From: Acidihalobacter sp.
GTDB taxonomy: Bacteria > Pseudomonadota > Gammaproteobacteria > DSM-5130 > Acidihalobacteraceae
NCBI GenBank assembly: GCA_027013225.1
Contig: JALUXU010000006.1
Location: 1-64,000, forward strand
Direction of reading: 5' to 3'
Length of the DNA: 64,000 bases
The notes under the pieces are model-generated. The model worked only from the letters and a program-made list of their open reading frames with translations. It was not told where the DNA came from and made no database searches. Position numbers and translations under genes: made by a program. Below are positions 1 through 64,000 of the stretch, in pieces (position 1 is the first letter of the stretch; every line of letters begins with the position of its first letter).

Positions 1-105
1 GATCCACCGTCGCAGTCTGCCGGATCCTGTCCTGACCCAAGGGGCCTGTCATCGGGAGGTGCAACATGTGAAGTCCGTGCAAGCCTTGACAGGTCAAAAC
101 ATATC

Positions 106-270
106 AGCCCGAATGTTTCACAAATTCCCGCCGCTCTCGCGGGTCTCTTGATCCCACAAGGGATATTTCCTCAGTCGGCCGTAATCACCGATACGCCGCT
201 CCTTCTGAAATCCCTCTTGTGAAAACAATATCCGGCGCGATACCGGCACTAGTTATGAAACATTCGGACT
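106..270. repeat. MITE-like palindromic repeat element
   Basis: The stretch is bounded by inverted copies of AGYCCGAATGTTTCA (106-120, and 256-270 on the other strand) that differ at one of 15 positions. Inside are shorter imperfect inverted copies of CACAAGGGAT-like sequence (about 156-170 and 208-223), so most of the region could fold on itself. There is no coding potential. A single half-copy of the terminal motif recurs at 31664-31678. A non-autonomous element or dispersed palindromic repeat fits; no parent transposase is visible here. Positions 1-105 show nothing else recognisable. Confidence 0.5.
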
Positions 271-292
271 AAAGAAGGACGTGTTCTAAACA

Positions 293-1048
293 CTAGATCC
301 GAGTGACGACAACTTCCAATAATCGCTTGACTTGATTCATGCCCTGCTCCAGATTTCGGCTGATTTCGGACAAACTGATTGTTTCACGCTCTCCGCGCCC
401 TGCGGCCCAGTTGGCCACCACCGCTATGCTCGCGTAGCAGAGATCGAGTTCTCTTGCGAGTGCGGCTTCTGGCATTCCTGTCATGCCAACCATGTCGCAA
501 CCGTCCTTTTCGAGGCGATTTATTTCCGCCGCTGTTTCAAGTCTTGGGCCTTGTGTGGCCGCATAGACCCCCTTTGGCAGGGCATCGAGTCCGGCACTTT
601 GCGCTGCTCCGACTAGTCGACCTCGCAATGCGCGACAATAGGGCTCGCTGAAATCGATATGGGTAACCGCATCGAGATGCTCATCGAAATACGTGTGCAT
701 GCGTGACCAAGTGTAATCGATGATTTGATCGGGAATGGCGATTCGACAAGGCCGCATTTCGGAACTGATTCCACCCACTGCGGCCACCGCAATGATGTTC
801 TTGATTCCAAGATGCCTAAGCGCCCAAAGATTAGCGCGATAGTTTACGCGATGAGGAGGAATGTTATGTTTTGCCCCATGCCGGGGAATAAAAGCAACCT
901 GATGTCCGAACAATTCACCATGAGTCACCGGGCCGGAGGGTTCTCCATAGGGCGTGTGGACGACTTCCCGTCGAATGATTTTCAGTGTCGGCAAGCGAGT
1001 CAGCCCCGTACCACCGATGATTGCCAATTCAGATGGTATGGAATTCAT
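293..1048 (-). CDS. S-methyl-5'-thioinosine phosphorylase (MTAP/PNP family)
   Basis: A 251-residue purine nucleoside phosphorylase-fold enzyme that cleaves a 5'-methylthio-nucleoside with phosphate, giving the free base and methylthioribose-1-phosphate. Visible family motifs are the N-terminal phosphate loop GGTG, RHG, NYRANLWAL, QGPRLET and the substrate-pocket stretch MVGMTGMPEAALARELDL. Length is normal for the family. The start overlaps the stop of the preceding phosphoribosyltransferase by 4 nt (ATGA), so the two are translationally coupled. That pairing favours methylthioinosine over methylthioadenosine as substrate, because the hypoxanthine released would be used by the partner. Substrate choice is inference; the family is clear. 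Confidence 0.88.
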   Translation of the reverse strand: MNSIPSELAIIGGTGLTRLPTLKIIRREVVHTPYGEPSGPVTHGELFGHQVAFIPRHGAKHNIPPHRVNYRANLWALRHLGIKNIIAVAAVGGISSEMRPCRIAIPDQIIDYTWSRMHTYFDEHLDAVTHIDFSEPYCRALRGRLVGAAQSAGLDALPKGVYAATQGPRLETAAEINRLEKDGCDMVGMTGMPEAALARELDLCYASIAVVANWAAGRGERETISLSEISRNLEQGMNQVKRLLEVVVTRI

Positions 1049-1659
1049 TGGGAATGGCCTGTTTCTGAAACATCACCTACCGCATAGATGCCGGGCGCAT
1101 TGCGTAAATATTCGTGATAATCGAGTCCATAGCCAAACACATATTTGTCTGGCACCGGCAGACCAACAAAATCAGCATGCGCGCCTTCGCAGCGACGATC
1201 ATGGTTCTTTTCCACCATTACAGCGCAATGTACGGATTCGGCCCCTTCTTCTTTACAGGCTTTGACTATCGACGTCAGGGTGTGGCCTTCGTCAAGAATG
1301 TCGTCGAGTATAAGAACCGTTCTGCCTCGCAAGGGAATTCTCGGCCTCGCCAGCCAACTGACATCTTTCCCTGTGGTGTCTCCCCGATAGCGAGTAGCAT
1401 GCAGATAATCAACTTGCAAAGGAAAATTTAAGCGGGTAAGAAGTTGTCCCGCAAAAACAAACCCTCCGGTCATGACAATCAGAAGCAAAGGATTTTTTTG
1501 GCCTAATGTCTGGCTGATTTCGTCACTTAAGGCATCGAGTCTTTTGTCGATTTCACTCGATGAATACAAACATTCAGCATTCGCCAAAATTTGCTGCGCG
1601 TCAATCACAGCATTACTCTTAGACAATGTGATGTCCTCGTGATCAGGAATGTCCCGCAT
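1045..1659 (-). CDS. hpt: Hypoxanthine-guanine phosphoribosyltransferase
   Basis: A 204-residue cytosolic type I phosphoribosyltransferase that joins hypoxanthine or guanine to PRPP to give IMP or GMP. The PRPP-binding signature VLILDDILDEGHTL is intact, and upstream MTGGFVFAGQLL and DYLHATRYRGDT match the longer HGPRT subfamily found in gammaproteobacteria. It precedes and overlaps the methylthioinosine phosphorylase gene by 4 nt, making a two-gene salvage operon. The start is not well fixed: the ATG at 1659 has only a weak Shine-Dalgarno sequence, and the conserved region begins some 25 residues in. Confidence 0.88.
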   Translation of the reverse strand: MRDIPDHEDITLSKSNAVIDAQQILANAECLYSSSEIDKRLDALSDEISQTLGQKNPLLLIVMTGGFVFAGQLLTRLNFPLQVDYLHATRYRGDTTGKDVSWLARPRIPLRGRTVLILDDILDEGHTLTSIVKACKEEGAESVHCAVMVEKNHDRRCEGAHADFVGLPVPDKYVFGYGLDYHEYLRNAPGIYAVGDVSETGHSQ

Positions 1660-1747
1660 TCATCGCGGTGAATCATCTCGTTGATTGGGACCACCTTGTC
1701 ATACAAGGTTATAAGCTTGATTACCATTCAAGCAGGGAGAGCGGGAT

Positions 1748-1790
1748 GGCGAGGCGAATTTCTTATTATGGTCGGATAACCCGCCTCGCC
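1748..1790 (-). terminator. Possible stem-loop after dsrE-like gene
   Basis: A perfect 9-bp inverted repeat GGCGAGGCG / CGCCTCGCC (1748-1756 and 1782-1790) begins 9 nt after the stop of the DsrE-like gene. The loop is 25 nt and no clear U-run follows, so it is at best a weak or rho-assisted terminator. Confidence 0.3.
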
Positions 1791-1798
1791 AACACGCA

Positions 1799-2167
1799 TC
1801 AGTAGGTAAAGGTGACGGTGTCGTCATCCATAGCCTCACTGATCACATAGGCACCACCCACTGTTTCTTCGATCTCTGGAATCAGATCGTTGCCCCACAG
1901 ATCCAGGGTGGGCGTGCAAACCTTAAAAGATACACCCGCTTCCACGGCGTCTTTCATGAAGTCATAGACGGATTTACCACTGCCCTCCTGGACAAACAGT
2001 TTTTCAGCGACACCTTTTTTAGCAAGTTCGCCAGCACGAGCAGTCAGGATCACCTCAACATCGTATTCCATAGCCGCTGCCACAGTCGCCTGAAAAAAAG
2101 GAGCGCCGAGTTCAGATGGGTTCGCGGGATCGGTATTGACCATCACGATCATAAGCTTATCAGCCAT
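1799..2167 (-). CDS. DsrE/DsrF-like family protein
   Basis: A 122-residue small cytosolic protein of the DsrE fold (sulfurtransferase-like and peroxiredoxin-like proteins). The N-terminus KLMIVMVNTDPANPSELGAP and the central cysteine in VCTPTLDLWG fit uncharacterised DsrE-like proteins that are common in sulfur-oxidising bacteria. One conserved Cys is present (C107 by my count), in the position used for persulfide transfer in relatives. GGAG lies 8 nt upstream of the ATG. It is divergent from mltF and is followed by a stem-loop. The partner and the sulfur donor are unknown. Confidence 0.8.
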   Translation of the reverse strand: MADKLMIVMVNTDPANPSELGAPFFQATVAAAMEYDVEVILTARAGELAKKGVAEKLFVQEGSGKSVYDFMKDAVEAGVSFKVCTPTLDLWGNDLIPEIEETVGGAYVISEAMDDDTVTFTY

Positions 2168-2488
2168 ATAGTTTCTCCATGCTTATCATATGTTACGGGA
2201 GGCGGCATTATAGGCACGGCTAGTGGAGTTTGCCAATCCAAGGAATCAATCGATAGCGTATACATTTTTATGCCAAGGAAACGCCCGGAGCCCACGGTTT
2301 GCAACGGTGCTTTTATTCCGTAGGCACCTAACCGGGATATGCGGCACCGAGCCATGGCCACACCAAACGGGCCAAGTGCGCACTGCCTGCACGGCCATGG
2401 CGGAAGCCACAAAATTCTGGGGGAGCACAGTGTCCAGTATTTCGGGGGCTTTACAAATACAAATACAAATACAGATAAAATAAAATCA
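2168..2488. other. Divergent intergenic region with hexamer repeat
   Basis: This 321-nt spacer must hold the promoters of the DsrE-like gene (minus) and mltF (plus). Its one notable feature is a short tandem hexamer: ACAAAT three times and then ACAGAT at 2453-2476, ending just before the mltF ATG. No strong -35/-10 pair could be assigned. Frames open across it, but none resembles a protein. Confidence 0.5.
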
Positions 2489-3982
2489 ATGACAGACGAG
2501 CAAGAACCAACAAATAATCCCAAAGAGATCCTCCGCGCCGATCGCGTCAAGCGCCGCCGTCTTATTCGGCGCATCGAGTTCGGTATTTTTCTATCGATCG
2601 TTATCGGGGCGATCGTTTTCCTTTGGGTGCGCACTCCGCCAGACGAGCTAGCGCGCATTAAGGATTCCGGTGTATTACGGGTGGCGACAATGAATGGCCC
2701 GACCACTTATTACATAGGATCATCTGGCCCTACAGGCTTCGAGTATGATTTGGTCGAGGCTTTCGCTAAAACGCTCGGCGTCAAGGTCAAATGGATCTTA
2801 ACGTCCAAATGGGAAAAGCTTCTGCCCATGGTCGAATATGGGCGTGCTGATCTGGCGGCCGCTGAAATCACTGTGACCCCCGAGCGCGAAAAGAGAGTTC
2901 GCTTTGGGCCGGAGTACGAAAAGCTCGTTCCTCAGCTTATTTATCGAATGGGTGAATACCGCCCAAAAAATGTCAAGGATTTGATCGGTCGCCAGCTGGT
3001 CGTCCCTGCAGACAGCCGTTATGTGGTTGTGCTCGAAAAACTCAAGGAGAAATACCCCAGGTTAAAGTGGGAAACCGCCGAAAACAAAAGCGCAGACGAA
3101 TTGCTCTATAAGGTATCCAGAGGCAAACTGGCTTATACGCTCGTCAATTCCAATATATTTGCCCTGAACAGGCGATTTTATCCGCGACTTGGCGTTGCAT
3201 TCGCTATTGGCAAGCCGCGCGCAGTCGCCTGGGCGCTGAAAAAATCCCCAGACCAGAGTCTGTATGACGCTGTAAAGAAGTTTTTTAAAAAGATTAGAGA
3301 GTCGGGCGAGTTGCAGCGCATCGAAGATCGCTATTTTGGACATGCGCGTCATTATGACGTCGTGGGCACTTTGACATTCATGCAGTTTGCGAAAAAACGG
3401 CTGCCGCCGCTGATTCCCTGGTTCAAGCAAGCGGCGAAGAAATATGGTTTTCCCTGGCAACTGCTGGCGGCGCAAAGCTATCAGGAATCCTACTGGGATC
3501 CACGCGCCGTTTCGCCGACGGGAGTACGCGGCCTGATGATGCTTACTCCTGCGGCGGCCAAACAGATCGGAGGCGCCAATCCACTCGATCCCAAAGAGAG
3601 CATCATGGGGGGCGCGGCCTATCTGAAAAAAATGATGAGCTGGATTCCCTCTTCAGTGAAAGGACCGGACAGGTTGTGGTTTGCGCTTGCCGCCTACAAC
3701 GTAGGCATCGGCCATGTTTTGGACGCCATGCGTTTGGCGAAATCACTGGGGAAGAATCCCGATCGCTGGACGTCGCTCAAGCAAACCCTGCCGTTACTGA
3801 CCGAACCCAAATGGTATAGACGCACAGCCAACGGCTATGCCAGCGGTCGCGTCGCTGTGCGTTATGTGCAAAACATCCGCAGTTATTACGACATTCTCGT
3901 TTGGATGAGCACCCATAAAAATGGAGCCATGGATTATCACCCTTCACCGGATATACTGTTGAACCTCCCTCCCAGTTTGTGA
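2489..3982 (+). CDS. mltF: Membrane-bound lytic murein transglycosylase F
   Basis: A 497-residue cell-wall enzyme that cuts the MurNAc-GlcNAc bond of peptidoglycan and forms 1,6-anhydro-muropeptides. Order of parts: a basic N-terminus, one membrane segment (about residues 28-46), a periplasmic solute-binding-like domain (about 55-290), then a SLT lytic transglycosylase domain. The catalytic glutamate sits in SYQESYWDPRAVSPTGVRG. E. coli MltF is 518 residues. An upstream in-frame start at 2339 would add 50 residues without signal-peptide character, so 2489 was chosen, although it lacks a Shine-Dalgarno sequence and is preceded by hexamer repeats. The 3' end overlaps convergent tadA by 46 nt; the mltF-tadA neighbourhood is shared with E. 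coli. Confidence 0.93.
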   Translation: MTDEQEPTNNPKEILRADRVKRRRLIRRIEFGIFLSIVIGAIVFLWVRTPPDELARIKDSGVLRVATMNGPTTYYIGSSGPTGFEYDLVEAFAKTLGVKVKWILTSKWEKLLPMVEYGRADLAAAEITVTPEREKRVRFGPEYEKLVPQLIYRMGEYRPKNVKDLIGRQLVVPADSRYVVVLEKLKEKYPRLKWETAENKSADELLYKVSRGKLAYTLVNSNIFALNRRFYPRLGVAFAIGKPRAVAWALKKSPDQSLYDAVKKFFKKIRESGELQRIEDRYFGHARHYDVVGTLTFMQFAKKRLPPLIPWFKQAAKKYGFPWQLLAAQSYQESYWDPRAVSPTGVRGLMMLTPAAAKQIGGANPLDPKESIMGGAAYLKKMMSWIPSSVKGPDRLWFALAAYNVGIGHVLDAMRLAKSLGKNPDRWTSLKQTLPLLTEPKWYRRTANGYASGRVAVRYVQNIRSYYDILVWMSTHKNGAMDYHPSPDILLNLPPSL

Positions 3983-4449
3983 GCCTTATCCGGCCGTCTG
4001 CGCCGGGTGGCAAAAAAATCCTTGAGCAATTGACCACACGGTTCATGTAAAACCCCGCCTCTGACCTCGATGTCATGCAGCGCATGAGGCGACTGGAGCA
4101 CGGCGAGACGGCTGCCCGCCGCGCCCGCGCGTGCATCGTAGGCTCCAAAGACCACGCATTTGAGGCGAGCGTGCAAAATGGCGCCTGCACACATTGCGCA
4201 CGGTTCCAGCGTGACATAGAGAGTTGCACCATTCAAACGATAGTTGCCCACCTGCCGGGCGGCCGCCCGCAATGCCACGATTTCCGCATGTGCGGTAGGA
4301 TCGTGAGTACCCACAGGCTGATTCCAGCCTTCGCCCAAAATTGCATCGTCCATGACGATCAAGGCCCCCACCGGCACTTCTCCCTGGGCCTGAGCTTTTC
4401 TGGCTAAATCCAAGGCGCGTTGCATCCATTTGTTATCGTTCACATTCAT
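3937..4449 (-). CDS. tadA: tRNA-specific adenosine deaminase
   Basis: A 170-residue zinc enzyme (E. coli 167) that deaminates A34 of tRNA-Arg(ACG) to inosine, needed to read CGU/CGC/CGA. The cytidine-deaminase fold motifs are complete: HAEIVAL with the zinc-ligand His and proton-shuttle Glu, and EPCAMCAGAI with two Cys ligands. The ATG at 4449 was chosen because the family begins a few residues before WMQRALDLARKA; the open frame extends 23 codons further but looks non-coding there. It is convergent with mltF, and the last 46 nt of the two genes overlap on opposite strands. Confidence 0.93.
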   Translation of the reverse strand: MNVNDNKWMQRALDLARKAQAQGEVPVGALIVMDDAILGEGWNQPVGTHDPTAHAEIVALRAAARQVGNYRLNGATLYVTLEPCAMCAGAILHARLKCVVFGAYDARAGAAGSRLAVLQSPHALHDIEVRGGVLHEPCGQLLKDFFATRRRRPDKAHKLGGRFNSISGEG

Positions 4450-4532
4450 GCTTTGAGCCGCCCGATCACTTTTCGTGACAAATCGCGATAGCGGAACATG
4501 TGTGCAGAGGAGGCACATTCAAATTCGCGGCC

Positions 4533-5789
4533 TCAAGCTTGTCGTCCACCCTTCGAAGCCTGTTCATAAAGCTCGATATAACGTCTGGCTTCGACAGATT
4601 TGTCATACTCTTCGACCGCGACCGCCCGGCAATTTTTCGCCATTTTGGCCCGTAGGGCAACGTCCTCGAGCAAATGGAGAATCTTCTCGGAAAGATCTAT
4701 CGCATCATTCGGCTTGGCCAACAATCCCGTCACGCCCGGCCGAACCACATCGGACACGCCGCCCACATCGAAAGCTGCCACCGGCGTCCCGCATGCCAGA
4801 CTTTCCATATTCACTCTCCCAAAGCTTTCAGAGCGACTGGGCAAAACGAAAACATCGGCGGCGCTGTAACAGATCGATTTCAATCGCTCGTTGGAGACAA
4901 ACCCCAGAGAAAACACGTCCATCTCGCAGGCTTCTGCCAGATTCTCGCCCCCATTGCCAATACACAGCAATGTCGCAGCCAGTCTTACATCCGACGGAAG
5001 CGCATTCAAAAACTGCACTAAAAGGTCCATGCCTTTTTGCTGACGGCCAAAATCACTGGCCATCGCCATAATCACCTTGCGTTCAGGATCGAGACCCAAT
5101 AATTCACGCGCATGCATGCGTGGATAAAACGGCTTGTAGGCATTCACGTCCAGACCGCGTGGGATATGGTGAATCCTGTGTTTTCGTAACATGCTGCGCT
5201 GAGCCTGTTTTTGCATCCATACGCTAGGGGCGACGAATTGGATATCGCAGCGATCCCACACTTTTTTTTTCAGTCGCCAATCGAGCCAGGTGCCATCCCT
5301 CCAGACCGGCGCATGAATCGAAAGATCGGGGCATGAACCGCAACCGGTTTCCCATTTCCGACATTCCCCCAGCTTGCTGTCGCCCGGGAATGTACAGTGT
5401 CCCGTCATCGACCACATGTCCGTCAAAGCGAAGAAGGCCGGTTTGTCACGCGTCAGTTTAGGTAGCGCCAGATAGGACAAGGTGCCACTATGGATTCCAT
5501 AAAAGTGGACGATATCCGCTTCGCGATAGGCTGCCAGGCGATCGACATGGAATGAGCTCAAATGATGAATGTCATTCAGCCCCATACGCCGAGTGAAAAA
5601 ACGCAGGATGTGCTCTGTACTGCTCAGAGAGGGCAGACTGATCACGTTGTCTTTGTTGCCGCTTTTATTCAGGCATAGGATGTTGACGCCCACCCCCTGG
5701 GCTTGCAATGAATCGGCCAGCGTCATCATCGATGCGGTGGTGCCGTCCCCATGCCGATTGTCGCTGAAGTTAAAAAAGCAGACTTTCAT
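4533..5789 (-). CDS. Glycosyltransferase family 4 (GT-B)
   Basis: A 418-residue GT-B transferase, probably using a nucleotide-sugar donor on a lipid-linked or growing glycan at the inner membrane. The C-terminal donor site shows ESFGRVNMESLACGTPVAAFDVGG, the usual GT4 E-x7-E pattern. The middle has a cysteine-rich insert, TDMWSMTGHCTFPG then GCGSCPD, typical of a WcaC-like subgroup. Start 5789 was chosen over 5846 because GGGAGATT lies just upstream and the protein then begins with the canonical strand MKVCFFNFS. It is the last gene of the minus-strand glycan island. Acceptor and sugar cannot be read from sequence. Confidence 0.85.
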   Translation of the reverse strand: MKVCFFNFSDNRHGDGTTASMMTLADSLQAQGVGVNILCLNKSGNKDNVISLPSLSSTEHILRFFTRRMGLNDIHHLSSFHVDRLAAYREADIVHFYGIHSGTLSYLALPKLTRDKPAFFALTDMWSMTGHCTFPGDSKLGECRKWETGCGSCPDLSIHAPVWRDGTWLDWRLKKKVWDRCDIQFVAPSVWMQKQAQRSMLRKHRIHHIPRGLDVNAYKPFYPRMHARELLGLDPERKVIMAMASDFGRQQKGMDLLVQFLNALPSDVRLAATLLCIGNGGENLAEACEMDVFSLGFVSNERLKSICYSAADVFVLPSRSESFGRVNMESLACGTPVAAFDVGGVSDVVRPGVTGLLAKPNDAIDLSEKILHLLEDVALRAKMAKNCRAVAVEEYDKSVEARRYIELYEQASKGGRQA

Positions 5790-5891
5790 GAATCTCCCTC
5801 CGATATGGCATCCCGAGTCGGCCAGACCATCAAGATGCACGAACAAGCAGGGCGTTTATTCAAATCCATCGCTCGAGCGGCGGGTAGCTAC

Positions 5892-6800
5892 TTAATCCGC
5901 TTTGAGTTTTTCGATTACCTTCTTCGACAGATCCCGGTACGTTCCATCGCGGTAGCGGCAATAGCCTGCGAAATGCACAAAAGCGTGCTCGGGCCGGACC
6001 CGTTCCGGGCAGGTGGGATACCGGGCATAGGGCAGCACCTCGGCGCTTTCGAGATTGGCGATGAGGAAATTGACCATGAACTGCTCGGTGCCCCACTCCG
6101 ACCAGCGATCCCCCAGCGCCTGGCGAAAACGCGCCGACCAGGCATAGAGGCGCTCCGGCGACACCCGCCCCGGCGGCAGGCCGGAGAACCCGGCGCAACC
6201 GCGCACATAACGTAAATTCCCGTCCTCATCCATGCGGGTCAACGCCGATTCGGCGAGCATCTGAACATGCGTGACTCCGGCCTCCATTTGCCCTTGCGCC
6301 CACCGGGACGCTTCCCGGGCCGGGCCGATGGCGCAGCCTTTTTCGGTGCCCAGGATGAACGGTCTGTTTGCACGGTGCGCCGCCTCGACTTCGTCCAGCG
6401 TGGAAAGCGTGAGGGTGTCGGCGTCGAGCTGGACGACATAGCTTTGCCGCGCCAGTTTGACCTGCGCATGCAGGCGTTCCCAGCAGCCGCCGCGCGGCAG
6501 GCGGTGGTCGCGGTAGTCCTCGATGCCCAGCCATTCGATGGCGGGTATGCGCTTGTCCAGCGCCTGTCTGTGCCTTGCCTCCAGGCTGCCGTCGTCCAGG
6601 ATGCATACCCGCGCCACGGCGCAATGGCGGGCGAACGAGGCCAGCGCCACTGCGAACATGTCCACGTCGCGCGCGCACAGCATCGACAGCACGGTGACGC
6701 CGTCGGCACGCGGCATCAGGAGTTGCGACAGCTCGAACGCCTTGTGCTGGATGCGGCGCAGGCGGCGCGCAGGAAGGGTTTTTTTGAGTCGGTAAAACAT
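5892..6800 (-). CDS. Nucleotide-diphospho-sugar transferase-like protein (GT-A)
   Basis: A 302-residue protein with a GT-A-like core. An N-terminal Rossmann-like strand is followed by CILDDGS and then VVQLDADTLTL, whose DAD is the likely metal/nucleotide-sugar DxD motif. The C-terminal part has WGTEQFMVNFL, as in stealth- or GT8-like transferases. The start at 6800 was chosen because GGAG lies upstream and it follows the preceding stop by about 20 nt; the longer frame to 6851 would overlap that gene and has no ribosome-binding site. It lies inside the glycan island, so a transferase role is likely, but donor and acceptor are unknown. Confidence 0.7.
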   Translation of the reverse strand: MFYRLKKTLPARRLRRIQHKAFELSQLLMPRADGVTVLSMLCARDVDMFAVALASFARHCAVARVCILDDGSLEARHRQALDKRIPAIEWLGIEDYRDHRLPRGGCWERLHAQVKLARQSYVVQLDADTLTLSTLDEVEAAHRANRPFILGTEKGCAIGPAREASRWAQGQMEAGVTHVQMLAESALTRMDEDGNLRYVRGCAGFSGLPPGRVSPERLYAWSARFRQALGDRWSEWGTEQFMVNFLIANLESAEVLPYARYPTCPERVRPEHAFVHFAGYCRYRDGTYRDLSKKVIEKLKAD

Positions 6801-6819
6801 ATCGGGTGCTCCAGACGTA

Positions 6820-8007
6820 TCATCCACCGCCGGCGGTTGCGGCCGGTGCATCGTAGCGCATACCGGCAGAGAATCGCTCGATCTGCGCTTGCGTCAGCGC
6901 CTGCACGACGGCGGGATCACCCTGCGCATGCGTATAAAAGGCCCGATACCAGGCCACGGTTTCGCGCACCGTCTCCTGAAAACCCCACTGCGGCCGCCAG
7001 CCCAGCGCATGCCACGCCTTGTCTATGGAAAGATTCAGTTTCCCGGCTTCTTTCGGCGCCCCATCGATCGGGGCGTACTCAACCTCGCCGGGCCAGTGGC
7101 GCATGATTTCCTCGACCAACTCGCCGACGTTACGGTTTGAATCCAGCGCCGGCCCGAAATTGAAAGGCGAACATAACTCTTCCAGGCGACGCCGGCCGGC
7201 TTCATCCCCGCTGCGCGCCGCCTCGATGGACAGGGCGATGCTTCGGGCAAGGTGGAGGTAGCCGCCCAGCAGTTCGAGCACATGCTGCCAGGGCCGCGTG
7301 GCGCTCGGATTGCGAAGCGGGACCGGCCGGCCTTCGGCCAGATGACGCAGGGTATCGGGCACGATGCGGTCCGCGGCCCAGTCGCCGCCGCCGATGACAT
7401 TGCCTCCGCGCGCCGCGGCCACTCCGATCCCGAGCGCCTGCACCGCCGGGGCGAAGAACGAAGCCCAGTACGACGCGATCACATGCTCCGCCGCCGCCTT
7501 GCTGGCGCTGTAGGGGTCATGTCCGCCCAGGGGGTCTGTTTCGCGGTAGGCATAATCCCAATTTTGGTTGGCGTACACTTTGTCGGTGGTGATGGCGATC
7601 ACGACGCAGGGTGCCGCGGCCTGACGCACCGCTTCGAGCACATTCAGCGTGCCGATGACGTTGGTTTCCACCGTCCAGCAGGGTTCTCGGTAGCCGCGCA
7701 GCACCAGCGGCTGGGCGGCCAGATGAAAGACGAAATCGGGTCGGTGGCGGCGCACGGCTTCATGCAGCACCGCCCCATCGCGCACATCGGCTTCGATATG
7801 CGCCGCCAGGCGACGGGCCAGGTCGAGTTGATCGAAATGCGCGTAGGGCGTGGTGTAGCAGGGATCGATGTCCGGATCGGCCGGCAGCGATACTCCGACC
7901 ACGCGCGCTCCGAGCAACAACAGCCATTCGCACAACCAGGAACCCTTGAAACCGGTATGGCCGGTGACCAGCACCGTGCGCCCGCGGAAGCAGGAAGTCA
8001 GATCCAT
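6820..8007 (-). CDS. rfbG: CDP-glucose 4,6-dehydratase
   Basis: A 395-residue extended SDR enzyme that converts CDP-glucose to CDP-4-keto-6-deoxyglucose using bound NAD. The N-terminal nucleotide-binding motif is TGHTGFKGSW, the catalytic Tyr/Lys pair is in DPYSASKAAAE, and ITTDKVYAN carries the active-site Asp. GHTGFKG and the WxxxETNVIGTLN region are characteristic of CDP-glucose dehydratases rather than dTDP ones. The start at 8007 gives the normal family length; 40 upstream in-frame codons overlap the previous gene's tail and were discarded. The matching cytidylyltransferase is three genes upstream, so the assignment is strong. Confidence 0.92.
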   Translation of the reverse strand: MDLTSCFRGRTVLVTGHTGFKGSWLCEWLLLLGARVVGVSLPADPDIDPCYTTPYAHFDQLDLARRLAAHIEADVRDGAVLHEAVRRHRPDFVFHLAAQPLVLRGYREPCWTVETNVIGTLNVLEAVRQAAAPCVVIAITTDKVYANQNWDYAYRETDPLGGHDPYSASKAAAEHVIASYWASFFAPAVQALGIGVAAARGGNVIGGGDWAADRIVPDTLRHLAEGRPVPLRNPSATRPWQHVLELLGGYLHLARSIALSIEAARSGDEAGRRRLEELCSPFNFGPALDSNRNVGELVEEIMRHWPGEVEYAPIDGAPKEAGKLNLSIDKAWHALGWRPQWGFQETVRETVAWYRAFYTHAQGDPAVVQALTQAQIERFSAGMRYDAPAATAGGG

Positions 8008-8035
8008 GCGCGGCCTACCCTTGCGTATGGGCCCG

Positions 8036-9355
8036 TCATACGCCTTGCCCGGAAGGGGCCAAGCCGAAATGGGCGTTTTGCTCCTCGCGCAATCTGTCGC
8101 GCAGGCGCCCCTCCGGAAGCGCCACATCGGCGTAACGCAAAACCGCGTCCTTGGGTACGTCGCGGATCACGCGACAGCCTTCCGAGATACCTATGGGCAA
8201 CAATCCCTCCCGGGCAACCACCGGTGCATTTTCCGCCAGTCCATACGTCATGAATCCGCCGAAGCCATCGAGCACATCCCCGGCATGCAGATCACGCTTG
8301 GCGGTGGCGACCACGTCCACCCGCGGACCGGCTTCCGGCGCGAGCGTGGCGTCCTGAAACAGCGCGGCGCGGGCGATGCTGTGGTGCGCCTCGAAATGGC
8401 ATAGATGATAGGGGTGATAGAACACGTAATAAGGCCCGTCGCCGAGCTTGTAATACTTGAGGTATTCCTGCTGGATCGGATGGTCGTAACGGGCGATGAC
8501 GAACACACCCGGCCCCGGCTCGGCCTGCACCACATAATCGACCACGCCGCCCGGCGTTTCCAGTGCGCCCGGCGGATACCACTCGGGCGCATGGCGAACG
8601 TGCGTGCCCGGCGCCACGGTGGGCCCCAGCATGCCACGGCGGGCCACGCTCAAACCGAAGGCGTTGGCCGACACCGCCATTTCGAAGGAAATCTTGGTGC
8701 CGTCGGCGAAGGAAGTGACCATGGCGGCGTTCTGGTGCGTGCGGCGCGCGAACTCCGCCTGGGTTTCCGGCGTGCGGTAAGGATCATGCAGGCCCTTGAT
8801 GTTGCCGACCAGCACCGGCTGCGCGCCGATGGAGACCACATGTCGGTAGAGGTTGCCGATCACGCCGGGCTGATCGCCATCGGACTGGGTCAGACAGATG
8901 CAGGCCCGATCCGCATAGGTCTTGAGAATGGGGCCCACCGTGCCGTCGAGTTCGGCGTTCATCATCACCACGTGCTTGCCCGCGCCGATGGCGCGCAGCA
9001 CGATGTCGGCCGCATAGTCGATGCTGCCGGTGATCTCCAGAATCACGTCGATCTGCGGGCAATCGAGAACGACCGCCGGATCCTGGGTGATCGCAGGCCG
9101 GTCATCCGCTATCGCGCGCGCCAGCTGGGCCGAGGTTTCGACCGTTTCCGGCTGCTCGATGCCGGCCTGCGTGCAGGCCCGGCGCGCGCCTTCCAGATGG
9201 CGGTTGACGATAGCCGCCAGACGCAGGCCGGGTACCCGGCCTGCGAGCAGGCGCAAGGCCACGCCGCGCGCCTGATAGCCGGCGCCCATCATGCCGATGC
9301 GGATCGGGCGGCCTTGTGCTTCGCGCTGTTGCAGCACTTTGTCGATCACCATCAT
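8036..9355 (-). CDS. NAD(P)-dependent oxidoreductase with C-terminal SAF domain
   Basis: A 439-residue protein. Residues about 18-130 form a Rossmann domain (RIGMMGAGYQARG) resembling homoserine dehydrogenase and Gfo/Idh enzymes. The C-terminal third (about 340-430; RDLHAGDVLDGFGGFM, then LLPIGISEGCRVIRDV) is a SAF domain. Such proteins are often mis-named FlgA- or homoserine dehydrogenase-like. The gene is held by a 4-nt overlap to the RmlC-like epimerase and followed by rfbG, so it probably acts on a CDP-linked keto-sugar or its product. No function has been established that I know of. A reductase or rearrangement step in a CDP-sugar branch is inference from context. Confidence 0.75.
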   Translation of the reverse strand: MMVIDKVLQQREAQGRPIRIGMMGAGYQARGVALRLLAGRVPGLRLAAIVNRHLEGARRACTQAGIEQPETVETSAQLARAIADDRPAITQDPAVVLDCPQIDVILEITGSIDYAADIVLRAIGAGKHVVMMNAELDGTVGPILKTYADRACICLTQSDGDQPGVIGNLYRHVVSIGAQPVLVGNIKGLHDPYRTPETQAEFARRTHQNAAMVTSFADGTKISFEMAVSANAFGLSVARRGMLGPTVAPGTHVRHAPEWYPPGALETPGGVVDYVVQAEPGPGVFVIARYDHPIQQEYLKYYKLGDGPYYVFYHPYHLCHFEAHHSIARAALFQDATLAPEAGPRVDVVATAKRDLHAGDVLDGFGGFMTYGLAENAPVVAREGLLPIGISEGCRVIRDVPKDAVLRYADVALPEGRLRDRLREEQNAHFGLAPSGQGV

Positions 9356-9891
9356 GGCGCAAGTTCCTCCAGCGTGGGCCAGTTCGTATCCTTGGGAGAG
9401 ATAGAGGTCGGTGCCATCGGCCAGTCGATACCGACCGCAGGATCGCGCCAGGACAAACCGCCTTCGCAGTCCGGCGCATAAAATGCGCTCACCAGATAGA
9501 ACGCTTCGGTATCATCGACAAGTGTCTGGAAACCATGCGCGCAACCTTGCGGCACATACAGGGCGCGGTGATTGTCGGCGCTCAGTTCCGCCCCGGCCCA
9601 GCGGCCATAGCTCGGGGAATCCCGGCGCAGGTCGACCACCACATCGAACAACGCGCCACGAGTGCAGCGCACAAGCTTGACCTCGGCTTGCGGCGGGTGC
9701 TGGAAATGCAGTCCGCGCAAGGTGCCAGCGCGTTCGTTGTAACTGGCGTTGGCCTGTACGAAGCCTGTGCAAAGGCCCTGCGCTGCGAATTCGCGCGCGC
9801 AGAATGTGCGCGCAAAAAAACCGCGCGCGTCGGCATGAGGTTCGATGTCGATCAGGTAGCAGTCTTTCACGGGCATACGAGTGAATTGCAT
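9352..9891 (-). CDS. dTDP-4-dehydrorhamnose 3,5-epimerase-like sugar epimerase
   Basis: A 179-residue cupin of the RmlC family, which epimerises C3 and/or C5 of a nucleotide-linked 4-keto-6-deoxyhexose. The catalytic His motif GTLRGLHFQ, the PQGCAHGFQ strand and the end motif SWRDPAVGIDWP are all present. The length is close to RmlC (about 180). No rmlA, rmlB or rmlD is present nearby; its neighbours make CDP-4-keto-6-deoxyglucose, so the natural substrate is more likely CDP-linked than dTDP-linked. It overlaps the SAF-domain oxidoreductase by 4 nt. Confidence 0.86.
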   Translation of the reverse strand: MQFTRMPVKDCYLIDIEPHADARGFFARTFCAREFAAQGLCTGFVQANASYNERAGTLRGLHFQHPPQAEVKLVRCTRGALFDVVVDLRRDSPSYGRWAGAELSADNHRALYVPQGCAHGFQTLVDDTEAFYLVSAFYAPDCEGGLSWRDPAVGIDWPMAPTSISPKDTNWPTLEELAP

Positions 9892-9916
9892 CGCTCATCG
9901 CCCGCCGCTAGCAGCT

Positions 9917-10756
9917 TCAGTTGGAACGCTCATGAGGCGTCCGTCCCCCGCCGCGCCGATCGGTCGGCACCGGACCATCGGACCACTTGCACCAGGGCGC
10001 CCGGCCGCCGGCCCACAAGGACTCCAGATATTCCTTGTCGCGCAAGGTGTCCATCGGTTGCCAGAAACCCTCATGCCGGTAGGCCATCAGATTGCCATCC
10101 GCGGACAGCCGTTCCATGGGTTCGCGTTCCCAGACGGTGTCATCACCCTCGATGTAATCGAGCACGCCGTGGTCAAGAACGAAATAGCCGCCGCTGATCC
10201 AGGCGCCGTCGCCATCGGGTTTTTCACGAAACGAAGGCAGACGATCATCGCCCGCCTGCAGCTCGAACGCGCCGAAGCGGCCCGGCGGTTGCACCGCCAG
10301 CACGGTCGCCATGCCCGGCTTGCTGCGGTGAAACCGAAGCTCGTCACTCAGGTCGGCGTCGGTCAGGCCATCGCCGTAGGTCATGAAAAAAGGCTCGTTC
10401 TCATCCAGCAGATGGCGCGCCCGCCGCAGCCGCCCGCCGGTCATGGTCTTTTCGCCGGTATCGATCAGGTGAATGCGCCAGGGCTCGATGGAATTCGAGC
10501 GGATGGTGACCTCATCGGAGCCCAGATCGATGGAAAGATCGGCTGCCTTATAGCGATAATTGAGAAAATATTCCTTGATCAAATCGCCCTTGTAGCCCAG
10601 GCAGATGATGAATTCATCGACGCCGTGCACCCAATAATATTTCATGATGTGCCACAAGATCGGCCGCCCGCCGATCTCGACCATGGGCTTGGGCTTGACC
10701 ACGGTTTCTTCCGAAAGCCGCGTGCCATATCCCCCCGCGAGTATCACCGCCTTCAT
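9917..10756 (-). CDS. rfbF: Glucose-1-phosphate cytidylyltransferase
   Basis: A 279-residue nucleotidyltransferase that makes CDP-glucose from glucose-1-phosphate and CTP, the entry step of the CDP-sugar route here. The signature MKAVILAGGYGTRLSEET and the downstream KPKPMVEIGGRPILWHIMKYY are diagnostic, as is FMTYGDGLTDADL. The C-terminus after WCKWSDG is a short Arg/Gly-rich tail of no known meaning. It is followed by the epimerase, SAF oxidoreductase and rfbG in one transcriptional direction. No RfbH-type C3 dehydrase is encoded in the window, so the classical 3,6-dideoxyhexose route is not complete here. Confidence 0.94.
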   Translation of the reverse strand: MKAVILAGGYGTRLSEETVVKPKPMVEIGGRPILWHIMKYYWVHGVDEFIICLGYKGDLIKEYFLNYRYKAADLSIDLGSDEVTIRSNSIEPWRIHLIDTGEKTMTGGRLRRARHLLDENEPFFMTYGDGLTDADLSDELRFHRSKPGMATVLAVQPPGRFGAFELQAGDDRLPSFREKPDGDGAWISGGYFVLDHGVLDYIEGDDTVWEREPMERLSADGNLMAYRHEGFWQPMDTLRDKEYLESLWAGGRAPWCKWSDGPVPTDRRGGGRTPHERSN

Positions 10757-10765
10757 ATACCCCCC

Positions 10766-11890
10766 TCATAGTCGCCGCTTTGCCTCCGCCGGCTTCCCCC
10801 AAGCCAGTTTCTTCAGTTGCAGTGCTCTTTTTTCGACCAGATGCCAGGAAGTATAGGCCATGATGAACGATAAAAACAGGCCGACCACGAAAACAGTGGG
10901 CCAATTGACCCCCTCGACCCCTTGCACAAGGGTCTGCATGATCGGCCAGTGATAGATATACAGGCCATAGGAGTAATCCGCCGGCAGAGCCACCGCGGCG
11001 CGGCCGGCGATGGGCAGATAGGCGACGCACAGCACCCAATAGGGCAAGGCCAGCGCATAGGCCGAATGCGCAATGCGTTGATCCAGCCACAGCAAGCCGC
11101 CGAACAGGGCGATGGAAATAAAAAAAACGAGCCATGACAGGCGGATTCGGTCCCGCCACAGATAGAAGGCTCCGCCGGCGAAAAACAGGCTCATGAAACG
11201 GACCGCGGCATCCGTGCTGTGCTTGATGTCATAGCCAAACGAAATGAACGCCACCCCGATCGCGCCCGCCAGGGCCAGCAGCGTCACCGCCACGCGCATC
11301 GTGGATTCCAATCGGTTCCTGAAAACAGATAAACCGACAAGGCCCAGCAGCGCCAGGCCCAGATACAGCCTCACTTCATACGGCAAGGTCCACAGCGAAC
11401 CGTTGGCATAACCCAGGTTGCCCGACACCGTGCCAAAGGGCGCATCAGCGAACACGCCCGGCAAGCCATGCCGTTCTCCGCCGAGCAGCGTCATGTTGGA
11501 AAAGAGGTAGTGTCGCGTGTGCCAATCGCCCAGATACTGATCGGCGGGCAAATTCGTCAGCGCCAGGCCCAAGAGAACAGTCAGCGCGACGGCCACCACG
11601 AGCGCCGGATAGATGCGCACGAAACGGGCCCACAGAAAGCGGCCCAGATGGGGTTTGTTCATGAAGCTCGCCGTCACCAGAAAACCGCTGGTCACGAAAA
11701 ACAGGTCCACGCCGATATCGCCCGGCGTTTTGCCCAGCAAAAGCCGGATCGGCTCGGCGTCCAGATTGCCGATCGCCAAGGCCCAGGCGTGGGTGTAGAG
11801 CACCGCCACCGCCGCCAGCAGCCGCATCAGGTCGAACTTGTTGCGTCGCACGTCCAGCATGGCGGGCGGCGCGCCCTTCAGCCGGTTCAT
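10766..11890 (-). CDS. Acyltransferase 3 family membrane protein (sugar O-acyltransferase)
   Basis: A 374-residue integral membrane protein with about ten hydrophobic segments. Family features at the N-terminus are FDLMRLLAAVAVLYTHAWAL (containing the conserved His) and DLFFVTSGFLVTASF. Relatives such as OafA and NodX move acetyl or other acyl groups onto sugars on the periplasmic side. The ATG overlaps the sulfotransferase stop by 4 nt. In this island it probably decorates the glycan or a lipid-linked precursor. The acyl donor and position are unknown. Confidence 0.88.
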   Translation of the reverse strand: MNRLKGAPPAMLDVRRNKFDLMRLLAAVAVLYTHAWALAIGNLDAEPIRLLLGKTPGDIGVDLFFVTSGFLVTASFMNKPHLGRFLWARFVRIYPALVVAVALTVLLGLALTNLPADQYLGDWHTRHYLFSNMTLLGGERHGLPGVFADAPFGTVSGNLGYANGSLWTLPYEVRLYLGLALLGLVGLSVFRNRLESTMRVAVTLLALAGAIGVAFISFGYDIKHSTDAAVRFMSLFFAGGAFYLWRDRIRLSWLVFFISIALFGGLLWLDQRIAHSAYALALPYWVLCVAYLPIAGRAAVALPADYSYGLYIYHWPIMQTLVQGVEGVNWPTVFVVGLFLSFIMAYTSWHLVEKRALQLKKLAWGKPAEAKRRL

Positions 11891-12831
11891 CGGTACAGGC
11901 GTTTGAGCGTCGCCCGGTATGCGCCCAATGCCGATTTGTTGATCCGCGCCATGATGTATTCCTTGATCATCGGCACCCCATCATACCTGAATCCGCTGTA
12001 GCGCCGGATCGAGAGCCTGCTATTGATCTCATCCAGATCATAGCCCATCCGGGCCAATCGATCCTGACCGAGCCAGTCGAGATATTTTTTCGCCCACAAG
12101 TAACGCAGCGGAGTGGAAAAGAACACCTCCCACGTCGACCGGCTGGCGTTGGTGACCGATTGATATTTTTTATCCCTGAGCGGGTCGCCGAACTCACCTT
12201 TGAGCTGAATGTTTTTATAATTCGTGCTGACTTCAGCATCCTTTTCGAGATCGAGAAAGGCGAAAATCCTGTTCACCTCTTCACTGGTGTTTTCGACCAG
12301 ATCCTCATAACGCACCTCGATTTTTTTGATAGCCTCGTTTTCCGCCACAGAAAGCAGACCCAGCAAGCCCGCGTGATAATCGTTCAGCATATTGCCCAGG
12401 TAAAACCGTCCCTGCTTCCAGGTGTTGGATTGGGAAGCGATGCACGCCAAGGGATTTCGCCACAGCACGATATAACGGGTGTCCGGATAGAGTTTCATCA
12501 GGCACTCGGTCGCAAAAATATAGCGCGGGGTTTTGTCGAGAAAATACCGCGCCGACCGGGTGGCATAGCGGGCATAGATCGAGTCCAGGCAGCCACGCAT
12601 GAGCTGGATGCGATCCATACCCTGTTCGGACAGAAATTCATCGATGGCCGCGTGGCTCAAATCCTGTTGATAGGCCGTGATCACCTCTTTTTCGTAAAAA
12701 CCCTGGCAAAATGGAAGCACGATCCAGGGTTCCGATCGGGTGACGATTGCGCCATCCTGGCGCGCGGCGAGCAAGCGTTGCAGCAGGGTGGAACCGGATC
12801 GGGGCAGCGACAAAAGAAACACCGGTTGCAT
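11887..12831 (-). CDS. Sulfotransferase (PAPS-dependent, Sulfotransfer_1/3 type)
   Basis: A 314-residue putative sulfotransferase. The 5'-phosphosulfate-binding loop is LPRSGSTLLQRLL at the N-terminus, and the 3'-phosphate motif is YIVLWRNPLACIASQS. Such enzymes transfer sulfate from PAPS to a hydroxyl, here most likely on a sugar of the island's glycan. Its start shares one nucleotide with the stop of the upstream glycosyltransferase (TGATG), and its stop overlaps the acyltransferase start. A second sulfotransferase of a different subfamily lies at 17016-17951. The acceptor is unknown. Confidence 0.83.
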   Translation of the reverse strand: MQPVFLLSLPRSGSTLLQRLLAARQDGAIVTRSEPWIVLPFCQGFYEKEVITAYQQDLSHAAIDEFLSEQGMDRIQLMRGCLDSIYARYATRSARYFLDKTPRYIFATECLMKLYPDTRYIVLWRNPLACIASQSNTWKQGRFYLGNMLNDYHAGLLGLLSVAENEAIKKIEVRYEDLVENTSEEVNRIFAFLDLEKDAEVSTNYKNIQLKGEFGDPLRDKKYQSVTNASRSTWEVFFSTPLRYLWAKKYLDWLGQDRLARMGYDLDEINSRLSIRRYSGFRYDGVPMIKEYIMARINKSALGAYRATLKRLYR

Positions 12832-14090
12832 CAGGCAGTCTCCGTGGATCGATCCGCCGCCAGAAGCGCCTGCATGCGGTTGATAATTTTCGTCTCGCCG
12901 TACATCTGCTCCGTGACCCGACGCGCCGCGACCCGGATGCGCTCATAGCGGCTTTCATCGCGCAGCAGTTCGATACAGGCGGCCGCCAGCGAGTTATCCT
13001 CATCGCGAATCACGATTGCCTCCCCCTCCCTGAAGTCCAGCCCTTCGGCGCCGATGCGGGTCGTCACGACGGGTACCCCGTAGCCTGCGGCCTCGATGAT
13101 CTTCAGCCGCGTGCCGCCGCCATTGCTCAAGGGGCACACGAACAGCCTGGCCTTTGCGTAGAGCGCGTCGAGATCCGGCACGAAGCCCATGAATTCAACG
13201 TCGGCGGATTGCGTCCACTTGCCTTTCAGCAGATCGGAAGACTCTCCGGCAACAAGCAGGCGGGCCTCGGGAATAGCGGCCTTGATCATCGGGAAAATAC
13301 GCGTCACCAGGCGTTCGATCGCGCGTGCATTGGGCTCGTAATGGGCCAAGCCGAGAAACAGGCAATTCGGTTCCTTCGAGGGATGCTCGATATAAGCGGG
13401 CAAGCGCACAGCGTTGGGAATCGCGTACACCCGTGAAAAACCCTTCCGCTCCAGCCAACGCTGATCATCCGGCGAGCAAATGACCGTCGCGTCGGCCAAG
13501 GCGGCGCAGCGTCTTTCCGCCATGAACAGCGCCGGAATCTGCGTCAGCTTGAGTCCCTTGCCTGGATACCAGGGCGCTGCGGTGTTCTCGCGCCACTTGA
13601 CGCGGTGCTGAATGTCGTCGAGATCGAATACGATGCGCGTCCGCGAGCGGTCGATGCCGACCTTCGACAAGGCCAGCATCGGCGCCAGACTGCGCACTAC
13701 AACGACATCATATTCCCCGGCGCGAATGATTTCGCCCAGGCGGCCAACGACGCTCGCGGACGCCCGCGCGAAATACTCGGGCTGAGCGGACGCCGTCACG
13801 GCACCCGCCAGGTATTCGTTGGCGAACGACTTGCTTCTTCGATCGATGCGGATGAAATGGCGCGAAGCGATCTCAACACCCCAATAGGCCGCATCGAATC
13901 CGGATCGCACCGATTCACTGACGCTGGGGTCGAGCGACTCAGGGTCGGTCACGAAATAGGCAATGTCGATTCGGGCATCCAGATTTTTGAGCGCCTGAAG
14001 ATACAAGCGTGTACGCAACTGAGTGCCGTGCTGGCCGCCCCTGGCGTGCGGCGGCTCGGAGGCGGAAATAACCAGTGCTTTCATCGTCAT
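12831..14090 (-). CDS. Glycosyltransferase family 4 (GT-B)
   Basis: A 419-residue GT-B transferase. The N-terminus MTMKALVISASEPPHARGG has the glycine-rich acceptor-side loop, and FVCPLSNGGGTRLKIIEAAGYGVPVV is the donor-binding segment. It resembles the transferases sometimes annotated in exosortase/PEP-CTERM clusters, but no exosortase is seen here. The ATG at 14090 overlaps the upstream gene's stop by 4 nt and has a G-rich ribosome-binding region, so the 41-codon extension to 14213 is not used. It sits between a GT2 gene and the sulfotransferase in the island. Confidence 0.85.
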   Translation of the reverse strand: MTMKALVISASEPPHARGGQHGTQLRTRLYLQALKNLDARIDIAYFVTDPESLDPSVSESVRSGFDAAYWGVEIASRHFIRIDRRSKSFANEYLAGAVTASAQPEYFARASASVVGRLGEIIRAGEYDVVVVRSLAPMLALSKVGIDRSRTRIVFDLDDIQHRVKWRENTAAPWYPGKGLKLTQIPALFMAERRCAALADATVICSPDDQRWLERKGFSRVYAIPNAVRLPAYIEHPSKEPNCLFLGLAHYEPNARAIERLVTRIFPMIKAAIPEARLLVAGESSDLLKGKWTQSADVEFMGFVPDLDALYAKARLFVCPLSNGGGTRLKIIEAAGYGVPVVTTRIGAEGLDFREGEAIVIRDEDNSLAAACIELLRDESRYERIRVAARRVTEQMYGETKIINRMQALLAADRSTETA

Positions 14091-15073
14091 TCCCGCCCCC
14101 TCGCGCGCTGCCTCGATCCGTACCACGACAACAGTCGACCGAGCGTCTTCACCCCTCTCGGCGGCGCGCTGAAGTCTTCCGCTTTGCCTGTTTTTCCGAG
14201 AAGACCGTCCCAAATACCTCTATAGGTGGCATCTACCGACTCCTGACGCCCATGTTGTGACAGTACACGGATATTGTTATGCATGCGATTTTCTATGGCC
14301 CAGAGAATCGTTTTATAGGGAGCGTGAATTAAGTCGCGCATGAACAAAATCTCATTCCTTGCCATGTAATAATGATAATAAGATGGACGGCCTTCCCACG
14401 GAAGGTCGCCATGATAAATTTCTGCATCTAGCGCGATTCTGCAAACGAAACCAGCCTCGTTCGCCCTAAAACAAAAATCGTTGTCCTCCCAATACATAAA
14501 ATATTTTTCTTCAAAAAACCCGATAAGATCGAAAACTTCACGTTTGATGAGAAGAGCTGTGCCGGCCAGCCAAATCCGATCGGGGAAGGTTTCCTGCCAG
14601 CTTGCGTACTCGTCAGGATCATTGGTTCTATGAGACCAGCCGTTTTTGTCCAGATAGCCTCCGCAAAAATTTATTTGATTCGTCTCTGGATCTAGTATAA
14701 GTGGAGACAACACGCCTACCTTTTGATCCGCTTCAAACAATTCGATCATTTTTGACAACGCATCCCTATCGCGTATTTCTATGTCGTTATTCAAAACCCA
14801 TACATAATCGAATTGATATCCAGCCAGACACTTCTTGATACCAAGGTTCATGCCATAAGAAAACCCGCCGTTTATTTCCGATCGGATGATTTTGTCTTCT
14901 GGCAGGTACGTGCGCAATTTTTCCTGTTCCGCCGCATCTGAACAATTATCGACAACCCGTATTTCATGACAAAGATATGTCTGTTTTTCGAGCTGCCGGT
15001 ATAGATTTACTGTTTCCCCGGATTTGTTGTAGTTCAATATAATTGATGCTACTTTTTTCTGTTTTGAAACCAT
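14087..15073 (-). CDS. Glycosyltransferase family 2 (GT-A)
   Basis: A 328-residue GT2 transferase of the rhamnosyl/galactofuranosyl-like type. Motifs are ASIILNYNKSG at the start, VVDNCSD, and the metal-binding YVWVLNNDIEI with NND in the DxD position, then MYWEDNDFCFRANEAG near the catalytic base. The start at 15073 follows AAAGG by 7 nt and overlaps the preceding gene by 25 nt; an upstream start at 15127 is possible. The gene is visibly more AT-rich than its neighbours, with many AAA/ATT codons, so it may have been acquired separately. Donor and acceptor are unknown. Confidence 0.85.
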   Translation of the reverse strand: MVSKQKKVASIILNYNKSGETVNLYRQLEKQTYLCHEIRVVDNCSDAAEQEKLRTYLPEDKIIRSEINGGFSYGMNLGIKKCLAGYQFDYVWVLNNDIEIRDRDALSKMIELFEADQKVGVLSPLILDPETNQINFCGGYLDKNGWSHRTNDPDEYASWQETFPDRIWLAGTALLIKREVFDLIGFFEEKYFMYWEDNDFCFRANEAGFVCRIALDAEIYHGDLPWEGRPSYYHYYMARNEILFMRDLIHAPYKTILWAIENRMHNNIRVLSQHGRQESVDATYRGIWDGLLGKTGKAEDFSAPPRGVKTLGRLLSWYGSRQRARGRE

Positions 15074-16074
15074 TTCACAGCCTTTGTCATTGCATCGACC
15101 AGAATCATCGCAAGCCTGATCGACCATTCCTGATGCTTGGCGATGCTGAATTCTGTCCGTTTGCTTCGGCGCCCGATCATTCCGTCGTAGAGGCCCAACA
15201 TGAGCGCCTTGTTTGCGGACGTCCGTCCCGCTTCTTCATGCCACCGCATGGTTTCCCTGATTCTGCACACTCCCCAGAACAGGCTTTTGTAAAGAGTCAG
15301 TCCGTAAAGATGTTTCTTGCGCAACAGAATCTGATTCCTTGCATCGTAATAATGGTAAGCAGGGCCGCGATGCTCGGCGGGCACGAATCCGTGATTGATT
15401 TCTATTGACGGAACGCTTGCCGAAGAAACATGCGCCTTATACGCTCGCAGGCCAAAATCCATGTCCTCCCACTGAATGAAGTAATCTTCATCCAGCGAGC
15501 CAAGCTGGCGCAGCACATCGGCCTTGATCAGTAGGGCCGTTCCCGGGAGACAGACGACCCGACCTTCGACTCGCCGGGTTTCGTAATCATCCAAAGCATA
15601 CAGCGGAGTCGCCCATAAATGAGCGTCGAAACCGTAGCCGTACAAACGGAGAACCTGTTTCGGATCATAGTCATCAATGATGACGGGCGAGCATAGACCC
15701 AGATCGCCATCAAGCATGGTTTTTATCAACGCTTCCAACGTTTGTGTGTTCGGCACCTGCACGTCGTTATTCAATATCCAGATGTACTCGCTACCTATTT
15801 CCAACGCCCGCCGGATGCCCACGTTCATGCCGCCGGTAAAGCCTTTGTTCTCCTCGATGCGGACAAGGCTTTCGGCGGGCAGCGCTCGCGCAAGCGCCTC
15901 GTACACCGGGATTTTTGATCCGTTGTCCACCACGATCACCCGATGCTTCGCGTAAGTCTGCGCGCGGATTGTCCGATAGCATTCGAGCGGCGCCTCCACT
16001 TCGTTGTACGTGAGAATGACCGAACAGACTTCGGGCTTGCTCGCCGCTGAATCAATCCGATTGGCCTGATGCAC
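15049..16074 (-). CDS. Glycosyltransferase family 2 (GT-A)
   Basis: A 341-residue GT2 transferase with the same architecture as its two neighbours: CSVILTYNEVE, VIVVDNGS, EENKGFTGGMNVGIR, and YIWILNNDVQV holding the metal-binding Asp. IQWEDMDFGLRAYKA is the predicted catalytic-base region. The C-terminal 60 residues are helical. It overlaps both flanking GT2 genes (23-25 nt), which suggests coupled translation. The three adjacent GT2 genes probably add successive sugars to one repeat unit, or arose by duplication and divergence; sugar specificity cannot be read. Confidence 0.86.
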   Translation of the reverse strand: MHQANRIDSAASKPEVCSVILTYNEVEAPLECYRTIRAQTYAKHRVIVVDNGSKIPVYEALARALPAESLVRIEENKGFTGGMNVGIRRALEIGSEYIWILNNDVQVPNTQTLEALIKTMLDGDLGLCSPVIIDDYDPKQVLRLYGYGFDAHLWATPLYALDDYETRRVEGRVVCLPGTALLIKADVLRQLGSLDEDYFIQWEDMDFGLRAYKAHVSSASVPSIEINHGFVPAEHRGPAYHYYDARNQILLRKKHLYGLTLYKSLFWGVCRIRETMRWHEEAGRTSANKALMLGLYDGMIGRRSKRTEFSIAKHQEWSIRLAMILVDAMTKAVKWFQNRKK

Positions 16075-17041
16075 CGCGCATGCCCTCCAGTGATTTCGGC
16101 CCCCGCCCGAAGCGACGCAAAAGATAGTCCTTGAGCCCGGCCCTGAAACCCGCAGCTATCCCTCCACCGCGCATCGTCCAGTTGAGAAAACCGATGAGAT
16201 TCTTGTCGGTGGCCTCGCCGGGTTGTTCTCTGCGCAACCGCCAATAAAGACCTTTCAAGCGGTTCAGGCCCGCTTTCCCAAGCATCCGGTGTTTTTCCAG
16301 AAGCAGTAATGTGTTCCGGGTCATGTAATAACACTTCAAGGGCGTCATCTGATGTCCGAACCCCGCGGATTCGACATGCCGGACCTGCACCGAGGTGTCG
16401 CAGTAAAGCTTGTAGCCCTGTTTCGCGGCGCGCTGGTAAAAATCCGTCTCTTCCAGTTGCAGGAAAAAACGCTCGTCAAACAGTCCGATACGGGTGAATA
16501 TCTCGGCATGCACCAACAGGCAAGCGCCATAGGCGAAATTCAGTTCGTAGAAATTCTCCGACACGGCTTTCGCCCAGGGCCAGGAAGCTGGATCGATTTG
16601 TTCGCCTTTCGCCTCATCCATATAGCTGATCCTGGGTTGCAGCAAACACGGCCCTGTTTCCAAAAATCTCGCACCCAGCCCGGCCAAGGCATCGGCCCCT
16701 CCGGGTACGACGGTATCGTTGTTCAGTAGACACACCGTCTGCGCGCCAACAGCCAGCGCGGCACGCACGCCGGCGTTGTTCCCTCCCGCCCAACCCTGGT
16801 TTTCCGGCAGGCGGATCACTCGCAAGCCGGGAAAACAGCTTTCCATCCCGGACAATTCAGGCTCGCGCGTGCCGTTGTCCACCAGGATGACCGCCGCATC
16901 AGCAGCGTTTGCGGCATACAGCGATTCGATGCATCGGCGCGTATGCGCGGCATCGCCGTAATGAAGCACTACGAAGGCCAGGCGATTGCCCGTCAGCGCG
17001 CCTGGCAGGATGGATTCAAATGATTTTGGCGAGACGTTCAT
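16052..17041 (-). CDS. Glycosyltransferase family 2 (GT-A)
   Basis: A 329-residue GT2 transferase: FVVLHYGDAAHT, VILVDNGTRE, LPENQGWAGGNNAGVR, and VCLLNNDTVV with the Asp that binds the metal-nucleotide. The ED pair is in LQLEETDFYQRAAKQG. It overlaps the sulfotransferase gene upstream by 26 nt and the next GT2 downstream by 23 nt. It is one of the run of three related transferases in the centre of the island. The specificity is unknown. Confidence 0.86.
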   Translation of the reverse strand: MNVSPKSFESILPGALTGNRLAFVVLHYGDAAHTRRCIESLYAANAADAAVILVDNGTREPELSGMESCFPGLRVIRLPENQGWAGGNNAGVRAALAVGAQTVCLLNNDTVVPGGADALAGLGARFLETGPCLLQPRISYMDEAKGEQIDPASWPWAKAVSENFYELNFAYGACLLVHAEIFTRIGLFDERFFLQLEETDFYQRAAKQGYKLYCDTSVQVRHVESAGFGHQMTPLKCYYMTRNTLLLLEKHRMLGKAGLNRLKGLYWRLRREQPGEATDKNLIGFLNWTMRGGGIAAGFRAGLKDYLLRRFGRGPKSLEGMRGASGQSD

Positions 17042-17951
17042 AACGTTCCAGCGTATTGGCGAAGGCTTGCGCAGACGATATCGCTCCCTCGCCTATTTGA
17101 TTGATGCGTTGCCATAAACGCGCATCCAGGCGCGTACGCCGCTCCAAGAAGGATTCCGCGTGCGCGATTTGGCGGCCAAGATCGCCACAATCGGTCAACG
17201 CTTCAGGAGAGGCGGCGTTGTTTTTCTTGCCTGATTTCGCCTGTAAGGTTTCAATCCGGCGCAAGACGAAATGGTGGACAGGCAGGGGATATTCGCGCAA
17301 CAGCCAGCATTCGAGCATGCTTAGCATCCTCGGATTTTCCACCACATCCGCATGCGCGAAACCATCGAGCCTGCGCTCGGCCTCATCGAGCAGCTCCGGG
17401 TCGTCGGCTTCATCGATGAAGCCTCGCTCCGGGATCGCCGGATGCGGCCACAACAGCATGCGCAGAAAAATGTTGTCGGTCTGGCAGGCGATTTCGTTCC
17501 GCGTCAGAAAATCCCCCAGATCGTGCTGCGCCAAGGCGATGCGATCGCCCCATGCGCCATAGAGGGCGCGCGTGCGCGCGTCGTAGGTTTTCCAGTACAG
17601 CCAGTGGGACAACACGCGGCTGCGCGGCTCGCGCGCGATCACGAGCAAATTGCCCTGCCGTGGTCCGGCGAGCGCCAGCAGCGTTCGCTGGGACACATGC
17701 CCGGCGATGAGGTCGGCGGGATCGGCTTCGATGCGCTCATCGGTCAAAACCGTCGCGCGAATGCCGGGCGCAAGGCTCGTGAAATCATCGAGGCCACAAA
17801 ATTGCGTACGGTCGAGGTAATACGCCGTACGCCGGGGTCGCAATATCTCCTGCAACAACGAGAACACGCGCGTGCCCGCCGCCTTGGGCAGATGCAGGAA
17901 CAACAGAGGACGGTCCAGCGAACGCCGGGTGATGTGATGGCGCCATTTCAA
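17016..17951 (-). CDS. Sulfotransferase family protein (Sulfotransfer_2-like), TTG start
   Basis: A 311-residue protein with the PAPS-binding signature FLHLPKAAGTRVF and a 3'-phosphate motif in VIAREPRSRVLSHWLYW. These match the carbohydrate sulfotransferase family related to eukaryotic 2-O- and chondroitin sulfotransferases. The start is inferred as TTG at 17951: GAGGG lies 7 nt upstream and TTGA overlaps the stop of the preceding GT2 gene. The ATG at 18017 has no ribosome-binding site and would extend 70 nt into that gene. It is the second sulfotransferase of the island. The sugar acceptor is unknown. Confidence 0.78.
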   Translation of the reverse strand: MKWRHHITRRSLDRPLLFLHLPKAAGTRVFSLLQEILRPRRTAYYLDRTQFCGLDDFTSLAPGIRATVLTDERIEADPADLIAGHVSQRTLLALAGPRQGNLLVIAREPRSRVLSHWLYWKTYDARTRALYGAWGDRIALAQHDLGDFLTRNEIACQTDNIFLRMLLWPHPAIPERGFIDEADDPELLDEAERRLDGFAHADVVENPRMLSMLECWLLREYPLPVHHFVLRRIETLQAKSGKKNNAASPEALTDCGDLGRQIAHAESFLERRTRLDARLWQRINQIGEGAISSAQAFANTLERYERLAKII

Positions 17952-18964
17952 TGAGTCGCCCTCTTTTTGCCCCGCCAGCGGCCTTTGGCCGCGCCCGCCA
18001 GCACAGTCGCACGCCATAATGGACTTCGCAGTGGTCGAGGCAAACGGGCAATGGCGTATTTCAGCCCGTGTGTCCGACCCAATGCACTTTCATCGATCTT
18101 CCCGCGCAGTTCTCGCACCAGATCCAGATCGCCCCGCGCGTAAGCAATCTCGAAGGCGGCGAGAAGCCGGGTTTGTATCGATTGCCGGATTTCAGGCCCG
18201 AATCTGGCCAGCGCATCGTCATGGTCGAGAAGAGTTTGCAGCACCTGCGCATCGCCCAGCGCCATGCGCAAATTATCGCCGGAGAAATTTCGCGCGTGCT
18301 TGCGGATGCCCACCAGGGGGCGCCACAAAACGCCTATTGGTGGAGCATCGGCAAGCCGCAAAGCGGTGGCGAAATCACAGCCGACGATCCTGCCCACGCG
18401 CTCGTCCCAACCGCCGGCGGCGAGAAAGCGCTTGCGGTCGGCCATCATGCATGAGGGGAAAAACGGTTGATAATGAAGCAGGCGGGTAACGAAAGACCGC
18501 TCCAGACAGCCATGCTCGCCTTCCAGCAGGCGCAATTCGCTCCAGAAACCTTCGGGCGCACGCTGGAATTTCGACTCGGATTGCCACACGCCATTGCGGA
18601 CTTCGCAAAAATCTGAATAGGCGACTGTCGCGTTGGGCAACAAATTCCAGAAATGGAGCATTTCCTGAAGAAATTCCGGCTTCCAGAGGTCGTCGCTGTC
18701 GCAATAGGCGACCAGATCGCCACGCGCTTGTTCCAGACCGACGTTCTTGGCCGCCATGTCGCCGGAATTTTCGATCTCCACCACCCTAATCCGATCCGCA
18801 TATTGCGCCAGAACCTCGGGCGTCGCGTCCGTGCTGCCGTCATTGACGACGATGATCTCAGCGGGCTTGCGGGTCTGGTTCAAGATCCTGTCCAGAGTCT
18901 CGCCGATCATATCTGCCCGATTGTAGGCAGTAACGACTACGCTGACACGAAGTTCATACCGCAT
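17948..18964 (-). CDS. Glycosyltransferase family 2 (GT-A)
   Basis: A 338-residue classic GT2 transferase: VSVVVTAYNRADMIGETLD, IIVVNDGSTD, and LVAYCDSDDLWKPEF carrying the DSDD metal site. It differs from the three other GT2 proteins in the cluster, which have an NND motif, so it probably uses another donor. The start is uncertain: ATG 18964 lacks a good ribosome-binding site, TTG 18970 is placed 8 nt after AAGGA, and ATG 19006 is also in frame. The stop overlaps the sulfotransferase TTG start. Confidence 0.85.
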   Translation of the reverse strand: MRYELRVSVVVTAYNRADMIGETLDRILNQTRKPAEIIVVNDGSTDATPEVLAQYADRIRVVEIENSGDMAAKNVGLEQARGDLVAYCDSDDLWKPEFLQEMLHFWNLLPNATVAYSDFCEVRNGVWQSESKFQRAPEGFWSELRLLEGEHGCLERSFVTRLLHYQPFFPSCMMADRKRFLAAGGWDERVGRIVGCDFATALRLADAPPIGVLWRPLVGIRKHARNFSGDNLRMALGDAQVLQTLLDHDDALARFGPEIRQSIQTRLLAAFEIAYARGDLDLVRELRGKIDESALGRTHGLKYAIARLPRPLRSPLWRATVLAGAAKGRWRGKKRATH

Positions 18965-19087
18965 GATCAACCACGTTTTCCTTTGATGACAGAAGCATGG
19001 GCGCAATAATCCGCAAATCAGGGCAGGCTTTGTCTAAGGGAAAATCCGGCAGGATCCCGAAATAAGCGTTTTGGATACACCGAGTCA

Positions 19088-20167
19088 TCATGTCCTCTCT
19101 CTTTGAAAGCGCGGCAGCAATCGGTAAACCATGTGTTCAATCGCGAGATGCCAGGATTTTTTCCGTCTTTCCGTAAAATGCGCGATCACCGCGACCAGCA
19201 CTGGCACCACACCGAATACCAGCAGGCGGGTCTGCCAGGTATGGCTCGACCAGGGGGAGACGGCAGCGAAAAATTGCGAAAGCGGCATGTGGAACAGATA
19301 CAAGGTCAGCGTCATACCCGCCAGCCAGCGAATCGTCCGCTCCATCCGCACCAATGCCGGTTCGAACACGTGTCCCATGGCCGTGAACCCCAATAGGTTG
19401 AGAAAGAAGAACAGCCCGATCAGGTAATCTTCAATCAAGGGCGGACGGCCAAGCCAGTTGGGGTGAATCGGCCGGCCGTAACGGTGCGCATACCATTCGT
19501 AGGCGACCCATAGCACCAGCGACATCAGCCACAAGCCGATGCCCACGCCGAATTTTATGAAACCGCCCTTGCTGATTCGGTACGCCGCGACACCCAGCAG
19601 CCAAATGGGCAGGAGCGCGACGATCTTCGGCCCCATGATCAATAACATCGCAACCACGGTCCAATACTTCCAGCGGCGGGGAGCGAACAGCAGCGCTCCG
19701 AAAACGAGGTAATACCACACCTCGAACCCCAGCGACCAGTAAGGAAAATCCGATCCCGGTGGCATGTTGTTCCACCACAGCTGATTGGTGAAAGTCAGCG
19801 CCTGAATCAACTGCAGCCACCGATCGTCCCAGACATAATGCCAACCGGGGTTGTACAACCCCGGTTGGACAGAGCGGCCGATGGCGTCGAGCAAAAAAGT
19901 GACCGCCAGGGCGGGAATGGCGACGGAATAAATGCGCGCGGCGCGGCTGATGAAATACTGGGTGCCGGATTGTTCACGGGTATCGGCCACATAGGCAATA
20001 ACGAAACCGGACAAAACGAAAAACACATCGACGGCTTCCGGTCCGAACGGACCCATTTGCCAGAACAGGCCGCCACTCAGGCGCTGCCCTGACACATGGC
20101 CGACGAATACCACGAAGGCGGCGAAAAAACGCACGCCGTCCAGATAGATAGAAGTCGAACGGTTCAT
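19088..20167 (-). CDS. Acyltransferase 3 family membrane protein
   Basis: A 359-residue polytopic membrane protein of the OafA-like acyltransferase family. Features are IYLDGVRFFAAFVVFVGHV with the conserved His, VDVFFVLSGFVIAYV, and later SLGFEVWYYLVFG. The start at 20167 follows a G-rich ribosome-binding site and begins MNRSTS; the frame to 20197 is not needed. It is the first gene of the minus-strand island, so the main promoter should lie in 20168-20318, although no convincing box was found. It probably acylates a sugar of the glycan. Confidence 0.87.
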   Translation of the reverse strand: MNRSTSIYLDGVRFFAAFVVFVGHVSGQRLSGGLFWQMGPFGPEAVDVFFVLSGFVIAYVADTREQSGTQYFISRAARIYSVAIPALAVTFLLDAIGRSVQPGLYNPGWHYVWDDRWLQLIQALTFTNQLWWNNMPPGSDFPYWSLGFEVWYYLVFGALLFAPRRWKYWTVVAMLLIMGPKIVALLPIWLLGVAAYRISKGGFIKFGVGIGLWLMSLVLWVAYEWYAHRYGRPIHPNWLGRPPLIEDYLIGLFFFLNLLGFTAMGHVFEPALVRMERTIRWLAGMTLTLYLFHMPLSQFFAAVSPWSSHTWQTRLLVFGVVPVLVAVIAHFTERRKKSWHLAIEHMVYRLLPRFQRERT

Positions 20168-20318
20168 GCATCCCCCCCTATGGATCGTCGTAAGCAATCT
20201 CTCCTATCAAGAACGTCGTACTTCTCAATCATCAGCCCGCCATTTCCATGATCCGGTCCCTTCTTTGATCATAGCCCATGTTTTGTGTAATTGATATTCA
20301 GAGCCTCTTCCAATGGAC

Positions 20319-20894
20319 AAATGGGCCTGAAGGGCGGGCGTGATTCCAGCGAAAAGTGAGCCTGAAGGGGCGGGTTTGGGGATCATTGGAGGATGATTCG
20401 TGATGCTCAAGACCCAAGGGCTCCAGACGCTGGAGCAAATCCGCGCCTTCCTCGACGGTGCGCCACCCCTCGTCTTCGATGCCCCCGCCCGAGACGACCT
20501 CTACGACTGGATCGCCAATGAACTGAGGCGGTTCCGTTACCATCGCCTAGGTAAGGCCGACAAGGGCCTTGTCCGGCGCTATCGGGAGAAGGTCGCGGCC
20601 TCTCCAGAGCCCAGACCACCCGCCTGATGATGACAAGGGGCGCGCCCGAAAACGCTACCGCTATGAGCAGATGATGACTCCCTACGAGAAGCTCAAATCA
20701 CTGCCCAATGCCTCTGCCTACCTCAAACCGGGCGTCACCTTCGAGGCGCTCGATGACATCGCCTATGCCATGAGCGACAATGAGGCCGCCCAGCGCCTCA
20801 ACGAGGCGCGGGCCGAACTGTTCCGTTACATCAACAAGGCCCAAAACACTGCCGCCTGAAGGGGCTCAATCACCCCGCTCCTTCAGGCTCATTT
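20319..20894. mobile_element. Internally deleted insertion sequence (ISNCY/IS481-like) with inverted ends
   Basis: A left copy AAGTGAGCCTGAAGGGGCGGG (20354-20374) matches the reverse complement of 20874-20894 at 19 of 21 positions. A further direct copy lies 35 nt outside at 20319-20338 (AAATGGGCCTGAAGGGCGGG). Between them are only the two ends of one transposase (20400-20859), with the middle gone. The element is therefore non-autonomous. No target-site duplication could be assigned. It sits between the glycan island and recC, divergent from the first and upstream of the second. Confidence 0.7.
20400..20859 (+). pseudogene. Transposase remnant, N- and C-terminal ends only
   Basis: The first part (20400-20600) encodes a typical N-terminus of integrase-fold IS transposases: LQTLEQIRAFLDG, then RRFRYHRLGKADKGLVRRY. 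It should continue as GLSRAQTTRL, but that stretch lies in another frame, so one base has been gained or lost near 20597. The second part (about 20630-20859) is the usual C-terminus, KRYRYEQMMTPYEKLKSL, then KPGVTFEALDDIAYAMSD. The whole central DDE region, several hundred codons in intact relatives, is missing, with the junction near 20628. It cannot encode an active enzyme. Confidence 0.75.
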
Positions 20895-20993
20895 CTGGAT
20901 TGGAAAGGACTTTCAGACCCAGTTGCCGTCTTGATGAGACCCGGAATGAATTCAGATTCGATAGAATGACCGCAAACGATTGCAAGAGACATC

Positions 20994-23900
20994 ATGAACC
21001 ACTACTTCTTCATCCACACGGGCAACCGCACCGAAGATTTGTTTGTTGGTGTGTCAAAGCTGATCGAGGCGGACCGCCGCCCTTTTCAACGGCTGACATT
21101 CCTGATCCAAGGCCGCGGGATGGAGCGTTGGATGCAGCAGCGGCTCAGCGATCACTTTGGCGTGTGGATGAGCAGCGAGTTTCCGTTCCCTCAGGCCTTC
21201 TTTGACGAGCTGGCCGGCGGCCTGGATACACAACTCAATAGCGATCATCTCAAACGAGAGACTGTTCGTTGGAAGATAGAGGCGTTTTTGCGCACGCCGA
21301 CATTTGCCGAAGACCCTTTGCTAAAACCCCTGCTTGGCGGAGAAGGCAGCGACAAGCGTCGTTTTCAGCTGGCCGAGCAGATAGCCAATCTGTTTGACCA
21401 GTATCAGATTTTCCGCCCACATTGGCTGGATAAGTGGTTGCAGGGCGAGTCGGTCAGCGATCATCCCCATGAGCGCTGGCAGATGCGTCTGTGGCAGGCG
21501 CTGGATTTGTCACCTCATCGTGGCCAGCTATGGCGGAGGCTGATCGAAGCGCTGGAGTCTCAAAGCCAGATCAATGGGTTGCCAGACCAGGTATTTGCCT
21601 TTGGTATCAGCTTTATGCCGCCGATGATGCTGCAGGCGCTGCAGGCATTGAGCCGGCACACGGCTGTGCATCTTTTTACGCTATCGCCCAGCGAGGATTT
21701 TTGGGCCGACTTGCCCAGCCGCAGACAACAGCTGCAGCAAATCCTGCAAAGTGTGGATACTGAAAAAACCCGGTACAACACGGAGCTCAGCAGGTTGGAG
21801 ACAGCGTTTCATCCTCTGTTGCTGGCTTTGGGACGGCAAGGGGCGCATTTCCAACACCTGATGCTGGAGGCGGATGGGAAAGTGTACGGCCGCATGGCGT
21901 ATTTCACCGCGCCGGCTGAGAATACTCTGCTGGCCCAGCTACAGTGCGATCTGCTGCATAATCAGACGCCCTCTGAAAAAGCGGATTTGAGCGAGTTGAC
22001 GCCCAATATCCATTTCCACCGCTGCCATACCCCTCTGCGGGAAGTGGAAGTGCTGCGGGATCGCGTTCTTACCCTACTGGAAGAAAACCCCGAACTCTCA
22101 CCCAATGACATTGTGGTGATGAGCCCGGATCTTGGCGTGTACGCGCCCTTTATCGAAACCCTGTTTGCGGACATTCCGCACACCATAGCGGATCGCAGTA
22201 CACAACACGAGGCACCTGCTCTTACGTTGCTGAACGACTGGTTGACGCTGCTGCAAGGACGGCTGGACTGGGACGAAGTGTTTGGTTTTCTCTATCAGCC
22301 GGAGGTGCAAAAACGCCTACATCTAAATCCACAGCAGTTGGAGTACCTGTATGAGGTGCTGATCGAACAAGGCCAGATCCGCTGGGGCCTGTCAGGTGAT
22401 GAACACCGCAATCACTGGCACGATGGCATCAAGCGGGTGCTGCTGGGCGCCGTGATGCTGGCACCGGATGCCTTGTGGCAGGATCAGGCGCCGGTGACGG
22501 CCTTGGAAGGCCGAGCCATCTGTCAGCTCACTCCTATTCTGCAGCTATTCGAACAGATTGAAAAATGGAGGCAACTCGATCGCAAAGGCCAGACGGCGGC
22601 GGCATGGGCCGAACACCTGAGCAGGTTGAGCGATTTTTTCTATGGCGAATCCGCTGATCGCCTGGTGCTGGATGAGGCCTGTGCGGCGCTGATTGATGAG
22701 GCGTCCCCAACGAATGATACGCCGATCTCACTGCAGACCTTTTCTGCCTGGGCTCAGTCGCTGGGTGCGGAGCGGCGCAGCAGCGCGGGTTTTCTGTCCC
22801 GTGGCATGACCTTCTGCGATCTTTTGCCGATGCGCTCCATTCCGGTGAAGGTGGCTTTTCTGTTGGGCATGAACGACCGCAGCTATCCTCGTCCACGCGC
22901 CACATCCGACTTCGACCTGATGCAGACGAAATTTTATATCGGTGATCGTGACCTGCGCGCAGAAGACCGTTACACCTTTCTGGAACTGTTGCTTAGCGTA
23001 CGGCATCGGCTGGAAATCCTCTGGCAAGGCTTGAGCGCAGACAAAAATGAACTCCAACCGCCGGCTCAGGTGGTGCTGGAACTGATGGATGTGCTCGCCC
23101 GGCATTACGTTGAGGATCTTGAGCCGCTGATCTCCGTACATCGATCACATCCATTCCACACCGCCTACTTCACGGCAGACAGCTCCCTGCGGGGGCGCTG
23201 GCCTCAGGATTACGCTATCTGCCAAGCGCTGCATTCGGCGGACAAAACCCTAACGCCCGTGTGGCAACAACGTCTCACCCTGCCTGAGAAGCAACTAACG
23301 GTAGAAATTTTGGCCGAGGCGCTCAACGACCCGATCATCTGGGCTTTACAGCAGGCCGGGGTGGTGGTGCCGAAGATGGATTCCCCGCCTTCACCACGTG
23401 AGAAACTTTCCATCAATGGCTTGGACAGTTGGTATCTGCGCGAGGCCATCAAAAGCGATGTGCCCGATGAAAAACTTTTGAAGGTGTTGCCACGCTGGCA
23501 GGCCGAGGGCCGCTGGCCGATGTTTGGCCAATCCGAGCAAGTGGCGCGTGACAGCGCCAGGATGGTTGAGCGCATAGGGCAGCTGATCAAGGACAAAGCG
23601 CTCCCCGAGATGGGCAACGCTGTTGAGCAAACTACACTGACCCGCCAAGTAGGAGACTGGACACTCACCCATACTTTCAAGGAACTGCATGAGAATGGAC
23701 AGGTGATCTTCCATCCCCATCAGCTCAAAGGCAAACACCGGCTGCGAATTTGGCTGAGTCATCTGCTGCTCAATATCCACGATGCCGGTCTCACCAGCTG
23801 GGTGGGATATCAGGAAAAAAAGCACAACACCTCGACCTATTACCCTGCCCTTTGGCAACTCAAGCCGCTGGAGCAGGCAGAAGCCATGAAACAACTGGCC

Positions 23901-24197
23901 CAATGGCTGCTCCATTTTGAGCAGGTGCTGCAGGCTCCGCCTCTGTGGCATGCCGACTGGATGGCCAAGTGGCTCAAGGACAAAGAGGGGTATACCAAAG
24001 ACGATTGGTTTAAAGCCGGCACATTGGCTTGCGGTTTGCGACCAGCGGGTTATCAGGGGGCTGAGCCCGATGCCACTTGGCTGCATTATGTGCGGCATCT
24101 CGACGAGGACGCTCTTCAGCAGTTGCTGGATCAGGCTTATAGACAGCTCTTGCCCCAGATTCGGTTCTGGCGGGCCAATCAGGAACTCCACACATGA
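20994..24197 (+). CDS. recC: Exodeoxyribonuclease V subunit gamma (RecC)
   Basis: A 1067-residue RecC (E. coli 1122), the Chi-recognition and wedge subunit of the RecBCD helicase-nuclease that resects double-strand breaks. It begins with the typical HYFFIHTGNRTEDL, and FLIQGRGMERWMQQ is the conserved N-terminal helicase-like motif. RecC carries an inactivated helicase fold, so the absence of a Walker A motif is expected. Its TGA overlaps the recB ATG by 4 nt. The gene starts 100 nt after the transposon remnant, so part of its promoter region may be derived from the insertion. Confidence 0.93.
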   Translation: MNHYFFIHTGNRTEDLFVGVSKLIEADRRPFQRLTFLIQGRGMERWMQQRLSDHFGVWMSSEFPFPQAFFDELAGGLDTQLNSDHLKRETVRWKIEAFLRTPTFAEDPLLKPLLGGEGSDKRRFQLAEQIANLFDQYQIFRPHWLDKWLQGESVSDHPHERWQMRLWQALDLSPHRGQLWRRLIEALESQSQINGLPDQVFAFGISFMPPMMLQALQALSRHTAVHLFTLSPSEDFWADLPSRRQQLQQILQSVDTEKTRYNTELSRLETAFHPLLLALGRQGAHFQHLMLEADGKVYGRMAYFTAPAENTLLAQLQCDLLHNQTPSEKADLSELTPNIHFHRCHTPLREVEVLRDRVLTLLEENPELSPNDIVVMSPDLGVYAPFIETLFADIPHTIADRSTQHEAPALTLLNDWLTLLQGRLDWDEVFGFLYQPEVQKRLHLNPQQLEYLYEVLIEQGQIRWGLSGDEHRNHWHDGIKRVLLGAVMLAPDALWQDQAPVTALEGRAICQLTPILQLFEQIEKWRQLDRKGQTAAAWAEHLSRLSDFFYGESADRLVLDEACAALIDEASPTNDTPISLQTFSAWAQSLGAERRSSAGFLSRGMTFCDLLPMRSIPVKVAFLLGMNDRSYPRPRATSDFDLMQTKFYIGDRDLRAEDRYTFLELLLSVRHRLEILWQGLSADKNELQPPAQVVLELMDVLARHYVEDLEPLISVHRSHPFHTAYFTADSSLRGRWPQDYAICQALHSADKTLTPVWQQRLTLPEKQLTVEILAEALNDPIIWALQQAGVVVPKMDSPPSPREKLSINGLDSWYLREAIKSDVPDEKLLKVLPRWQAEGRWPMFGQSEQVARDSARMVERIGQLIKDKALPEMGNAVEQTTLTRQVGDWTLTHTFKELHENGQVIFHPHQLKGKHRLRIWLSHLLLNIHDAGLTSWVGYQEKKHNTSTYYPALWQLKPLEQAEAMKQLAQWLLHFEQVLQAPPLWHADWMAKWLKDKEGYTKDDWFKAGTLACGLRPAGYQGAEPDATWLHYVRHLDEDALQQLLDQAYRQLLPQIRFWRANQELHT

Positions 24198-27100
24198 GCT
24201 ACCCGCCTTTTGATCTCTACGCCGATTCTCTTGAGCAGGGCGTGCATGCCATCGAAGCCAGCGCCGGCACGGGCAAGACCTACACCCTGACTCAACTGGT
24301 GGTGCGACTGGTGGTGGAAAATCAGGTACCCATCGACAAGATCCTGACTGTCACCTTCACCCGCGCCGCGGCAGCGGAATTGCGCGAACGTGTCTTTGAG
24401 CGCTTGAGCGAGGTGCTGCAGATCCTGGAAGGCCGGCCCGCGAAGGATGTGTCTCTCGATGCTTGGCTGAACAGCTTGCCCGACAAGGAAGACATCAGAC
24501 GCTCCATTCTGCAGGCTCGCCTGATGCTGGATCAGGCCCCCATCCATACCATTGACGCCTTCGCCATACAGGTGGCCAGGGAGCATGCCCTGGCGCTGGG
24601 CATGCCCGCGGATGCCGCCTTGCTCGAGGATGCCGAACGGCTGGATCAGCAACAGGTGGATAGCCTTTGGCATGAGGTTTCAGACCTGCCGCCAGCGCTA
24701 TCCCGGGCCATCTTGAGCTGCTGGCCCTCGCCGGATCATCTGTATGAGCGCTTTAAGGAATTGGGCGCTCAGGCGGTGTTTGACAAGACGCTTGTCGGCT
24801 GGAAAACCCTGCGTCAACAGCGCAAGCCTATTGAGGAAAAATGGCCGGCCGAGCGATTAAAAGCCATTTACAAAGACTTGGATGAGCATGCACGCAAAGG
24901 ATGTCAGTCAAGAAGCTTGAATAAATGCGTCCGCATGATTCTGAACCCACTCAGTGGGGGGCAATTGCCTCGACTGGAAGACAAAGGATTGGTCGAATAC
25001 CTCAAAGCCAGTTTGAAGAAAGACAGCGCTTATGAAAAACTGCCCGAATCTCTGCGTGAATCGCTACATGCGCTGGATACGGACCTTCAGCGGCTTCCCA
25101 AAGAAGAGGCAGTGGCTCAAGGTTGGTTTGAAAACGCCTATGAGCGATGGCAGCAAAAGCGCCAGCATCAGCTGCGTCAACTGGGGCTTTTCACCTACGA
25201 TAGCCTCAAGCATCATCTGGCCGAAGCAGTCAGCCAGCAGCCCGAGTTATGCCGGCAGCTGCGCCAGCAGTATGAGGCATGCCTGATCGATGAGTTTCAA
25301 GACACCGATCCAGATCAGTGGACGCTGTTCAGCCGCGTGTTCGGCGGCAGTGATCAGCACCGCCTGTTTTTGATCGGCGACCCCAAACAAGCCATCTATG
25401 GCTTTCGCGGCGCCAATCTACTCACCTATTTCAAGGCCGTCGGCAGCGCGCATCACCATCACACCCTGGATACCAATTACCGCTCACATCCCAATGTCGT
25501 CGAGGGTTTCAACCAGCTGTTCGCCGACCAGGATGAGACACCCACCTTTATGGACGAGCAGTGCCGATATCAGACCGTCAAGGGCGGAAAATCCTGCGAC
25601 GATATCGCCTTCACACTGGCTGGCAGACCTTTCGAAAACATCCGCATTGTTCAAGCACGGATAATCGGCGACAAAGATGAAGACACCCTGAGACAACTGG
25701 CTCGGGATGTTGTGTGGGTGTTGCGCGATGGACAACTGGGCGGAGCTCGGCCTCATGCCGTCAAGCCGGCTGACATCGCCATTCTGGTCAAGAGCAATAA
25801 TGATGCCCTGGCTGTCCAACGCAGCTTGCGGCGGGTCGGGGTGCCCAGCGTGCTCACCAGCCGTACCAGCGTATGGTCGAGCGACAGCGCCACCGGGCTA
25901 CTGCAGCTGATGCAAGCCATTCTGAACCCGAGGCAAGCCCAAACCCTGCGCAGCGTGTTGATCTCCCCATTTTTCCAGTATTCACTCAAAGACCTGGGGG
26001 ACGAGGCTGTATATAACGCGGCGCAATTGCAGATGAGCGAGGCGCTGCAACGCTGGGAACAAAAAGGCCTGCTGGCCGCTTTGCTGTATGTGTTCGAAAA
26101 AAGCGCCGCCTGGGTTCAACTGGCCAAGCTGCCGGACGGCGACCGGCGTATTGCCGACACCCGGCACCTGCTGGAATTGCTGCATCAACAAGCTCATCAA
26201 CAAAACCTCTCGCCCCAGGCTTTGCTGCGCTGGGCGCTGCAGCGCCATCAGGGACAAGCGGCTGAAGGTCATGCCCTGCGGCTGGAAAAGGACGAAGATG
26301 CGGTAGAGATCGTCACCATGCATAGCGCCAAGGGGCTGGAGTATCCCATCGTTTTCGTCTATGGCGCTTGGCGGGGAGAGAGCGTGGACAGCAAAAGCTA
26401 TCCTCTCGGCATTCCCACCCCCGAAGGCACACGGGCCAGCTTCGATAAAAAAGACAAGGAGGCTTTAAAAACCCAGGCCAGGCAGGAACTGCGCCGCCTC
26501 TTCTATGTGGCCTGTACCCGCGCCATCAGCCACTTGACAATCTACTGGCCGGATGCGGGGGAAGTGGAAAAGGGCAAATCCTTTACTGACGCCCTCAATG
26601 GCATCCTCCGCCCCCGGCTGGATGTCTTAAGGAACTCACCCGTTTTTGTTTTTGAAGACTATGCCAATGAATCGCCGCCCCAATGGAAAGAACAAGCCAG
26701 CCCGCCTGAGCTCGTGCCGCCTGCGGAGATTGACTGGACGTGTATACGCGAGCGCAGCCGCGTGCTCACCAGCTACAGTGGATTGACGCGCCATTCTTTC
26801 TCGACAGACACTCCTTTTGCGCGCTGGCAGGAGGAGGCGGTAGCGGATCAGTCCGCTTCGACAGAAAGCCCTCAAGACGCCCTGCCCGCCAGCGCCGCTT
26901 TTGGCAAGCTGGTGCATGACTTTCTGGAACGCTGCAACTTTTCCCGGCCGGACTGGTCACGCCTGAAAAACCGCTGGAAGAACTTTCCCCGCGGCGGTGA
27001 GGAAAACTGGGCCGATCTGAAGCGGCTGATCACCCACACGCTGGCGGCCGACTGCCGTCCCTTTAAGCTGCAATCGCTACGCCCTGAACAGATTTACCGG

Positions 27101-27547
27101 GAGCATCACTTCGTGCTCAAAGCAGACAGCCTGGATCTTGTTGCCCTCAATGCCCTGTTTAAGGATCGCCCGGACTGGGACTATGTGAATACCGCCGACG
27201 TGCATGGCTATCTGCAAGGCTATATCGATCTGATCACCGAAGTGGACGGGCGCTACTACATCATGGACTATAAGACCAACCGTCTCGCGGCTTACGACGA
27301 GGCCGCGCTGATGGCGGCGATGGCAGAACATCACTATACCTTGCAGGCGTTGATCTACACACTGGCGCTGGACGCCCATCTTCGGGCATTTAAAACAGGA
27401 TATGACCCCGCGCGCCATCTGGGCGGAGTGCGCTATCTGTTTATGCGTGGCATGGCGCCGGACAGTAGCGAAGGAGTGTATGCCTTCAGTTTTGACTCAA
27501 AGATACTCGGGCAAGCGAGAGACGCTTTGGGAGGGCAAAAAAAATAA
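24194..27547 (+). CDS. recB: Exodeoxyribonuclease V subunit beta (RecB)
   Basis: A 1117-residue SF1A 3'-5' helicase and nuclease (E. coli 1180). Walker A is EASAGTGKTYT at residues 21-31, motif II is CLIDEFQDTD (about 365), and motif VI lies in RRLFYVACTRA. The C-terminal nuclease site YYIMDYKTNRLA (about residue 1024) keeps the Asp and Lys needed for cutting. It starts inside the recC stop and ends by sharing one base with the recD start (TAATG), so the three subunits are translationally coupled. Confidence 0.95.
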   Translation: MSYPPFDLYADSLEQGVHAIEASAGTGKTYTLTQLVVRLVVENQVPIDKILTVTFTRAAAAELRERVFERLSEVLQILEGRPAKDVSLDAWLNSLPDKEDIRRSILQARLMLDQAPIHTIDAFAIQVAREHALALGMPADAALLEDAERLDQQQVDSLWHEVSDLPPALSRAILSCWPSPDHLYERFKELGAQAVFDKTLVGWKTLRQQRKPIEEKWPAERLKAIYKDLDEHARKGCQSRSLNKCVRMILNPLSGGQLPRLEDKGLVEYLKASLKKDSAYEKLPESLRESLHALDTDLQRLPKEEAVAQGWFENAYERWQQKRQHQLRQLGLFTYDSLKHHLAEAVSQQPELCRQLRQQYEACLIDEFQDTDPDQWTLFSRVFGGSDQHRLFLIGDPKQAIYGFRGANLLTYFKAVGSAHHHHTLDTNYRSHPNVVEGFNQLFADQDETPTFMDEQCRYQTVKGGKSCDDIAFTLAGRPFENIRIVQARIIGDKDEDTLRQLARDVVWVLRDGQLGGARPHAVKPADIAILVKSNNDALAVQRSLRRVGVPSVLTSRTSVWSSDSATGLLQLMQAILNPRQAQTLRSVLISPFFQYSLKDLGDEAVYNAAQLQMSEALQRWEQKGLLAALLYVFEKSAAWVQLAKLPDGDRRIADTRHLLELLHQQAHQQNLSPQALLRWALQRHQGQAAEGHALRLEKDEDAVEIVTMHSAKGLEYPIVFVYGAWRGESVDSKSYPLGIPTPEGTRASFDKKDKEALKTQARQELRRLFYVACTRAISHLTIYWPDAGEVEKGKSFTDALNGILRPRLDVLRNSPVFVFEDYANESPPQWKEQASPPELVPPAEIDWTCIRERSRVLTSYSGLTRHSFSTDTPFARWQEEAVADQSASTESPQDALPASAAFGKLVHDFLERCNFSRPDWSRLKNRWKNFPRGGEENWADLKRLITHTLAADCRPFKLQSLRPEQIYREHHFVLKADSLDLVALNALFKDRPDWDYVNTADVHGYLQGYIDLITEVDGRYYIMDYKTNRLAAYDEAALMAAMAEHHYTLQALIYTLALDAHLRAFKTGYDPARHLGGVRYLFMRGMAPDSSEGVYAFSFDSKILGQARDALGGQKK

Positions 27548-29187
27548 TGGCGGAGACCTCACCCAAATCCCCTCTTCTCGATGCCCTGATGGAGATATTC
27601 GAGCCCCACGACAAAACCGCGCGTAGTCGGGCGCATTCGCATGTAGAGGCATTGCTTGAGGCGCAACAGCAGGGTGATACGGCCTTGCAAGTATCGCCGC
27701 AGGATGCATCCTGGCTGCGTAGCCGCCCTTGGGTGGGCGATGGCGCTCGCCCTACCCCCACGGTACTAAACGGCCTGCTGCTGCAGTTCCATATCTACTG
27801 GCAGGCGGAACAGCAGGTTCTCTCCACGCTGAAGCCACGCATTCGCAGCGATGACCCACCAGCCCCGCTACCGGAAGATTTTGTCCAGGCGGCCGAGCAA
27901 CAGCAGCTCGATCCTGAAAAGCTTATACAAATCCAGCGGGCGCTCAGTCAGAAGGTGACCTTTTTGAGTGGCGGGCCTGGCACAGGGAAAACCACTACCC
28001 TCACCTGGCTATTAGCGGCTCTTTTACGGCAACAACCGGACCTGGCCATCGCCTTGGCCGCCCCCACCGGCAAAGCCGCCCAGCGCATGAAAGAAGCGAT
28101 GGACAGAGCCATCCCCGCATTGCCTCTGGCGGATGAACAGAAAGCCCGGCTTCTGGCGATCGCGCCGAGCACTTTGCACCGCTTGCTGGGCATCAGCCGC
28201 CGCCCGCAGCCGCGTTATCATGCCGACAATCCGCTGCCTGCCGAGCTGATCGTGGTGGATGAAGCCTCCATGGTCGATGTGTTGCTCTTGGCCAAACTGG
28301 TGCTGGCGTTGAACGAAAATACCCGCCTGATTCTGATGGGCGATCCCAATCAGCTGACTTCAGTGGAAGCGGGCAATGTGCTGGCGGATTTGACTAAGCG
28401 TTTTGCACAGGCGCATTGCCACCTCAAGCGCAGCCACCGCTTCAATCAAACCATCGGCCGATTGGCCGACACCATCCTCGAGGGAGACGGCGACGCCGCC
28501 TGGCAACAGTTGCAAGCGAAGAATCAGGACGCTCTTGGCCAGATGGCGCTAAAGCCCAGCGTCATCCTCGAGGCGGCGAAACCCGGCCTTGAAGACTATT
28601 TGCAGCGCATGCGCGCATTTACGTCTACGGATTACCACTCAACCGCCATTCAGGCCAGAGAAATAATGGCGGCGCTGGCGCACTTCAGGGTGCTGACGCC
28701 TTTGCGTCATCATCCGCAATGGGGGGTGACGGCGCTCAACCAGCATCTGATTCGTCACTTTGCACGCCAAGGCCTTAGACCTTTACACGCCAAAGAGTTC
28801 TATGCAGGCCAGCCGATTCTGATTCAGGAAAATGATTATCAACTGGGCCTGTTCAATGGTGATTCGGGGCTGATCCTGCCTTTTGACGGTCAGGTGGTGG
28901 TGTGGTTCGAGGAGGGAGAGCAGATGCGTGCCGTGCCTCTCAGCCAGCTCCCAGCCTGGGAAACCGCCTATGCGATGACCGTACACAAGGCGCAAGGAGC
29001 GGAGTTTGATGAAGTGGTGCTGGTGCTGCCCAATGAGCAGACGCCGGTTTTGACTCGTGAGCTCGTCTATACGGCACTGACCCGCGCCAAACAGCGTTTC
29101 ACCCTGGCAGGCAGTAAAGAAGCGTTGATCGATGCCGTGAGAGCCGCTACGCTCAGAACCACAGGACTCAGCGGGGCAGTTCATTAA
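27547..29187 (+). CDS. recD: Exodeoxyribonuclease V subunit alpha (RecD)
   Basis: A 546-residue SF1B 5'-3' helicase (E. coli 608), the fast motor of RecBCD. Walker A is FLSGGPGTGKTTTLTWL (about residues 138-154), motif II IVVDEASMVD, then LMGDPNQLTSVEAG and the C-terminal YAMTVHKAQGAEFDEVVLV and LVYTALTRAKQ. An N-terminal region of about 100 residues contacts RecC. The gene starts on the last base of recB. All motifs needed for activity are present. Confidence 0.95.
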   Translation: MAETSPKSPLLDALMEIFEPHDKTARSRAHSHVEALLEAQQQGDTALQVSPQDASWLRSRPWVGDGARPTPTVLNGLLLQFHIYWQAEQQVLSTLKPRIRSDDPPAPLPEDFVQAAEQQQLDPEKLIQIQRALSQKVTFLSGGPGTGKTTTLTWLLAALLRQQPDLAIALAAPTGKAAQRMKEAMDRAIPALPLADEQKARLLAIAPSTLHRLLGISRRPQPRYHADNPLPAELIVVDEASMVDVLLLAKLVLALNENTRLILMGDPNQLTSVEAGNVLADLTKRFAQAHCHLKRSHRFNQTIGRLADTILEGDGDAAWQQLQAKNQDALGQMALKPSVILEAAKPGLEDYLQRMRAFTSTDYHSTAIQAREIMAALAHFRVLTPLRHHPQWGVTALNQHLIRHFARQGLRPLHAKEFYAGQPILIQENDYQLGLFNGDSGLILPFDGQVVVWFEEGEQMRAVPLSQLPAWETAYAMTVHKAQGAEFDEVVLVLPNEQTPVLTRELVYTALTRAKQRFTLAGSKEALIDAVRAATLRTTGLSGAVH

Positions 29188-29290
29188 TCAGTCCAATCGT
29201 GTCTGCAGTTGCTTCCGCACACTTCCCCGCTCCACAAGATGCTACGATCAGCACGAACCGTTTTTGATTCCCCCTTGATCTCGATCTTCT

Positions 29291-30637
29291 ATGGACACGA
29301 CTTCTTCACCTGAAATCTACACCGTCAGTCGATTGAACCTGGAAGCGCGCGGCTTGCTTGAGGGCCGCTTCCCCTTATTGTGGCTGGAAGGCGAGCTCTC
29401 CAATGTCTCCCGCCCCGCCTCCGGACATCTCTATTTCACGCTCAAGGATGAGTACGCGCAGATCCGCGCCGCCATGTTCAAAAACCGCAACGCCCTGTTG
29501 CGGTTTACACCCAAGGCCGGGATTCAGGTATTGGCCCGTTGCCGCGTCAGCCTGTATGAGGCCAGGGGAGACTTTCAGCTGATAATCGAGCATATGGAGG
29601 AAGCGGGCGAAGGGATGTTGCGCCGCGCCTTTGAAGCCTTGAAACAAAAGCTGCTCGACGAAGGCTTGTTCGACGATGCGCGCAAACGCCCTATTCCAAG
29701 CTACCCGACCGCCATCGGCGTGATCACCTCACCCTCAGGCGCCGCCTTGCAGGATGTGCTCAATGTCTTGGCGCGGCGTTACCCTGGGCTTCCTGTCTAT
29801 GTCTATCCGGTCAATGTTCAGGGCAAAGAAGCGGCCCCTTCTATTGTGGCCGCCCTCAGAAAAGCCAATTTGGATAAAATCTGCGATCTTCTGCTGCTCG
29901 TCCGCGGCGGCGGTTCAATCGAAGATTTGTGGGCGTTCAACGAGGAAAGCGTCGCGCGCGCGATTGCCTCGTCTAAACTGCCAATCATCAGCGGCATAGG
30001 CCATGAAACGGATTTCACGATTGCGGATTTCGTCGCCGACCTGCGCGCCCCCACTCCCTCTGCTGCCTCCGAGCTCGCCACGCCTGATGCGAATCAATTG
30101 CGCTACCGGTTGGCCAATGAGCTGCAAGCGCTAAAAAGGATCATCGAGAATCGTCTTGCCACCTTGAGGCAAAAACTTGAAACCTTGCAAAGCCGCCTCG
30201 ACCGCCAGCATCCTGAGCGTCATCTGGAACAAATCACTCAACGATTGGATGAGCTTGAGACACGTTTGCAGCATGCGGGCATCCGGCTGATCGAGAAAAA
30301 ATCCACTCGACTGCAAACGCTAAGAGCGCGTATCTGGGCACAGGCGCCTTCACATCGTCTAAGCGTCCAGCATGCGCGCCTGGAACATTTGCGCTCCGCG
30401 CTGATTCGGCATGCCGAGGGCGCCATACAACAGAAACATCAGCAGTTGGTCACTTTAGCCCGCACTCTCGAAGCGGTAAGCCCGCTCGCCACCTTACAGC
30501 GCGGTTATGCTCTGGCGCTCAAACCAAACAGCCTGACCCCTATTAGCAACGCCGCAGATTTACAAGCAGGTGAGCTGATCGAGGTCAGACTGGCCCGTGG
30601 CCGTGTACTTTGCCAGGTAAACAAAGTCGAGACTTAA
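29291..30637 (+). CDS. xseA: Exodeoxyribonuclease VII large subunit
   Basis: A 448-residue protein (E. coli 456) forming, with several XseB copies, a nuclease that trims single-stranded DNA in both directions. Visible are the N-terminal OB fold (LWLEGELSNVSRPASGHLYFTLKD), the catalytic domain (IGVITSPSGAALQDVLNVLARRYP, LLLLVRGGGSIEDLWAFNEE and PIISGIGHETDFTIADFVADLRAPTPSAA in separate parts), and a long C-terminal coiled coil. It is 103 nt after recD, giving a DNA-repair block. The small subunit gene xseB is not in the window. Confidence 0.95.
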   Translation: MDTTSSPEIYTVSRLNLEARGLLEGRFPLLWLEGELSNVSRPASGHLYFTLKDEYAQIRAAMFKNRNALLRFTPKAGIQVLARCRVSLYEARGDFQLIIEHMEEAGEGMLRRAFEALKQKLLDEGLFDDARKRPIPSYPTAIGVITSPSGAALQDVLNVLARRYPGLPVYVYPVNVQGKEAAPSIVAALRKANLDKICDLLLLVRGGGSIEDLWAFNEESVARAIASSKLPIISGIGHETDFTIADFVADLRAPTPSAASELATPDANQLRYRLANELQALKRIIENRLATLRQKLETLQSRLDRQHPERHLEQITQRLDELETRLQHAGIRLIEKKSTRLQTLRARIWAQAPSHRLSVQHARLEHLRSALIRHAEGAIQQKHQQLVTLARTLEAVSPLATLQRGYALALKPNSLTPISNAADLQAGELIEVRLARGRVLCQVNKVET

Positions 30638-30754
30638 CAGGCGATCCGTGCTGCTAGCGGTGTGCGTCACCAAGGCTGTGTCGACCTACCTCCCCCGAGC
30701 CTCAACATAACGCTTTTTGGATATACAAGGCTGTTGAAATTCGCCCAGCTCATA

Positions 30755-31510
30755 TCACCAGGCATTCTTTAGAGCCTGAACCGTGACGATTCCCGAGCCG
30801 ATCGGAACCCCTTGCAGGCATTTGGCCGGCCGACCGGGTTCACCCAAATGCTCGAGTACCGCCCATGCGCCTGAAAAATCCTGATTGCGAGTGTATTCGT
30901 TCACAGTGACCAAGGTTCTGCACCCCGCGCCCATAGAGGATGCGAGGCCGTTTTCGGAATCTTCGAATACAAGACAATTTTCCGCATCGACATCCATTTC
31001 CTGCAAGGCGTACTGAAAGATGTCGGGCGCGGGTTTTTTCTCGGGGACGATGTCCCCTGCGGCGATGACTTCAAACCAGTCCAGAGAATCAGGCCCCAGG
31101 GTCGTGCGCAACAGCATCTCCACATTTGCCGGCGTAGTAGTGGTTGCTATTCCCAGCCTTATCCCTTCCCTTCTGGCCTCATGCAGAAGACGGGCCACCC
31201 CAGGGCGAAGCGGTATTTCCCCTTGCTGAAGCAATTTGAGGTAATGAGACGTCTTGCGGCGATGCAAGTCGGCGATAAAATCGTCCAAGTCATCGCCGGG
31301 TGGCACGAATTCAGGCATATACTTGCGCAAGAAATAGCGGATACGTTCTTTGCCGCCGGTTACGGAGAGTAGATCACCATAGAGAGGAACCGACCAGTCC
31401 CAGTCCAATCCGGCTTCGGAAAACGCCTGATTGAATGCGACCCGATGACCATCGCGTTCGGTATCGGCCAGGGTTCCATCGACATCAAAAAACATGACTT
31501 GCAATGACAT
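30755..31510 (-). CDS. HAD-superfamily phosphatase, CbbY-like
   Basis: A 251-residue HAD hydrolase of the phosphoglucomutase-like subgroup. Motif I is FFDVDGTLADTERDGHRVAFN with both catalytic Asp, motif II TTTTP, motif III Lys in EKKPAPDIFQYAL, motif IV VFEDSENGL. The DTERDGHR element and length match CbbY, which removes xylulose-1,5-bisphosphate, an inhibitory Rubisco by-product. If so, the host should fix CO2 by the Calvin cycle, but no Rubisco genes are in the window. A different sugar-phosphate substrate remains possible. It is convergent with xseA. Confidence 0.78.
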   Translation of the reverse strand: MSLQVMFFDVDGTLADTERDGHRVAFNQAFSEAGLDWDWSVPLYGDLLSVTGGKERIRYFLRKYMPEFVPPGDDLDDFIADLHRRKTSHYLKLLQQGEIPLRPGVARLLHEARREGIRLGIATTTTPANVEMLLRTTLGPDSLDWFEVIAAGDIVPEKKPAPDIFQYALQEMDVDAENCLVFEDSENGLASSMGAGCRTLVTVNEYTRNQDFSGAWAVLEHLGEPGRPAKCLQGVPIGSGIVTVQALKNAW

Positions 31511-31857
31511 TATTTTCCTTGGATTCGGTTAATTATCGAGGTTGAATGAAAGATGAAGCCTGTCAGGCTATCCAGTCCGGGAGCGATCCGTCAAGGCGAT
31601 GTGATATCGGCCCGATTCAAACTGGTCATAATCTCATATTCGCCTAGCCATGCTCCGACTCGAATGAAACATTCGGGCGAGAAGGATACGATGCAATTTA
31701 TCGCGAGCAAGAGCGGTAATTGATTTTCCGTTTTGTTGACCATAAGCCTCGCTAAATATTCCTTGCCTATGTATGCATCTTCTGTTAAGAAATGCATCCT
31801 TATCAATCCTCGGAAAATATCGAGGTAAGACTATTTACACGCTGGAGTATGTAACCA
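31511..31857. other. Intergenic region upstream of dksA
   Basis: These 347 nt should carry the promoters of the CbbY-like gene and dksA. One half-copy of the repeat motif TGAAACATTCGGGC lies at 31665-31678, as in the palindromic element at 106-270. A small hairpin CCTCG/CGAGG lies around 31810-31827, shortly before dksA. A 71-codon minus-strand frame at 31591-31806 has no recognisable features and was not called as a gene. Confidence 0.4.
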
Positions 31858-32304
31858 ATGGCTGCAAGCAAGCAGAACACCACCCCGTCCGTACACCCTC
31901 CCGTGGGCATCCCGTCCTATGAACCCAAGGAAGGTGAAGAGTATATGAGTGAAGCCCAACTTGAGCATTTCCGCCAAATTCTTTTGGCGTGGCAGCAAGA
32001 GCTCATGGAGGAAGTCGACCGCACAGTCGAGCATATGCAAAATGAGGCGGCCAATTTTGCCGACCCTGCGGATCGGGCGACACAGGAAGAAGAATTTAGC
32101 ATCGAACTGCGCACCCGCGATCGAGAACGCAAGCTGCTCAAGAAAATCGCCAACGCGCTGAGTGACATTGAAAATGGCGATTATGGGTATTGCAAAGCCT
32201 GTGGCGCCGAGATCGGCATTCGTCGCCTCGAGGCGAGGCCCACGGCCACTCTGTGCATCGAATGCAAGACATTGCAAGAGATCAAGGAAAAGCAGATGGC
32301 GTGA
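31858..32304 (+). CDS. dksA: RNA polymerase-binding transcription factor DksA
   Basis: A 148-residue regulator that enters the RNA polymerase secondary channel and works with ppGpp to repress rRNA and activate amino-acid genes. The coiled-coil tip keeps the acidic pattern FADPADRATQEEEF (two Asp as in E. coli), and the zinc finger is CKAC...CIEC. GGAG lies about 10 nt upstream of the ATG. Its stop overlaps the GTG start of gluQ (GTGA), reproducing the dksA-gluQ operon of other gammaproteobacteria. Confidence 0.95.
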   Translation: MAASKQNTTPSVHPPVGIPSYEPKEGEEYMSEAQLEHFRQILLAWQQELMEEVDRTVEHMQNEAANFADPADRATQEEEFSIELRTRDRERKLLKKIANALSDIENGDYGYCKACGAEIGIRRLEARPTATLCIECKTLQEIKEKQMA

Positions 32305-33242
32305 ACTGCAAAGTTCGCGCATTTTCGGGCGCCGTTCAACAGGCGCCCTCTTCTATTTGCTATCGCGGGCGTTTTGCCCCCTCCCCGACAGGCCATTTGC
32401 ATCTAGGATCGCTGATCGCGGCCTTGGGCAGCTATCTCCTCGCTCGTCAGGCTGGAGGGCAATGGTTCGTCAGAATCGAAGATATCGATCCGCCCCGGAT
32501 CGTTCCCGGATCGGTTTCGCATATTCTGCATTCGCTGGAACGCCACGGTTTGCTTTGGGATGGCGACATCCTTTATCAAAGCAAGCGCGCCGAAACCTAT
32601 GAAGCTGCGCTTGAGAGATTAAAAGATTTAGATCTCTTGTATTCCTGCAGTTGCTCGCGAAGCGAAATAGCCCAAATCGCCCGTCCTGGGAAATTAGGGT
32701 TCATCTATCCAGGACTGTGCCGTAATGGTCCTTTGAATCCACAGCGCAATCTGGCGCTGCGAGTCAAGGTGCCCGACGAATCCATCATGTTCATCGACCG
32801 CTTGCAGGGGCGATATGAATCCAATCTACAGAATGATTCAGGCGACTTCATTCTACGCCGCTCCGATGGACTCTATTCCTATCAATTAGCAGTGGTCTTG
32901 GACGACGCATTTCAGGGCATCACCGAAGTCGTCCGCGGGGCGGATTTGCTCGATTCAACCCCGCGTCAGATCCATTTGCAGCGTGTATTGAACTTCCCTA
33001 CCCCTGATTATGTCCATCTACCCATCCTCCTCGATGTCAATGAGAATAAACTGTCAAAATCGATCTCTTCGGCCTCTCTTGAGGGGCGATCTCCAAGCGA
33101 AAACCTCGTGCAGGCCCTACATGCTCTGGGACACGCTGTGCCTAATGAACTTCGTGGGGCCGGGCCGGAAGAATTGCTTGCCTGGGCCAAGCAGTCATTT
33201 CGCCTGGAAAATGTGCCGCCTGTCCTATCCAGAAAAATTTAA
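32301..33242 (+). CDS. gluQ: Glutamyl-Q tRNA(Asp) synthetase
   Basis: A 313-residue GluRS paralogue lacking the anticodon-binding domain (E. coli 308). It attaches glutamate to queuosine at position 34 of tRNA-Asp. The ATP-binding GRFAPSPTGHLHLGSL (HIGH-type) and KLSKSI (KMSKS-type) motifs are present, and the zinc ligands are CSC followed by YPGLC. The start is GTG 32301, overlapping the dksA stop by 4 nt; the frame is open further upstream only because it runs through dksA. Coupling to dksA is conserved in relatives. Confidence 0.92.
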   Translation: MNCKVRAFSGAVQQAPSSICYRGRFAPSPTGHLHLGSLIAALGSYLLARQAGGQWFVRIEDIDPPRIVPGSVSHILHSLERHGLLWDGDILYQSKRAETYEAALERLKDLDLLYSCSCSRSEIAQIARPGKLGFIYPGLCRNGPLNPQRNLALRVKVPDESIMFIDRLQGRYESNLQNDSGDFILRRSDGLYSYQLAVVLDDAFQGITEVVRGADLLDSTPRQIHLQRVLNFPTPDYVHLPILLDVNENKLSKSISSASLEGRSPSENLVQALHALGHAVPNELRGAGPEELLAWAKQSFRLENVPPVLSRKI

Positions 33243-33257
33243 AGGTGGCTATCCGTG

Positions 33258-33271
33258 ACCTGTAAACAGGT
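33258..33271. promoter_or_regulatory. Short palindrome between gluQ and acs
   Basis: ACCTGT-AA-ACAGGT is a perfect 6-2-6 palindrome 79 nt before the acs start. It could be an operator or a weak hairpin. The CTGT/ACAG halves recall the LexA box, but the spacing is 2 rather than 8, so LexA is unlikely. Confidence 0.25.
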
Positions 33272-33349
33272 TGATCTGTCTCGCAGTTTAGTTTTTTGCT
33301 AGTCTTTGTAAATAGAAACCCCTCACATAAAACATAAAGGAGCCGCCCC

Positions 33350-35311
33350 ATGGATGAAAACATTGAATCCGTATTGCATGAAGAACGGGTTTTTCCACCT
33401 CCCGAGGACTTCGTTAAGAAAGCACGCATTACCCCCGAGCGTTACAAACAGCTCAAACAGCAGGCCGATGAAGACTATGAGGGATTCTGGGCAGAGCGGG
33501 CGCGAGAAGAAATCGACTGGGAAACGCCATTCAACATCACACTGGATCGTAGCGAAGCGCCTCATTATCACTGGTTCAGCGATGGAAGACTCAACGTCAG
33601 TTACAACTGTCTCGATCGTCATCTGAGTGAGCGAGGCGACAAAACCGCAATCATCTTCGAGGGCGAACCCGGCGATATCCAGAAATACACTTATAAAGAA
33701 CTGCATGCCGCCGTAAGTCAATTCGCCAATGCGCTCAAGGCGCAAGGGATAGGCAAGGGCGACCGGGTCGTTATTTATATGCCGATGGTTCCAGAGGCCG
33801 TCATCGCCATGCAAGCATGCGCCCGTGTCGGCGCCATTCATTCCGTGGTATTCGGCGGCTTTTCCGCAGAAGCCCTCAAGGATAGAGTCAATGATGCCCA
33901 AGCCAAAATGATCATCACCGCCGACGGTGGTCATCGAGGCGGGCGGATCATCGAGTTGAAAGCTGCCGTGGACAAGGCCATCGAACACGGTACTCCCACT
34001 GTCGAGCGTGTCATCGTATTCGAACGCACCAAACACGGCGTGGCGATGAGTCCTGAACGTGATATCACCTGGGCCGAGGCAATCGCTGATCAGCCCATGG
34101 AATGCGAACCTGAATGGGTCGATGCCGAACATCCGTTGTTTTTACTCTACACGTCCGGATCGACTGGCAAGCCCAAAGGCATCCAGCATGCGTGTGGGGG
34201 TTACTTGCTGGGCGCGATCCTCACCAACAAATGGGTATTCGATCTGCAAGACGAGGATGTATTCTGGTGTACCGCCGACGTTGGCTGGATTACCGGGCAT
34301 ACCTACACAGCGTACGGGCCCCTGGCTGTTGGTGCCGCGCAGGTCATGTACGAAGGCGCGCCTACCGTGCCGGATGGCGGACGTTTCTGGAAAGTGTGTC
34401 AGGATCATGGCGTAAGCGTGTTCTATACAGCGCCTACCGCCATCCGCGCCTTGATGAAACTGGGCGATGAGATTCCAAAAAGCTATGATCTTTCAAAACT
34501 CAGACTCCTTGGCAGTGTGGGCGAGCCCATCAACCCGGAAGCCTGGATGTGGTATTACCGCGTCATTGGACAAGAACGCTGCCCCATAACCGACACGTGG
34601 TGGCAGACCGAAACCGGTGCCCATATGATTGCGCCGATTCCTGGAGCCGTCCCTACCAAGCCAGGTTCATGCACCCTGCCCTTGCCGGGCATCATGGCGG
34701 ATGTCGTGGATGAACACGGGGAGCCTATCCAAGATGCCAATCATGGCGGCTATCTGGTAATCAAGGAGCCCTGGCCGTCTATGTTGAGAACCGTGTGGGG
34801 CAATGATGAACGATATCGCAAGACCTATTGGGACATGTTTGATGGCCGCTACTATTTATCCGGTGACAGTGCCCGCAAGGATGAAGACGGTTATTTCTGG
34901 ATCATGGGGCGCATCGATGACGTGCTGAATGTCTCCGGGCATCGCCTAGGAACGATGGAAATCGAATCGGCGCTCGTAGCCCATGAACGGGTCGCAGAGG
35001 CCGCGGTTGTTGGCCGGCCTCATGATGTTAAGGGGGAAGCCATTGTGGCGTATGTCATTCTCAAAGAGGCACGGCCCACTGGGGCTGCCGCTGATGAGGT
35101 AGCTAAAACCTTACGGGCCTGGGTGGCAGAAGAAATCGGTCCCATCGCCAAACCGGATGAAATCCGTTTCGTTGAAGGGCTCCCCAAAACACGCTCAGGC
35201 AAAATCATGCGCCGCCTTCTGCGGACCATCGCCAAGGGAGAAACCATTTCCTCGGACACGTCCACACTTGAGAACGAAGAAATAATCAAGCAATTGCAAG
35301 GCAAGGCTTAA
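33350..35311 (+). CDS. acs: Acetyl-CoA synthetase (AMP-forming)
   Basis: A 653-residue adenylating enzyme (E. coli 652) that turns acetate, ATP and CoA into acetyl-CoA via acetyl-AMP. The ATP loop is [11 protein letters not shown] (about residue 268), with [13 protein letters not shown], the hinge region [22 protein letters not shown], and the C-terminal [12 protein letters not shown] whose Lys (about 617) is the regulatory acetylation site in relatives. GGAG lies 7 nt before the ATG. It is preceded by a 107-nt spacer with a palindrome. It supports acetate scavenging. Confidence 0.96.
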
Positions 35312-35387
35312 GGCTGGAGCGCGCCCGGGGCCGGTTGAGGAACGAAGAAAATGAAAGCCTAACCGGCTCTGGGCATGTTTACAAATC

Positions 35388-35705
35388 ATGAGGGAGAGTC
35401 AAGTCATAAGCGCTAATGAAACGCCCGACGAGCTGGCCATCAAGCTACAAAAATGGTTTCAAGATCCACTCATACGCCATTGCGGCTGGGCACCGCGCTT
35501 ATTTTGGAGAGTCGACGATAATGGCTCGCCTTATGGGAAATTTCGAGTCGATCCCCTCGAACTGGAAGTATATTTCGCCGCCTTGCTTGGAAAACCCGCT
35601 GCCCATGCACATAGACTTGAAGCCATCCGCCCAGGCCGCGTCGCATTTCTCATCGCCAACGCGAATCGGCACGAACTCCCGCTGTTTACACCCATGGGCC
35701 ACTGA
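35388..35705 (+). CDS. Small hypothetical protein upstream of valS
   Basis: A 105-residue protein I do not recognise. The region DELAIKLQKWFQDPLIRHC and the Gly/Pro-spaced middle (RVDDNGSPYGKFRVDP) read like a real soluble protein, and wobble usage resembles neighbouring genes. No signal peptide, membrane segment or metal motif is seen. In many relatives the gene before valS is holC (DNA polymerase III chi subunit), but this sequence does not look like HolC. The start is uncertain because the ATG at 35388 has no ribosome-binding site. It could also be non-coding. Confidence 0.45.
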   Translation: MRESQVISANETPDELAIKLQKWFQDPLIRHCGWAPRLFWRVDDNGSPYGKFRVDPLELEVYFAALLGKPAAHAHRLEAIRPGRVAFLIANANRHELPLFTPMGH

Positions 35706-35834
35706 ATCCCATCACGCTTCTCCCAGAGCGGCCGTCTCCTGATTCTCATCCGTAAATCATCGCCCCAGTCCAACAGAGACCAGCAAACCGCCCACCTGTT
35801 TCTCAGCAGCTCCACCCTGCCTGCATTTGGCCGT

Positions 35835-35840
35835 TATAAT
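35835..35840 (+). promoter_or_regulatory. valS: Possible -10 box for valS
   Basis: A perfect TATAAT lies 39 nt before the chosen valS ATG. The sequence at -35 (CCACCC at 17-nt spacing) does not match consensus, so this is only a candidate. Confidence 0.3.
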
Positions 35841-35878
35841 CGTTATCTTTGGCCTTATGTAATTGGATTCAGGACACC

Positions 35879-38647
<2,769 letters not shown>

Positions 38648-38671
38648 CACCCTGCGGAGGAATCAGACAAA

Positions 38672-39226
38672 ATGACTCAACTACCTCCCCGCCAGCAACA
38701 GATCGTTCAGACCCATGCCGGCCTGATCGTCAATGTCGTTAAGGCCATTCAAAACCCCGAGTTACGGCCCACGCTTGAACAACTGCTTCGCACCAGCGAG
38801 GAAAACGGTTGGCACGCTCTGGTGGCGGCGATCCGGAAGATCCTCAACGGCTCACGCGAGATGAGCCTGGTGGCTACTCTCGACGAAGAAGACGCCACTA
38901 TCGTGGAGGCCATTCTGCGCGGCATACAGAACCCGGCCACCCTGCCCGATCCCGGCGCCAAGCCAGACCCGATACTGGCCGCGCCCGGCCTGGCGGGCAT
39001 GATCCATGCCTGTACCCGCGGCGATGTGCAGGCATTGGAACTGCTTTCCCAGATGGCGGAACAAATGACCCGCGCGGGAGGCGATCTCGGCCGTCTCGGC
39101 GGCCTCATGCGCCGTCTGGTGGAAGGTGAACGCGACCCGGAAAAACTCTCCTACGGCATGGGGCCACAGGGTGTTTCGTTGCTGCTGGCCGTGCTGGAGG
39201 AACTAGGCCGCCATGAAGCGCATTGA
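38672..39226 (+). CDS. Conserved hypothetical protein downstream of valS
   Basis: A 184-residue predicted soluble, mostly helical protein, beginning 24 nt after valS with GGAGG upstream of its ATG, so it is probably co-transcribed. Internal features are VATLDEEDATIVEAILRGIQNP, a Gly-rich AGGDLGRLGGLMRRLVEGER, and a C-terminal helix. I do not recognise the family and see no catalytic motif. A transposon remnant begins 11 nt after its stop, so downstream sequence may have been altered. Confidence 0.75.
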   Translation: MTQLPPRQQQIVQTHAGLIVNVVKAIQNPELRPTLEQLLRTSEENGWHALVAAIRKILNGSREMSLVATLDEEDATIVEAILRGIQNPATLPDPGAKPDPILAAPGLAGMIHACTRGDVQALELLSQMAEQMTRAGGDLGRLGGLMRRLVEGERDPEKLSYGMGPQGVSLLLAVLEELGRHEAH

Positions 39227-39289
39227 TTGATCCGATCTTGACTCCTCCCCTCCCTGAAGGGATGGGATTCCCAATTCACGGAGAACTGC

Positions 39290-39576
39290 TTATGCCAGAC
39301 GTATCCGGCACAAGCCTGACATTTCCTCCAAGGGCCCTCCAAAGGCGTTTGACAAGTCCGCAAGCCCTGCTGAAGTGGCCCGCAGGACACCTCGTTGAGC
39401 CACGGATAATCGCCGGAGCGATTGAGGTTCCGTCAGCTGGGCGTTGGCTTCGACATAACCGATTTTTTCCTGTCGCTGGTAGTACGCGTCGGTGTGCCAG
39501 TGCAGGACGTGCGCGCCAGCAGTTCCGCTTGCTCGGGCGTTGGATAGAACAGGTGCTTGAACGCCTTTTTAGCCAT
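39290..39576 (-). pseudogene. TnpB fragment (IS200/IS605 accessory nuclease), degenerate
   Basis: Reading from the ATG at 39576 on the minus strand gives MAKKAFKHLFYPTPEQAELLART, a standard TnpB N-terminus (20-odd residues). In intact proteins a conserved GCVRFVYNWAL segment follows, but it is deleted. The reading continues in shifted frames with TDAYYQRQEKIGYVEANAQLT and then WLNEVSCGPLQQGLR. After that only about 20 further residues remain before the hairpin end, so the RuvC nuclease domain is missing. It is not functional. Confidence 0.72.
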
Positions 39577-39621
39577 GCCTCACGTGGTATATGGCATCAT
39601 GCGAATATCCAAACATGGAGG

Positions 39622-39663
39622 CGCGCATCCCTCCATGCCCTGAAGGGCATGGAGGGATGCGCG
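39622..39663. repeat. Perfect 20-bp hairpin over the start of the GGDEF-EAL gene
   Basis: Arms 39622-39641 and 39644-39663 are perfectly complementary with a 2-nt GA loop. The right arm contains GGAGGG immediately followed by the ATG at 39657. A transcript crossing it would hide both the ribosome-binding sequence and this start codon. It appears to be the left-end hairpin of the decayed IS605-type element. Confidence 0.85.
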
Positions 39664-42395
39664 AAAGACTTGTGAGGTCGGGCTACCGGCAGCGGCTGGC
39701 TGCTCGATTCCTCATCGTCGCCCTGACGGGTCTGCTGCCACTGAGCGGCTTGTTGATCTGGAACGTCTATGGGGGGTATCAACAAACGCGTGCCGAAAAA
39801 ATTCATGATTTAAAGTCCATTGGGCGCGCGACGGCTTCCAGGATCGATTTCGATCTGGCCATGTCGCAGGCAGTGTTACAGGAAATTGCGGCTAGCGGGG
39901 GCGTTCGATCCAGCAACGCCCGCGCATGCAGCCGTTTTCTTGAAACGATTCACCGCCCATGGGCATTCGCCTACACCCTATTTTCCCGCAGCACGCCGAA
40001 AGGCATCGTCGATTGCTCCTCGCTGGGGCCGAAAAAAGTGAACGTGGGGTTGACGCCCAACATTCGCGCTGCGCTCGCCGGACATCTCGGCATCGGCCCA
40101 GCACGCATCGGACCGCAAAGCGGCGTGCCGGTGCTGCCTGTTTCCTGGCCGCTACGCAACGCCTCCGGACGGATTATCGCCATCCTCAACACCGGCATCC
40201 GCTTGTCCTGGCTGAAACAGACTTTCCCCGTCGTCTCACAGGGACAAAAAGGCGAACACCTCTGGTTGCTTCAAAACGGACAGAGCATACTGAGCCTGCC
40301 GAATAAAGCGCATCCGCCTGTCTGCGCCGGGGGCTACCCACCCTCAGGGAAAGTCAAAATCTGCCGGATGAAAAGCGCAAGCGGCCACTCACAACTGATC
40401 CTGGCCTTTGGTTCCGACTTCGCTTCGCATCTGCAGGTACTTGTAGCCTCTCCCCTGTCCTCAATTGAGGCGCCTGCCTACCAAAACGCATGGATCGCAG
40501 GCCTAGTCACCTTGATAGTGATACTGCTGACCAGCGTAGCCATGTTGGGCCTCGGTCATCGACACCTATTTCTTCCCCTGAAATCCATTGAGGAACTCGT
40601 ACGCCGGTTCGGCTCAGGGGATTATCGCGCCCGCTTGCCTGAAAACTGGAAAGCCAGTCACAAAAATAACGAAATCGTGACCCTGGGCATACAGATCGAG
40701 CACCTGGGCGGGCTCCTCGAGAAAAGCTTGGCGCAACTTGCCTTGGAACGGGACCACTTGGCCCGGATCGCCATGAGCGATCCATTGACCGGCTTGCCCA
40801 ACAGGCGGGCGTTGGATGAAGAACTTGAACGCGCCCTGGCGCGCGCGAAACGCGGGGATACAAAACTGGCCGTTTGCGCCCTGGATCTGGATGGATTCAA
40901 GGCTGTCAATGATCATTATGGGCATGAAGCCGGCGACCTTGTCCTGCAAGCCATCGGCGAGCGCTTGCAAAACAACTTGCGAAAAAACGATTTCGTCGCC
41001 CGTGTCGGTGGTGATGAATTCGTCGTACTGCTCGAATTCTTTGCCCAACGCACGTCGTTTACAGAGCTGTTCGACAAGATAGGCCATGTGGTTCGGTCTC
41101 CGGTTCTCTTGCCCGGGGAAAATTCTGTCCAGGTGGGCGTAAGCATGGGTGTTTGCCTTTTCCCCAACGACGGATGCGCTCCGTCAAATGGGTTGCTGCG
41201 CGCCGCGGATCAGGCCCTGTACCAAAGCAAGGCGCACAAGGCGGACCGGCAACGTTTCTGGGTCGTGGTCGGGGAATCGCCACAACTGGAACGCAACCGT
41301 TTTCAGGTATTGCTCGACCAGGGCGCGCTGGAAGTGGCGTATCAGCCGATCCTTAACGTGCGCAGTGGGCGCATCGAAGGTGTAGAGGCTCTGGCCCGTT
41401 TACGCGACGGCGACCGCCTGTTGGCGCCGCGGCAATTCCTCGATGAACTCGATGCGAAGGATCGTTCTAGACTCACCCTCCAGATTCTGGACCGATTGCT
41501 GATGGATCTGCGCGCCCTGGATTCGGAAGGGTATTCTCTTTGGGGCGCTTTCAACGTCGAAACCGATGACTTGCAAACTCCCTTGCTTCGGCATGAGCTG
41601 AGCAAGCGGCTCGAGGCCATTGGCTTCGAGCCGGCCCGCCTGCACCTGGAGATACTCGAAGGTGGTGATTTTCTCAATCGAAAAGAGGCCATGGATGAAT
41701 TGCAGGCGCTGCATCTTCTTGGCGTTAAATTGGCCTTGGACGACATCGGCAGCGCTTATTCCTCATTACTGAGGCTCAAGGAACTTCCTGTGGACGTGAT
41801 CAAGCTCGATCAGGCATTTGTCCGCGGCCTCGAGAAGCGTCCGGCAGATCTTTCCTTTGTCCTGGCCATGCAAGAGCTCGCCAATGATCTTCGCATCGAA
41901 ATGGTGGTCGAAGGCGTGGAGACGCGCCCGATAGCCGACGCCGTCGAAGTCTTGGGCACCCACTTCGTGCAAGGCTATGCCCTGGCCAAGCCCTTGCCGT
42001 TTAAGCAATTAGCCGTTTTTATAGCCACTTTTGAATTTTCAGCCAAGGCTTATCCGGATTCCTTGCTGGGTCTGTATGCGTATCACCTGATGTTTGACCG
42101 CAAACTGGCCTCGCTGATTTTCACGAATCCGCAAATGGTTGCAAAAGCGCGCGTTGCCGACGCCAGGCAGTGCAAATTCCACGCGGCCATGAAGCGACTG
42201 GGTATTGGAGAGGAAAGCCACTTGGCGCGCCTGCATGCCGAGTATCACCTTCTTCTATCCGAGGCCAATGACAAGACCGCCTGGGTGCGGTTGCGAGATG
42301 TCAATCGACAGATTCTGGAAGTCATCGCCACGCTATGGGAAAAAACCCGCCAAGCGGCCGAAGCCTCCAAACCCGCCGCTTATGACACGACCTAG
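39657..42395 (+). CDS. Membrane GGDEF-EAL protein with periplasmic sensor, HAMP and C-terminal CZB-like domain
   Basis: A 912-residue c-di-GMP enzyme. Order: TM1 (about 18-38), a periplasmic Cache-like sensor, TM2 (about 277-305), HAMP, GGDEF (RVGGDEF at 450-456, with an inhibitory RKND site in RxxD spacing), EAL (GVEALARL at about 577; LDDIGSAYSSL, EGVET and QGYALAKPL present), then a C-terminal domain with H810, C839, H860 and H864 in the order and spacing of zinc-binding CZB domains. Both catalytic motifs look intact, so it could make or degrade c-di-GMP. The start is unsure: ATG 39657 lies in a transposon hairpin, GTG 39672 is an alternative. Confidence 0.85.
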   Translation: MRERLVRSGYRQRLAARFLIVALTGLLPLSGLLIWNVYGGYQQTRAEKIHDLKSIGRATASRIDFDLAMSQAVLQEIAASGGVRSSNARACSRFLETIHRPWAFAYTLFSRSTPKGIVDCSSLGPKKVNVGLTPNIRAALAGHLGIGPARIGPQSGVPVLPVSWPLRNASGRIIAILNTGIRLSWLKQTFPVVSQGQKGEHLWLLQNGQSILSLPNKAHPPVCAGGYPPSGKVKICRMKSASGHSQLILAFGSDFASHLQVLVASPLSSIEAPAYQNAWIAGLVTLIVILLTSVAMLGLGHRHLFLPLKSIEELVRRFGSGDYRARLPENWKASHKNNEIVTLGIQIEHLGGLLEKSLAQLALERDHLARIAMSDPLTGLPNRRALDEELERALARAKRGDTKLAVCALDLDGFKAVNDHYGHEAGDLVLQAIGERLQNNLRKNDFVARVGGDEFVVLLEFFAQRTSFTELFDKIGHVVRSPVLLPGENSVQVGVSMGVCLFPNDGCAPSNGLLRAADQALYQSKAHKADRQRFWVVVGESPQLERNRFQVLLDQGALEVAYQPILNVRSGRIEGVEALARLRDGDRLLAPRQFLDELDAKDRSRLTLQILDRLLMDLRALDSEGYSLWGAFNVETDDLQTPLLRHELSKRLEAIGFEPARLHLEILEGGDFLNRKEAMDELQALHLLGVKLALDDIGSAYSSLLRLKELPVDVIKLDQAFVRGLEKRPADLSFVLAMQELANDLRIEMVVEGVETRPIADAVEVLGTHFVQGYALAKPLPFKQLAVFIATFEFSAKAYPDSLLGLYAYHLMFDRKLASLIFTNPQMVAKARVADARQCKFHAAMKRLGIGEESHLARLHAEYHLLLSEANDKTAWVRLRDVNRQILEVIATLWEKTRQAAEASKPAAYDTT

Positions 42396-42430
42396 CAGCA
42401 ACTGCCAAGCAAGCCAAGGATGGCTTGCAC

Positions 42431-42528
42431 GCAGATCAAGCACGCCAAGTGCTTGATCTGCGGAGGGCGTCGCGGGCGCGTACCGCGACGATCCGGGTTG
42501 AAAAAGGGCGGAAAGGCCCTTTTTCAAC
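42431..42528. terminator. Three consecutive hairpins, the last a bidirectional terminator
   Basis: Hairpin 1: GCAGATCAAGCAC / GTGCTTGATCTGC (42431-42443, 42449-42461). Hairpin 2: CGTCGCGG / CCGCGACG (42468-42475, 42483-42490). Hairpin 3: GTTGAAAAAGGGC / GCCCTTTTTCAAC (42497-42509, 42516-42528), with A and T runs inside the stem so it can terminate either way. It separates the convergent GGDEF-EAL and DUF1631 genes. All three stems are perfect. Confidence 0.7.
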
Positions 42529-42534
42529 TCCCTG

Positions 42535-44892
42535 CTAGGCGCCTTCGGTTGAAGATTCCGAGAGGCTTCCAAGGGCCGACAGCAAGGCCTGTTCGACGGC
42601 CGGAGCGTCATCGGCCGGATGGAGGCGGCCCTCACGCAATTCACGGGCAAAGGCGGAAGGTGTCATTTCCGTCGCCTTGAAACCGCGATGATCGACGAAG
42701 AAGCACTTTCCGCTGATGGCGCTACGCCAGGACAGCTTGATTCTTTGCGGCTCCGCGTCTTCGTCCGTCACCCATTCCAGCCACTGGCCTTCTTCTATCG
42801 TTTGCGCCTGCCGAGCGAATTCATCATTAATATCTTCCGCATTGCGTTCATCCGGAGTGCTCTTGGCCTCCCCCAGAAAACGTCCTTCGGCGATCATGCG
42901 ATTGATCTCTTCCGCCTTGCGCGCCATGAAACTCTTGCGGTCGGCCGCCGGCATTTCACTTTTTTCAATTACCTCTTGTCCAGCCGGCAGCACAACGGCT
43001 TCCCGGCCGGATGAGTCCTCCCCTCCTTCGCCGCCCTGGATCGATGCCTGCTTGCGTGCACAAGCCGGTGATTTGGATTTGGCCAGCCGTGAATGCTCGG
43101 CGGCCAACCAAGCGAGAAATTCCTGTTGTTCCTCCTCGCTCATTTTCAGCTTGTCCATCCCTTCGCGCAAGGCGCGCAACAAAGGGGGCAAGCTGCCCGT
43201 CAACTGGGCGCGGAGTTCGTCGGTCTCCTTGGGCAACAGGCTCCAGACGAGCGTGGAGGCAATGTTGAGCGCCTTGTTCCAGGCGATCGACTCCACGCCG
43301 CCGCCCATGTAGATAGCGATCAGAAGATCACGCCAGCGTGTTTCGAGAAAAGCCCTTGCCTTCTCTGGAACGGGCTGATCGGCGATGATTCGCGCAAGGG
43401 CGCTGGCGGCGACTCGCTTGCCCGATTCACGCCTTTCACGGTGCAGGATGCGCATCGCATCACTGGCTTCCCGTTCGATGGCTTGATTCTGCTCGGACTC
43501 CAGAAAATATTCATAGTCTTCCACGACGCGGGCGAAGACGTCCGGATCATCCTCGAATTCGTCGATGATCCGGGAAACGGCCCGTCGAGTCTCGACCAAC
43601 AGCTCGTCGGTCTCGCCATCGGCCGCGGGCTTCCAGAGATAGCCGACGCGCGCCATCATGTTGATCAACCGACGGGCAGGATGATGCCGGCGGGTGAAAA
43701 AAGTCGGGTCGATTATCGCTACTTTCAACACCGGTAATTGCAATCGGCCAATCAATCCCTTGAACACATCGGGCAAAGTGGAGTTGCCGAGCAAGAAATC
43801 GAACAGCATGGCGACGATATCGATAGTTTTTTCATCGGTCTGCCGCAACTCGGGACTTCGATCCTTCTCATGGCTCGTGGCTTCCAGCACTTTCTGCTTC
43901 AGCGCGCCGGCCTCTAGCGTTCCTTGGCTCGTTATTGCCAGAGTATGTTGCAGTCGATTCAGGGCGCCGAGCAGCTCGTTGCCATCAACCACCGGCGTTG
44001 TCTTCAATTCAAGGCCGGAACCGCCGCTAGAGGCCGGCGGCGGCGTCGAATGAAGAAATGCGCGCAATGCCGCGGCCAACGCATCATCGCTCCCCTCGTC
44101 CTCTTCCGATTCTTGATCGGCGTAGGGGGTTGCCGCCGCTTTTCTTGTACGCGTCCTCGTTTTACGACTTTCTTTCTCGCGCTCGAGTTTCAAATCCGGA
44201 AGCAGGCCGGAGTCGATCAGGCCATCATTCATGGCCTCGTACAAAGAGCCGAGTTCGCTTATGAAATGATTGTCGAACAGCTTGAACAAGACAAGTTTCG
44301 GCTGGATGGGCATTTCCAAGGTTTTTGTCGCTTCCCCGAATGCCTCGCTCAATCGCCCGGGTGAGACAGGAAAATCGTCTTCGCTCTGCTGCGCAGGCCG
44401 GCCCGCAAGCGCGGCCATTCTCAAACCCAGCAGATAAAGGACATCCTCATGAGCGCGCCGGGCTTTTCCCGCCATGCCTTTGATGGCCAGGTCAATTTCC
44501 AGTTCGTCTGTCTCGACCAGGCTGAGTTGCTCATTTTCGTGAGAGCTGTCTTTGTCCGCGCGACGACGCAGTATGGCCGGGTTGAGATAGTGCTCAAAAT
44601 CTTTCATGACCCAGGCAACGAAATCGCCTTCAATGACCTTGCTTTTGAGTCTGAGTTCTCGCATGGCGTCGAAATACACCATTTGTTGTTGATTGTTTTC
44701 CGCCTTGTCGGCCAAATCGAAGAAGGCATCGTCGACGTGGTCGAGGACGCGCTTGAGCCGATCCGTGAGCGCCGGACGCAATAATTCTCTCAGCCGGGAA
44801 ATGGCCAATCCTTTTTTTGCGCCTCCAAGATCCCCTGCAACATGGGATCCCGTCATGGGTACTACGTTGGTGCCATCGCCTGTCGATTTCAT
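42535..44892 (-). CDS. DUF1631 family protein
   Basis: A 785-residue cytosolic protein of the DUF1631 family, of unknown function, sometimes wrongly called thymidine phosphorylase. Predicted mostly helical, with a low-complexity acidic/basic linker around residues 245-275 (KTRTRTRKAAATPY then ESEEDEGSDD). A C-terminal region (KLSWRSAISGKCFFVDHRG) resembles the beta-barrel ending seen in family members and may be PilZ-like. It is convergent with the GGDEF-EAL gene. A role linked to c-di-GMP is only suggested by that neighbour. Length is normal for the family. Confidence 0.8.
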   Translation of the reverse strand: MKSTGDGTNVVPMTGSHVAGDLGGAKKGLAISRLRELLRPALTDRLKRVLDHVDDAFFDLADKAENNQQQMVYFDAMRELRLKSKVIEGDFVAWVMKDFEHYLNPAILRRRADKDSSHENEQLSLVETDELEIDLAIKGMAGKARRAHEDVLYLLGLRMAALAGRPAQQSEDDFPVSPGRLSEAFGEATKTLEMPIQPKLVLFKLFDNHFISELGSLYEAMNDGLIDSGLLPDLKLEREKESRKTRTRTRKAAATPYADQESEEDEGSDDALAAALRAFLHSTPPPASSGGSGLELKTTPVVDGNELLGALNRLQHTLAITSQGTLEAGALKQKVLEATSHEKDRSPELRQTDEKTIDIVAMLFDFLLGNSTLPDVFKGLIGRLQLPVLKVAIIDPTFFTRRHHPARRLINMMARVGYLWKPAADGETDELLVETRRAVSRIIDEFEDDPDVFARVVEDYEYFLESEQNQAIEREASDAMRILHRERRESGKRVAASALARIIADQPVPEKARAFLETRWRDLLIAIYMGGGVESIAWNKALNIASTLVWSLLPKETDELRAQLTGSLPPLLRALREGMDKLKMSEEEQQEFLAWLAAEHSRLAKSKSPACARKQASIQGGEGGEDSSGREAVVLPAGQEVIEKSEMPAADRKSFMARKAEEINRMIAEGRFLGEAKSTPDERNAEDINDEFARQAQTIEEGQWLEWVTDEDAEPQRIKLSWRSAISGKCFFVDHRGFKATEMTPSAFARELREGRLHPADDAPAVEQALLSALGSLSESSTEGA

Positions 44893-45472
44893 GAATTCAT
44901 ATCCTCATCATCTCAGAGACTCTTCTCTCTCGAGGACGGCCTGATTGTTCATTCGTCGCTGATAGAATCTGCTGACTCGCAGATTAAAAATGTTTTTATG
45001 CCTTGGCAAGTAAGCGAATGTAATCGCACAACCCCCTGCAGGGGCCCTCGCTCCAGTTCGGCGGTTGTCCTCAGCAAATCTTTCCTCTCTTTATCATGGG
45101 CCGCCCAATGCGGTCGGTAGTCTATTGAGAACGGCCATCTCGCCCTAGGGATAAGACATTCGAGTCAGGCACAGAACGAATCCGCTTGACCTTTAAAGAC
45201 TCTCATAAGTTAAGATAGACGAGAAATCGAGCCGGGTACAAACAGCTTGTCTGCCAATCATGTCCGATCATCCCCTGGCGGTAGTAGAAGCAAGTGAATC
45301 CGCCCGGAAAATGTTAATGGGCAAACCGAAGATCTTTGCTCCTAAATGCAAATTTCCGCTCAAATGCACTCGATTCCTTTCGCCCTTGTTCCATATTCGC
45401 ATAGACTTCATGTTTCCCAGGCACTTATCCTTTTAACAGGACTGTGAACCAATTTCTTGCATATCACTCAGG
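44893..45472. other. 580-nt divergent intergenic region
   Basis: This holds the promoters of the DUF1631 gene (minus) and ispG (plus). A short stem AATCTGC / GCAGATT lies at 44966-44985. A weak sigma-70-like pair TTGACC (45186-45191) and TAAGAT (45211-45216) has a 19-nt spacer and would leave a leader of over 250 nt before ispG. No open frame here looks like a protein, and no riboswitch was recognised. Confidence 0.4.
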
Positions 45473-46732
45473 ATGACTCTTGCCATGCTGCAACCAGTTC
45501 TCGCCCCTAGACGTAAAACCGTGGCAGTCAAAATCGGCTCGGTTACCGTGGGCGGCGGCGCTCCCGTCGTCGTTCAGTCAATGACCAATACCGACACGGC
45601 GGATCCCGTGCGCACTGCGATCCAGGTAGCCGAACTCGCCCGCGCCGGATCTGAAATCGTCCGTCTGACGGTAAATACCGAGGAAGCGGCGGCGGCCGTC
45701 ACGGAAATTCGTGAACGGGTGGAAGCCATGGGGCTGGACGTGCCTTTGATCGGTGATTTCCATTTCAATGGGCACAAGCTGCTGAGCAAATACCCGGCCT
45801 GTGCCGAAGCCTTGTCGAAATTCCGCATCAATCCCGGTAATGTCGGCCGCGGAAAAAAACGCGACGAGCAGTTCGCGCAGATGATCGAATTCGCTTGCCG
45901 TTATGACAAGCCAGTGAGAATCGGTGTCAATTGGGGTTCGCTCGACCAGGATCTGCTCGCCCGCAAGCTGGATGCGAATGCCAAGCGCCCGGAACCCAAG
46001 TCGCTTGAAGAGATTACGCATGACGCCTTGCTGGAATCGGCCTTATCCAGCGCCCACCGCGCCGAGGTATTGGGATTGGCGCACGATCGCATCATTCTCT
46101 CCTGCAAAATCTCGGCGGTTCAGGATCTGATACGCGCTTATCGCGATCTGGCCGAACGTTGCGATTATCCGCTGCATCTCGGCCTCACCGAAGCCGGTAT
46201 GGGAACCAAGGGAATCGTCGCCTCGACCGCCGCCTTGTCGGTCCTTCTGGCCGAAGGCATCGGCGACACCATCCGCATCTCCCTCACCCCGGAACCCGGC
46301 GGTGAGCGCACTCAGGAAGTGCGAGTGGCGCAGGAGATCCTGCAATCGCTCGGCATGCGCTCCTTCACACCGCGGGTGATCGCCTGCCCTGGCTGCGGCC
46401 GCACCTCCAGCGACTATTTCCAGCATCTTGCCGCCGAAATCCAGGAATTTCTTGTCGCTCAGATGCCCGTCTGGCGAAAAACACACCCAGGCGTCGAAGA
46501 GATGAGCGTTGCCGTAATGGGATGCGTGGTAAACGGCCCGGGCGAAAGCCGCAATGCCAACATCGGCATCAGCCTGCCCGGCAGCGGAGAAACACCGGTG
46601 GCGCCGGTCTATGTCAACGGCGAGAAAACCGTCACCCTCAAGGGCGATGGCATTGCCGAAGAATTCAAGGCGCTGGTAACTGATTATGTGCAACGCCACT
46701 ATCGGCAAGAAGATCAGCCGGCGAGTGCTTGA
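45473..46732 (+). CDS. ispG: 4-hydroxy-3-methylbut-2-enyl-diphosphate synthase
   Basis: A 419-residue iron-sulfur enzyme of the MEP isoprenoid pathway that reduces MEcPP to HMBPP. The three cluster Cys are in [13 protein letters not shown] (two, about residue 305) and [18 protein letters not shown] (about 351), followed by the ligand Glu. The TIM-barrel part begins [15 protein letters not shown]. The start is either ATG 45473 or ATG 45485; the second has AGGA 11 nt upstream, the first none. Two plain residues differ, function is unaffected. Confidence 0.96.
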
Positions 46733-46769
46733 GCCAACCTCCTTCAATACGCTTTCAGGGTAATTTCTC

Positions 46770-48299
46770 ATGGCATTTCGTCGCTTTTTTCTCTTTTCTG
46801 TGGGGATATTGTTCCTTCTTGTCGCCTTGGCTGTCGCTCTCGGCCCCTGGTATACCAGCCAAATCGCGGATCATGCGCTTAAGTCGGCTATCCAGGAAAT
46901 CAATCGCCATGGAACCTTCGATGCCCGCTATCAGCGCATCGCCTACGGCTGGTTCGGCCAAGAGGGACGCCTGATACTGGTACCTACCGCGCCCAAGGCG
47001 CGACAGACGCTGCAAAAGACCAATGGCAGCGACGAACTGGTTTTGCGCCTGCAAATAGCCTATGGCCCTTTACCCTTCGCGTCATGGGGGCGTGATGGAG
47101 TCAGCCTGATGCCGGTGGGCGCGATCATCGATGCCCGCTTGCCTGGCCTCGAAAAATCCCTGCATAAAGCCGGCAGCGCTTATCGCCTGCGGGATGTGGT
47201 CGGATTGAGTGGAAACAGTCAATTTCTGGCGAACCTTCAGCCCGGCAAACTGACCACCCCGGATGGTGCCCATATGCAATGGGGCAAAGTGCGATTGGAG
47301 ATCGACCAGAATGGTGGTCGCATCAATGGGCAAGGTCATTTCGGTGCGTTTTCACTGAACGCCACAAACGGCTATCTGCGCCTGCAGCCAGCGAGCCTGC
47401 GTATCGGGAATTTGCAAGTCAAGGACGGCCTCAGCGCTGGCCGCATCCAACTCGATTGGCAAGGAATGAGCTTCAACGTGCCGGACAAGCAGCAGCCGCA
47501 CCGCCGCATTGCGGGTTTTTTGAAATCGTTCACGCTGCTCAGCGACACCCATTTTGGCGAAGGCGTTACCTATGGCCGAGCCACCCTGGGCATAAAAGCC
47601 ATGGAAATCCGCCAACCCGCGAATGCGCCGAAAGCGACATTTTCCATGCGTGACATTCGCTTGCAGGCATCATCCACACCCCCACGCGGCGCCTTCATGG
47701 ACTCAACATTGGATTGGCAGGCAATGCGCATGGAAATTTCAGGGCAGCAATATGCTCCTGTTCAACTCGTTATCACCCTCGATCACCAGTATGTGCCTGC
47801 ACTGAAAGAGATGATGCAGGGATTTCGGAAACTGCAGGCGCAAGCCAGGGAAAACGCCTATTCCCAAGTGCCGACTCGCCTGTTCTATCAGCGTGCGATC
47901 GGACTTTTGATGCCTTCGGTACAGCAATTCATCGCGCATTATCCGGTTTTGCGGTTGAAAAAACTGAACATCGGCACGCCAGAAGGCTCACTTCAAGCCG
48001 AGGGAGAAGCCCGTCTTACGCCCGCAGGAGGTGGATCGCCCAGCCTGCTCACCCTGCCCCAGGATCTCGTCGCCGATCTATCGCTCGAGGTACCTCCTGC
48101 CATAGCGCGTCATTTGCTGTCAGCCGCGCTCGAACGCCGGGGCGTTCCAAGCGATCAGCTCACCAAGGTCACGACCATGCAATTGCAGCAAATGCAAAGC
48201 GCCGGCTGGATCAAGCTCGAAAAGGGCATCTACAAGACGCGCATCGACTATAGCCGCGGGGCGATGGACATTTACGGACATCCTGTCCCCTTGGGATAA
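46770..48299 (+). CDS. DUF945 (YdgA-like) family protein
   Basis: A 509-residue protein with an N-terminal membrane anchor (FLFSVGILFLLVALAVALG) and a long periplasmic part. YIxGxG-type DUF945 features, FDARYQRIAYGWFGQEGRL and later repeated beta-rich segments, match E. coli YdgA (502 residues), whose function is unknown. It starts 37 nt after ispG and may be co-transcribed. It ends 5 nt before the convergent lipoprotein gene. Confidence 0.8.
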   Translation: MAFRRFFLFSVGILFLLVALAVALGPWYTSQIADHALKSAIQEINRHGTFDARYQRIAYGWFGQEGRLILVPTAPKARQTLQKTNGSDELVLRLQIAYGPLPFASWGRDGVSLMPVGAIIDARLPGLEKSLHKAGSAYRLRDVVGLSGNSQFLANLQPGKLTTPDGAHMQWGKVRLEIDQNGGRINGQGHFGAFSLNATNGYLRLQPASLRIGNLQVKDGLSAGRIQLDWQGMSFNVPDKQQPHRRIAGFLKSFTLLSDTHFGEGVTYGRATLGIKAMEIRQPANAPKATFSMRDIRLQASSTPPRGAFMDSTLDWQAMRMEISGQQYAPVQLVITLDHQYVPALKEMMQGFRKLQAQARENAYSQVPTRLFYQRAIGLLMPSVQQFIAHYPVLRLKKLNIGTPEGSLQAEGEARLTPAGGGSPSLLTLPQDLVADLSLEVPPAIARHLLSAALERRGVPSDQLTKVTTMQLQQMQSAGWIKLEKGIYKTRIDYSRGAMDIYGHPVPLG

Positions 48300-48304
48300 A
48301 GGTT

Positions 48305-49507
48305 TCAGCGCCGGCCGTATCCGGTCAACTCGAGATAGCCCGTACCGCGCTCGCTACGTTTGCCGCGTTTGCCCGTGACACTGACGGCGCCCTCCCAATA
48401 AGGAATGGCGAGGTTCAATCCTTGATTGCGCATCCACGGTTGGATTTCTAGCGCCAAGCCAAGAGAAGGCACGCGCAGAAGCCAGCGTACCGGATAACGT
48501 CGGCCTTGCGGATCGGTCCAGAAACCAAGGGGCTTGAGACTCACCTCATCGGCGCGCAAATGTATCACCTCGCCTTGAGGCGATACCCAGGTGCCTGCGC
48601 TATGCGGGTCGGTACGCCCATTACGATCGCGCAGGCGATAGAACATCAGATCGCTGCCGTCGGCCAACCGGAGCGCGAACCAGTCCCATCCCACCTGATT
48701 GGCTGCCAATGCCGAAGTGCTCCATTCGCGATCGAACCATACCTCGCCACTGATATAAAAGCGCTTTCCCTCTATGCGCAGTTCGCCATGAGCATCTAAT
48801 CGCGGCATGGAATAATAATAGGACGCATCGCCCGCAGCGGGGCCTTTTTGACTCAAACCCCGCTCGCCGTTGAGAACGATTCCCTGCCTGGGGGTCAATT
48901 CAAGACGCAGGGACGCTGTTTGTGTCTGTGCCCGCAGCACCCAGGGAAAAGCCGTGCATACGCCCTCGATAGCGCATGGCGCATTGACCCCTTCCCCACC
49001 GTTTGCCGGTCCCCATCTCTCATTGACATGGCGAATCGACCAATCGCCCACCCATACCTCAAAAGGCTGTGCTTGCGCGCCCGCAAGATGCAGAGCATCG
49101 CGGGAAAAACGTTGCCAGGCAAAAAAACGCCGGTCTTTGGGATCAGTGAGAGCGAAATCCGCCATGTAGATTTGATTGCTGATCCACGGAGAAGCGCCGG
49201 GCGGCTTGTTCGGCGACAGGGCGAAGCGGAAAAAGGTCAATTCGAATCCAAAACGTCTTCCGCTCGCATCCCTCAAGGTGCCGGTGTAATACCACCATTC
49301 GCTGCGGTACCGATCATGCGGACCAAAATCGGCGGGAAAATGAAAGGCTCGCGGTTGCGTCGCGCGCGCAAAACCTTTTTCGTTGACATGGCCCAACAAC
49401 GCCTGCAAATCCGGTGATCTGGATGGCGGTGCGTAAGGTTGTCCGCAAGCATGGAGCATGAAAAGCCCTGCAAAAAGAAAAACGAGACGCAAGCGTTTTC
49501 TCATCAT
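48305..49507 (-). CDS. AttH/CrtC-like lipoprotein (lipocalin-like)
   Basis: A 400-residue predicted lipoprotein. The signal peptide ends FMLHACG with the Cys in a lipobox, so it should be lipid-anchored. The body, beginning with HDRYRSEWWYYTGTLRDASG and then RRFGFELTFFRFAL, belongs to the AttH/carotenoid 1,2-hydratase-like lipocalin fold. It overlaps the upstream ABC permease by 4 nt, and the three genes form an Att-type operon. AttEFGH systems are named for Agrobacterium attachment, but the substrate is not known. The carotenoid role of CrtC need not apply. Confidence 0.8.
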   Translation of the reverse strand: MMRKRLRLVFLFAGLFMLHACGQPYAPPSRSPDLQALLGHVNEKGFARATQPRAFHFPADFGPHDRYRSEWWYYTGTLRDASGRRFGFELTFFRFALSPNKPPGASPWISNQIYMADFALTDPKDRRFFAWQRFSRDALHLAGAQAQPFEVWVGDWSIRHVNERWGPANGGEGVNAPCAIEGVCTAFPWVLRAQTQTASLRLELTPRQGIVLNGERGLSQKGPAAGDASYYYSMPRLDAHGELRIEGKRFYISGEVWFDREWSTSALAANQVGWDWFALRLADGSDLMFYRLRDRNGRTDPHSAGTWVSPQGEVIHLRADEVSLKPLGFWTDPQGRRYPVRWLLRVPSLGLALEIQPWMRNQGLNLAIPYWEGAVSVTGKRGKRSERGTGYLELTGYGRR

Positions 49508-52023
49508 TCACTTCTCAAGGCTCTAGCTGGAGAGGTTCTGGCCATCCGCCATGCAGGCCACAAAGCCGCGAGCCATGCGGCGACTATCGCCGCAGCCACA
49601 GCTTGCAGCAACAACGGCGGGTCATTGTGCCATGACAGCGTCCAGCCAAAGGCGCGTGGATTGATGATGGCCACCAACGCCCAAGCCATCCCCAATCCCA
49701 GCGGCATGGACGCCAGGCCAGCCAGTGTGCCCAGAACGGTACTCTGTGCCGAGATCAGCATGAACAGGCCGCGCGGCATCATTCCCAAGGCTCTGAGAAT
49801 GGCCTGCTCCCTTTGGTGTTCCAAATGCCATGCCATCCAGGCAGAGAGCAGCCCCACCATTGCCACGCCCAGCAATAAGAGGCGCAACACACGCGTGATT
49901 TCAAAAGTGTTATCGAACACCCGCAAGGCATTGGTGACAATGGCTTTATTGGGTTTTACCGTGATAGCGACGTCAGCCAGCGAAGCGCGGGCGCGGATGG
50001 ATGACAGCATATCTTCGAGACTGGCCTTGGGACGTAAATAGATTGCGATTGAACCAATGGCCGAATCGTGCCAGTAGTTGGCATACACCGTCCGCGGCAT
50101 CATGATCAGGCCAGTACCGCCACCATAATCATAGAAAATGCCTCCAATCTTAAAAAAGTGCGGCCCGCTAGCCGTGGCAAGGCTCAAGCGGCTACCCACC
50201 TTGAGATGCAGTCGATTGGCTAGAGGCTGACTGATCCATATGATCTTGCCGCTTGAAAACGCACGCCAGCAATCCGCAAGGCACGTCTCCATCGCTACGG
50301 CAGGGCGATGCCCTGGAGGTGTGCCCACGGCCAAAAGGTTCATTTTCCCCGCAGGAGTAGAGACGCGCGCATGGCGGCCCGTGGTCACATAGTAAACTGA
50401 CGGCAAGCCGCTTATCGCCTTGACGAAGGCGGGCGACAGGCCGCGACCTCCAGGGCCGGAATCCGCATCGACGTAGATGTCTCCGCGCAAACTCTGATGC
50501 AGCCAATCGATCAGAGTGAAACGGAAACTTCCCACCATCATGCCTACGCCGATCGATGCGGCAAGCGCTACCGATAGCGCCATCACCGCCAATCCTGTGC
50601 GGCTCAGCGAGGCATGCAGATTCCTAATCGTCAGGCGAATGACAATGGACGCCCGGCTGCTCAAACGGCCAAGTAGCCAAATCCCGAAGCGGACGCCCGT
50701 AGGGACCCACAGCGTCGCTCCGATCACCGCAAGAAACAGTCCCAGAAAGGCAGGAAACAGACCACCATTCGGCCATCCCAGTGCAATGCCGCTCAGACCC
50801 AGCAAGCCGAACCCAGCGACCAGGCGCCATGGCTCATTTCGTCGCCACAAAGCTTCCGATTTCATCGCCAAACCCTGCCCGCGTGGCGGCAGTCTGGCTG
50901 CTTCTGATGCGGCCGGCAGCGCAGCGACCAGCACCATGATCAGCGCCAATGCGACGCTCTCCACGAACACGAATGGATCGAGATAAACTTTTTCCACGCT
51001 GAGAGTGAAATACAGTTCATTGATGGTTCGTACCACCAAGCGAACCAGTCCATGGCCCAAAAGCACCCCCAACATTACTCCAAACGCTGCGCCAAGAAGC
51101 GCCAGAAGGCTAGATTCAGCCAGGATCCCACGGATAATTTCTCCCCTTGTGACACCCTGCGCGCGCAAAAGACCGATCAAAGGTCGACGGCGTATGACCG
51201 AAAAAATCAGTGTGTTATAGATCAGATAGGCGCCGATTAGCAGCGCGAGTCCGCTCATGGCGAGCAGATTCAAGCGAAAAGCGCGGGTCATTTTCGAGGC
51301 GTCCGCCAATCTCTGTTCGTTGGAAACCAAGCGCGTGCCGGCCGGCAACACCTCACGCAAACGCGCGAGCTGGCCTTTGGCCACTGCGACATCGATATAA
51401 CTCAAACGCCCTGCTTTATTTAGTAGATCCTGTGCAGTCGCGATGTCGGTAAAAATAATGCCTCTGAGGGCGGCCGCATCCCCGCCTGGCGTGCCAATCC
51501 ATTTTAGCTTCGCGGAGCGGCCATCAACGAGCGCTTCCACGGATTGACCATGACTCACTCCGAGCGCCTTGGCGGTACCAGGGGTCATCAACACCGTGTT
51601 GGGCTTGATGAGCAATTCGCTCAAGTCGAATTTCCCACCGAGCAAGCGGGGCGTCAATGCCCATTGAGCAAAGGGGTCAAACCCGATCAGGCGTAACGTT
51701 TCGCCATGAATCCTTATGTAACCGGCAACAATGGGCGCGATCCGAGTCAACCCCTCGTGCAGGCGCAAGCGGACATAAAGGCTGTCAGGCAAGCCGTGTG
51801 GATCGTCGGCCAGAATGCGCGCATTCGCGCTGCCTTGCAGTGCTTGCGTGCTGGCGGAAAAACTTTTCAGGGCGCTGGCATTGGCCAGCGCTACGGCGAT
51901 CACTACGGCCACGCCCAAGGCGATGCCGGTCATGGCCAGGAACGCCTGTAACGGGCTGCGTCGCCAATAGCGCCAGCTGGAAACCAATAACAAAGACGGG
52001 TGCCAACCCTGTTTCAACCTCAC
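49504..52023 (-). CDS. ABC transporter permease, FtsX/MacB-like fusion of two halves
   Basis: An 839-residue membrane protein with an N-terminal TM followed by a large periplasmic domain (about 45-255), then TM bundles near 256-395 and 415-475, a second periplasmic domain, and a C-terminal TM bundle (from about 705). This is the FtsX-domain duplicated layout of mechanotransmission-type ABC permeases that act on lipids or lipoproteins. It overlaps both neighbours by 4 nt. Together with the ATPase and the lipoprotein it forms an exporter or outer-membrane-related system. Substrate unknown. Confidence 0.85.
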   Translation of the reverse strand: MRLKQGWHPSLLLVSSWRYWRRSPLQAFLAMTGIALGVAVVIAVALANASALKSFSASTQALQGSANARILADDPHGLPDSLYVRLRLHEGLTRIAPIVAGYIRIHGETLRLIGFDPFAQWALTPRLLGGKFDLSELLIKPNTVLMTPGTAKALGVSHGQSVEALVDGRSAKLKWIGTPGGDAAALRGIIFTDIATAQDLLNKAGRLSYIDVAVAKGQLARLREVLPAGTRLVSNEQRLADASKMTRAFRLNLLAMSGLALLIGAYLIYNTLIFSVIRRRPLIGLLRAQGVTRGEIIRGILAESSLLALLGAAFGVMLGVLLGHGLVRLVVRTINELYFTLSVEKVYLDPFVFVESVALALIMVLVAALPAASEAARLPPRGQGLAMKSEALWRRNEPWRLVAGFGLLGLSGIALGWPNGGLFPAFLGLFLAVIGATLWVPTGVRFGIWLLGRLSSRASIVIRLTIRNLHASLSRTGLAVMALSVALAASIGVGMMVGSFRFTLIDWLHQSLRGDIYVDADSGPGGRGLSPAFVKAISGLPSVYYVTTGRHARVSTPAGKMNLLAVGTPPGHRPAVAMETCLADCWRAFSSGKIIWISQPLANRLHLKVGSRLSLATASGPHFFKIGGIFYDYGGGTGLIMMPRTVYANYWHDSAIGSIAIYLRPKASLEDMLSSIRARASLADVAITVKPNKAIVTNALRVFDNTFEITRVLRLLLLGVAMVGLLSAWMAWHLEHQREQAILRALGMMPRGLFMLISAQSTVLGTLAGLASMPLGLGMAWALVAIINPRAFGWTLSWHNDPPLLLQAVAAAIVAAWLAALWPAWRMARTSPARALRSE

Positions 52024-52703
52024 TTCACGCGACCCTCGTGGAGATAAAGGATGCGCTGAGCAAAAGTGGCCACCTGTTCACTATGCGTTACCATCAGCAA
52101 TCCGGTGCCATCTTGGCGCACTGCTTCGTCGAGCATCTGCAGCACTAACTCGCCCGCTTTGGCGTCCAAGCTTCCAGTCGGTTCATCGGCAAGGATCAGC
52201 GCCGGTCTTTGCGCCAGGGCGCGGGCAATGGCGACGCGTTGCTGTTCTCCGCCGGAAAGTTGCTCTGGATATGCATCAGCGCGATCCGCCATGCCAACGC
52301 GTTGCAATAAACTCTTTGCTAGACGGCGGGCTTCAGCGGCAGAAGCGCCATTGAGCTCTCGCGACAGGCGTATGTTTTCCATCGCCGTCAGCGTGGGCAG
52401 CAAATTGAAAAACTGGTAGACGAAGCCAATATGACGGCGTCTGAACAAGGTGATTGCCGGTTCTCGCATTCCGGAGAGTTCCGTTCCCGCAACCCAGATT
52501 TGACCTGAATCAGGCGGCTCTATGCCGGCGATGAGATTGAGCAGGGTCGATTTTCCGGAACCGCTGGCCCCCAACAAGGCGACGCGTTCCGACCTGGCAA
52601 TGTGAAAATCGACACCGGCCAGCACTGGATGAGTCCGTCCGCCGTCAATGTAACTATATCGAACATCCCGCAGGCGGGCGAGAACGGAAGCCGAATTAGT
52701 CAC
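52020..52703 (-). CDS. ABC transporter ATP-binding protein (LolD/MacB-like)
   Basis: A 227-residue ATPase. Walker A LLGASGSGKSTLLNLIAG, Q-loop region, signature LSGGEQQRVAIARAL and Walker B ALILADEPTGSLD followed by the switch VTHSEQ. It pairs with the FtsX-type permease, whose start overlaps its stop by 4 nt. The start overlaps the YjbQ-family stop by 8 nt, so yjbQ-ABC-permease-lipoprotein form one coupled operon. It should drive the permease rather than move a soluble substrate. Confidence 0.92.
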   Translation of the reverse strand: MTNSASVLARLRDVRYSYIDGGRTHPVLAGVDFHIARSERVALLGASGSGKSTLLNLIAGIEPPDSGQIWVAGTELSGMREPAITLFRRRHIGFVYQFFNLLPTLTAMENIRLSRELNGASAAEARRLAKSLLQRVGMADRADAYPEQLSGGEQQRVAIARALAQRPALILADEPTGSLDAKAGELVLQMLDEAVRQDGTGLLMVTHSEQVATFAQRILYLHEGRVK

Positions 52704-53115
52704 CGTACACTGTCACCAGAATATGCCGATGATGCGAGCGGAAACGGTGCTCCCATAGATATACGCCCTGCCACGCGCCCAGGGCCAATCTGCCGTGCCT
52801 GACAGGAATCGTCGTTTCTATGCCGGTCAAAATGCTGCGCACATGAGCGGGCATATCGTCCGCTCCCTCGCTTCGATGAGTGAACATGGGAGCCCCATCG
52901 GGCGCCAGCATTTGCATGAATGTCTCCATATCCCCGCGAACATCTGGATCCGCATTTTCGCACACCATCAAGGAAGCACTGGTATGCTGAACGAATACAT
53001 GGCAAATACCTTGTCTAATACCGGCCTTGATTACGAAATCCTCTATTTGCGGGGTGATCTCGTAAGTTCCTCTGCCGTCAGTGACCACGGAAAATTCAAA
53101 TTGATGGGTAGGCAT
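52696..53115 (-). CDS. yjbQ: YjbQ family protein (secondary thiamine-phosphate synthase-like)
   Basis: A 139-residue protein (E. coli YjbQ 138). The conserved VFVQHTSASLMVCENADPDV carries the catalytic-like His, and GTWQGVYLWEHR-type ending is here GAWQGVYLWEHRFRSH. E. coli YjbQ has weak thiamine-phosphate synthase activity in vivo; the true role is unknown. The start at 53115 has GGAGG upstream, giving the normal length. It overlaps the ABC ATPase gene by 8 nt. Confidence 0.85.
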   Translation of the reverse strand: MPTHQFEFSVVTDGRGTYEITPQIEDFVIKAGIRQGICHVFVQHTSASLMVCENADPDVRGDMETFMQMLAPDGAPMFTHRSEGADDMPAHVRSILTGIETTIPVRHGRLALGAWQGVYLWEHRFRSHHRHILVTVYGD

Positions 53116-53192
53116 CACAAAAAACCTCCACCCCACATTATCATGGGAATAAGCTATCCATATTCTGCCAGTTTATCGAGAGGAGAAAATGT

Positions 53193-53888
53193 ATGCCGCA
53201 CTCAATCCAAAATTACCAGATTCATGCCCTTGAATTGGGCCCCATGGAAAATTTTGTTTATCTTATCCATGATCGCGAGAGCGGCAATGCGGCCATCGTC
53301 GATCCGGCATGGGATGTGCCGGCGGTGTTCGATGTGGTTGAGCGCGAAGGCATGCGGATTACCGACATTCTCTTGACGCACAGCCATCATGATCATATCA
53401 ACGGCATCGAGGCCGTACTTGAAAGAGTCGATGCCCAAATCCACCTGCTCAAGCCGGAGGCACAATTTTGGGGTCAAGCTCCAGGGTGTCCCACCTTGCA
53501 TCATGGAGGCGACCGTTTGAGTGTGGGCAAAACCGAAATAGAAATTTTGCATTCGCCTGGACATACACCCGGTTCGGCTTGTTATCGGCTGGGGGATGAT
53601 CTCATCACCGGGGACACCCTGTTCGTCTTCGGTTGCGGTCGATGCGATCTCGCGGGAGGCGATCCAGAACAAATGTTTCATACCCTAAAACGCTTGCGCG
53701 AAAATCTCCCGCCTTCGTCGGTGATTCACCCAGGCCATAATTATGCCACCCAACCGGTTTCGACCCTGGAAGAACAGGCCCGCTGCAATCCCTTCATGCA
53801 CTTTCATGAAGTGGACGACTTCGTGCGTTACCGCATGGTCGAACATGACCGCATCCGCCACACCCCGTATCTTCCGGAATGCCAATAA
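53193..53888 (+). CDS. Metallo-beta-lactamase-fold hydrolase (glyoxalase II-like)
   Basis: A 231-residue MBL-fold enzyme. The zinc motif is LLTHSHHDHINGIEAV (THxHxDH), followed by LHSPGHTPGSACY, GDTLFVFGCGRCDL and HPGHNYA. This is the glyoxalase II / persulfide dioxygenase branch. The C-terminal end is shorter than in true glyoxalase II (about 250), so the substrate, a glutathione thioester or persulfide, cannot be settled. It is divergent from yjbQ with a 77-nt spacer. Confidence 0.82.
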   Translation: MPHSIQNYQIHALELGPMENFVYLIHDRESGNAAIVDPAWDVPAVFDVVEREGMRITDILLTHSHHDHINGIEAVLERVDAQIHLLKPEAQFWGQAPGCPTLHHGGDRLSVGKTEIEILHSPGHTPGSACYRLGDDLITGDTLFVFGCGRCDLAGGDPEQMFHTLKRLRENLPPSSVIHPGHNYATQPVSTLEEQARCNPFMHFHEVDDFVRYRMVEHDRIRHTPYLPECQ

Positions 53889-54090
53889 TCCACAGCCCCT
53901 TCTCTGCTAGACGTAATAATTTGACGCTTGCATACCATCGAACCCATGCCGCGCCAAATTTATGACAAATATCCGGATAGACACCAGAAAAGATCGCTTT
54001 TGTCATTGTTATTATTGGTAATTACCTCATAAAGAGAATCTGGCACGTTTTTCGCTTTATGTCGATTAAACACAAAAAGGATTGATTGAG

Positions 54091-55023
54091 ATGGCGATCT
54101 ACGACATCAAGCAAAAAAATGCAGCATCTGCGCAAAATCTTTCCATGGATGCGGCCAGGTTGCCTGGTCTGCAACTATTGTTACGCCTTCAGCAAACCCT
54201 GAACGTCGAAGAATTGATAAAGGTGTTCACGGATTTCCTGGGAAACGAAATGGAACTCGATGGTTTCACTTATCAACATGAAGAAGAGGCAATCGAGTGC
54301 CAGAGCAATCATCTTAACCGGCATGTGATTGCCTACACCCTTTCTCTTGAGGGAGAGAATCTTGGGAAAATTGCCTTTTATCGCGCAAGACCATTCGAAG
54401 AATCCGAGTTGCATCGTATCGAAGACATGCTGGGTTGGCTCATATATCCACTGAACAATGCGCTGCGTTACCGAAAGGTTTACCGTCTCGCTCACTCTGA
54501 CCCATTGACCGGTCTGCGTAATCGGTCAGCCATGGAGGTAGACATTCGACGCGAAATCTCGCTGGCCAGAAGGCAAAAACGCTTCTTGAGCTTGATCATG
54601 ATTGATATAGATCATTTCAAACACATCAATGACACATACGGCCATGCCTGTGGCGATCAGGTCTTGCGTTGTGTTGCCGAATGCCTGAAAGAAACCTTTC
54701 GTGATTCAGATCTTTGTTTTCGCTATGGAGGCGAAGAATTCTTGATTCTCCTGCCTGATGCCGATATGGAGGATGCCCGCAATTCGGCGGAACGATTGCG
54801 GGCAAATATCGAAGCCATACACTGCAAAATAGATGATTCAACTCATGTCAAAATCACTGTGAGCGCAGGCGTGAGTTCACTTACAGATACGGATGATGCC
54901 AGTCGCCTGATCGAGCGCGCGGATGCGGCCCTGTATGAGGCAAAAGCCGGCGGCCGCAATCAAGTCAAATCAAGCTTGATGCCCTTGAATGCATCTTCCC
55001 ATGAAGCAAATTTGATACAATAA
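54091..55023 (+). CDS. Diguanylate cyclase (GGDEF)
   Basis: A 310-residue enzyme making c-di-GMP from two GTP. The N-terminal 135 residues form an input domain without obvious membrane segments. The GGDEF domain has the active site RYGGEEFLILLPD, the metal site MIDIDHFKHINDTYGH, and an RDSD inhibitory site in the same spacing as PleD, so product feedback is likely. ATG 54091 was chosen over the TTG 9 nt upstream; AAGG precedes it by 10 nt. A YcgR flagellar brake follows 20 nt downstream, so enzyme and effector are probably co-expressed. Confidence 0.92.
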   Translation: MAIYDIKQKNAASAQNLSMDAARLPGLQLLLRLQQTLNVEELIKVFTDFLGNEMELDGFTYQHEEEAIECQSNHLNRHVIAYTLSLEGENLGKIAFYRARPFEESELHRIEDMLGWLIYPLNNALRYRKVYRLAHSDPLTGLRNRSAMEVDIRREISLARRQKRFLSLIMIDIDHFKHINDTYGHACGDQVLRCVAECLKETFRDSDLCFRYGGEEFLILLPDADMEDARNSAERLRANIEAIHCKIDDSTHVKITVSAGVSSLTDTDDASRLIERADAALYEAKAGGRNQVKSSLMPLNASSHEANLIQ

Positions 55024-55043
55024 ACCCGCTCGATAGAGAAGGG

Positions 55044-55817
55044 ATGGAAAAAATTTTGACAACAAGCACGCAAGAGTCCAGGACTTCCCCCATTACGGAA
55101 AAAGATTATCAAACTATTTCTGACCGGCGCCGGATTTTGCATATCCTTGAGGAATTGCTTCGTAACAAGACATTTCTTACTGCACTCCCGAAAAACAATG
55201 CCCAAGCATTCACAACCGCATTATTGGATCTAGACGAAGACACGAATTCCTTGCTGTTGGATGAATTCCTGCCTGAACCTGAGCGAGGCGTACTGGCTCC
55301 GGAACAGGAGCTGTGGATACTTGGACAAATGCATGGAATCAAAACCGCCTTTCAGAGCCAGTTGATCCGACTGGGGAAAGAAGACAATATCCCCTACTAT
55401 GTCATTCAGTTCCCTGAAAGGATCCGCCAGCAACAACGTAGAAACAATTACCGGGTGCCCGTCCCATTGAGCACGAGAAATCCCGTTTGGCTGAGAAAAG
55501 ATGCAGGTTTGGCTTTCAAAGCTCAATTACGGGATCTGTCTTTGGGTGGAGTCTCCGTCATGATGTCTTATCTCAAAGATATGGGAGACTTTTCACCGGG
55601 CAATGAATTCGAAGAGTGTATTGTGAACTTGCCGGGTGAATCGCAAATAGCCACATCCGTCGAAGTGCGTCACGTTCATAACGATGCATCAGCCAAAAAC
55701 TCCCGCGTCGGCTTTGCGTTCCGTAAACTCACGCCAGAGGACGAACGCCGGGTTCAACGAAGCGTCGCCTTTCTGGAGCGGGAGTTTTTACGCAAGCATC
55801 CAAAACAAGATGATTGA
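55044..55817 (+). CDS. ycgR: Flagellar brake protein YcgR (PilZ)
   Basis: A 257-residue c-di-GMP effector. The N-terminal PilZN domain (about 20-120) is followed by PilZ with the binding motif RIRQQQRRNNYRVPV (RxxxR) and RDLSLGGVSVMM (D/NxSxxG). YcgR bound to c-di-GMP slows the flagellar motor at the MotA/FliG interface. Length is close to E. coli (244). It follows a GGDEF gene by 20 nt and lies next to flgN-flgM. Confidence 0.92.
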   Translation: MEKILTTSTQESRTSPITEKDYQTISDRRRILHILEELLRNKTFLTALPKNNAQAFTTALLDLDEDTNSLLLDEFLPEPERGVLAPEQELWILGQMHGIKTAFQSQLIRLGKEDNIPYYVIQFPERIRQQQRRNNYRVPVPLSTRNPVWLRKDAGLAFKAQLRDLSLGGVSVMMSYLKDMGDFSPGNEFEECIVNLPGESQIATSVEVRHVHNDASAKNSRVGFAFRKLTPEDERRVQRSVAFLEREFLRKHPKQDD

Positions 55818-55877
55818 ATGACCTTCTGGCCGTGAGGGCCGTGTCACGCACTGAGATTTGGGAACAACAGGCCGAGG

Positions 55878-56360
55878 TCATCTCAACTGAGTTGCTCCTG
55901 GGGATTTAGACGCCAGATGGTCATATGTCACTGGTTCTGCAGGCTCACCGCGCATCAAGGCCAATACCTGTTCAAGACGCTGCCGACCTCTGAGATTCAG
56001 GATCTGATTGTGGCGATTCACGCTCATGCACTCATTCTCAACGGCGTAAAGACTTTTAAGCAGAGCATTTAATTCCGGCTCTTCCTCCTTTGCCGCTTCC
56101 TCCGTAAACCGGGAACGTCCGGCCTTTCCAGAGCCACTCGTTTGAGCCCTGGCGTTACTACTCGATTCCTCGGCATGGATGGCATCCAGAATCTTTGTTT
56201 TTTCCTCGGTTATCTTGATTAAAGAAGTTGCATCGTGGGTTTCTAGAGCCTTACTCTCCTGCTTCAAAAGCCCCAGCAGTCGCTTCCATTGACCGAGCCT
56301 TTGCCTTAATAAATCAATATGTTTCTCGGAATCTGACGAAGAAGAAACAAGGCGGTTCAT
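55878..56360 (-). CDS. flgN: Flagellar chaperone FlgN
   Basis: A 160-residue helical protein, the export chaperone of the hook-filament junction proteins FlgK and FlgL. The coiled-coil pattern HIDLLRQRLGQWKRLLGLLKQES and the C-terminal NRHNQILNLRGRQRLEQVLALM (NxxN...L region) fit FlgN. The start overlaps the flgM stop by 4 nt, as in the usual flgMN operon. Low sequence conservation of this family makes context the main support. The middle has a charged, variable stretch. Confidence 0.85.
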   Translation of the reverse strand: MNRLVSSSSDSEKHIDLLRQRLGQWKRLLGLLKQESKALETHDATSLIKITEEKTKILDAIHAEESSSNARAQTSGSGKAGRSRFTEEAAKEEEPELNALLKSLYAVENECMSVNRHNQILNLRGRQRLEQVLALMRGEPAEPVTYDHLASKSPGATQLR

Positions 56361-56689
56361 TTTTTGTTAACCCATTCCATGGCCAACATTTTTTCTGCAA
56401 TCCTGGAGGGATTGAGCGTGTAAGCACCCGATTGAATTTTCTGGCGTACTTGCTCTACGCGCTTTGCTTCGATAGGCGCCTGCGCGGAAAGCCCCCTATC
56501 CAACTGAGTAAGGCGTATCCCGGCGTTTGTAATATTCAGCGAGTCAGCAGAGGTTGACAGAGGTTGTTTTGCCGCGGGTGTCTCGCTGCCTGTTCTCTGG
56601 CTAACTGAATGGCTTTTCTCCTGCCTGGATACAGGTGAAAGCGCATTTTTCGTTCCCAAATTCCGGATATCTTTCAAGTCAATAGTCAT
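56357..56689 (-). CDS. flgM: Anti-sigma-28 factor FlgM
   Basis: A 110-residue inhibitor of FliA, secreted through the completed hook to release sigma-28. The C-terminal VRQKIQSGAYTLNPSRIAEKMLAME carries the sigma-binding helices; the N-terminal half is disordered, Ser/Thr-rich. Start 56689 gives the usual length (E. coli 97); the frame extends 7 codons further. A sigma-28 promoter lies 48 nt upstream, so FlgM is made under the factor it inhibits, as in enterics. Confidence 0.9.
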   Translation of the reverse strand: MTIDLKDIRNLGTKNALSPVSRQEKSHSVSQRTGSETPAAKQPLSTSADSLNITNAGIRLTQLDRGLSAQAPIEAKRVEQVRQKIQSGAYTLNPSRIAEKMLAMEWVNKK

Positions 56690-56737
56690 GGTTGATTCCC
56701 ACCAACACAAGGTTGGTTCTCTGAAGTGTTGCCATAT

Positions 56738-56764
56738 GTTTCGGCAGAATGTACAAAAACTTTA
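56738..56764 (-). promoter_or_regulatory. flgM: Sigma-28 (FliA) promoter of flgM
   Basis: On the minus strand: TAAAGTTT (56757-56764), 11-nt spacer, GCCGAAAC (56738-56745). The consensus is TAAAGTTT-N11-GCCGATAA, so the -35 is perfect and the -10 matches 6 of 8. It lies 48 nt before the flgM ATG. Confidence 0.8.
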
Positions 56765-56975
56765 CTGCAATTCATTCATTAAGTGAATAAATCGGCAAGA
56801 TGCCTGTTTTACATTCCACTTAAATTGGGTGAAGGCGGGGATGGAATCATCTCCAAGCCCGTCGAACCAAAGAAGATGGTGAAATAGCGCTCATGCGATG
56901 ATCTTGGGGATCAATTCAGGACGCGTACAAACCAAGGTCGGGCTCGGGCGCGCCTGTTTCGATAACCCTCAAGCC

Positions 56976-57743
56976 TTAGCGACCCACCTCAACCACGCCG
57001 AAACCAATGACGATACCTTGTACAATTCGCTTTGATTCCACATTTCTTACCCTGACCAATGAGCCTTGAGCACCATTTTGCAGGGCTTCCCCCTGGGCCG
57101 TAACACTCAATTCACCCTCCTGTACCTTTATCGTCACCACTTGCCCACGTTTTACGAGAAGAGGCGGACGCAGGCTTGTGGGCGTAATCACCCTCCCCTG
57201 GATCAGATTACGGGTTAGTACTTGACCGATGACCTCGTCAGGACGGGTGTAATATCCATAAGACAGGCGAGCAAGATTTCTGGATGCCATAGATAGATCA
57301 GCCCGACCCAAATGCACGCCGCGCTTCAACGATCTGGCGGCGATAACTACGCGTTGCCTTGCAGCGACCCGTACGGGCACATACAGCTTCCATGCCACCG
57401 GCCCGGGGCAAACCACCGCGACGACGGTATTGCCCACATTGGCACTTCCTGCCGGCGCTGAAAGCCGTAGCTTCTGACCACACGCGGCCAGCTTCAATCG
57501 TGTATCCAGTTGCCCAACCTTTACGCTGGGTTTCGCATCCGGCAAAACGCTTTCCAGTCTTGAGATCGCAAAACGGCCCGCTGCCTGGCGGATCGCCGCG
57601 AGAGATTCTATTTCAGTAGCGGCAAAAGCCACGTTTCCGCTAATCAGCCCTATGTTTCCGAATATGAACAGGAGCGCGCATAATGCCCTTGCATTAATGA
57701 CGCTGAATGGCAATCCCGTCAATTTCTTGTCGAACTCAAACAT
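56976..57743 (-). CDS. flgA: Flagellar P-ring assembly chaperone FlgA
   Basis: A 255-residue periplasmic chaperone for FlgI polymerisation. The signal peptide ends near VAFAATE; the C-terminal SAF-type domain is at RSLKRGVHLGRADLSM, then VKRGQVVTIKVQEGELSVTAQGEALQ with GSLVRVRN and VVEVG. Two Cys (ACGQKLRL, VVCPGPVAW) may form a disulfide. It is separate from flgM by 286 nt, which show no gene, only the flgM promoter. It is divergent from the HDOD gene. Confidence 0.9.
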   Translation of the reverse strand: MFEFDKKLTGLPFSVINARALCALLFIFGNIGLISGNVAFAATEIESLAAIRQAAGRFAISRLESVLPDAKPSVKVGQLDTRLKLAACGQKLRLSAPAGSANVGNTVVAVVCPGPVAWKLYVPVRVAARQRVVIAARSLKRGVHLGRADLSMASRNLARLSYGYYTRPDEVIGQVLTRNLIQGRVITPTSLRPPLLVKRGQVVTIKVQEGELSVTAQGEALQNGAQGSLVRVRNVESKRIVQGIVIGFGVVEVGR

Positions 57744-57938
57744 GAAAGCTCAATAAACAATAACCTTGCATTATCTTTAGCAAAAATCGGGCCGCTATTT
57801 CGGAAAGCCTGTTTTGCTATATTGACTCACTCAGGCGGCAGATAACGAACCTAAAACGCCTGGCAGTAAACAGACTCATGAAAACTTTGTGCTTCATCAT
57901 GATGACCTTAAGTTCTGGCAAACAAAGGAATTAGAAAA

Positions 57939-59159
57939 ATGGATAAACACCCGATACCGGAATCCCTTTTGGCGAAATTGACTCCCCTGGAGCAACTTTC
58001 CGATGCAGAGCGCGCATATCTTCTCAAATTCTGCCGTATGGACACGATCCCGCCGGGGAAACGCCTCCCCGCGAAAAACGCCGCTTCCTGGTTCAGCTTC
58101 GTCATTGATGGACGAATGGATCTGATCCGCGACGGTGCTGTCGTGGATCACATAGACATGAACAGTGATTCTTCGCGAGCGCTTGAACCGGTCTTCGCAA
58201 CCAAAGATGGCGAGGGAGTGGAATTTGCTCTTGCCACCACACCAGTGAAACTTTTGAGCGTACGGCGCAAAGCTGTGCTCCAACTCCTCGACAAAGGGTA
58301 TGAGATTGAAGAAGAAGCGCTCTTTGAAGGCGAGAACGAAATGCTCGTAGAGCTCTATGAATCAATCCAGAGCAATCAGCTCAATCTGCCCACCATGCCG
58401 GACGTTGCAGTTCGTATCCGCATGCTCTCAGAGAATCCGGATGTAGGCATTAATGAAATCGCCAAAGTCGCTCAAACAGACCCCTATCTGGCGGGCAGGT
58501 TGATCCAGGCTGCCAACAGCGCCGCGTACCGGGGATCGCAAACCATCGGAACCGTACGCGAAGCCATCACACGCCTTGGCCTTAAGCGTAGCACCACTCT
58601 GGCCTTGGGTATCGCGATGAAAACCGCTTTTGTTTCGAAATCTCCGGCCATCTCAAATAGCTTGCAAAAAAATTGGGAAATAAGCGTCGAAGTATCGGCT
58701 TTGGCCCACGTCATTGCAAAACACACCGGGAAGATCGATTCCGAGCGAGCTTTGCTGGCCGGATTGGTTCATCGCATTGGCGCCATACCCATTCTTGGCT
58801 ATGCAGAACAAAGTGGCTGGGATGAAACCAGAACAAAACAAGCCATGCTGCGTTTTTCAGCCATGCTAGGGACATTGCTGCTGAAAAACTGGAGTTTCGA
58901 TAAAGAAATCATTCACGCCGTCGAGATATGTGGTCAATGGGGCAGGAATTCGGATGAAAACGTGGATCTGGGCGATGTGATCATCGCCGCGCGAGTCTAT
59001 GCGAACATTCGTTCTCCGGAGCCGGAAGACTTCCCGGATATCGACCGGGTGCCGGCATTCGGCCGACTTGGGCTCGGAACACTCGAATCGGATCGAACAC
59101 TGCTCATTCTTGAAGAAGCCGCAGATGAAATTGCAGGAATACGCGAATTCCTGTCTTGA
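57939..59159 (+). CDS. HDOD domain protein with degenerate cyclic-nucleotide-binding-like N-terminus
   Basis: A 406-residue regulator. Residues about 15-125 resemble a cNMP-binding beta-barrel (LSDAERAYLLKFC, IPPGKRLP, WFSFVIDGRMDLI) but lack the recognisable phosphate cassette. Residues about 140-340 form an HDOD domain (LPTMPDVAVRIRMLSENP, QTDPYLAGRLIQAANSAAY, LGLKRSTTLALG). The HD pair is HR, so metal hydrolysis is not expected. HDOD proteins generally act in signalling. AAAGGA lies 9 nt upstream of the ATG. It sits between flgA and the FliK-like gene, so a motility role is plausible. Confidence 0.75.
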   Translation: MDKHPIPESLLAKLTPLEQLSDAERAYLLKFCRMDTIPPGKRLPAKNAASWFSFVIDGRMDLIRDGAVVDHIDMNSDSSRALEPVFATKDGEGVEFALATTPVKLLSVRRKAVLQLLDKGYEIEEEALFEGENEMLVELYESIQSNQLNLPTMPDVAVRIRMLSENPDVGINEIAKVAQTDPYLAGRLIQAANSAAYRGSQTIGTVREAITRLGLKRSTTLALGIAMKTAFVSKSPAISNSLQKNWEISVEVSALAHVIAKHTGKIDSERALLAGLVHRIGAIPILGYAEQSGWDETRTKQAMLRFSAMLGTLLLKNWSFDKEIIHAVEICGQWGRNSDENVDLGDVIIAARVYANIRSPEPEDFPDIDRVPAFGRLGLGTLESDRTLLILEEAADEIAGIREFLS

Positions 59160-59172
59160 CCCTACCGAACTC

Positions 59173-60261
59173 ATGACCTCCTTCATTAGCATCCAGAATC
59201 AATCCACGGCGATCGGCGGGAGCCAAAATCTTCGCAACTGGAAAGTGGGACAAGTCATCAAGGCCGTGGTCATATCGGGCACGCCACCCGAACAAGGCGG
59301 GGGACGAGCACTATTGAGAATATCTGGACGAGACTACGCGGTTCGCTCGAATTTGCCATTGGCCGCCGGAGATTCGGTGGCATTGAAAGTGACCCGTCTT
59401 AAGCCCGAAACCGTTTTGCAGATAGCGAAACCGCCCGCTGGAGCAAGCTCAAACGCTCCGCCGATTCAATCTGACGCCGCAAAACTTGAGTCACTCGCCT
59501 CTTCGATAAAAAGTCTGCTCGGGAAACAGACCGAATTGCTTTCCGGATTACAGAAACTGATTGCGGCGAAACCCTCGTTGAGTCCTGGGGCCCTTCAGAA
59601 TCTCGACAAACTCCTGCAAAGTACGCCGGATCTCCAGACGCTTGGCAGCGCCGTTTCATTACGCAAGGCATTGGCTCAATCCGGCATCCACCTGGAACCC
59701 ATGCTGTTACAGGGGAAAACACCGGCAGCGGGCGACTTGAAACTGCAATTGATGAATATCAGTCAGAGCCTGGAAAATCAATCCTCGGCCGGGTTACGGC
59801 AAACCGTGGATGCCATGCTAGCCCGGATCAGTCTAAATCAACTCCATGGAACTTCGCTGGCGCAAACCCAAAACGGCATACATTGGATGATTGAAATTCC
59901 CTATCAGGCAAGCGGCACCTTTCAAACGCTTCGCTTTGAGATCGATTCTAGGCATGAGTCCTCCGAATCAAGCACCGATATGGCCGATGACACCTGGAAG
60001 GTCACATTGGACATGAATTCACCTTCTCTGGGGTTTATCAGAACTGTCATCAGTCATAGCCAGGGCGTCACTTCCGCCCGCTTTTGGGCGGAAAGTCCCG
60101 AGACGTTTGCCCGTCTCCACAAAGCGATGCCTTCTTTAAAACAATCATGGCAGGCGCGCGGCCTAAAACCGGGCGCACTCCAGGCGTTTCAAGGCAACCC
60201 CCCAAACGATTACAAGAGTAATATCAGCGCAGACAGCTCGCTGCTGGACGCTCATGTATGA
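59173..60261 (+). CDS. Flagellar hook-length control protein FliK-like
   Basis: A 362-residue protein. The C-terminal hook domain features IHWMIEIPYQASGTFQTLRFEID and the TWKVTLDMNSPSLGFIRTVIS region resemble the Flg_hook (FliK C-terminal) domain; the N-terminal half is Ser/Lys-rich and low in conservation, as in FliK. It starts 13 nt after the HDOD stop, without a clear ribosome-binding site, and overlaps the FlhB-tail gene by 4 nt. This pair, FliK-like plus FlhB-tail-like, is found in Pseudomonas-like genomes in addition to real fliK and flhB. Confidence 0.78.
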   Translation: MTSFISIQNQSTAIGGSQNLRNWKVGQVIKAVVISGTPPEQGGGRALLRISGRDYAVRSNLPLAAGDSVALKVTRLKPETVLQIAKPPAGASSNAPPIQSDAAKLESLASSIKSLLGKQTELLSGLQKLIAAKPSLSPGALQNLDKLLQSTPDLQTLGSAVSLRKALAQSGIHLEPMLLQGKTPAAGDLKLQLMNISQSLENQSSAGLRQTVDAMLARISLNQLHGTSLAQTQNGIHWMIEIPYQASGTFQTLRFEIDSRHESSESSTDMADDTWKVTLDMNSPSLGFIRTVISHSQGVTSARFWAESPETFARLHKAMPSLKQSWQARGLKPGALQAFQGNPPNDYKSNISADSSLLDAHV

Positions 60262-60587
60262 ATAGCCAGAACGATAGTTTTGAAAATAAAGATGCGAACG
60301 AAAAAAGGCTTCTCGCCGTCGCCCTTCATTACAGTGGCGAAGGGGCGCCACAGGTCATGGCAAAAGGCTACGGAGTGATCGGAGAACAAATCCTGAAACG
60401 CGCCAAGGAACATTCCATCCCCATTCGTCAGGACGCCCAACTGAGCGGCTTGTTGGCACAAGTGCCTCTGGGCGAAGAAATACCAGAAAGTCTTTATTTG
60501 GCAGTTGCCGAAGTGCTGGCGTTTGCCTATCGCCTGAGCTCAAGCGCTCCCGAAGAAATGGAGGAATATTCAGATCTGACGAAGTAA
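60258..60587 (+). CDS. FlhB C-terminal-domain-like protein
   Basis: A 109-residue soluble protein resembling only the cytosolic tail of FlhB/YscU: AVALHYSGEGAPQVMAKG and IGEQILKRAKEHSIPI, with LSGLLAQVPLGEEIPESLY. The four membrane segments of FlhB are absent and the NPTH autocleavage site is not seen; the protein starts just after where it would be. Such proteins occur beside FliK-like genes. Interaction with the export gate is inference. The ATG overlaps the FliK-like stop by 4 nt. Confidence 0.85.
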   Translation: MNSQNDSFENKDANEKRLLAVALHYSGEGAPQVMAKGYGVIGEQILKRAKEHSIPIRQDAQLSGLLAQVPLGEEIPESLYLAVAEVLAFAYRLSSSAPEEMEEYSDLTK

Positions 60588-60617
60588 CCACATTCAGCGT
60601 AGCAGGGGCAGCCTCAA

Positions 60618-61046
60618 TTACCCAGCTGTTTTCTTCCCCGCATTATGCAATGCTTGAAGCAACTCGGCTTCGCCGCGGGGCAGATCGAAGGCCTCGATCA
60701 GCTCTTCCATTCCCATACCGCGTTCAAGCAATTTGAGAGCTTGAATATGGACGCTGCCCGCGTGAGTCTGCGCCTCGATGACCTCAACTCGGTCTCGAAA
60801 CTGTTTCTGCATGGCCTCTAGACGTGCATCCAGGTCAACGAGCCGTTGACGCATTTCTGCCGCTTCATTACGCAACTGCAGCACTTCTCCTTCCAGGTTC
60901 TCATGCTCGGTATGTTTTTTTTCGTCCTCGCTTTGTTCCCGGCGTAATTTCATTACCTGCCAGGCAGCCCACAAGGCCAACAGCGGGAAATAGATCAAAT
61001 CCAGCGCGAGCAGAATGCTCAACCAGTCAACATCCACTCGCTCCAC
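60618..61046 (-). CDS. DUF2802 family membrane protein
   Basis: A 142-residue protein with one N-terminal membrane segment (WLSILLALDLIYFPLLALWAAW), a coiled coil (about 35-90) and a C-terminal helix-turn-helix-like part (LLERGMGMEELIEAFDLPRGEAELL). DUF2802 proteins follow cheW in Pseudomonas-type chemotaxis clusters. The start is probably GTG 61046; no ATG is in frame. Function unknown. It is convergent with the FlhB-tail gene. Confidence 0.75.
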   Translation of the reverse strand: MERVDVDWLSILLALDLIYFPLLALWAAWQVMKLRREQSEDEKKHTEHENLEGEVLQLRNEAAEMRQRLVDLDARLEAMQKQFRDRVEVIEAQTHAGSVHIQALKLLERGMGMEELIEAFDLPRGEAELLQALHNAGKKTAG

Positions 61047-61156
61047 TCCATGTTATTTGTTCCAACAGGTCCGGTCGGCAAAGAAGACTGGTTCATCGTT
61101 GTTTTCCGCGCCCAAAGCCGTTTGCTTTCATTCAAGAAAACCTATTTAACCTGCTC

Positions 61157-62011
61157 TTAAATGCTTTTCCGGGTAAGAGCGGGTTCCAGTTGTCTGACAT
61201 CGAGCAAGGTTTGCATGTTTTTCAATACGATCCCGCCCACCCAGTCAGGACGTTCTTGGCTGGGTTGCCAACACACATTTTCCGGATCGACAGCAATGAC
61301 ATCCTTGAATTCATCACAACTCAAAGCCAGTCGGCCTTCTTCCAAGATCGCAACATAACCTGGATATTGGCTGCCTTCCTTGAAAGGTTTCATTTCGATA
61401 TCCAGCAAGCGGTAGCTGTCGATGATCTCGCAAAAGCCCTGTTGAAATAGAAATCCGCCCAAACTCCAGCCCATGCGTCCCGGCAAAGCGGTGATTGCAA
61501 TCTGGGAAAAAGGAATGATGCGTAAAAGATCGAGCAAAGGCACCAGTATCTCAACTTCGTTCACGCAAATCGAAACACAGCGAAACGCGCCATGAGAGCG
61601 CATGCGCCGTTCCATGCCCATATCGGCTGAATTGGTGCCAGCATGCTTTTCTACGGTCGGAACGGGAGATTCGGTTTCTCTGATTTCACCCTGCATACTG
61701 GATTCGGCTTCCTGAAAGCAAGCCGTCGCGACCGTCACGACGCCTGCTGGCGGCTCAGACTGGTTCAAATTACCGTGAGATATAAAGCCATCGGACGAGA
61801 AAGTTGCGTCGTCGTAAACTGGGCGAGTCTCAGGAACCCTGCATTGGTGCGCGGCGGGGATAGACTCATTGGCCGCACTGATTTCAGAAGGATAAATGTC
61901 CGACAGACAAGGAAAAGGATTGTTGGCGGGTGTCAACAACGCCTCCATGAATGCTTCTAACGCCACATCCGGGGGGGTGAGTAAGACCATATCTTCAAGG
62001 GCTTTCTTCAT
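61157..62011 (-). CDS. CheW-domain protein (chemotaxis coupling-like)
   Basis: A 284-residue protein: an N-terminal variable region of about 140 residues and a C-terminal CheW domain (CVSICVNEVEILVPLLDLLRIIP, then GWSLGGFLFQQGFCEIIDSYRLLD, and DWVGGIVLKNMQTLLDV). It corresponds to the longer CheW-like protein beside ParA in Pseudomonas and Vibrio, which helps place chemotaxis arrays. It overlaps parA's stop by 17 nt. The short CheW that normally follows is absent. Confidence 0.85.
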   Translation of the reverse strand: MKKALEDMVLLTPPDVALEAFMEALLTPANNPFPCLSDIYPSEISAANESIPAAHQCRVPETRPVYDDATFSSDGFISHGNLNQSEPPAGVVTVATACFQEAESSMQGEIRETESPVPTVEKHAGTNSADMGMERRMRSHGAFRCVSICVNEVEILVPLLDLLRIIPFSQIAITALPGRMGWSLGGFLFQQGFCEIIDSYRLLDIEMKPFKEGSQYPGYVAILEEGRLALSCDEFKDVIAVDPENVCWQPSQERPDWVGGIVLKNMQTLLDVRQLEPALTRKSI

Positions 62012-62804
62012 ATTGCATCTCCATAGGCCATTGAGTCATTTTGCCCTCAAGCCAATCCAGCAGATGGGCGTAAGCTCGACTTCCTCTCGCTCCGGGTCGG
62101 GATAGGGTCAGCGGCGTGGCCTGCTGACTGGCCTCCCTGAACCGGGTATCGACCGGAATGACGCCTTTCCATGTCTGTTCCGCATAGGTTTTACGCAAAT
62201 GACTCAGAGCCTCGTTCGCTGCCCGCGTCCGCTGATCGTACATGGTCGGCACGATCGTATGCTTCAAGCCTCCTTTTCTTGATCTGGAAACCATGGAAAC
62301 GGTGCGCAACATCCGCTCAAGCCCCTTGATGGCGAGAAATTCCGTCTGTACCGGAATCAACAAATGTTCACATGCGGCCAGAGCGTTTACCATGAGAACC
62401 CCCAACATGGGCGGGCAATCCATGATGACATGATCGTAATCAGATTCAAGTGCTTTCAGTGTCTGGGCTAACACCAACCCCATGCCATCGCGGTTGCCAA
62501 GTTGGCGATCAAGGGTTGCCAGGGCGGTACTGGCGCACAAAAGATCAAGACCTTCGATGCGCGTCGATTGCACGATGTCCCGAGGAGCGAGAGTTTTCCC
62601 TTGGACCCGGCGTTGAAACAGGGTGTAAACCCCCGGCACGCCTTCTTCTGGATCGTAGCCGAAATAACTCGTCAATGACCCATGGGGATCCAAATCCACC
62701 AAAAGCGCCCGTCCACCACGTTTGGCCTGCAGTCCTCCCAAACTGACGGTCGTCGTTGTCTTGCCCACGCCTCCTTTCTGGTTGGCCACGGCCCAGGCGA
62801 TCAT
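61995..62804 (-). CDS. ParA-family ATPase (ParC-like, chemoreceptor positioning)
   Basis: A 269-residue deviant Walker ATPase. Walker A' is NQKGGVGKTTTTVSL, Walker B DHVIMDCPP, with the switch DPHGSLT. In Vibrio and Pseudomonas, the ParA homologue in this position (ParC) localises chemotaxis arrays at the pole. Start 62804 has GGAGG 8 nt upstream; the stop of motD ends 1 nt before. Plasmid-type ParA is unlikely because no parB is adjacent. Confidence 0.88.
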   Translation of the reverse strand: MIAWAVANQKGGVGKTTTTVSLGGLQAKRGGRALLVDLDPHGSLTSYFGYDPEEGVPGVYTLFQRRVQGKTLAPRDIVQSTRIEGLDLLCASTALATLDRQLGNRDGMGLVLAQTLKALESDYDHVIMDCPPMLGVLMVNALAACEHLLIPVQTEFLAIKGLERMLRTVSMVSRSRKGGLKHTIVPTMYDQRTRAANEALSHLRKTYAEQTWKGVIPVDTRFREASQQATPLTLSRPGARGSRAYAHLLDWLEGKMTQWPMEMQYEESP

Positions 62805-62805
62805 T

Positions 62806-63654
62806 TCAGCCACCTCCAGTTTGCCGGGAAGAAGGCAGAAGGCGGGTCGGAACCGCTGTGTTCTGGGCGACCACCACCAACTCCACGCGCCTATTCATGG
62901 CGCGCCCTTTGGGGGTGGCATTACTGGCTATGGGGTGATATTTCCCGTACCCCACCGCTGCCAGGCGTGGCGGCGGCATGCCATTGCGAATCAACAACTG
63001 CACCACGGAAACGGCTCGGGCGGCGGAAAGGCCCCAATTCGAGTCGAAGCGGCTGTTATGTATTGGGACATTGTCGGTAAAGCCTTCCACTTGCACTTGC
63101 ACAGGCAATTGGCGCAATGCCTTTGCAACGTCCTTGATTACCGGCACGGCCGTCGGATCTATGCGCGCACTTCCGCTCGGGAAAAGGACATCGGCCTTGA
63201 TCCTTATATCCACCCAGTTGGGATGAACCTGAACGCTGATCAATCCAGAAGAGACAAGAGGCCTGAGCTTGTTCTCGATGGTTATCCCCATCTTCTGGAT
63301 AGGCGTGGTTTTTGGTTGATTCCGCGCTGAGCGGGCGGGCGGCTCCGGTGGCGCCTGGATTTGAGGGAGCCCCTGGATGATGATCGGCGAAGGAAAGGCC
63401 GCCAATGGAGAAGGGCTGAACGGGTTGGATGTTTGCAATTCGCCCGGATTGATTGGATGGATCGTTCTCGGCGGATGACGAAAGGCCGCCACCAAAGATT
63501 CCGAGAGCACCCTGTATTTACCCACATTGACGGATGAAATCGCATACATCACCACAAAAAAGGCGAACAGCAAGGTAATAAAATCCGCATAGGACACCAG
63601 CCATCTTTCGTGATTGATGTGATCTTCCGCCTTTTTGTTGCGCTTACGTTTCAT
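62806..63654 (-). CDS. motD: Flagellar stator MotD (MotB-like)
   Basis: A 282-residue stator protein. The N-terminal SYADFITLLFAFFVVMYAIS holds the proton-carrying Asp in the single TM; the C-terminal OmpA-like domain (VEGFTDNVP, SAARAVSVVQLL, GYGKYHP, NRRVELVV) binds peptidoglycan. A proline-rich linker lies between. It follows motC by 9 nt and is followed directly by the ParA gene. MotCD is the second stator set in Pseudomonas, alternating with MotAB. Confidence 0.93.
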   Translation of the reverse strand: MKRKRNKKAEDHINHERWLVSYADFITLLFAFFVVMYAISSVNVGKYRVLSESLVAAFRHPPRTIHPINPGELQTSNPFSPSPLAAFPSPIIIQGLPQIQAPPEPPARSARNQPKTTPIQKMGITIENKLRPLVSSGLISVQVHPNWVDIRIKADVLFPSGSARIDPTAVPVIKDVAKALRQLPVQVQVEGFTDNVPIHNSRFDSNWGLSAARAVSVVQLLIRNGMPPPRLAAVGYGKYHPIASNATPKGRAMNRRVELVVVAQNTAVPTRLLPSSRQTGGG

Positions 63655-63663
63655 TGGGTCACC

Positions 63664-64000
63664 CTATTCGATAAATCCTCGCAATTTGGTTTCGATTGCA
63701 CGCGGGTTCTCGCCCTCTGCAATAGCAGTCAGCCCCTCTATCGTCATTTCCTTCACTCGCTCTTGCTCATGAATAATCGCCTTGAGTTTGCCGGCGATCG
63801 GCAACAGAATCAGATTCGCTGAGCCGACGCCATAAATCGTCGCCACGAAAGCCACGGCTATGCCTTCTCCCAGTTTGGAGGGATCGGCCAAATGCTCCAT
63901 TACGTGTATAAGCCCCATGACAGCGCCTAGAATGCCGATCGTCGGCGCATAGCCTCCCGCAGCCTCATATACTTTGGCGGCTCGGATTGCGTTTTCCTCA
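63664..64000 (-). CDS. motC: Flagellar stator MotC (MotA-like), C-terminal part
   Basis: The end of a MotA-family membrane protein; the gene runs off the right edge of the window, so only about 112 codons are seen. The frame is open from 64000 (EAAGGYAPTIGILGAVMGLI, followed by HVMEHL, then VAFVATIYGVGSANLILLPI) to its stop at 63664. It contains the third and fourth membrane segments with the typical GGYAPTIGILGAVMGL. The partner MotD gene follows 9 nt downstream. Confidence 0.9.
   Translation of the reverse strand, partial: EENAIRAAKVYEAAGGYAPTIGILGAVMGLIHVMEHLADPSKLGEGIAVAFVATIYGVGSANLILLPIAGKLKAIIHEQERVKEMTIEGLTAIAEGENPRAIETKLRGFIE

Follow-up and report, generated by a model that had tools for sequence, protein, structure and literature searches.

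The analysed stretch, hereafter the window, comprises 64,000 nt of an Acidihalobacter sp. genome (contig JALUXU010000006.1). Within it, a gene for a GGDEF-EAL c-di-GMP enzyme is preceded by the remains of a transposon, one end of which holds an apparent Shine-Dalgarno (SD) sequence and start codon. The features discussed below are as follows, with start codons named by their first base.

38672..39226, plus strand: conserved 184-aa gene lying between valS and the element, family unknown
39238..39663, minus strand: internally deleted, frameshifted TnpB element (IS200/IS605 superfamily, IS1341-like), ~426 bp
39238..39279, minus strand: right end of the element, ...GTGAATTGGGAATCCCATCCCTTCAGGGAGGGGAGGAGTCAA, whose subterminal hairpin and terminal TCAA are kept in intact relatives
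39292..39675, plus strand: candidate leader ORF of 127 codons, with ATG39292 and a GGAG 8 nt upstream; it crosses the hairpin
39358..39576, minus strand: remnant of the TnpB N-terminus (about residues 1-83 of 380), split over two reading frames and containing a stop
39622-39663, no strand: perfect 20-bp palindrome, the left-end hairpin of the element with the family's internal loop zipped
39651..39659, plus strand: GGAGGG-ATG, transposon sequence with zero spacer, buried in the hairpin
39672..42395, plus strand: GGDEF-EAL gene of 907 aa, counted from its likeliest native start GTG39672

The minus strand from 39576 encodes MAKKAFKHLFYPTPEQAELLART..., which is the N-terminus of TnpB with matches down to E = 1e-16, and the initial annotation of a decayed IS605-type element was thereby confirmed. 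The remnant shifts to a second frame (HVLHWHTDAYYQRQEKIGYVEANAQLTE), returns to the first (YPWLNEVSCGPLQQ) and is joined directly to the 3' (C-terminal) end of tnpB and the right end of the element. Both the right-end DNA and the N-terminus have counterparts in annotated TnpB elements of plasmids and phages. Comparison with relatives placed the right end at 39238 and the left end at about 39663 (+/- 2). The previously given element start of 39238 was exact, as independent plasmid TnpB elements begin to match at query base 12-13, that is, at window 39237/39238. The right-end hairpin CCCATCCCTTCAGGGAGGGG and the left-end palindrome both align to relatives, and the presence of subterminal hairpins at both ends together with the lack of terminal inverted repeats is characteristic of the IS200/IS605 superfamily. 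The TnpB coding sequence survives through remnants only, namely N-terminal residues ~1-83 and right-end DNA, and the catalytic RuvC domain and zinc ribbon are deleted. The sequence thus identifies the element and both its ends, and confirms it as an internally deleted IS1341-like TnpB fossil of the IS200/IS605 superfamily. A domesticated TnpB was rejected because the coding sequence is destroyed.

The element resembles the IS1341-like TnpB-only elements on an Azotobacter chroococcum plasmid (NZ_CP066311.1) and a Methylophaga pinxianii plasmid (NZ_CP095734.1) in its right end (GGGAATCCC...hairpin...AGTCAA), its left-end palindrome upstream of tnpB and its TnpB N-terminus. Unlike them, the window copy is only ~426 bp long, frameshifted, without a TnpB product and zipped at the left-end hairpin. 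The plasmid and phage searches, which gave N-terminal or right-end matches, yielded no copy that shares the deletion or the zipped hairpin. An intact parent element was not found in the source genome, where the other TnpB loci read belong to other subfamilies. A second remnant of the same element family, comprising the right end only, lies on another contig of that genome (C69, G000:C69:112460-112581; L035 ~5460-5580); it is 83-85% identical to the window copy and shares its AGTCAA end.

The two arms of the left-end hairpin, 39622-39641 and 39644-39663, are 20 nt each and 100% complementary. GGAGGG (39651-39656) directly abuts ATG39657 with a spacer of 0, and both lie in the right (3') arm. 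The RNA of 39600-39720 has a minimum free energy of -74.9 kcal/mol (z = -7.9), and none of 200 shuffled sequences was equally stable. Arm complementarity, position and fold statistics hence bear out the earlier description of a perfect 20-bp hairpin holding GGAGGG-ATG. The computed fold of the hairpin by itself amounts to -42.3 kcal/mol at 37 °C, and in the model the helix stays unchanged and fully formed from 20 to 95 °C (-51.9 to -9.1 kcal/mol). The pattern GCATCCCT-N14..26-AGGGATGC occurs once in the source genome, and among 369 genomes of the class one other carries a match, with an unrelated loop. A repetitive or REP-like hairpin was rejected on the copy number of 1. A Rho-independent terminator was likewise rejected, as a T-run is absent 3' of the stem and the terminator scan did not list the site.

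Among the copies compared, the perfection of this hairpin is peculiar to that in the window. In five intact relatives the left end has a short foot and, beyond an internal loop of 6/7 nt, a stem of 8-9 bp, with fold energies between -18 and -24 kcal/mol, while in the same comparison the window left end forms one continuous helix of -41.6 kcal/mol. A sixth, more distant relative (L079) folds similarly to the five, which is indicative only as its input sequence was approximate. The 3' linker of the window copy, AGGGAT, is still the family sequence. The 5' linker reads ATCCCT in place of the family GRGAAA, and the helix is continuous because ATCCCT is exactly the reverse complement of AGGGAT. One-sided changes of such a kind are what results when template switching takes place within a quasi-palindrome (PMC8794818). 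Therefore, we infer that the left-end quasi-palindrome was probably made perfect by template switching during replication, of which the window hairpin would be a clear natural case.

As for the translation start of the GGDEF-EAL gene, three N-extended in-frame alternatives (ATG39591, ATG39615 and ATG39657) precede GTG39672, which lies in the frame of ATG39657, 15 nt downstream of it and just outside the hairpin. Homologues of the N-terminal sensor region were compared across the 369 class genomes. With residues numbered from ATG39591, eight distant homologues begin within positions 25-29, and for five of them the start falls exactly on residue 28, the position of GTG39672; an independent MAFFT alignment agrees. 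As these homologues are only 22-26% identical, the evidence is good, not conclusive. GTG39672 is most likely the native start, and the three upstream ATG codons look element-supplied because the homologue starts fall on or near GTG39672.

The distance from GGAGGG is 0 nt to ATG39657 and 15 nt to GTG39672, and neither is a normal SD distance. The view of GGAGGG-ATG as the translation signal of the gene is therefore unsupported, given the missing spacer, the origin of the motif in the element's left end and the preference of the homologues for GTG39672. A start at ATG39657 regulated by melting of the hairpin, for instance as a thermosensor, was the initial proposal, and the motif is indeed in frame and inside the hairpin. 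We consider this version highly improbable: besides the zero spacer, opening ATG39657 would cost 36.1 kcal/mol, the helix is fully formed over the whole computed range of 20-95 °C, and the site belongs to the conserved transposon left end (AGGGAT in relatives). The RNA thermosensor was accordingly rejected, since the computed helix does not open at physiological temperature, and the suggested melting by temperature is contradicted by the same stability. The predicted occlusion of GGAGGG and ATG39657, on the other hand, is supported by computation for any read-through transcript. At GTG39672 the occlusion appears to be modest, because in silico removal of the element lowers the opening cost to a limited extent: from 23.8 to 18.4 kcal/mol for -15..+12, and from 14.7 to 14.5 kcal/mol, hardly a change, for -4..+12. 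It should be pointed out that GTG39672 lacks an optimally spaced SD and would remain structured with the element removed (18.4 kcal/mol).

Ribosomes may nevertheless reach GTG39672 through a frame within the element. The candidate leader ORF starts at ATG39292, with an anti-SD duplex of -6.6 kcal/mol, an 8-nt spacer and an opening cost of 9.8 kcal/mol (vs 7.2 kcal/mol for the start of the 184-aa gene). Its stop codon TGA39673-39675 overlaps GTG39672 by 4 nt as GTGA, the stop/start overlap expected of termination-reinitiation coupling. Coupling through such an overlap and coupling through unfolding by upstream translation are both known (PMC6728339). The leader frame is open from TTG39223 and stop-free over 39214-39673; on the plus strand across the element it holds 0 stops, while the other two frames hold 7 each. 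Its codon score of -0.10, compared with 0.23-0.42 in real genes, shows that a coding signature is absent. In shuffled sequences the specified frame stays open in 0.9% and any plus-strand frame in 3.2% of cases (p ~0.01-0.03), and intact relatives of the element are likewise mostly free of stops in this phase; the openness is hence only mildly unusual and may be due to chance. A selected new gene in the leader frame was rejected, for the codon signature is missing and the openness is only mildly improbable. Plus-strand scans from the upstream gene to the start were negative both for terminator-like sites and for sigma-70-like sites scoring 9 of 12 at standard spacing.

The same hairpin could also be crossed by an in-frame fusion. 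Translation from ATG39591 (or ATG39615) would give a 934-aa protein with an element-encoded N-terminal tail of 27 residues, as the open GGDEF frame extends upstream to 39573, with ATG39591 as the start that gives the longest product. The opening cost there is moderate (11.1 kcal/mol), and a ribosome crossing the hairpin would unfold it. Such a fusion is unlikely, however, in view of the weak SD pairing at ATG39591 (-2.8 kcal/mol), the background score of the 27 extra codons (-0.11, although the native gene also scores weakly over its first codons) and the lack of a comparable tail in all of the homologues compared.

The encoded enzyme itself appears intact. Domain matches were obtained to PF00990 (E = 2e-42) and PF00563 (E = 5e-48), and its GGDEF, EAL and DD motifs align to the solved relative 5m3c, as in genuine GGDEF-EAL proteins. 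The coding sequence is open over ~900 codons with a host-like codon bias of 0.23. Because the gene is intact although the adjoining element is heavily decayed, it is mildly suggested that it stayed useful, or under selection, after the insertion. This bears on another reading, in which the gene is silenced or nearly so, having been cut from its translational neighbour and blocked by the hairpin, and is intact since the event is recent. None of the starts of the gene has an SD that is both well-spaced and accessible, a promoter-like site at 9 of 12 was not found in the element, and the gene is dispensable in another genome of the genus that lacks it at this locus. Silence nonetheless seems doubtful to us: the open frame, its host-like codon bias and the intact GGDEF and EAL motifs stand beside an element that has meanwhile lost ~1 kb and become frameshifted, which suggests selection on the gene after the insertion.

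The insertion site gives a picture of the locus before the element arrived. Members of the IS200/IS605 superfamily normally insert 3' of a short target, without deletion or duplication. No target duplication is evident here, and the CTTTC before the left end resembles the TTTT/TTTC in relatives. Given the usual mode of insertion in the superfamily, the old leader was probably displaced and not replaced, and the initial statement that the insertion replaced the original leader is unlikely. When the flanks are joined to the inferred empty site, GTG39672 follows the stop codon of the 184-aa gene at a distance of 19 nt, which is short enough for a coupling of the native start to that gene before the insertion to be conceivable. 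Orthologues of the 184-aa gene, 71-78% identical, directly follow valS in four relatives (five genomes in all); no Pfam or NCBIfam match was found for the protein.

In the one other genome of the genus examined, the GGDEF-EAL gene is absent from the locus corresponding to window 39227-42534, while valS, the 184-aa gene and a convergent PacR-like gene are present. Because that genome has the neighbours without the gene, the GGDEF-EAL gene was either gained in the source lineage or lost there. The 184-aa gene and the PacR-like gene are ~210 bp apart in that genome, and three members of the taxonomic family have another convergent gene after the 184-aa gene. A scan of genome contigs found no near orthologue of the GGDEF-EAL gene.

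Taken together, we favour the following account, to which we give a probability of roughly 0.55. A TnpB-type element, oriented on the minus strand, would have entered the space between the 184-aa gene and the native start of the GGDEF-EAL gene, only a few bases before GTG39672, and would then have decayed with the loss of ~1 kb from the interior of tnpB. The left-end palindrome, which relatives have in imperfect form, would have become a perfect 20-bp one, probably by replication template switching. Both the hairpin and GGAGGG-ATG would belong to the transposon left end, and the gene itself would start elsewhere. Provided that the gene is expressed at all, read-through transcription from upstream would be the likeliest supply. 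The leader frame from ATG39292 to the TGA ending at 39675 would be translated within the element, and its ribosomes would unfold the hairpin, terminate at GTGA and could restart at GTG39672. Of the expression options offered in the initial annotation, melting by the ribosome together with the downstream GTG is thus the best supported, and melting by temperature is dropped. The leader step taken by itself, in which a dead transposon became a translational leader whose antisense frame unfolds the zipped hairpin and passes ribosomes on via GTGA, is tentative; we rank it above the N-extended protein from ATG39591 and above silence, but not by much. If it is true, the output of a c-di-GMP enzyme would be tied to leader translation.

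Parallels exist in known systems. According to PMC12594629 (citing Beuzon and Casadesus 1997 and Beuzon et al. 2004), the left-end stem-loop of Salmonella IS200 sequesters the ribosome-binding site of tnpA. A stem-loop of the same superfamily overlaps a ribosome-binding sequence near a start codon in both cases; the Salmonella one regulates the transposon's own gene, whereas the window hairpin faces outwards to a host gene, of which it would be at most a putative regulator. On Borrelia plasmids, IS605 stem-loops were left beside lipoprotein genes (PMC2775950), and here too the terminal stem-loops of a decayed IS605-type element are retained beside host genes. The Borrelia stem-loops, however, lie at gene 3' ends and are conserved among homologues, while the window hairpin is one isolated instance, next to the 5' end of a gene. 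Translational coupling as described in PMC6728339 is similar in that a 4-nt GTGA overlap is present and upstream translation would unfold the structure hiding the start. It differs in that the upstream frame in the window is antisense transposon debris and a putative leader.

As a whole, the initial annotation is partly supported, in that its observation is confirmed and its interpretation is partly wrong: the locus holds a fossil TnpB element next to a gene, an unusually perfect hairpin at the left end of the element, a start codon that the gene probably does not use and a candidate coupling leader. The case illustrates how gene calling can be misled by a start codon within a transposon hairpin: what looks like an SD-ATG comes from the transposon, and the native start is probably outside it. 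The locus also offers a cheap test of whether transposon debris can act as a translated leader for a signalling enzyme, although its general weight is modest, being one decayed insertion in one genome.

At the other end of the gene, 41980-42395 encodes a ~110-residue C-terminal extension past the EAL domain. It has no Pfam match and is partly common to several GGDEF-EAL proteins of the same taxonomic family, with matches reaching residue 859-886. Further hairpins lie 3' of the gene at ~42405-42490, and a strong terminator-like palindrome (GTTGAAAAAGGGCGGAAAGGCCCTTTTTCAAC) occupies 42496-42530 between the convergent GGDEF-EAL and PacR-like genes.
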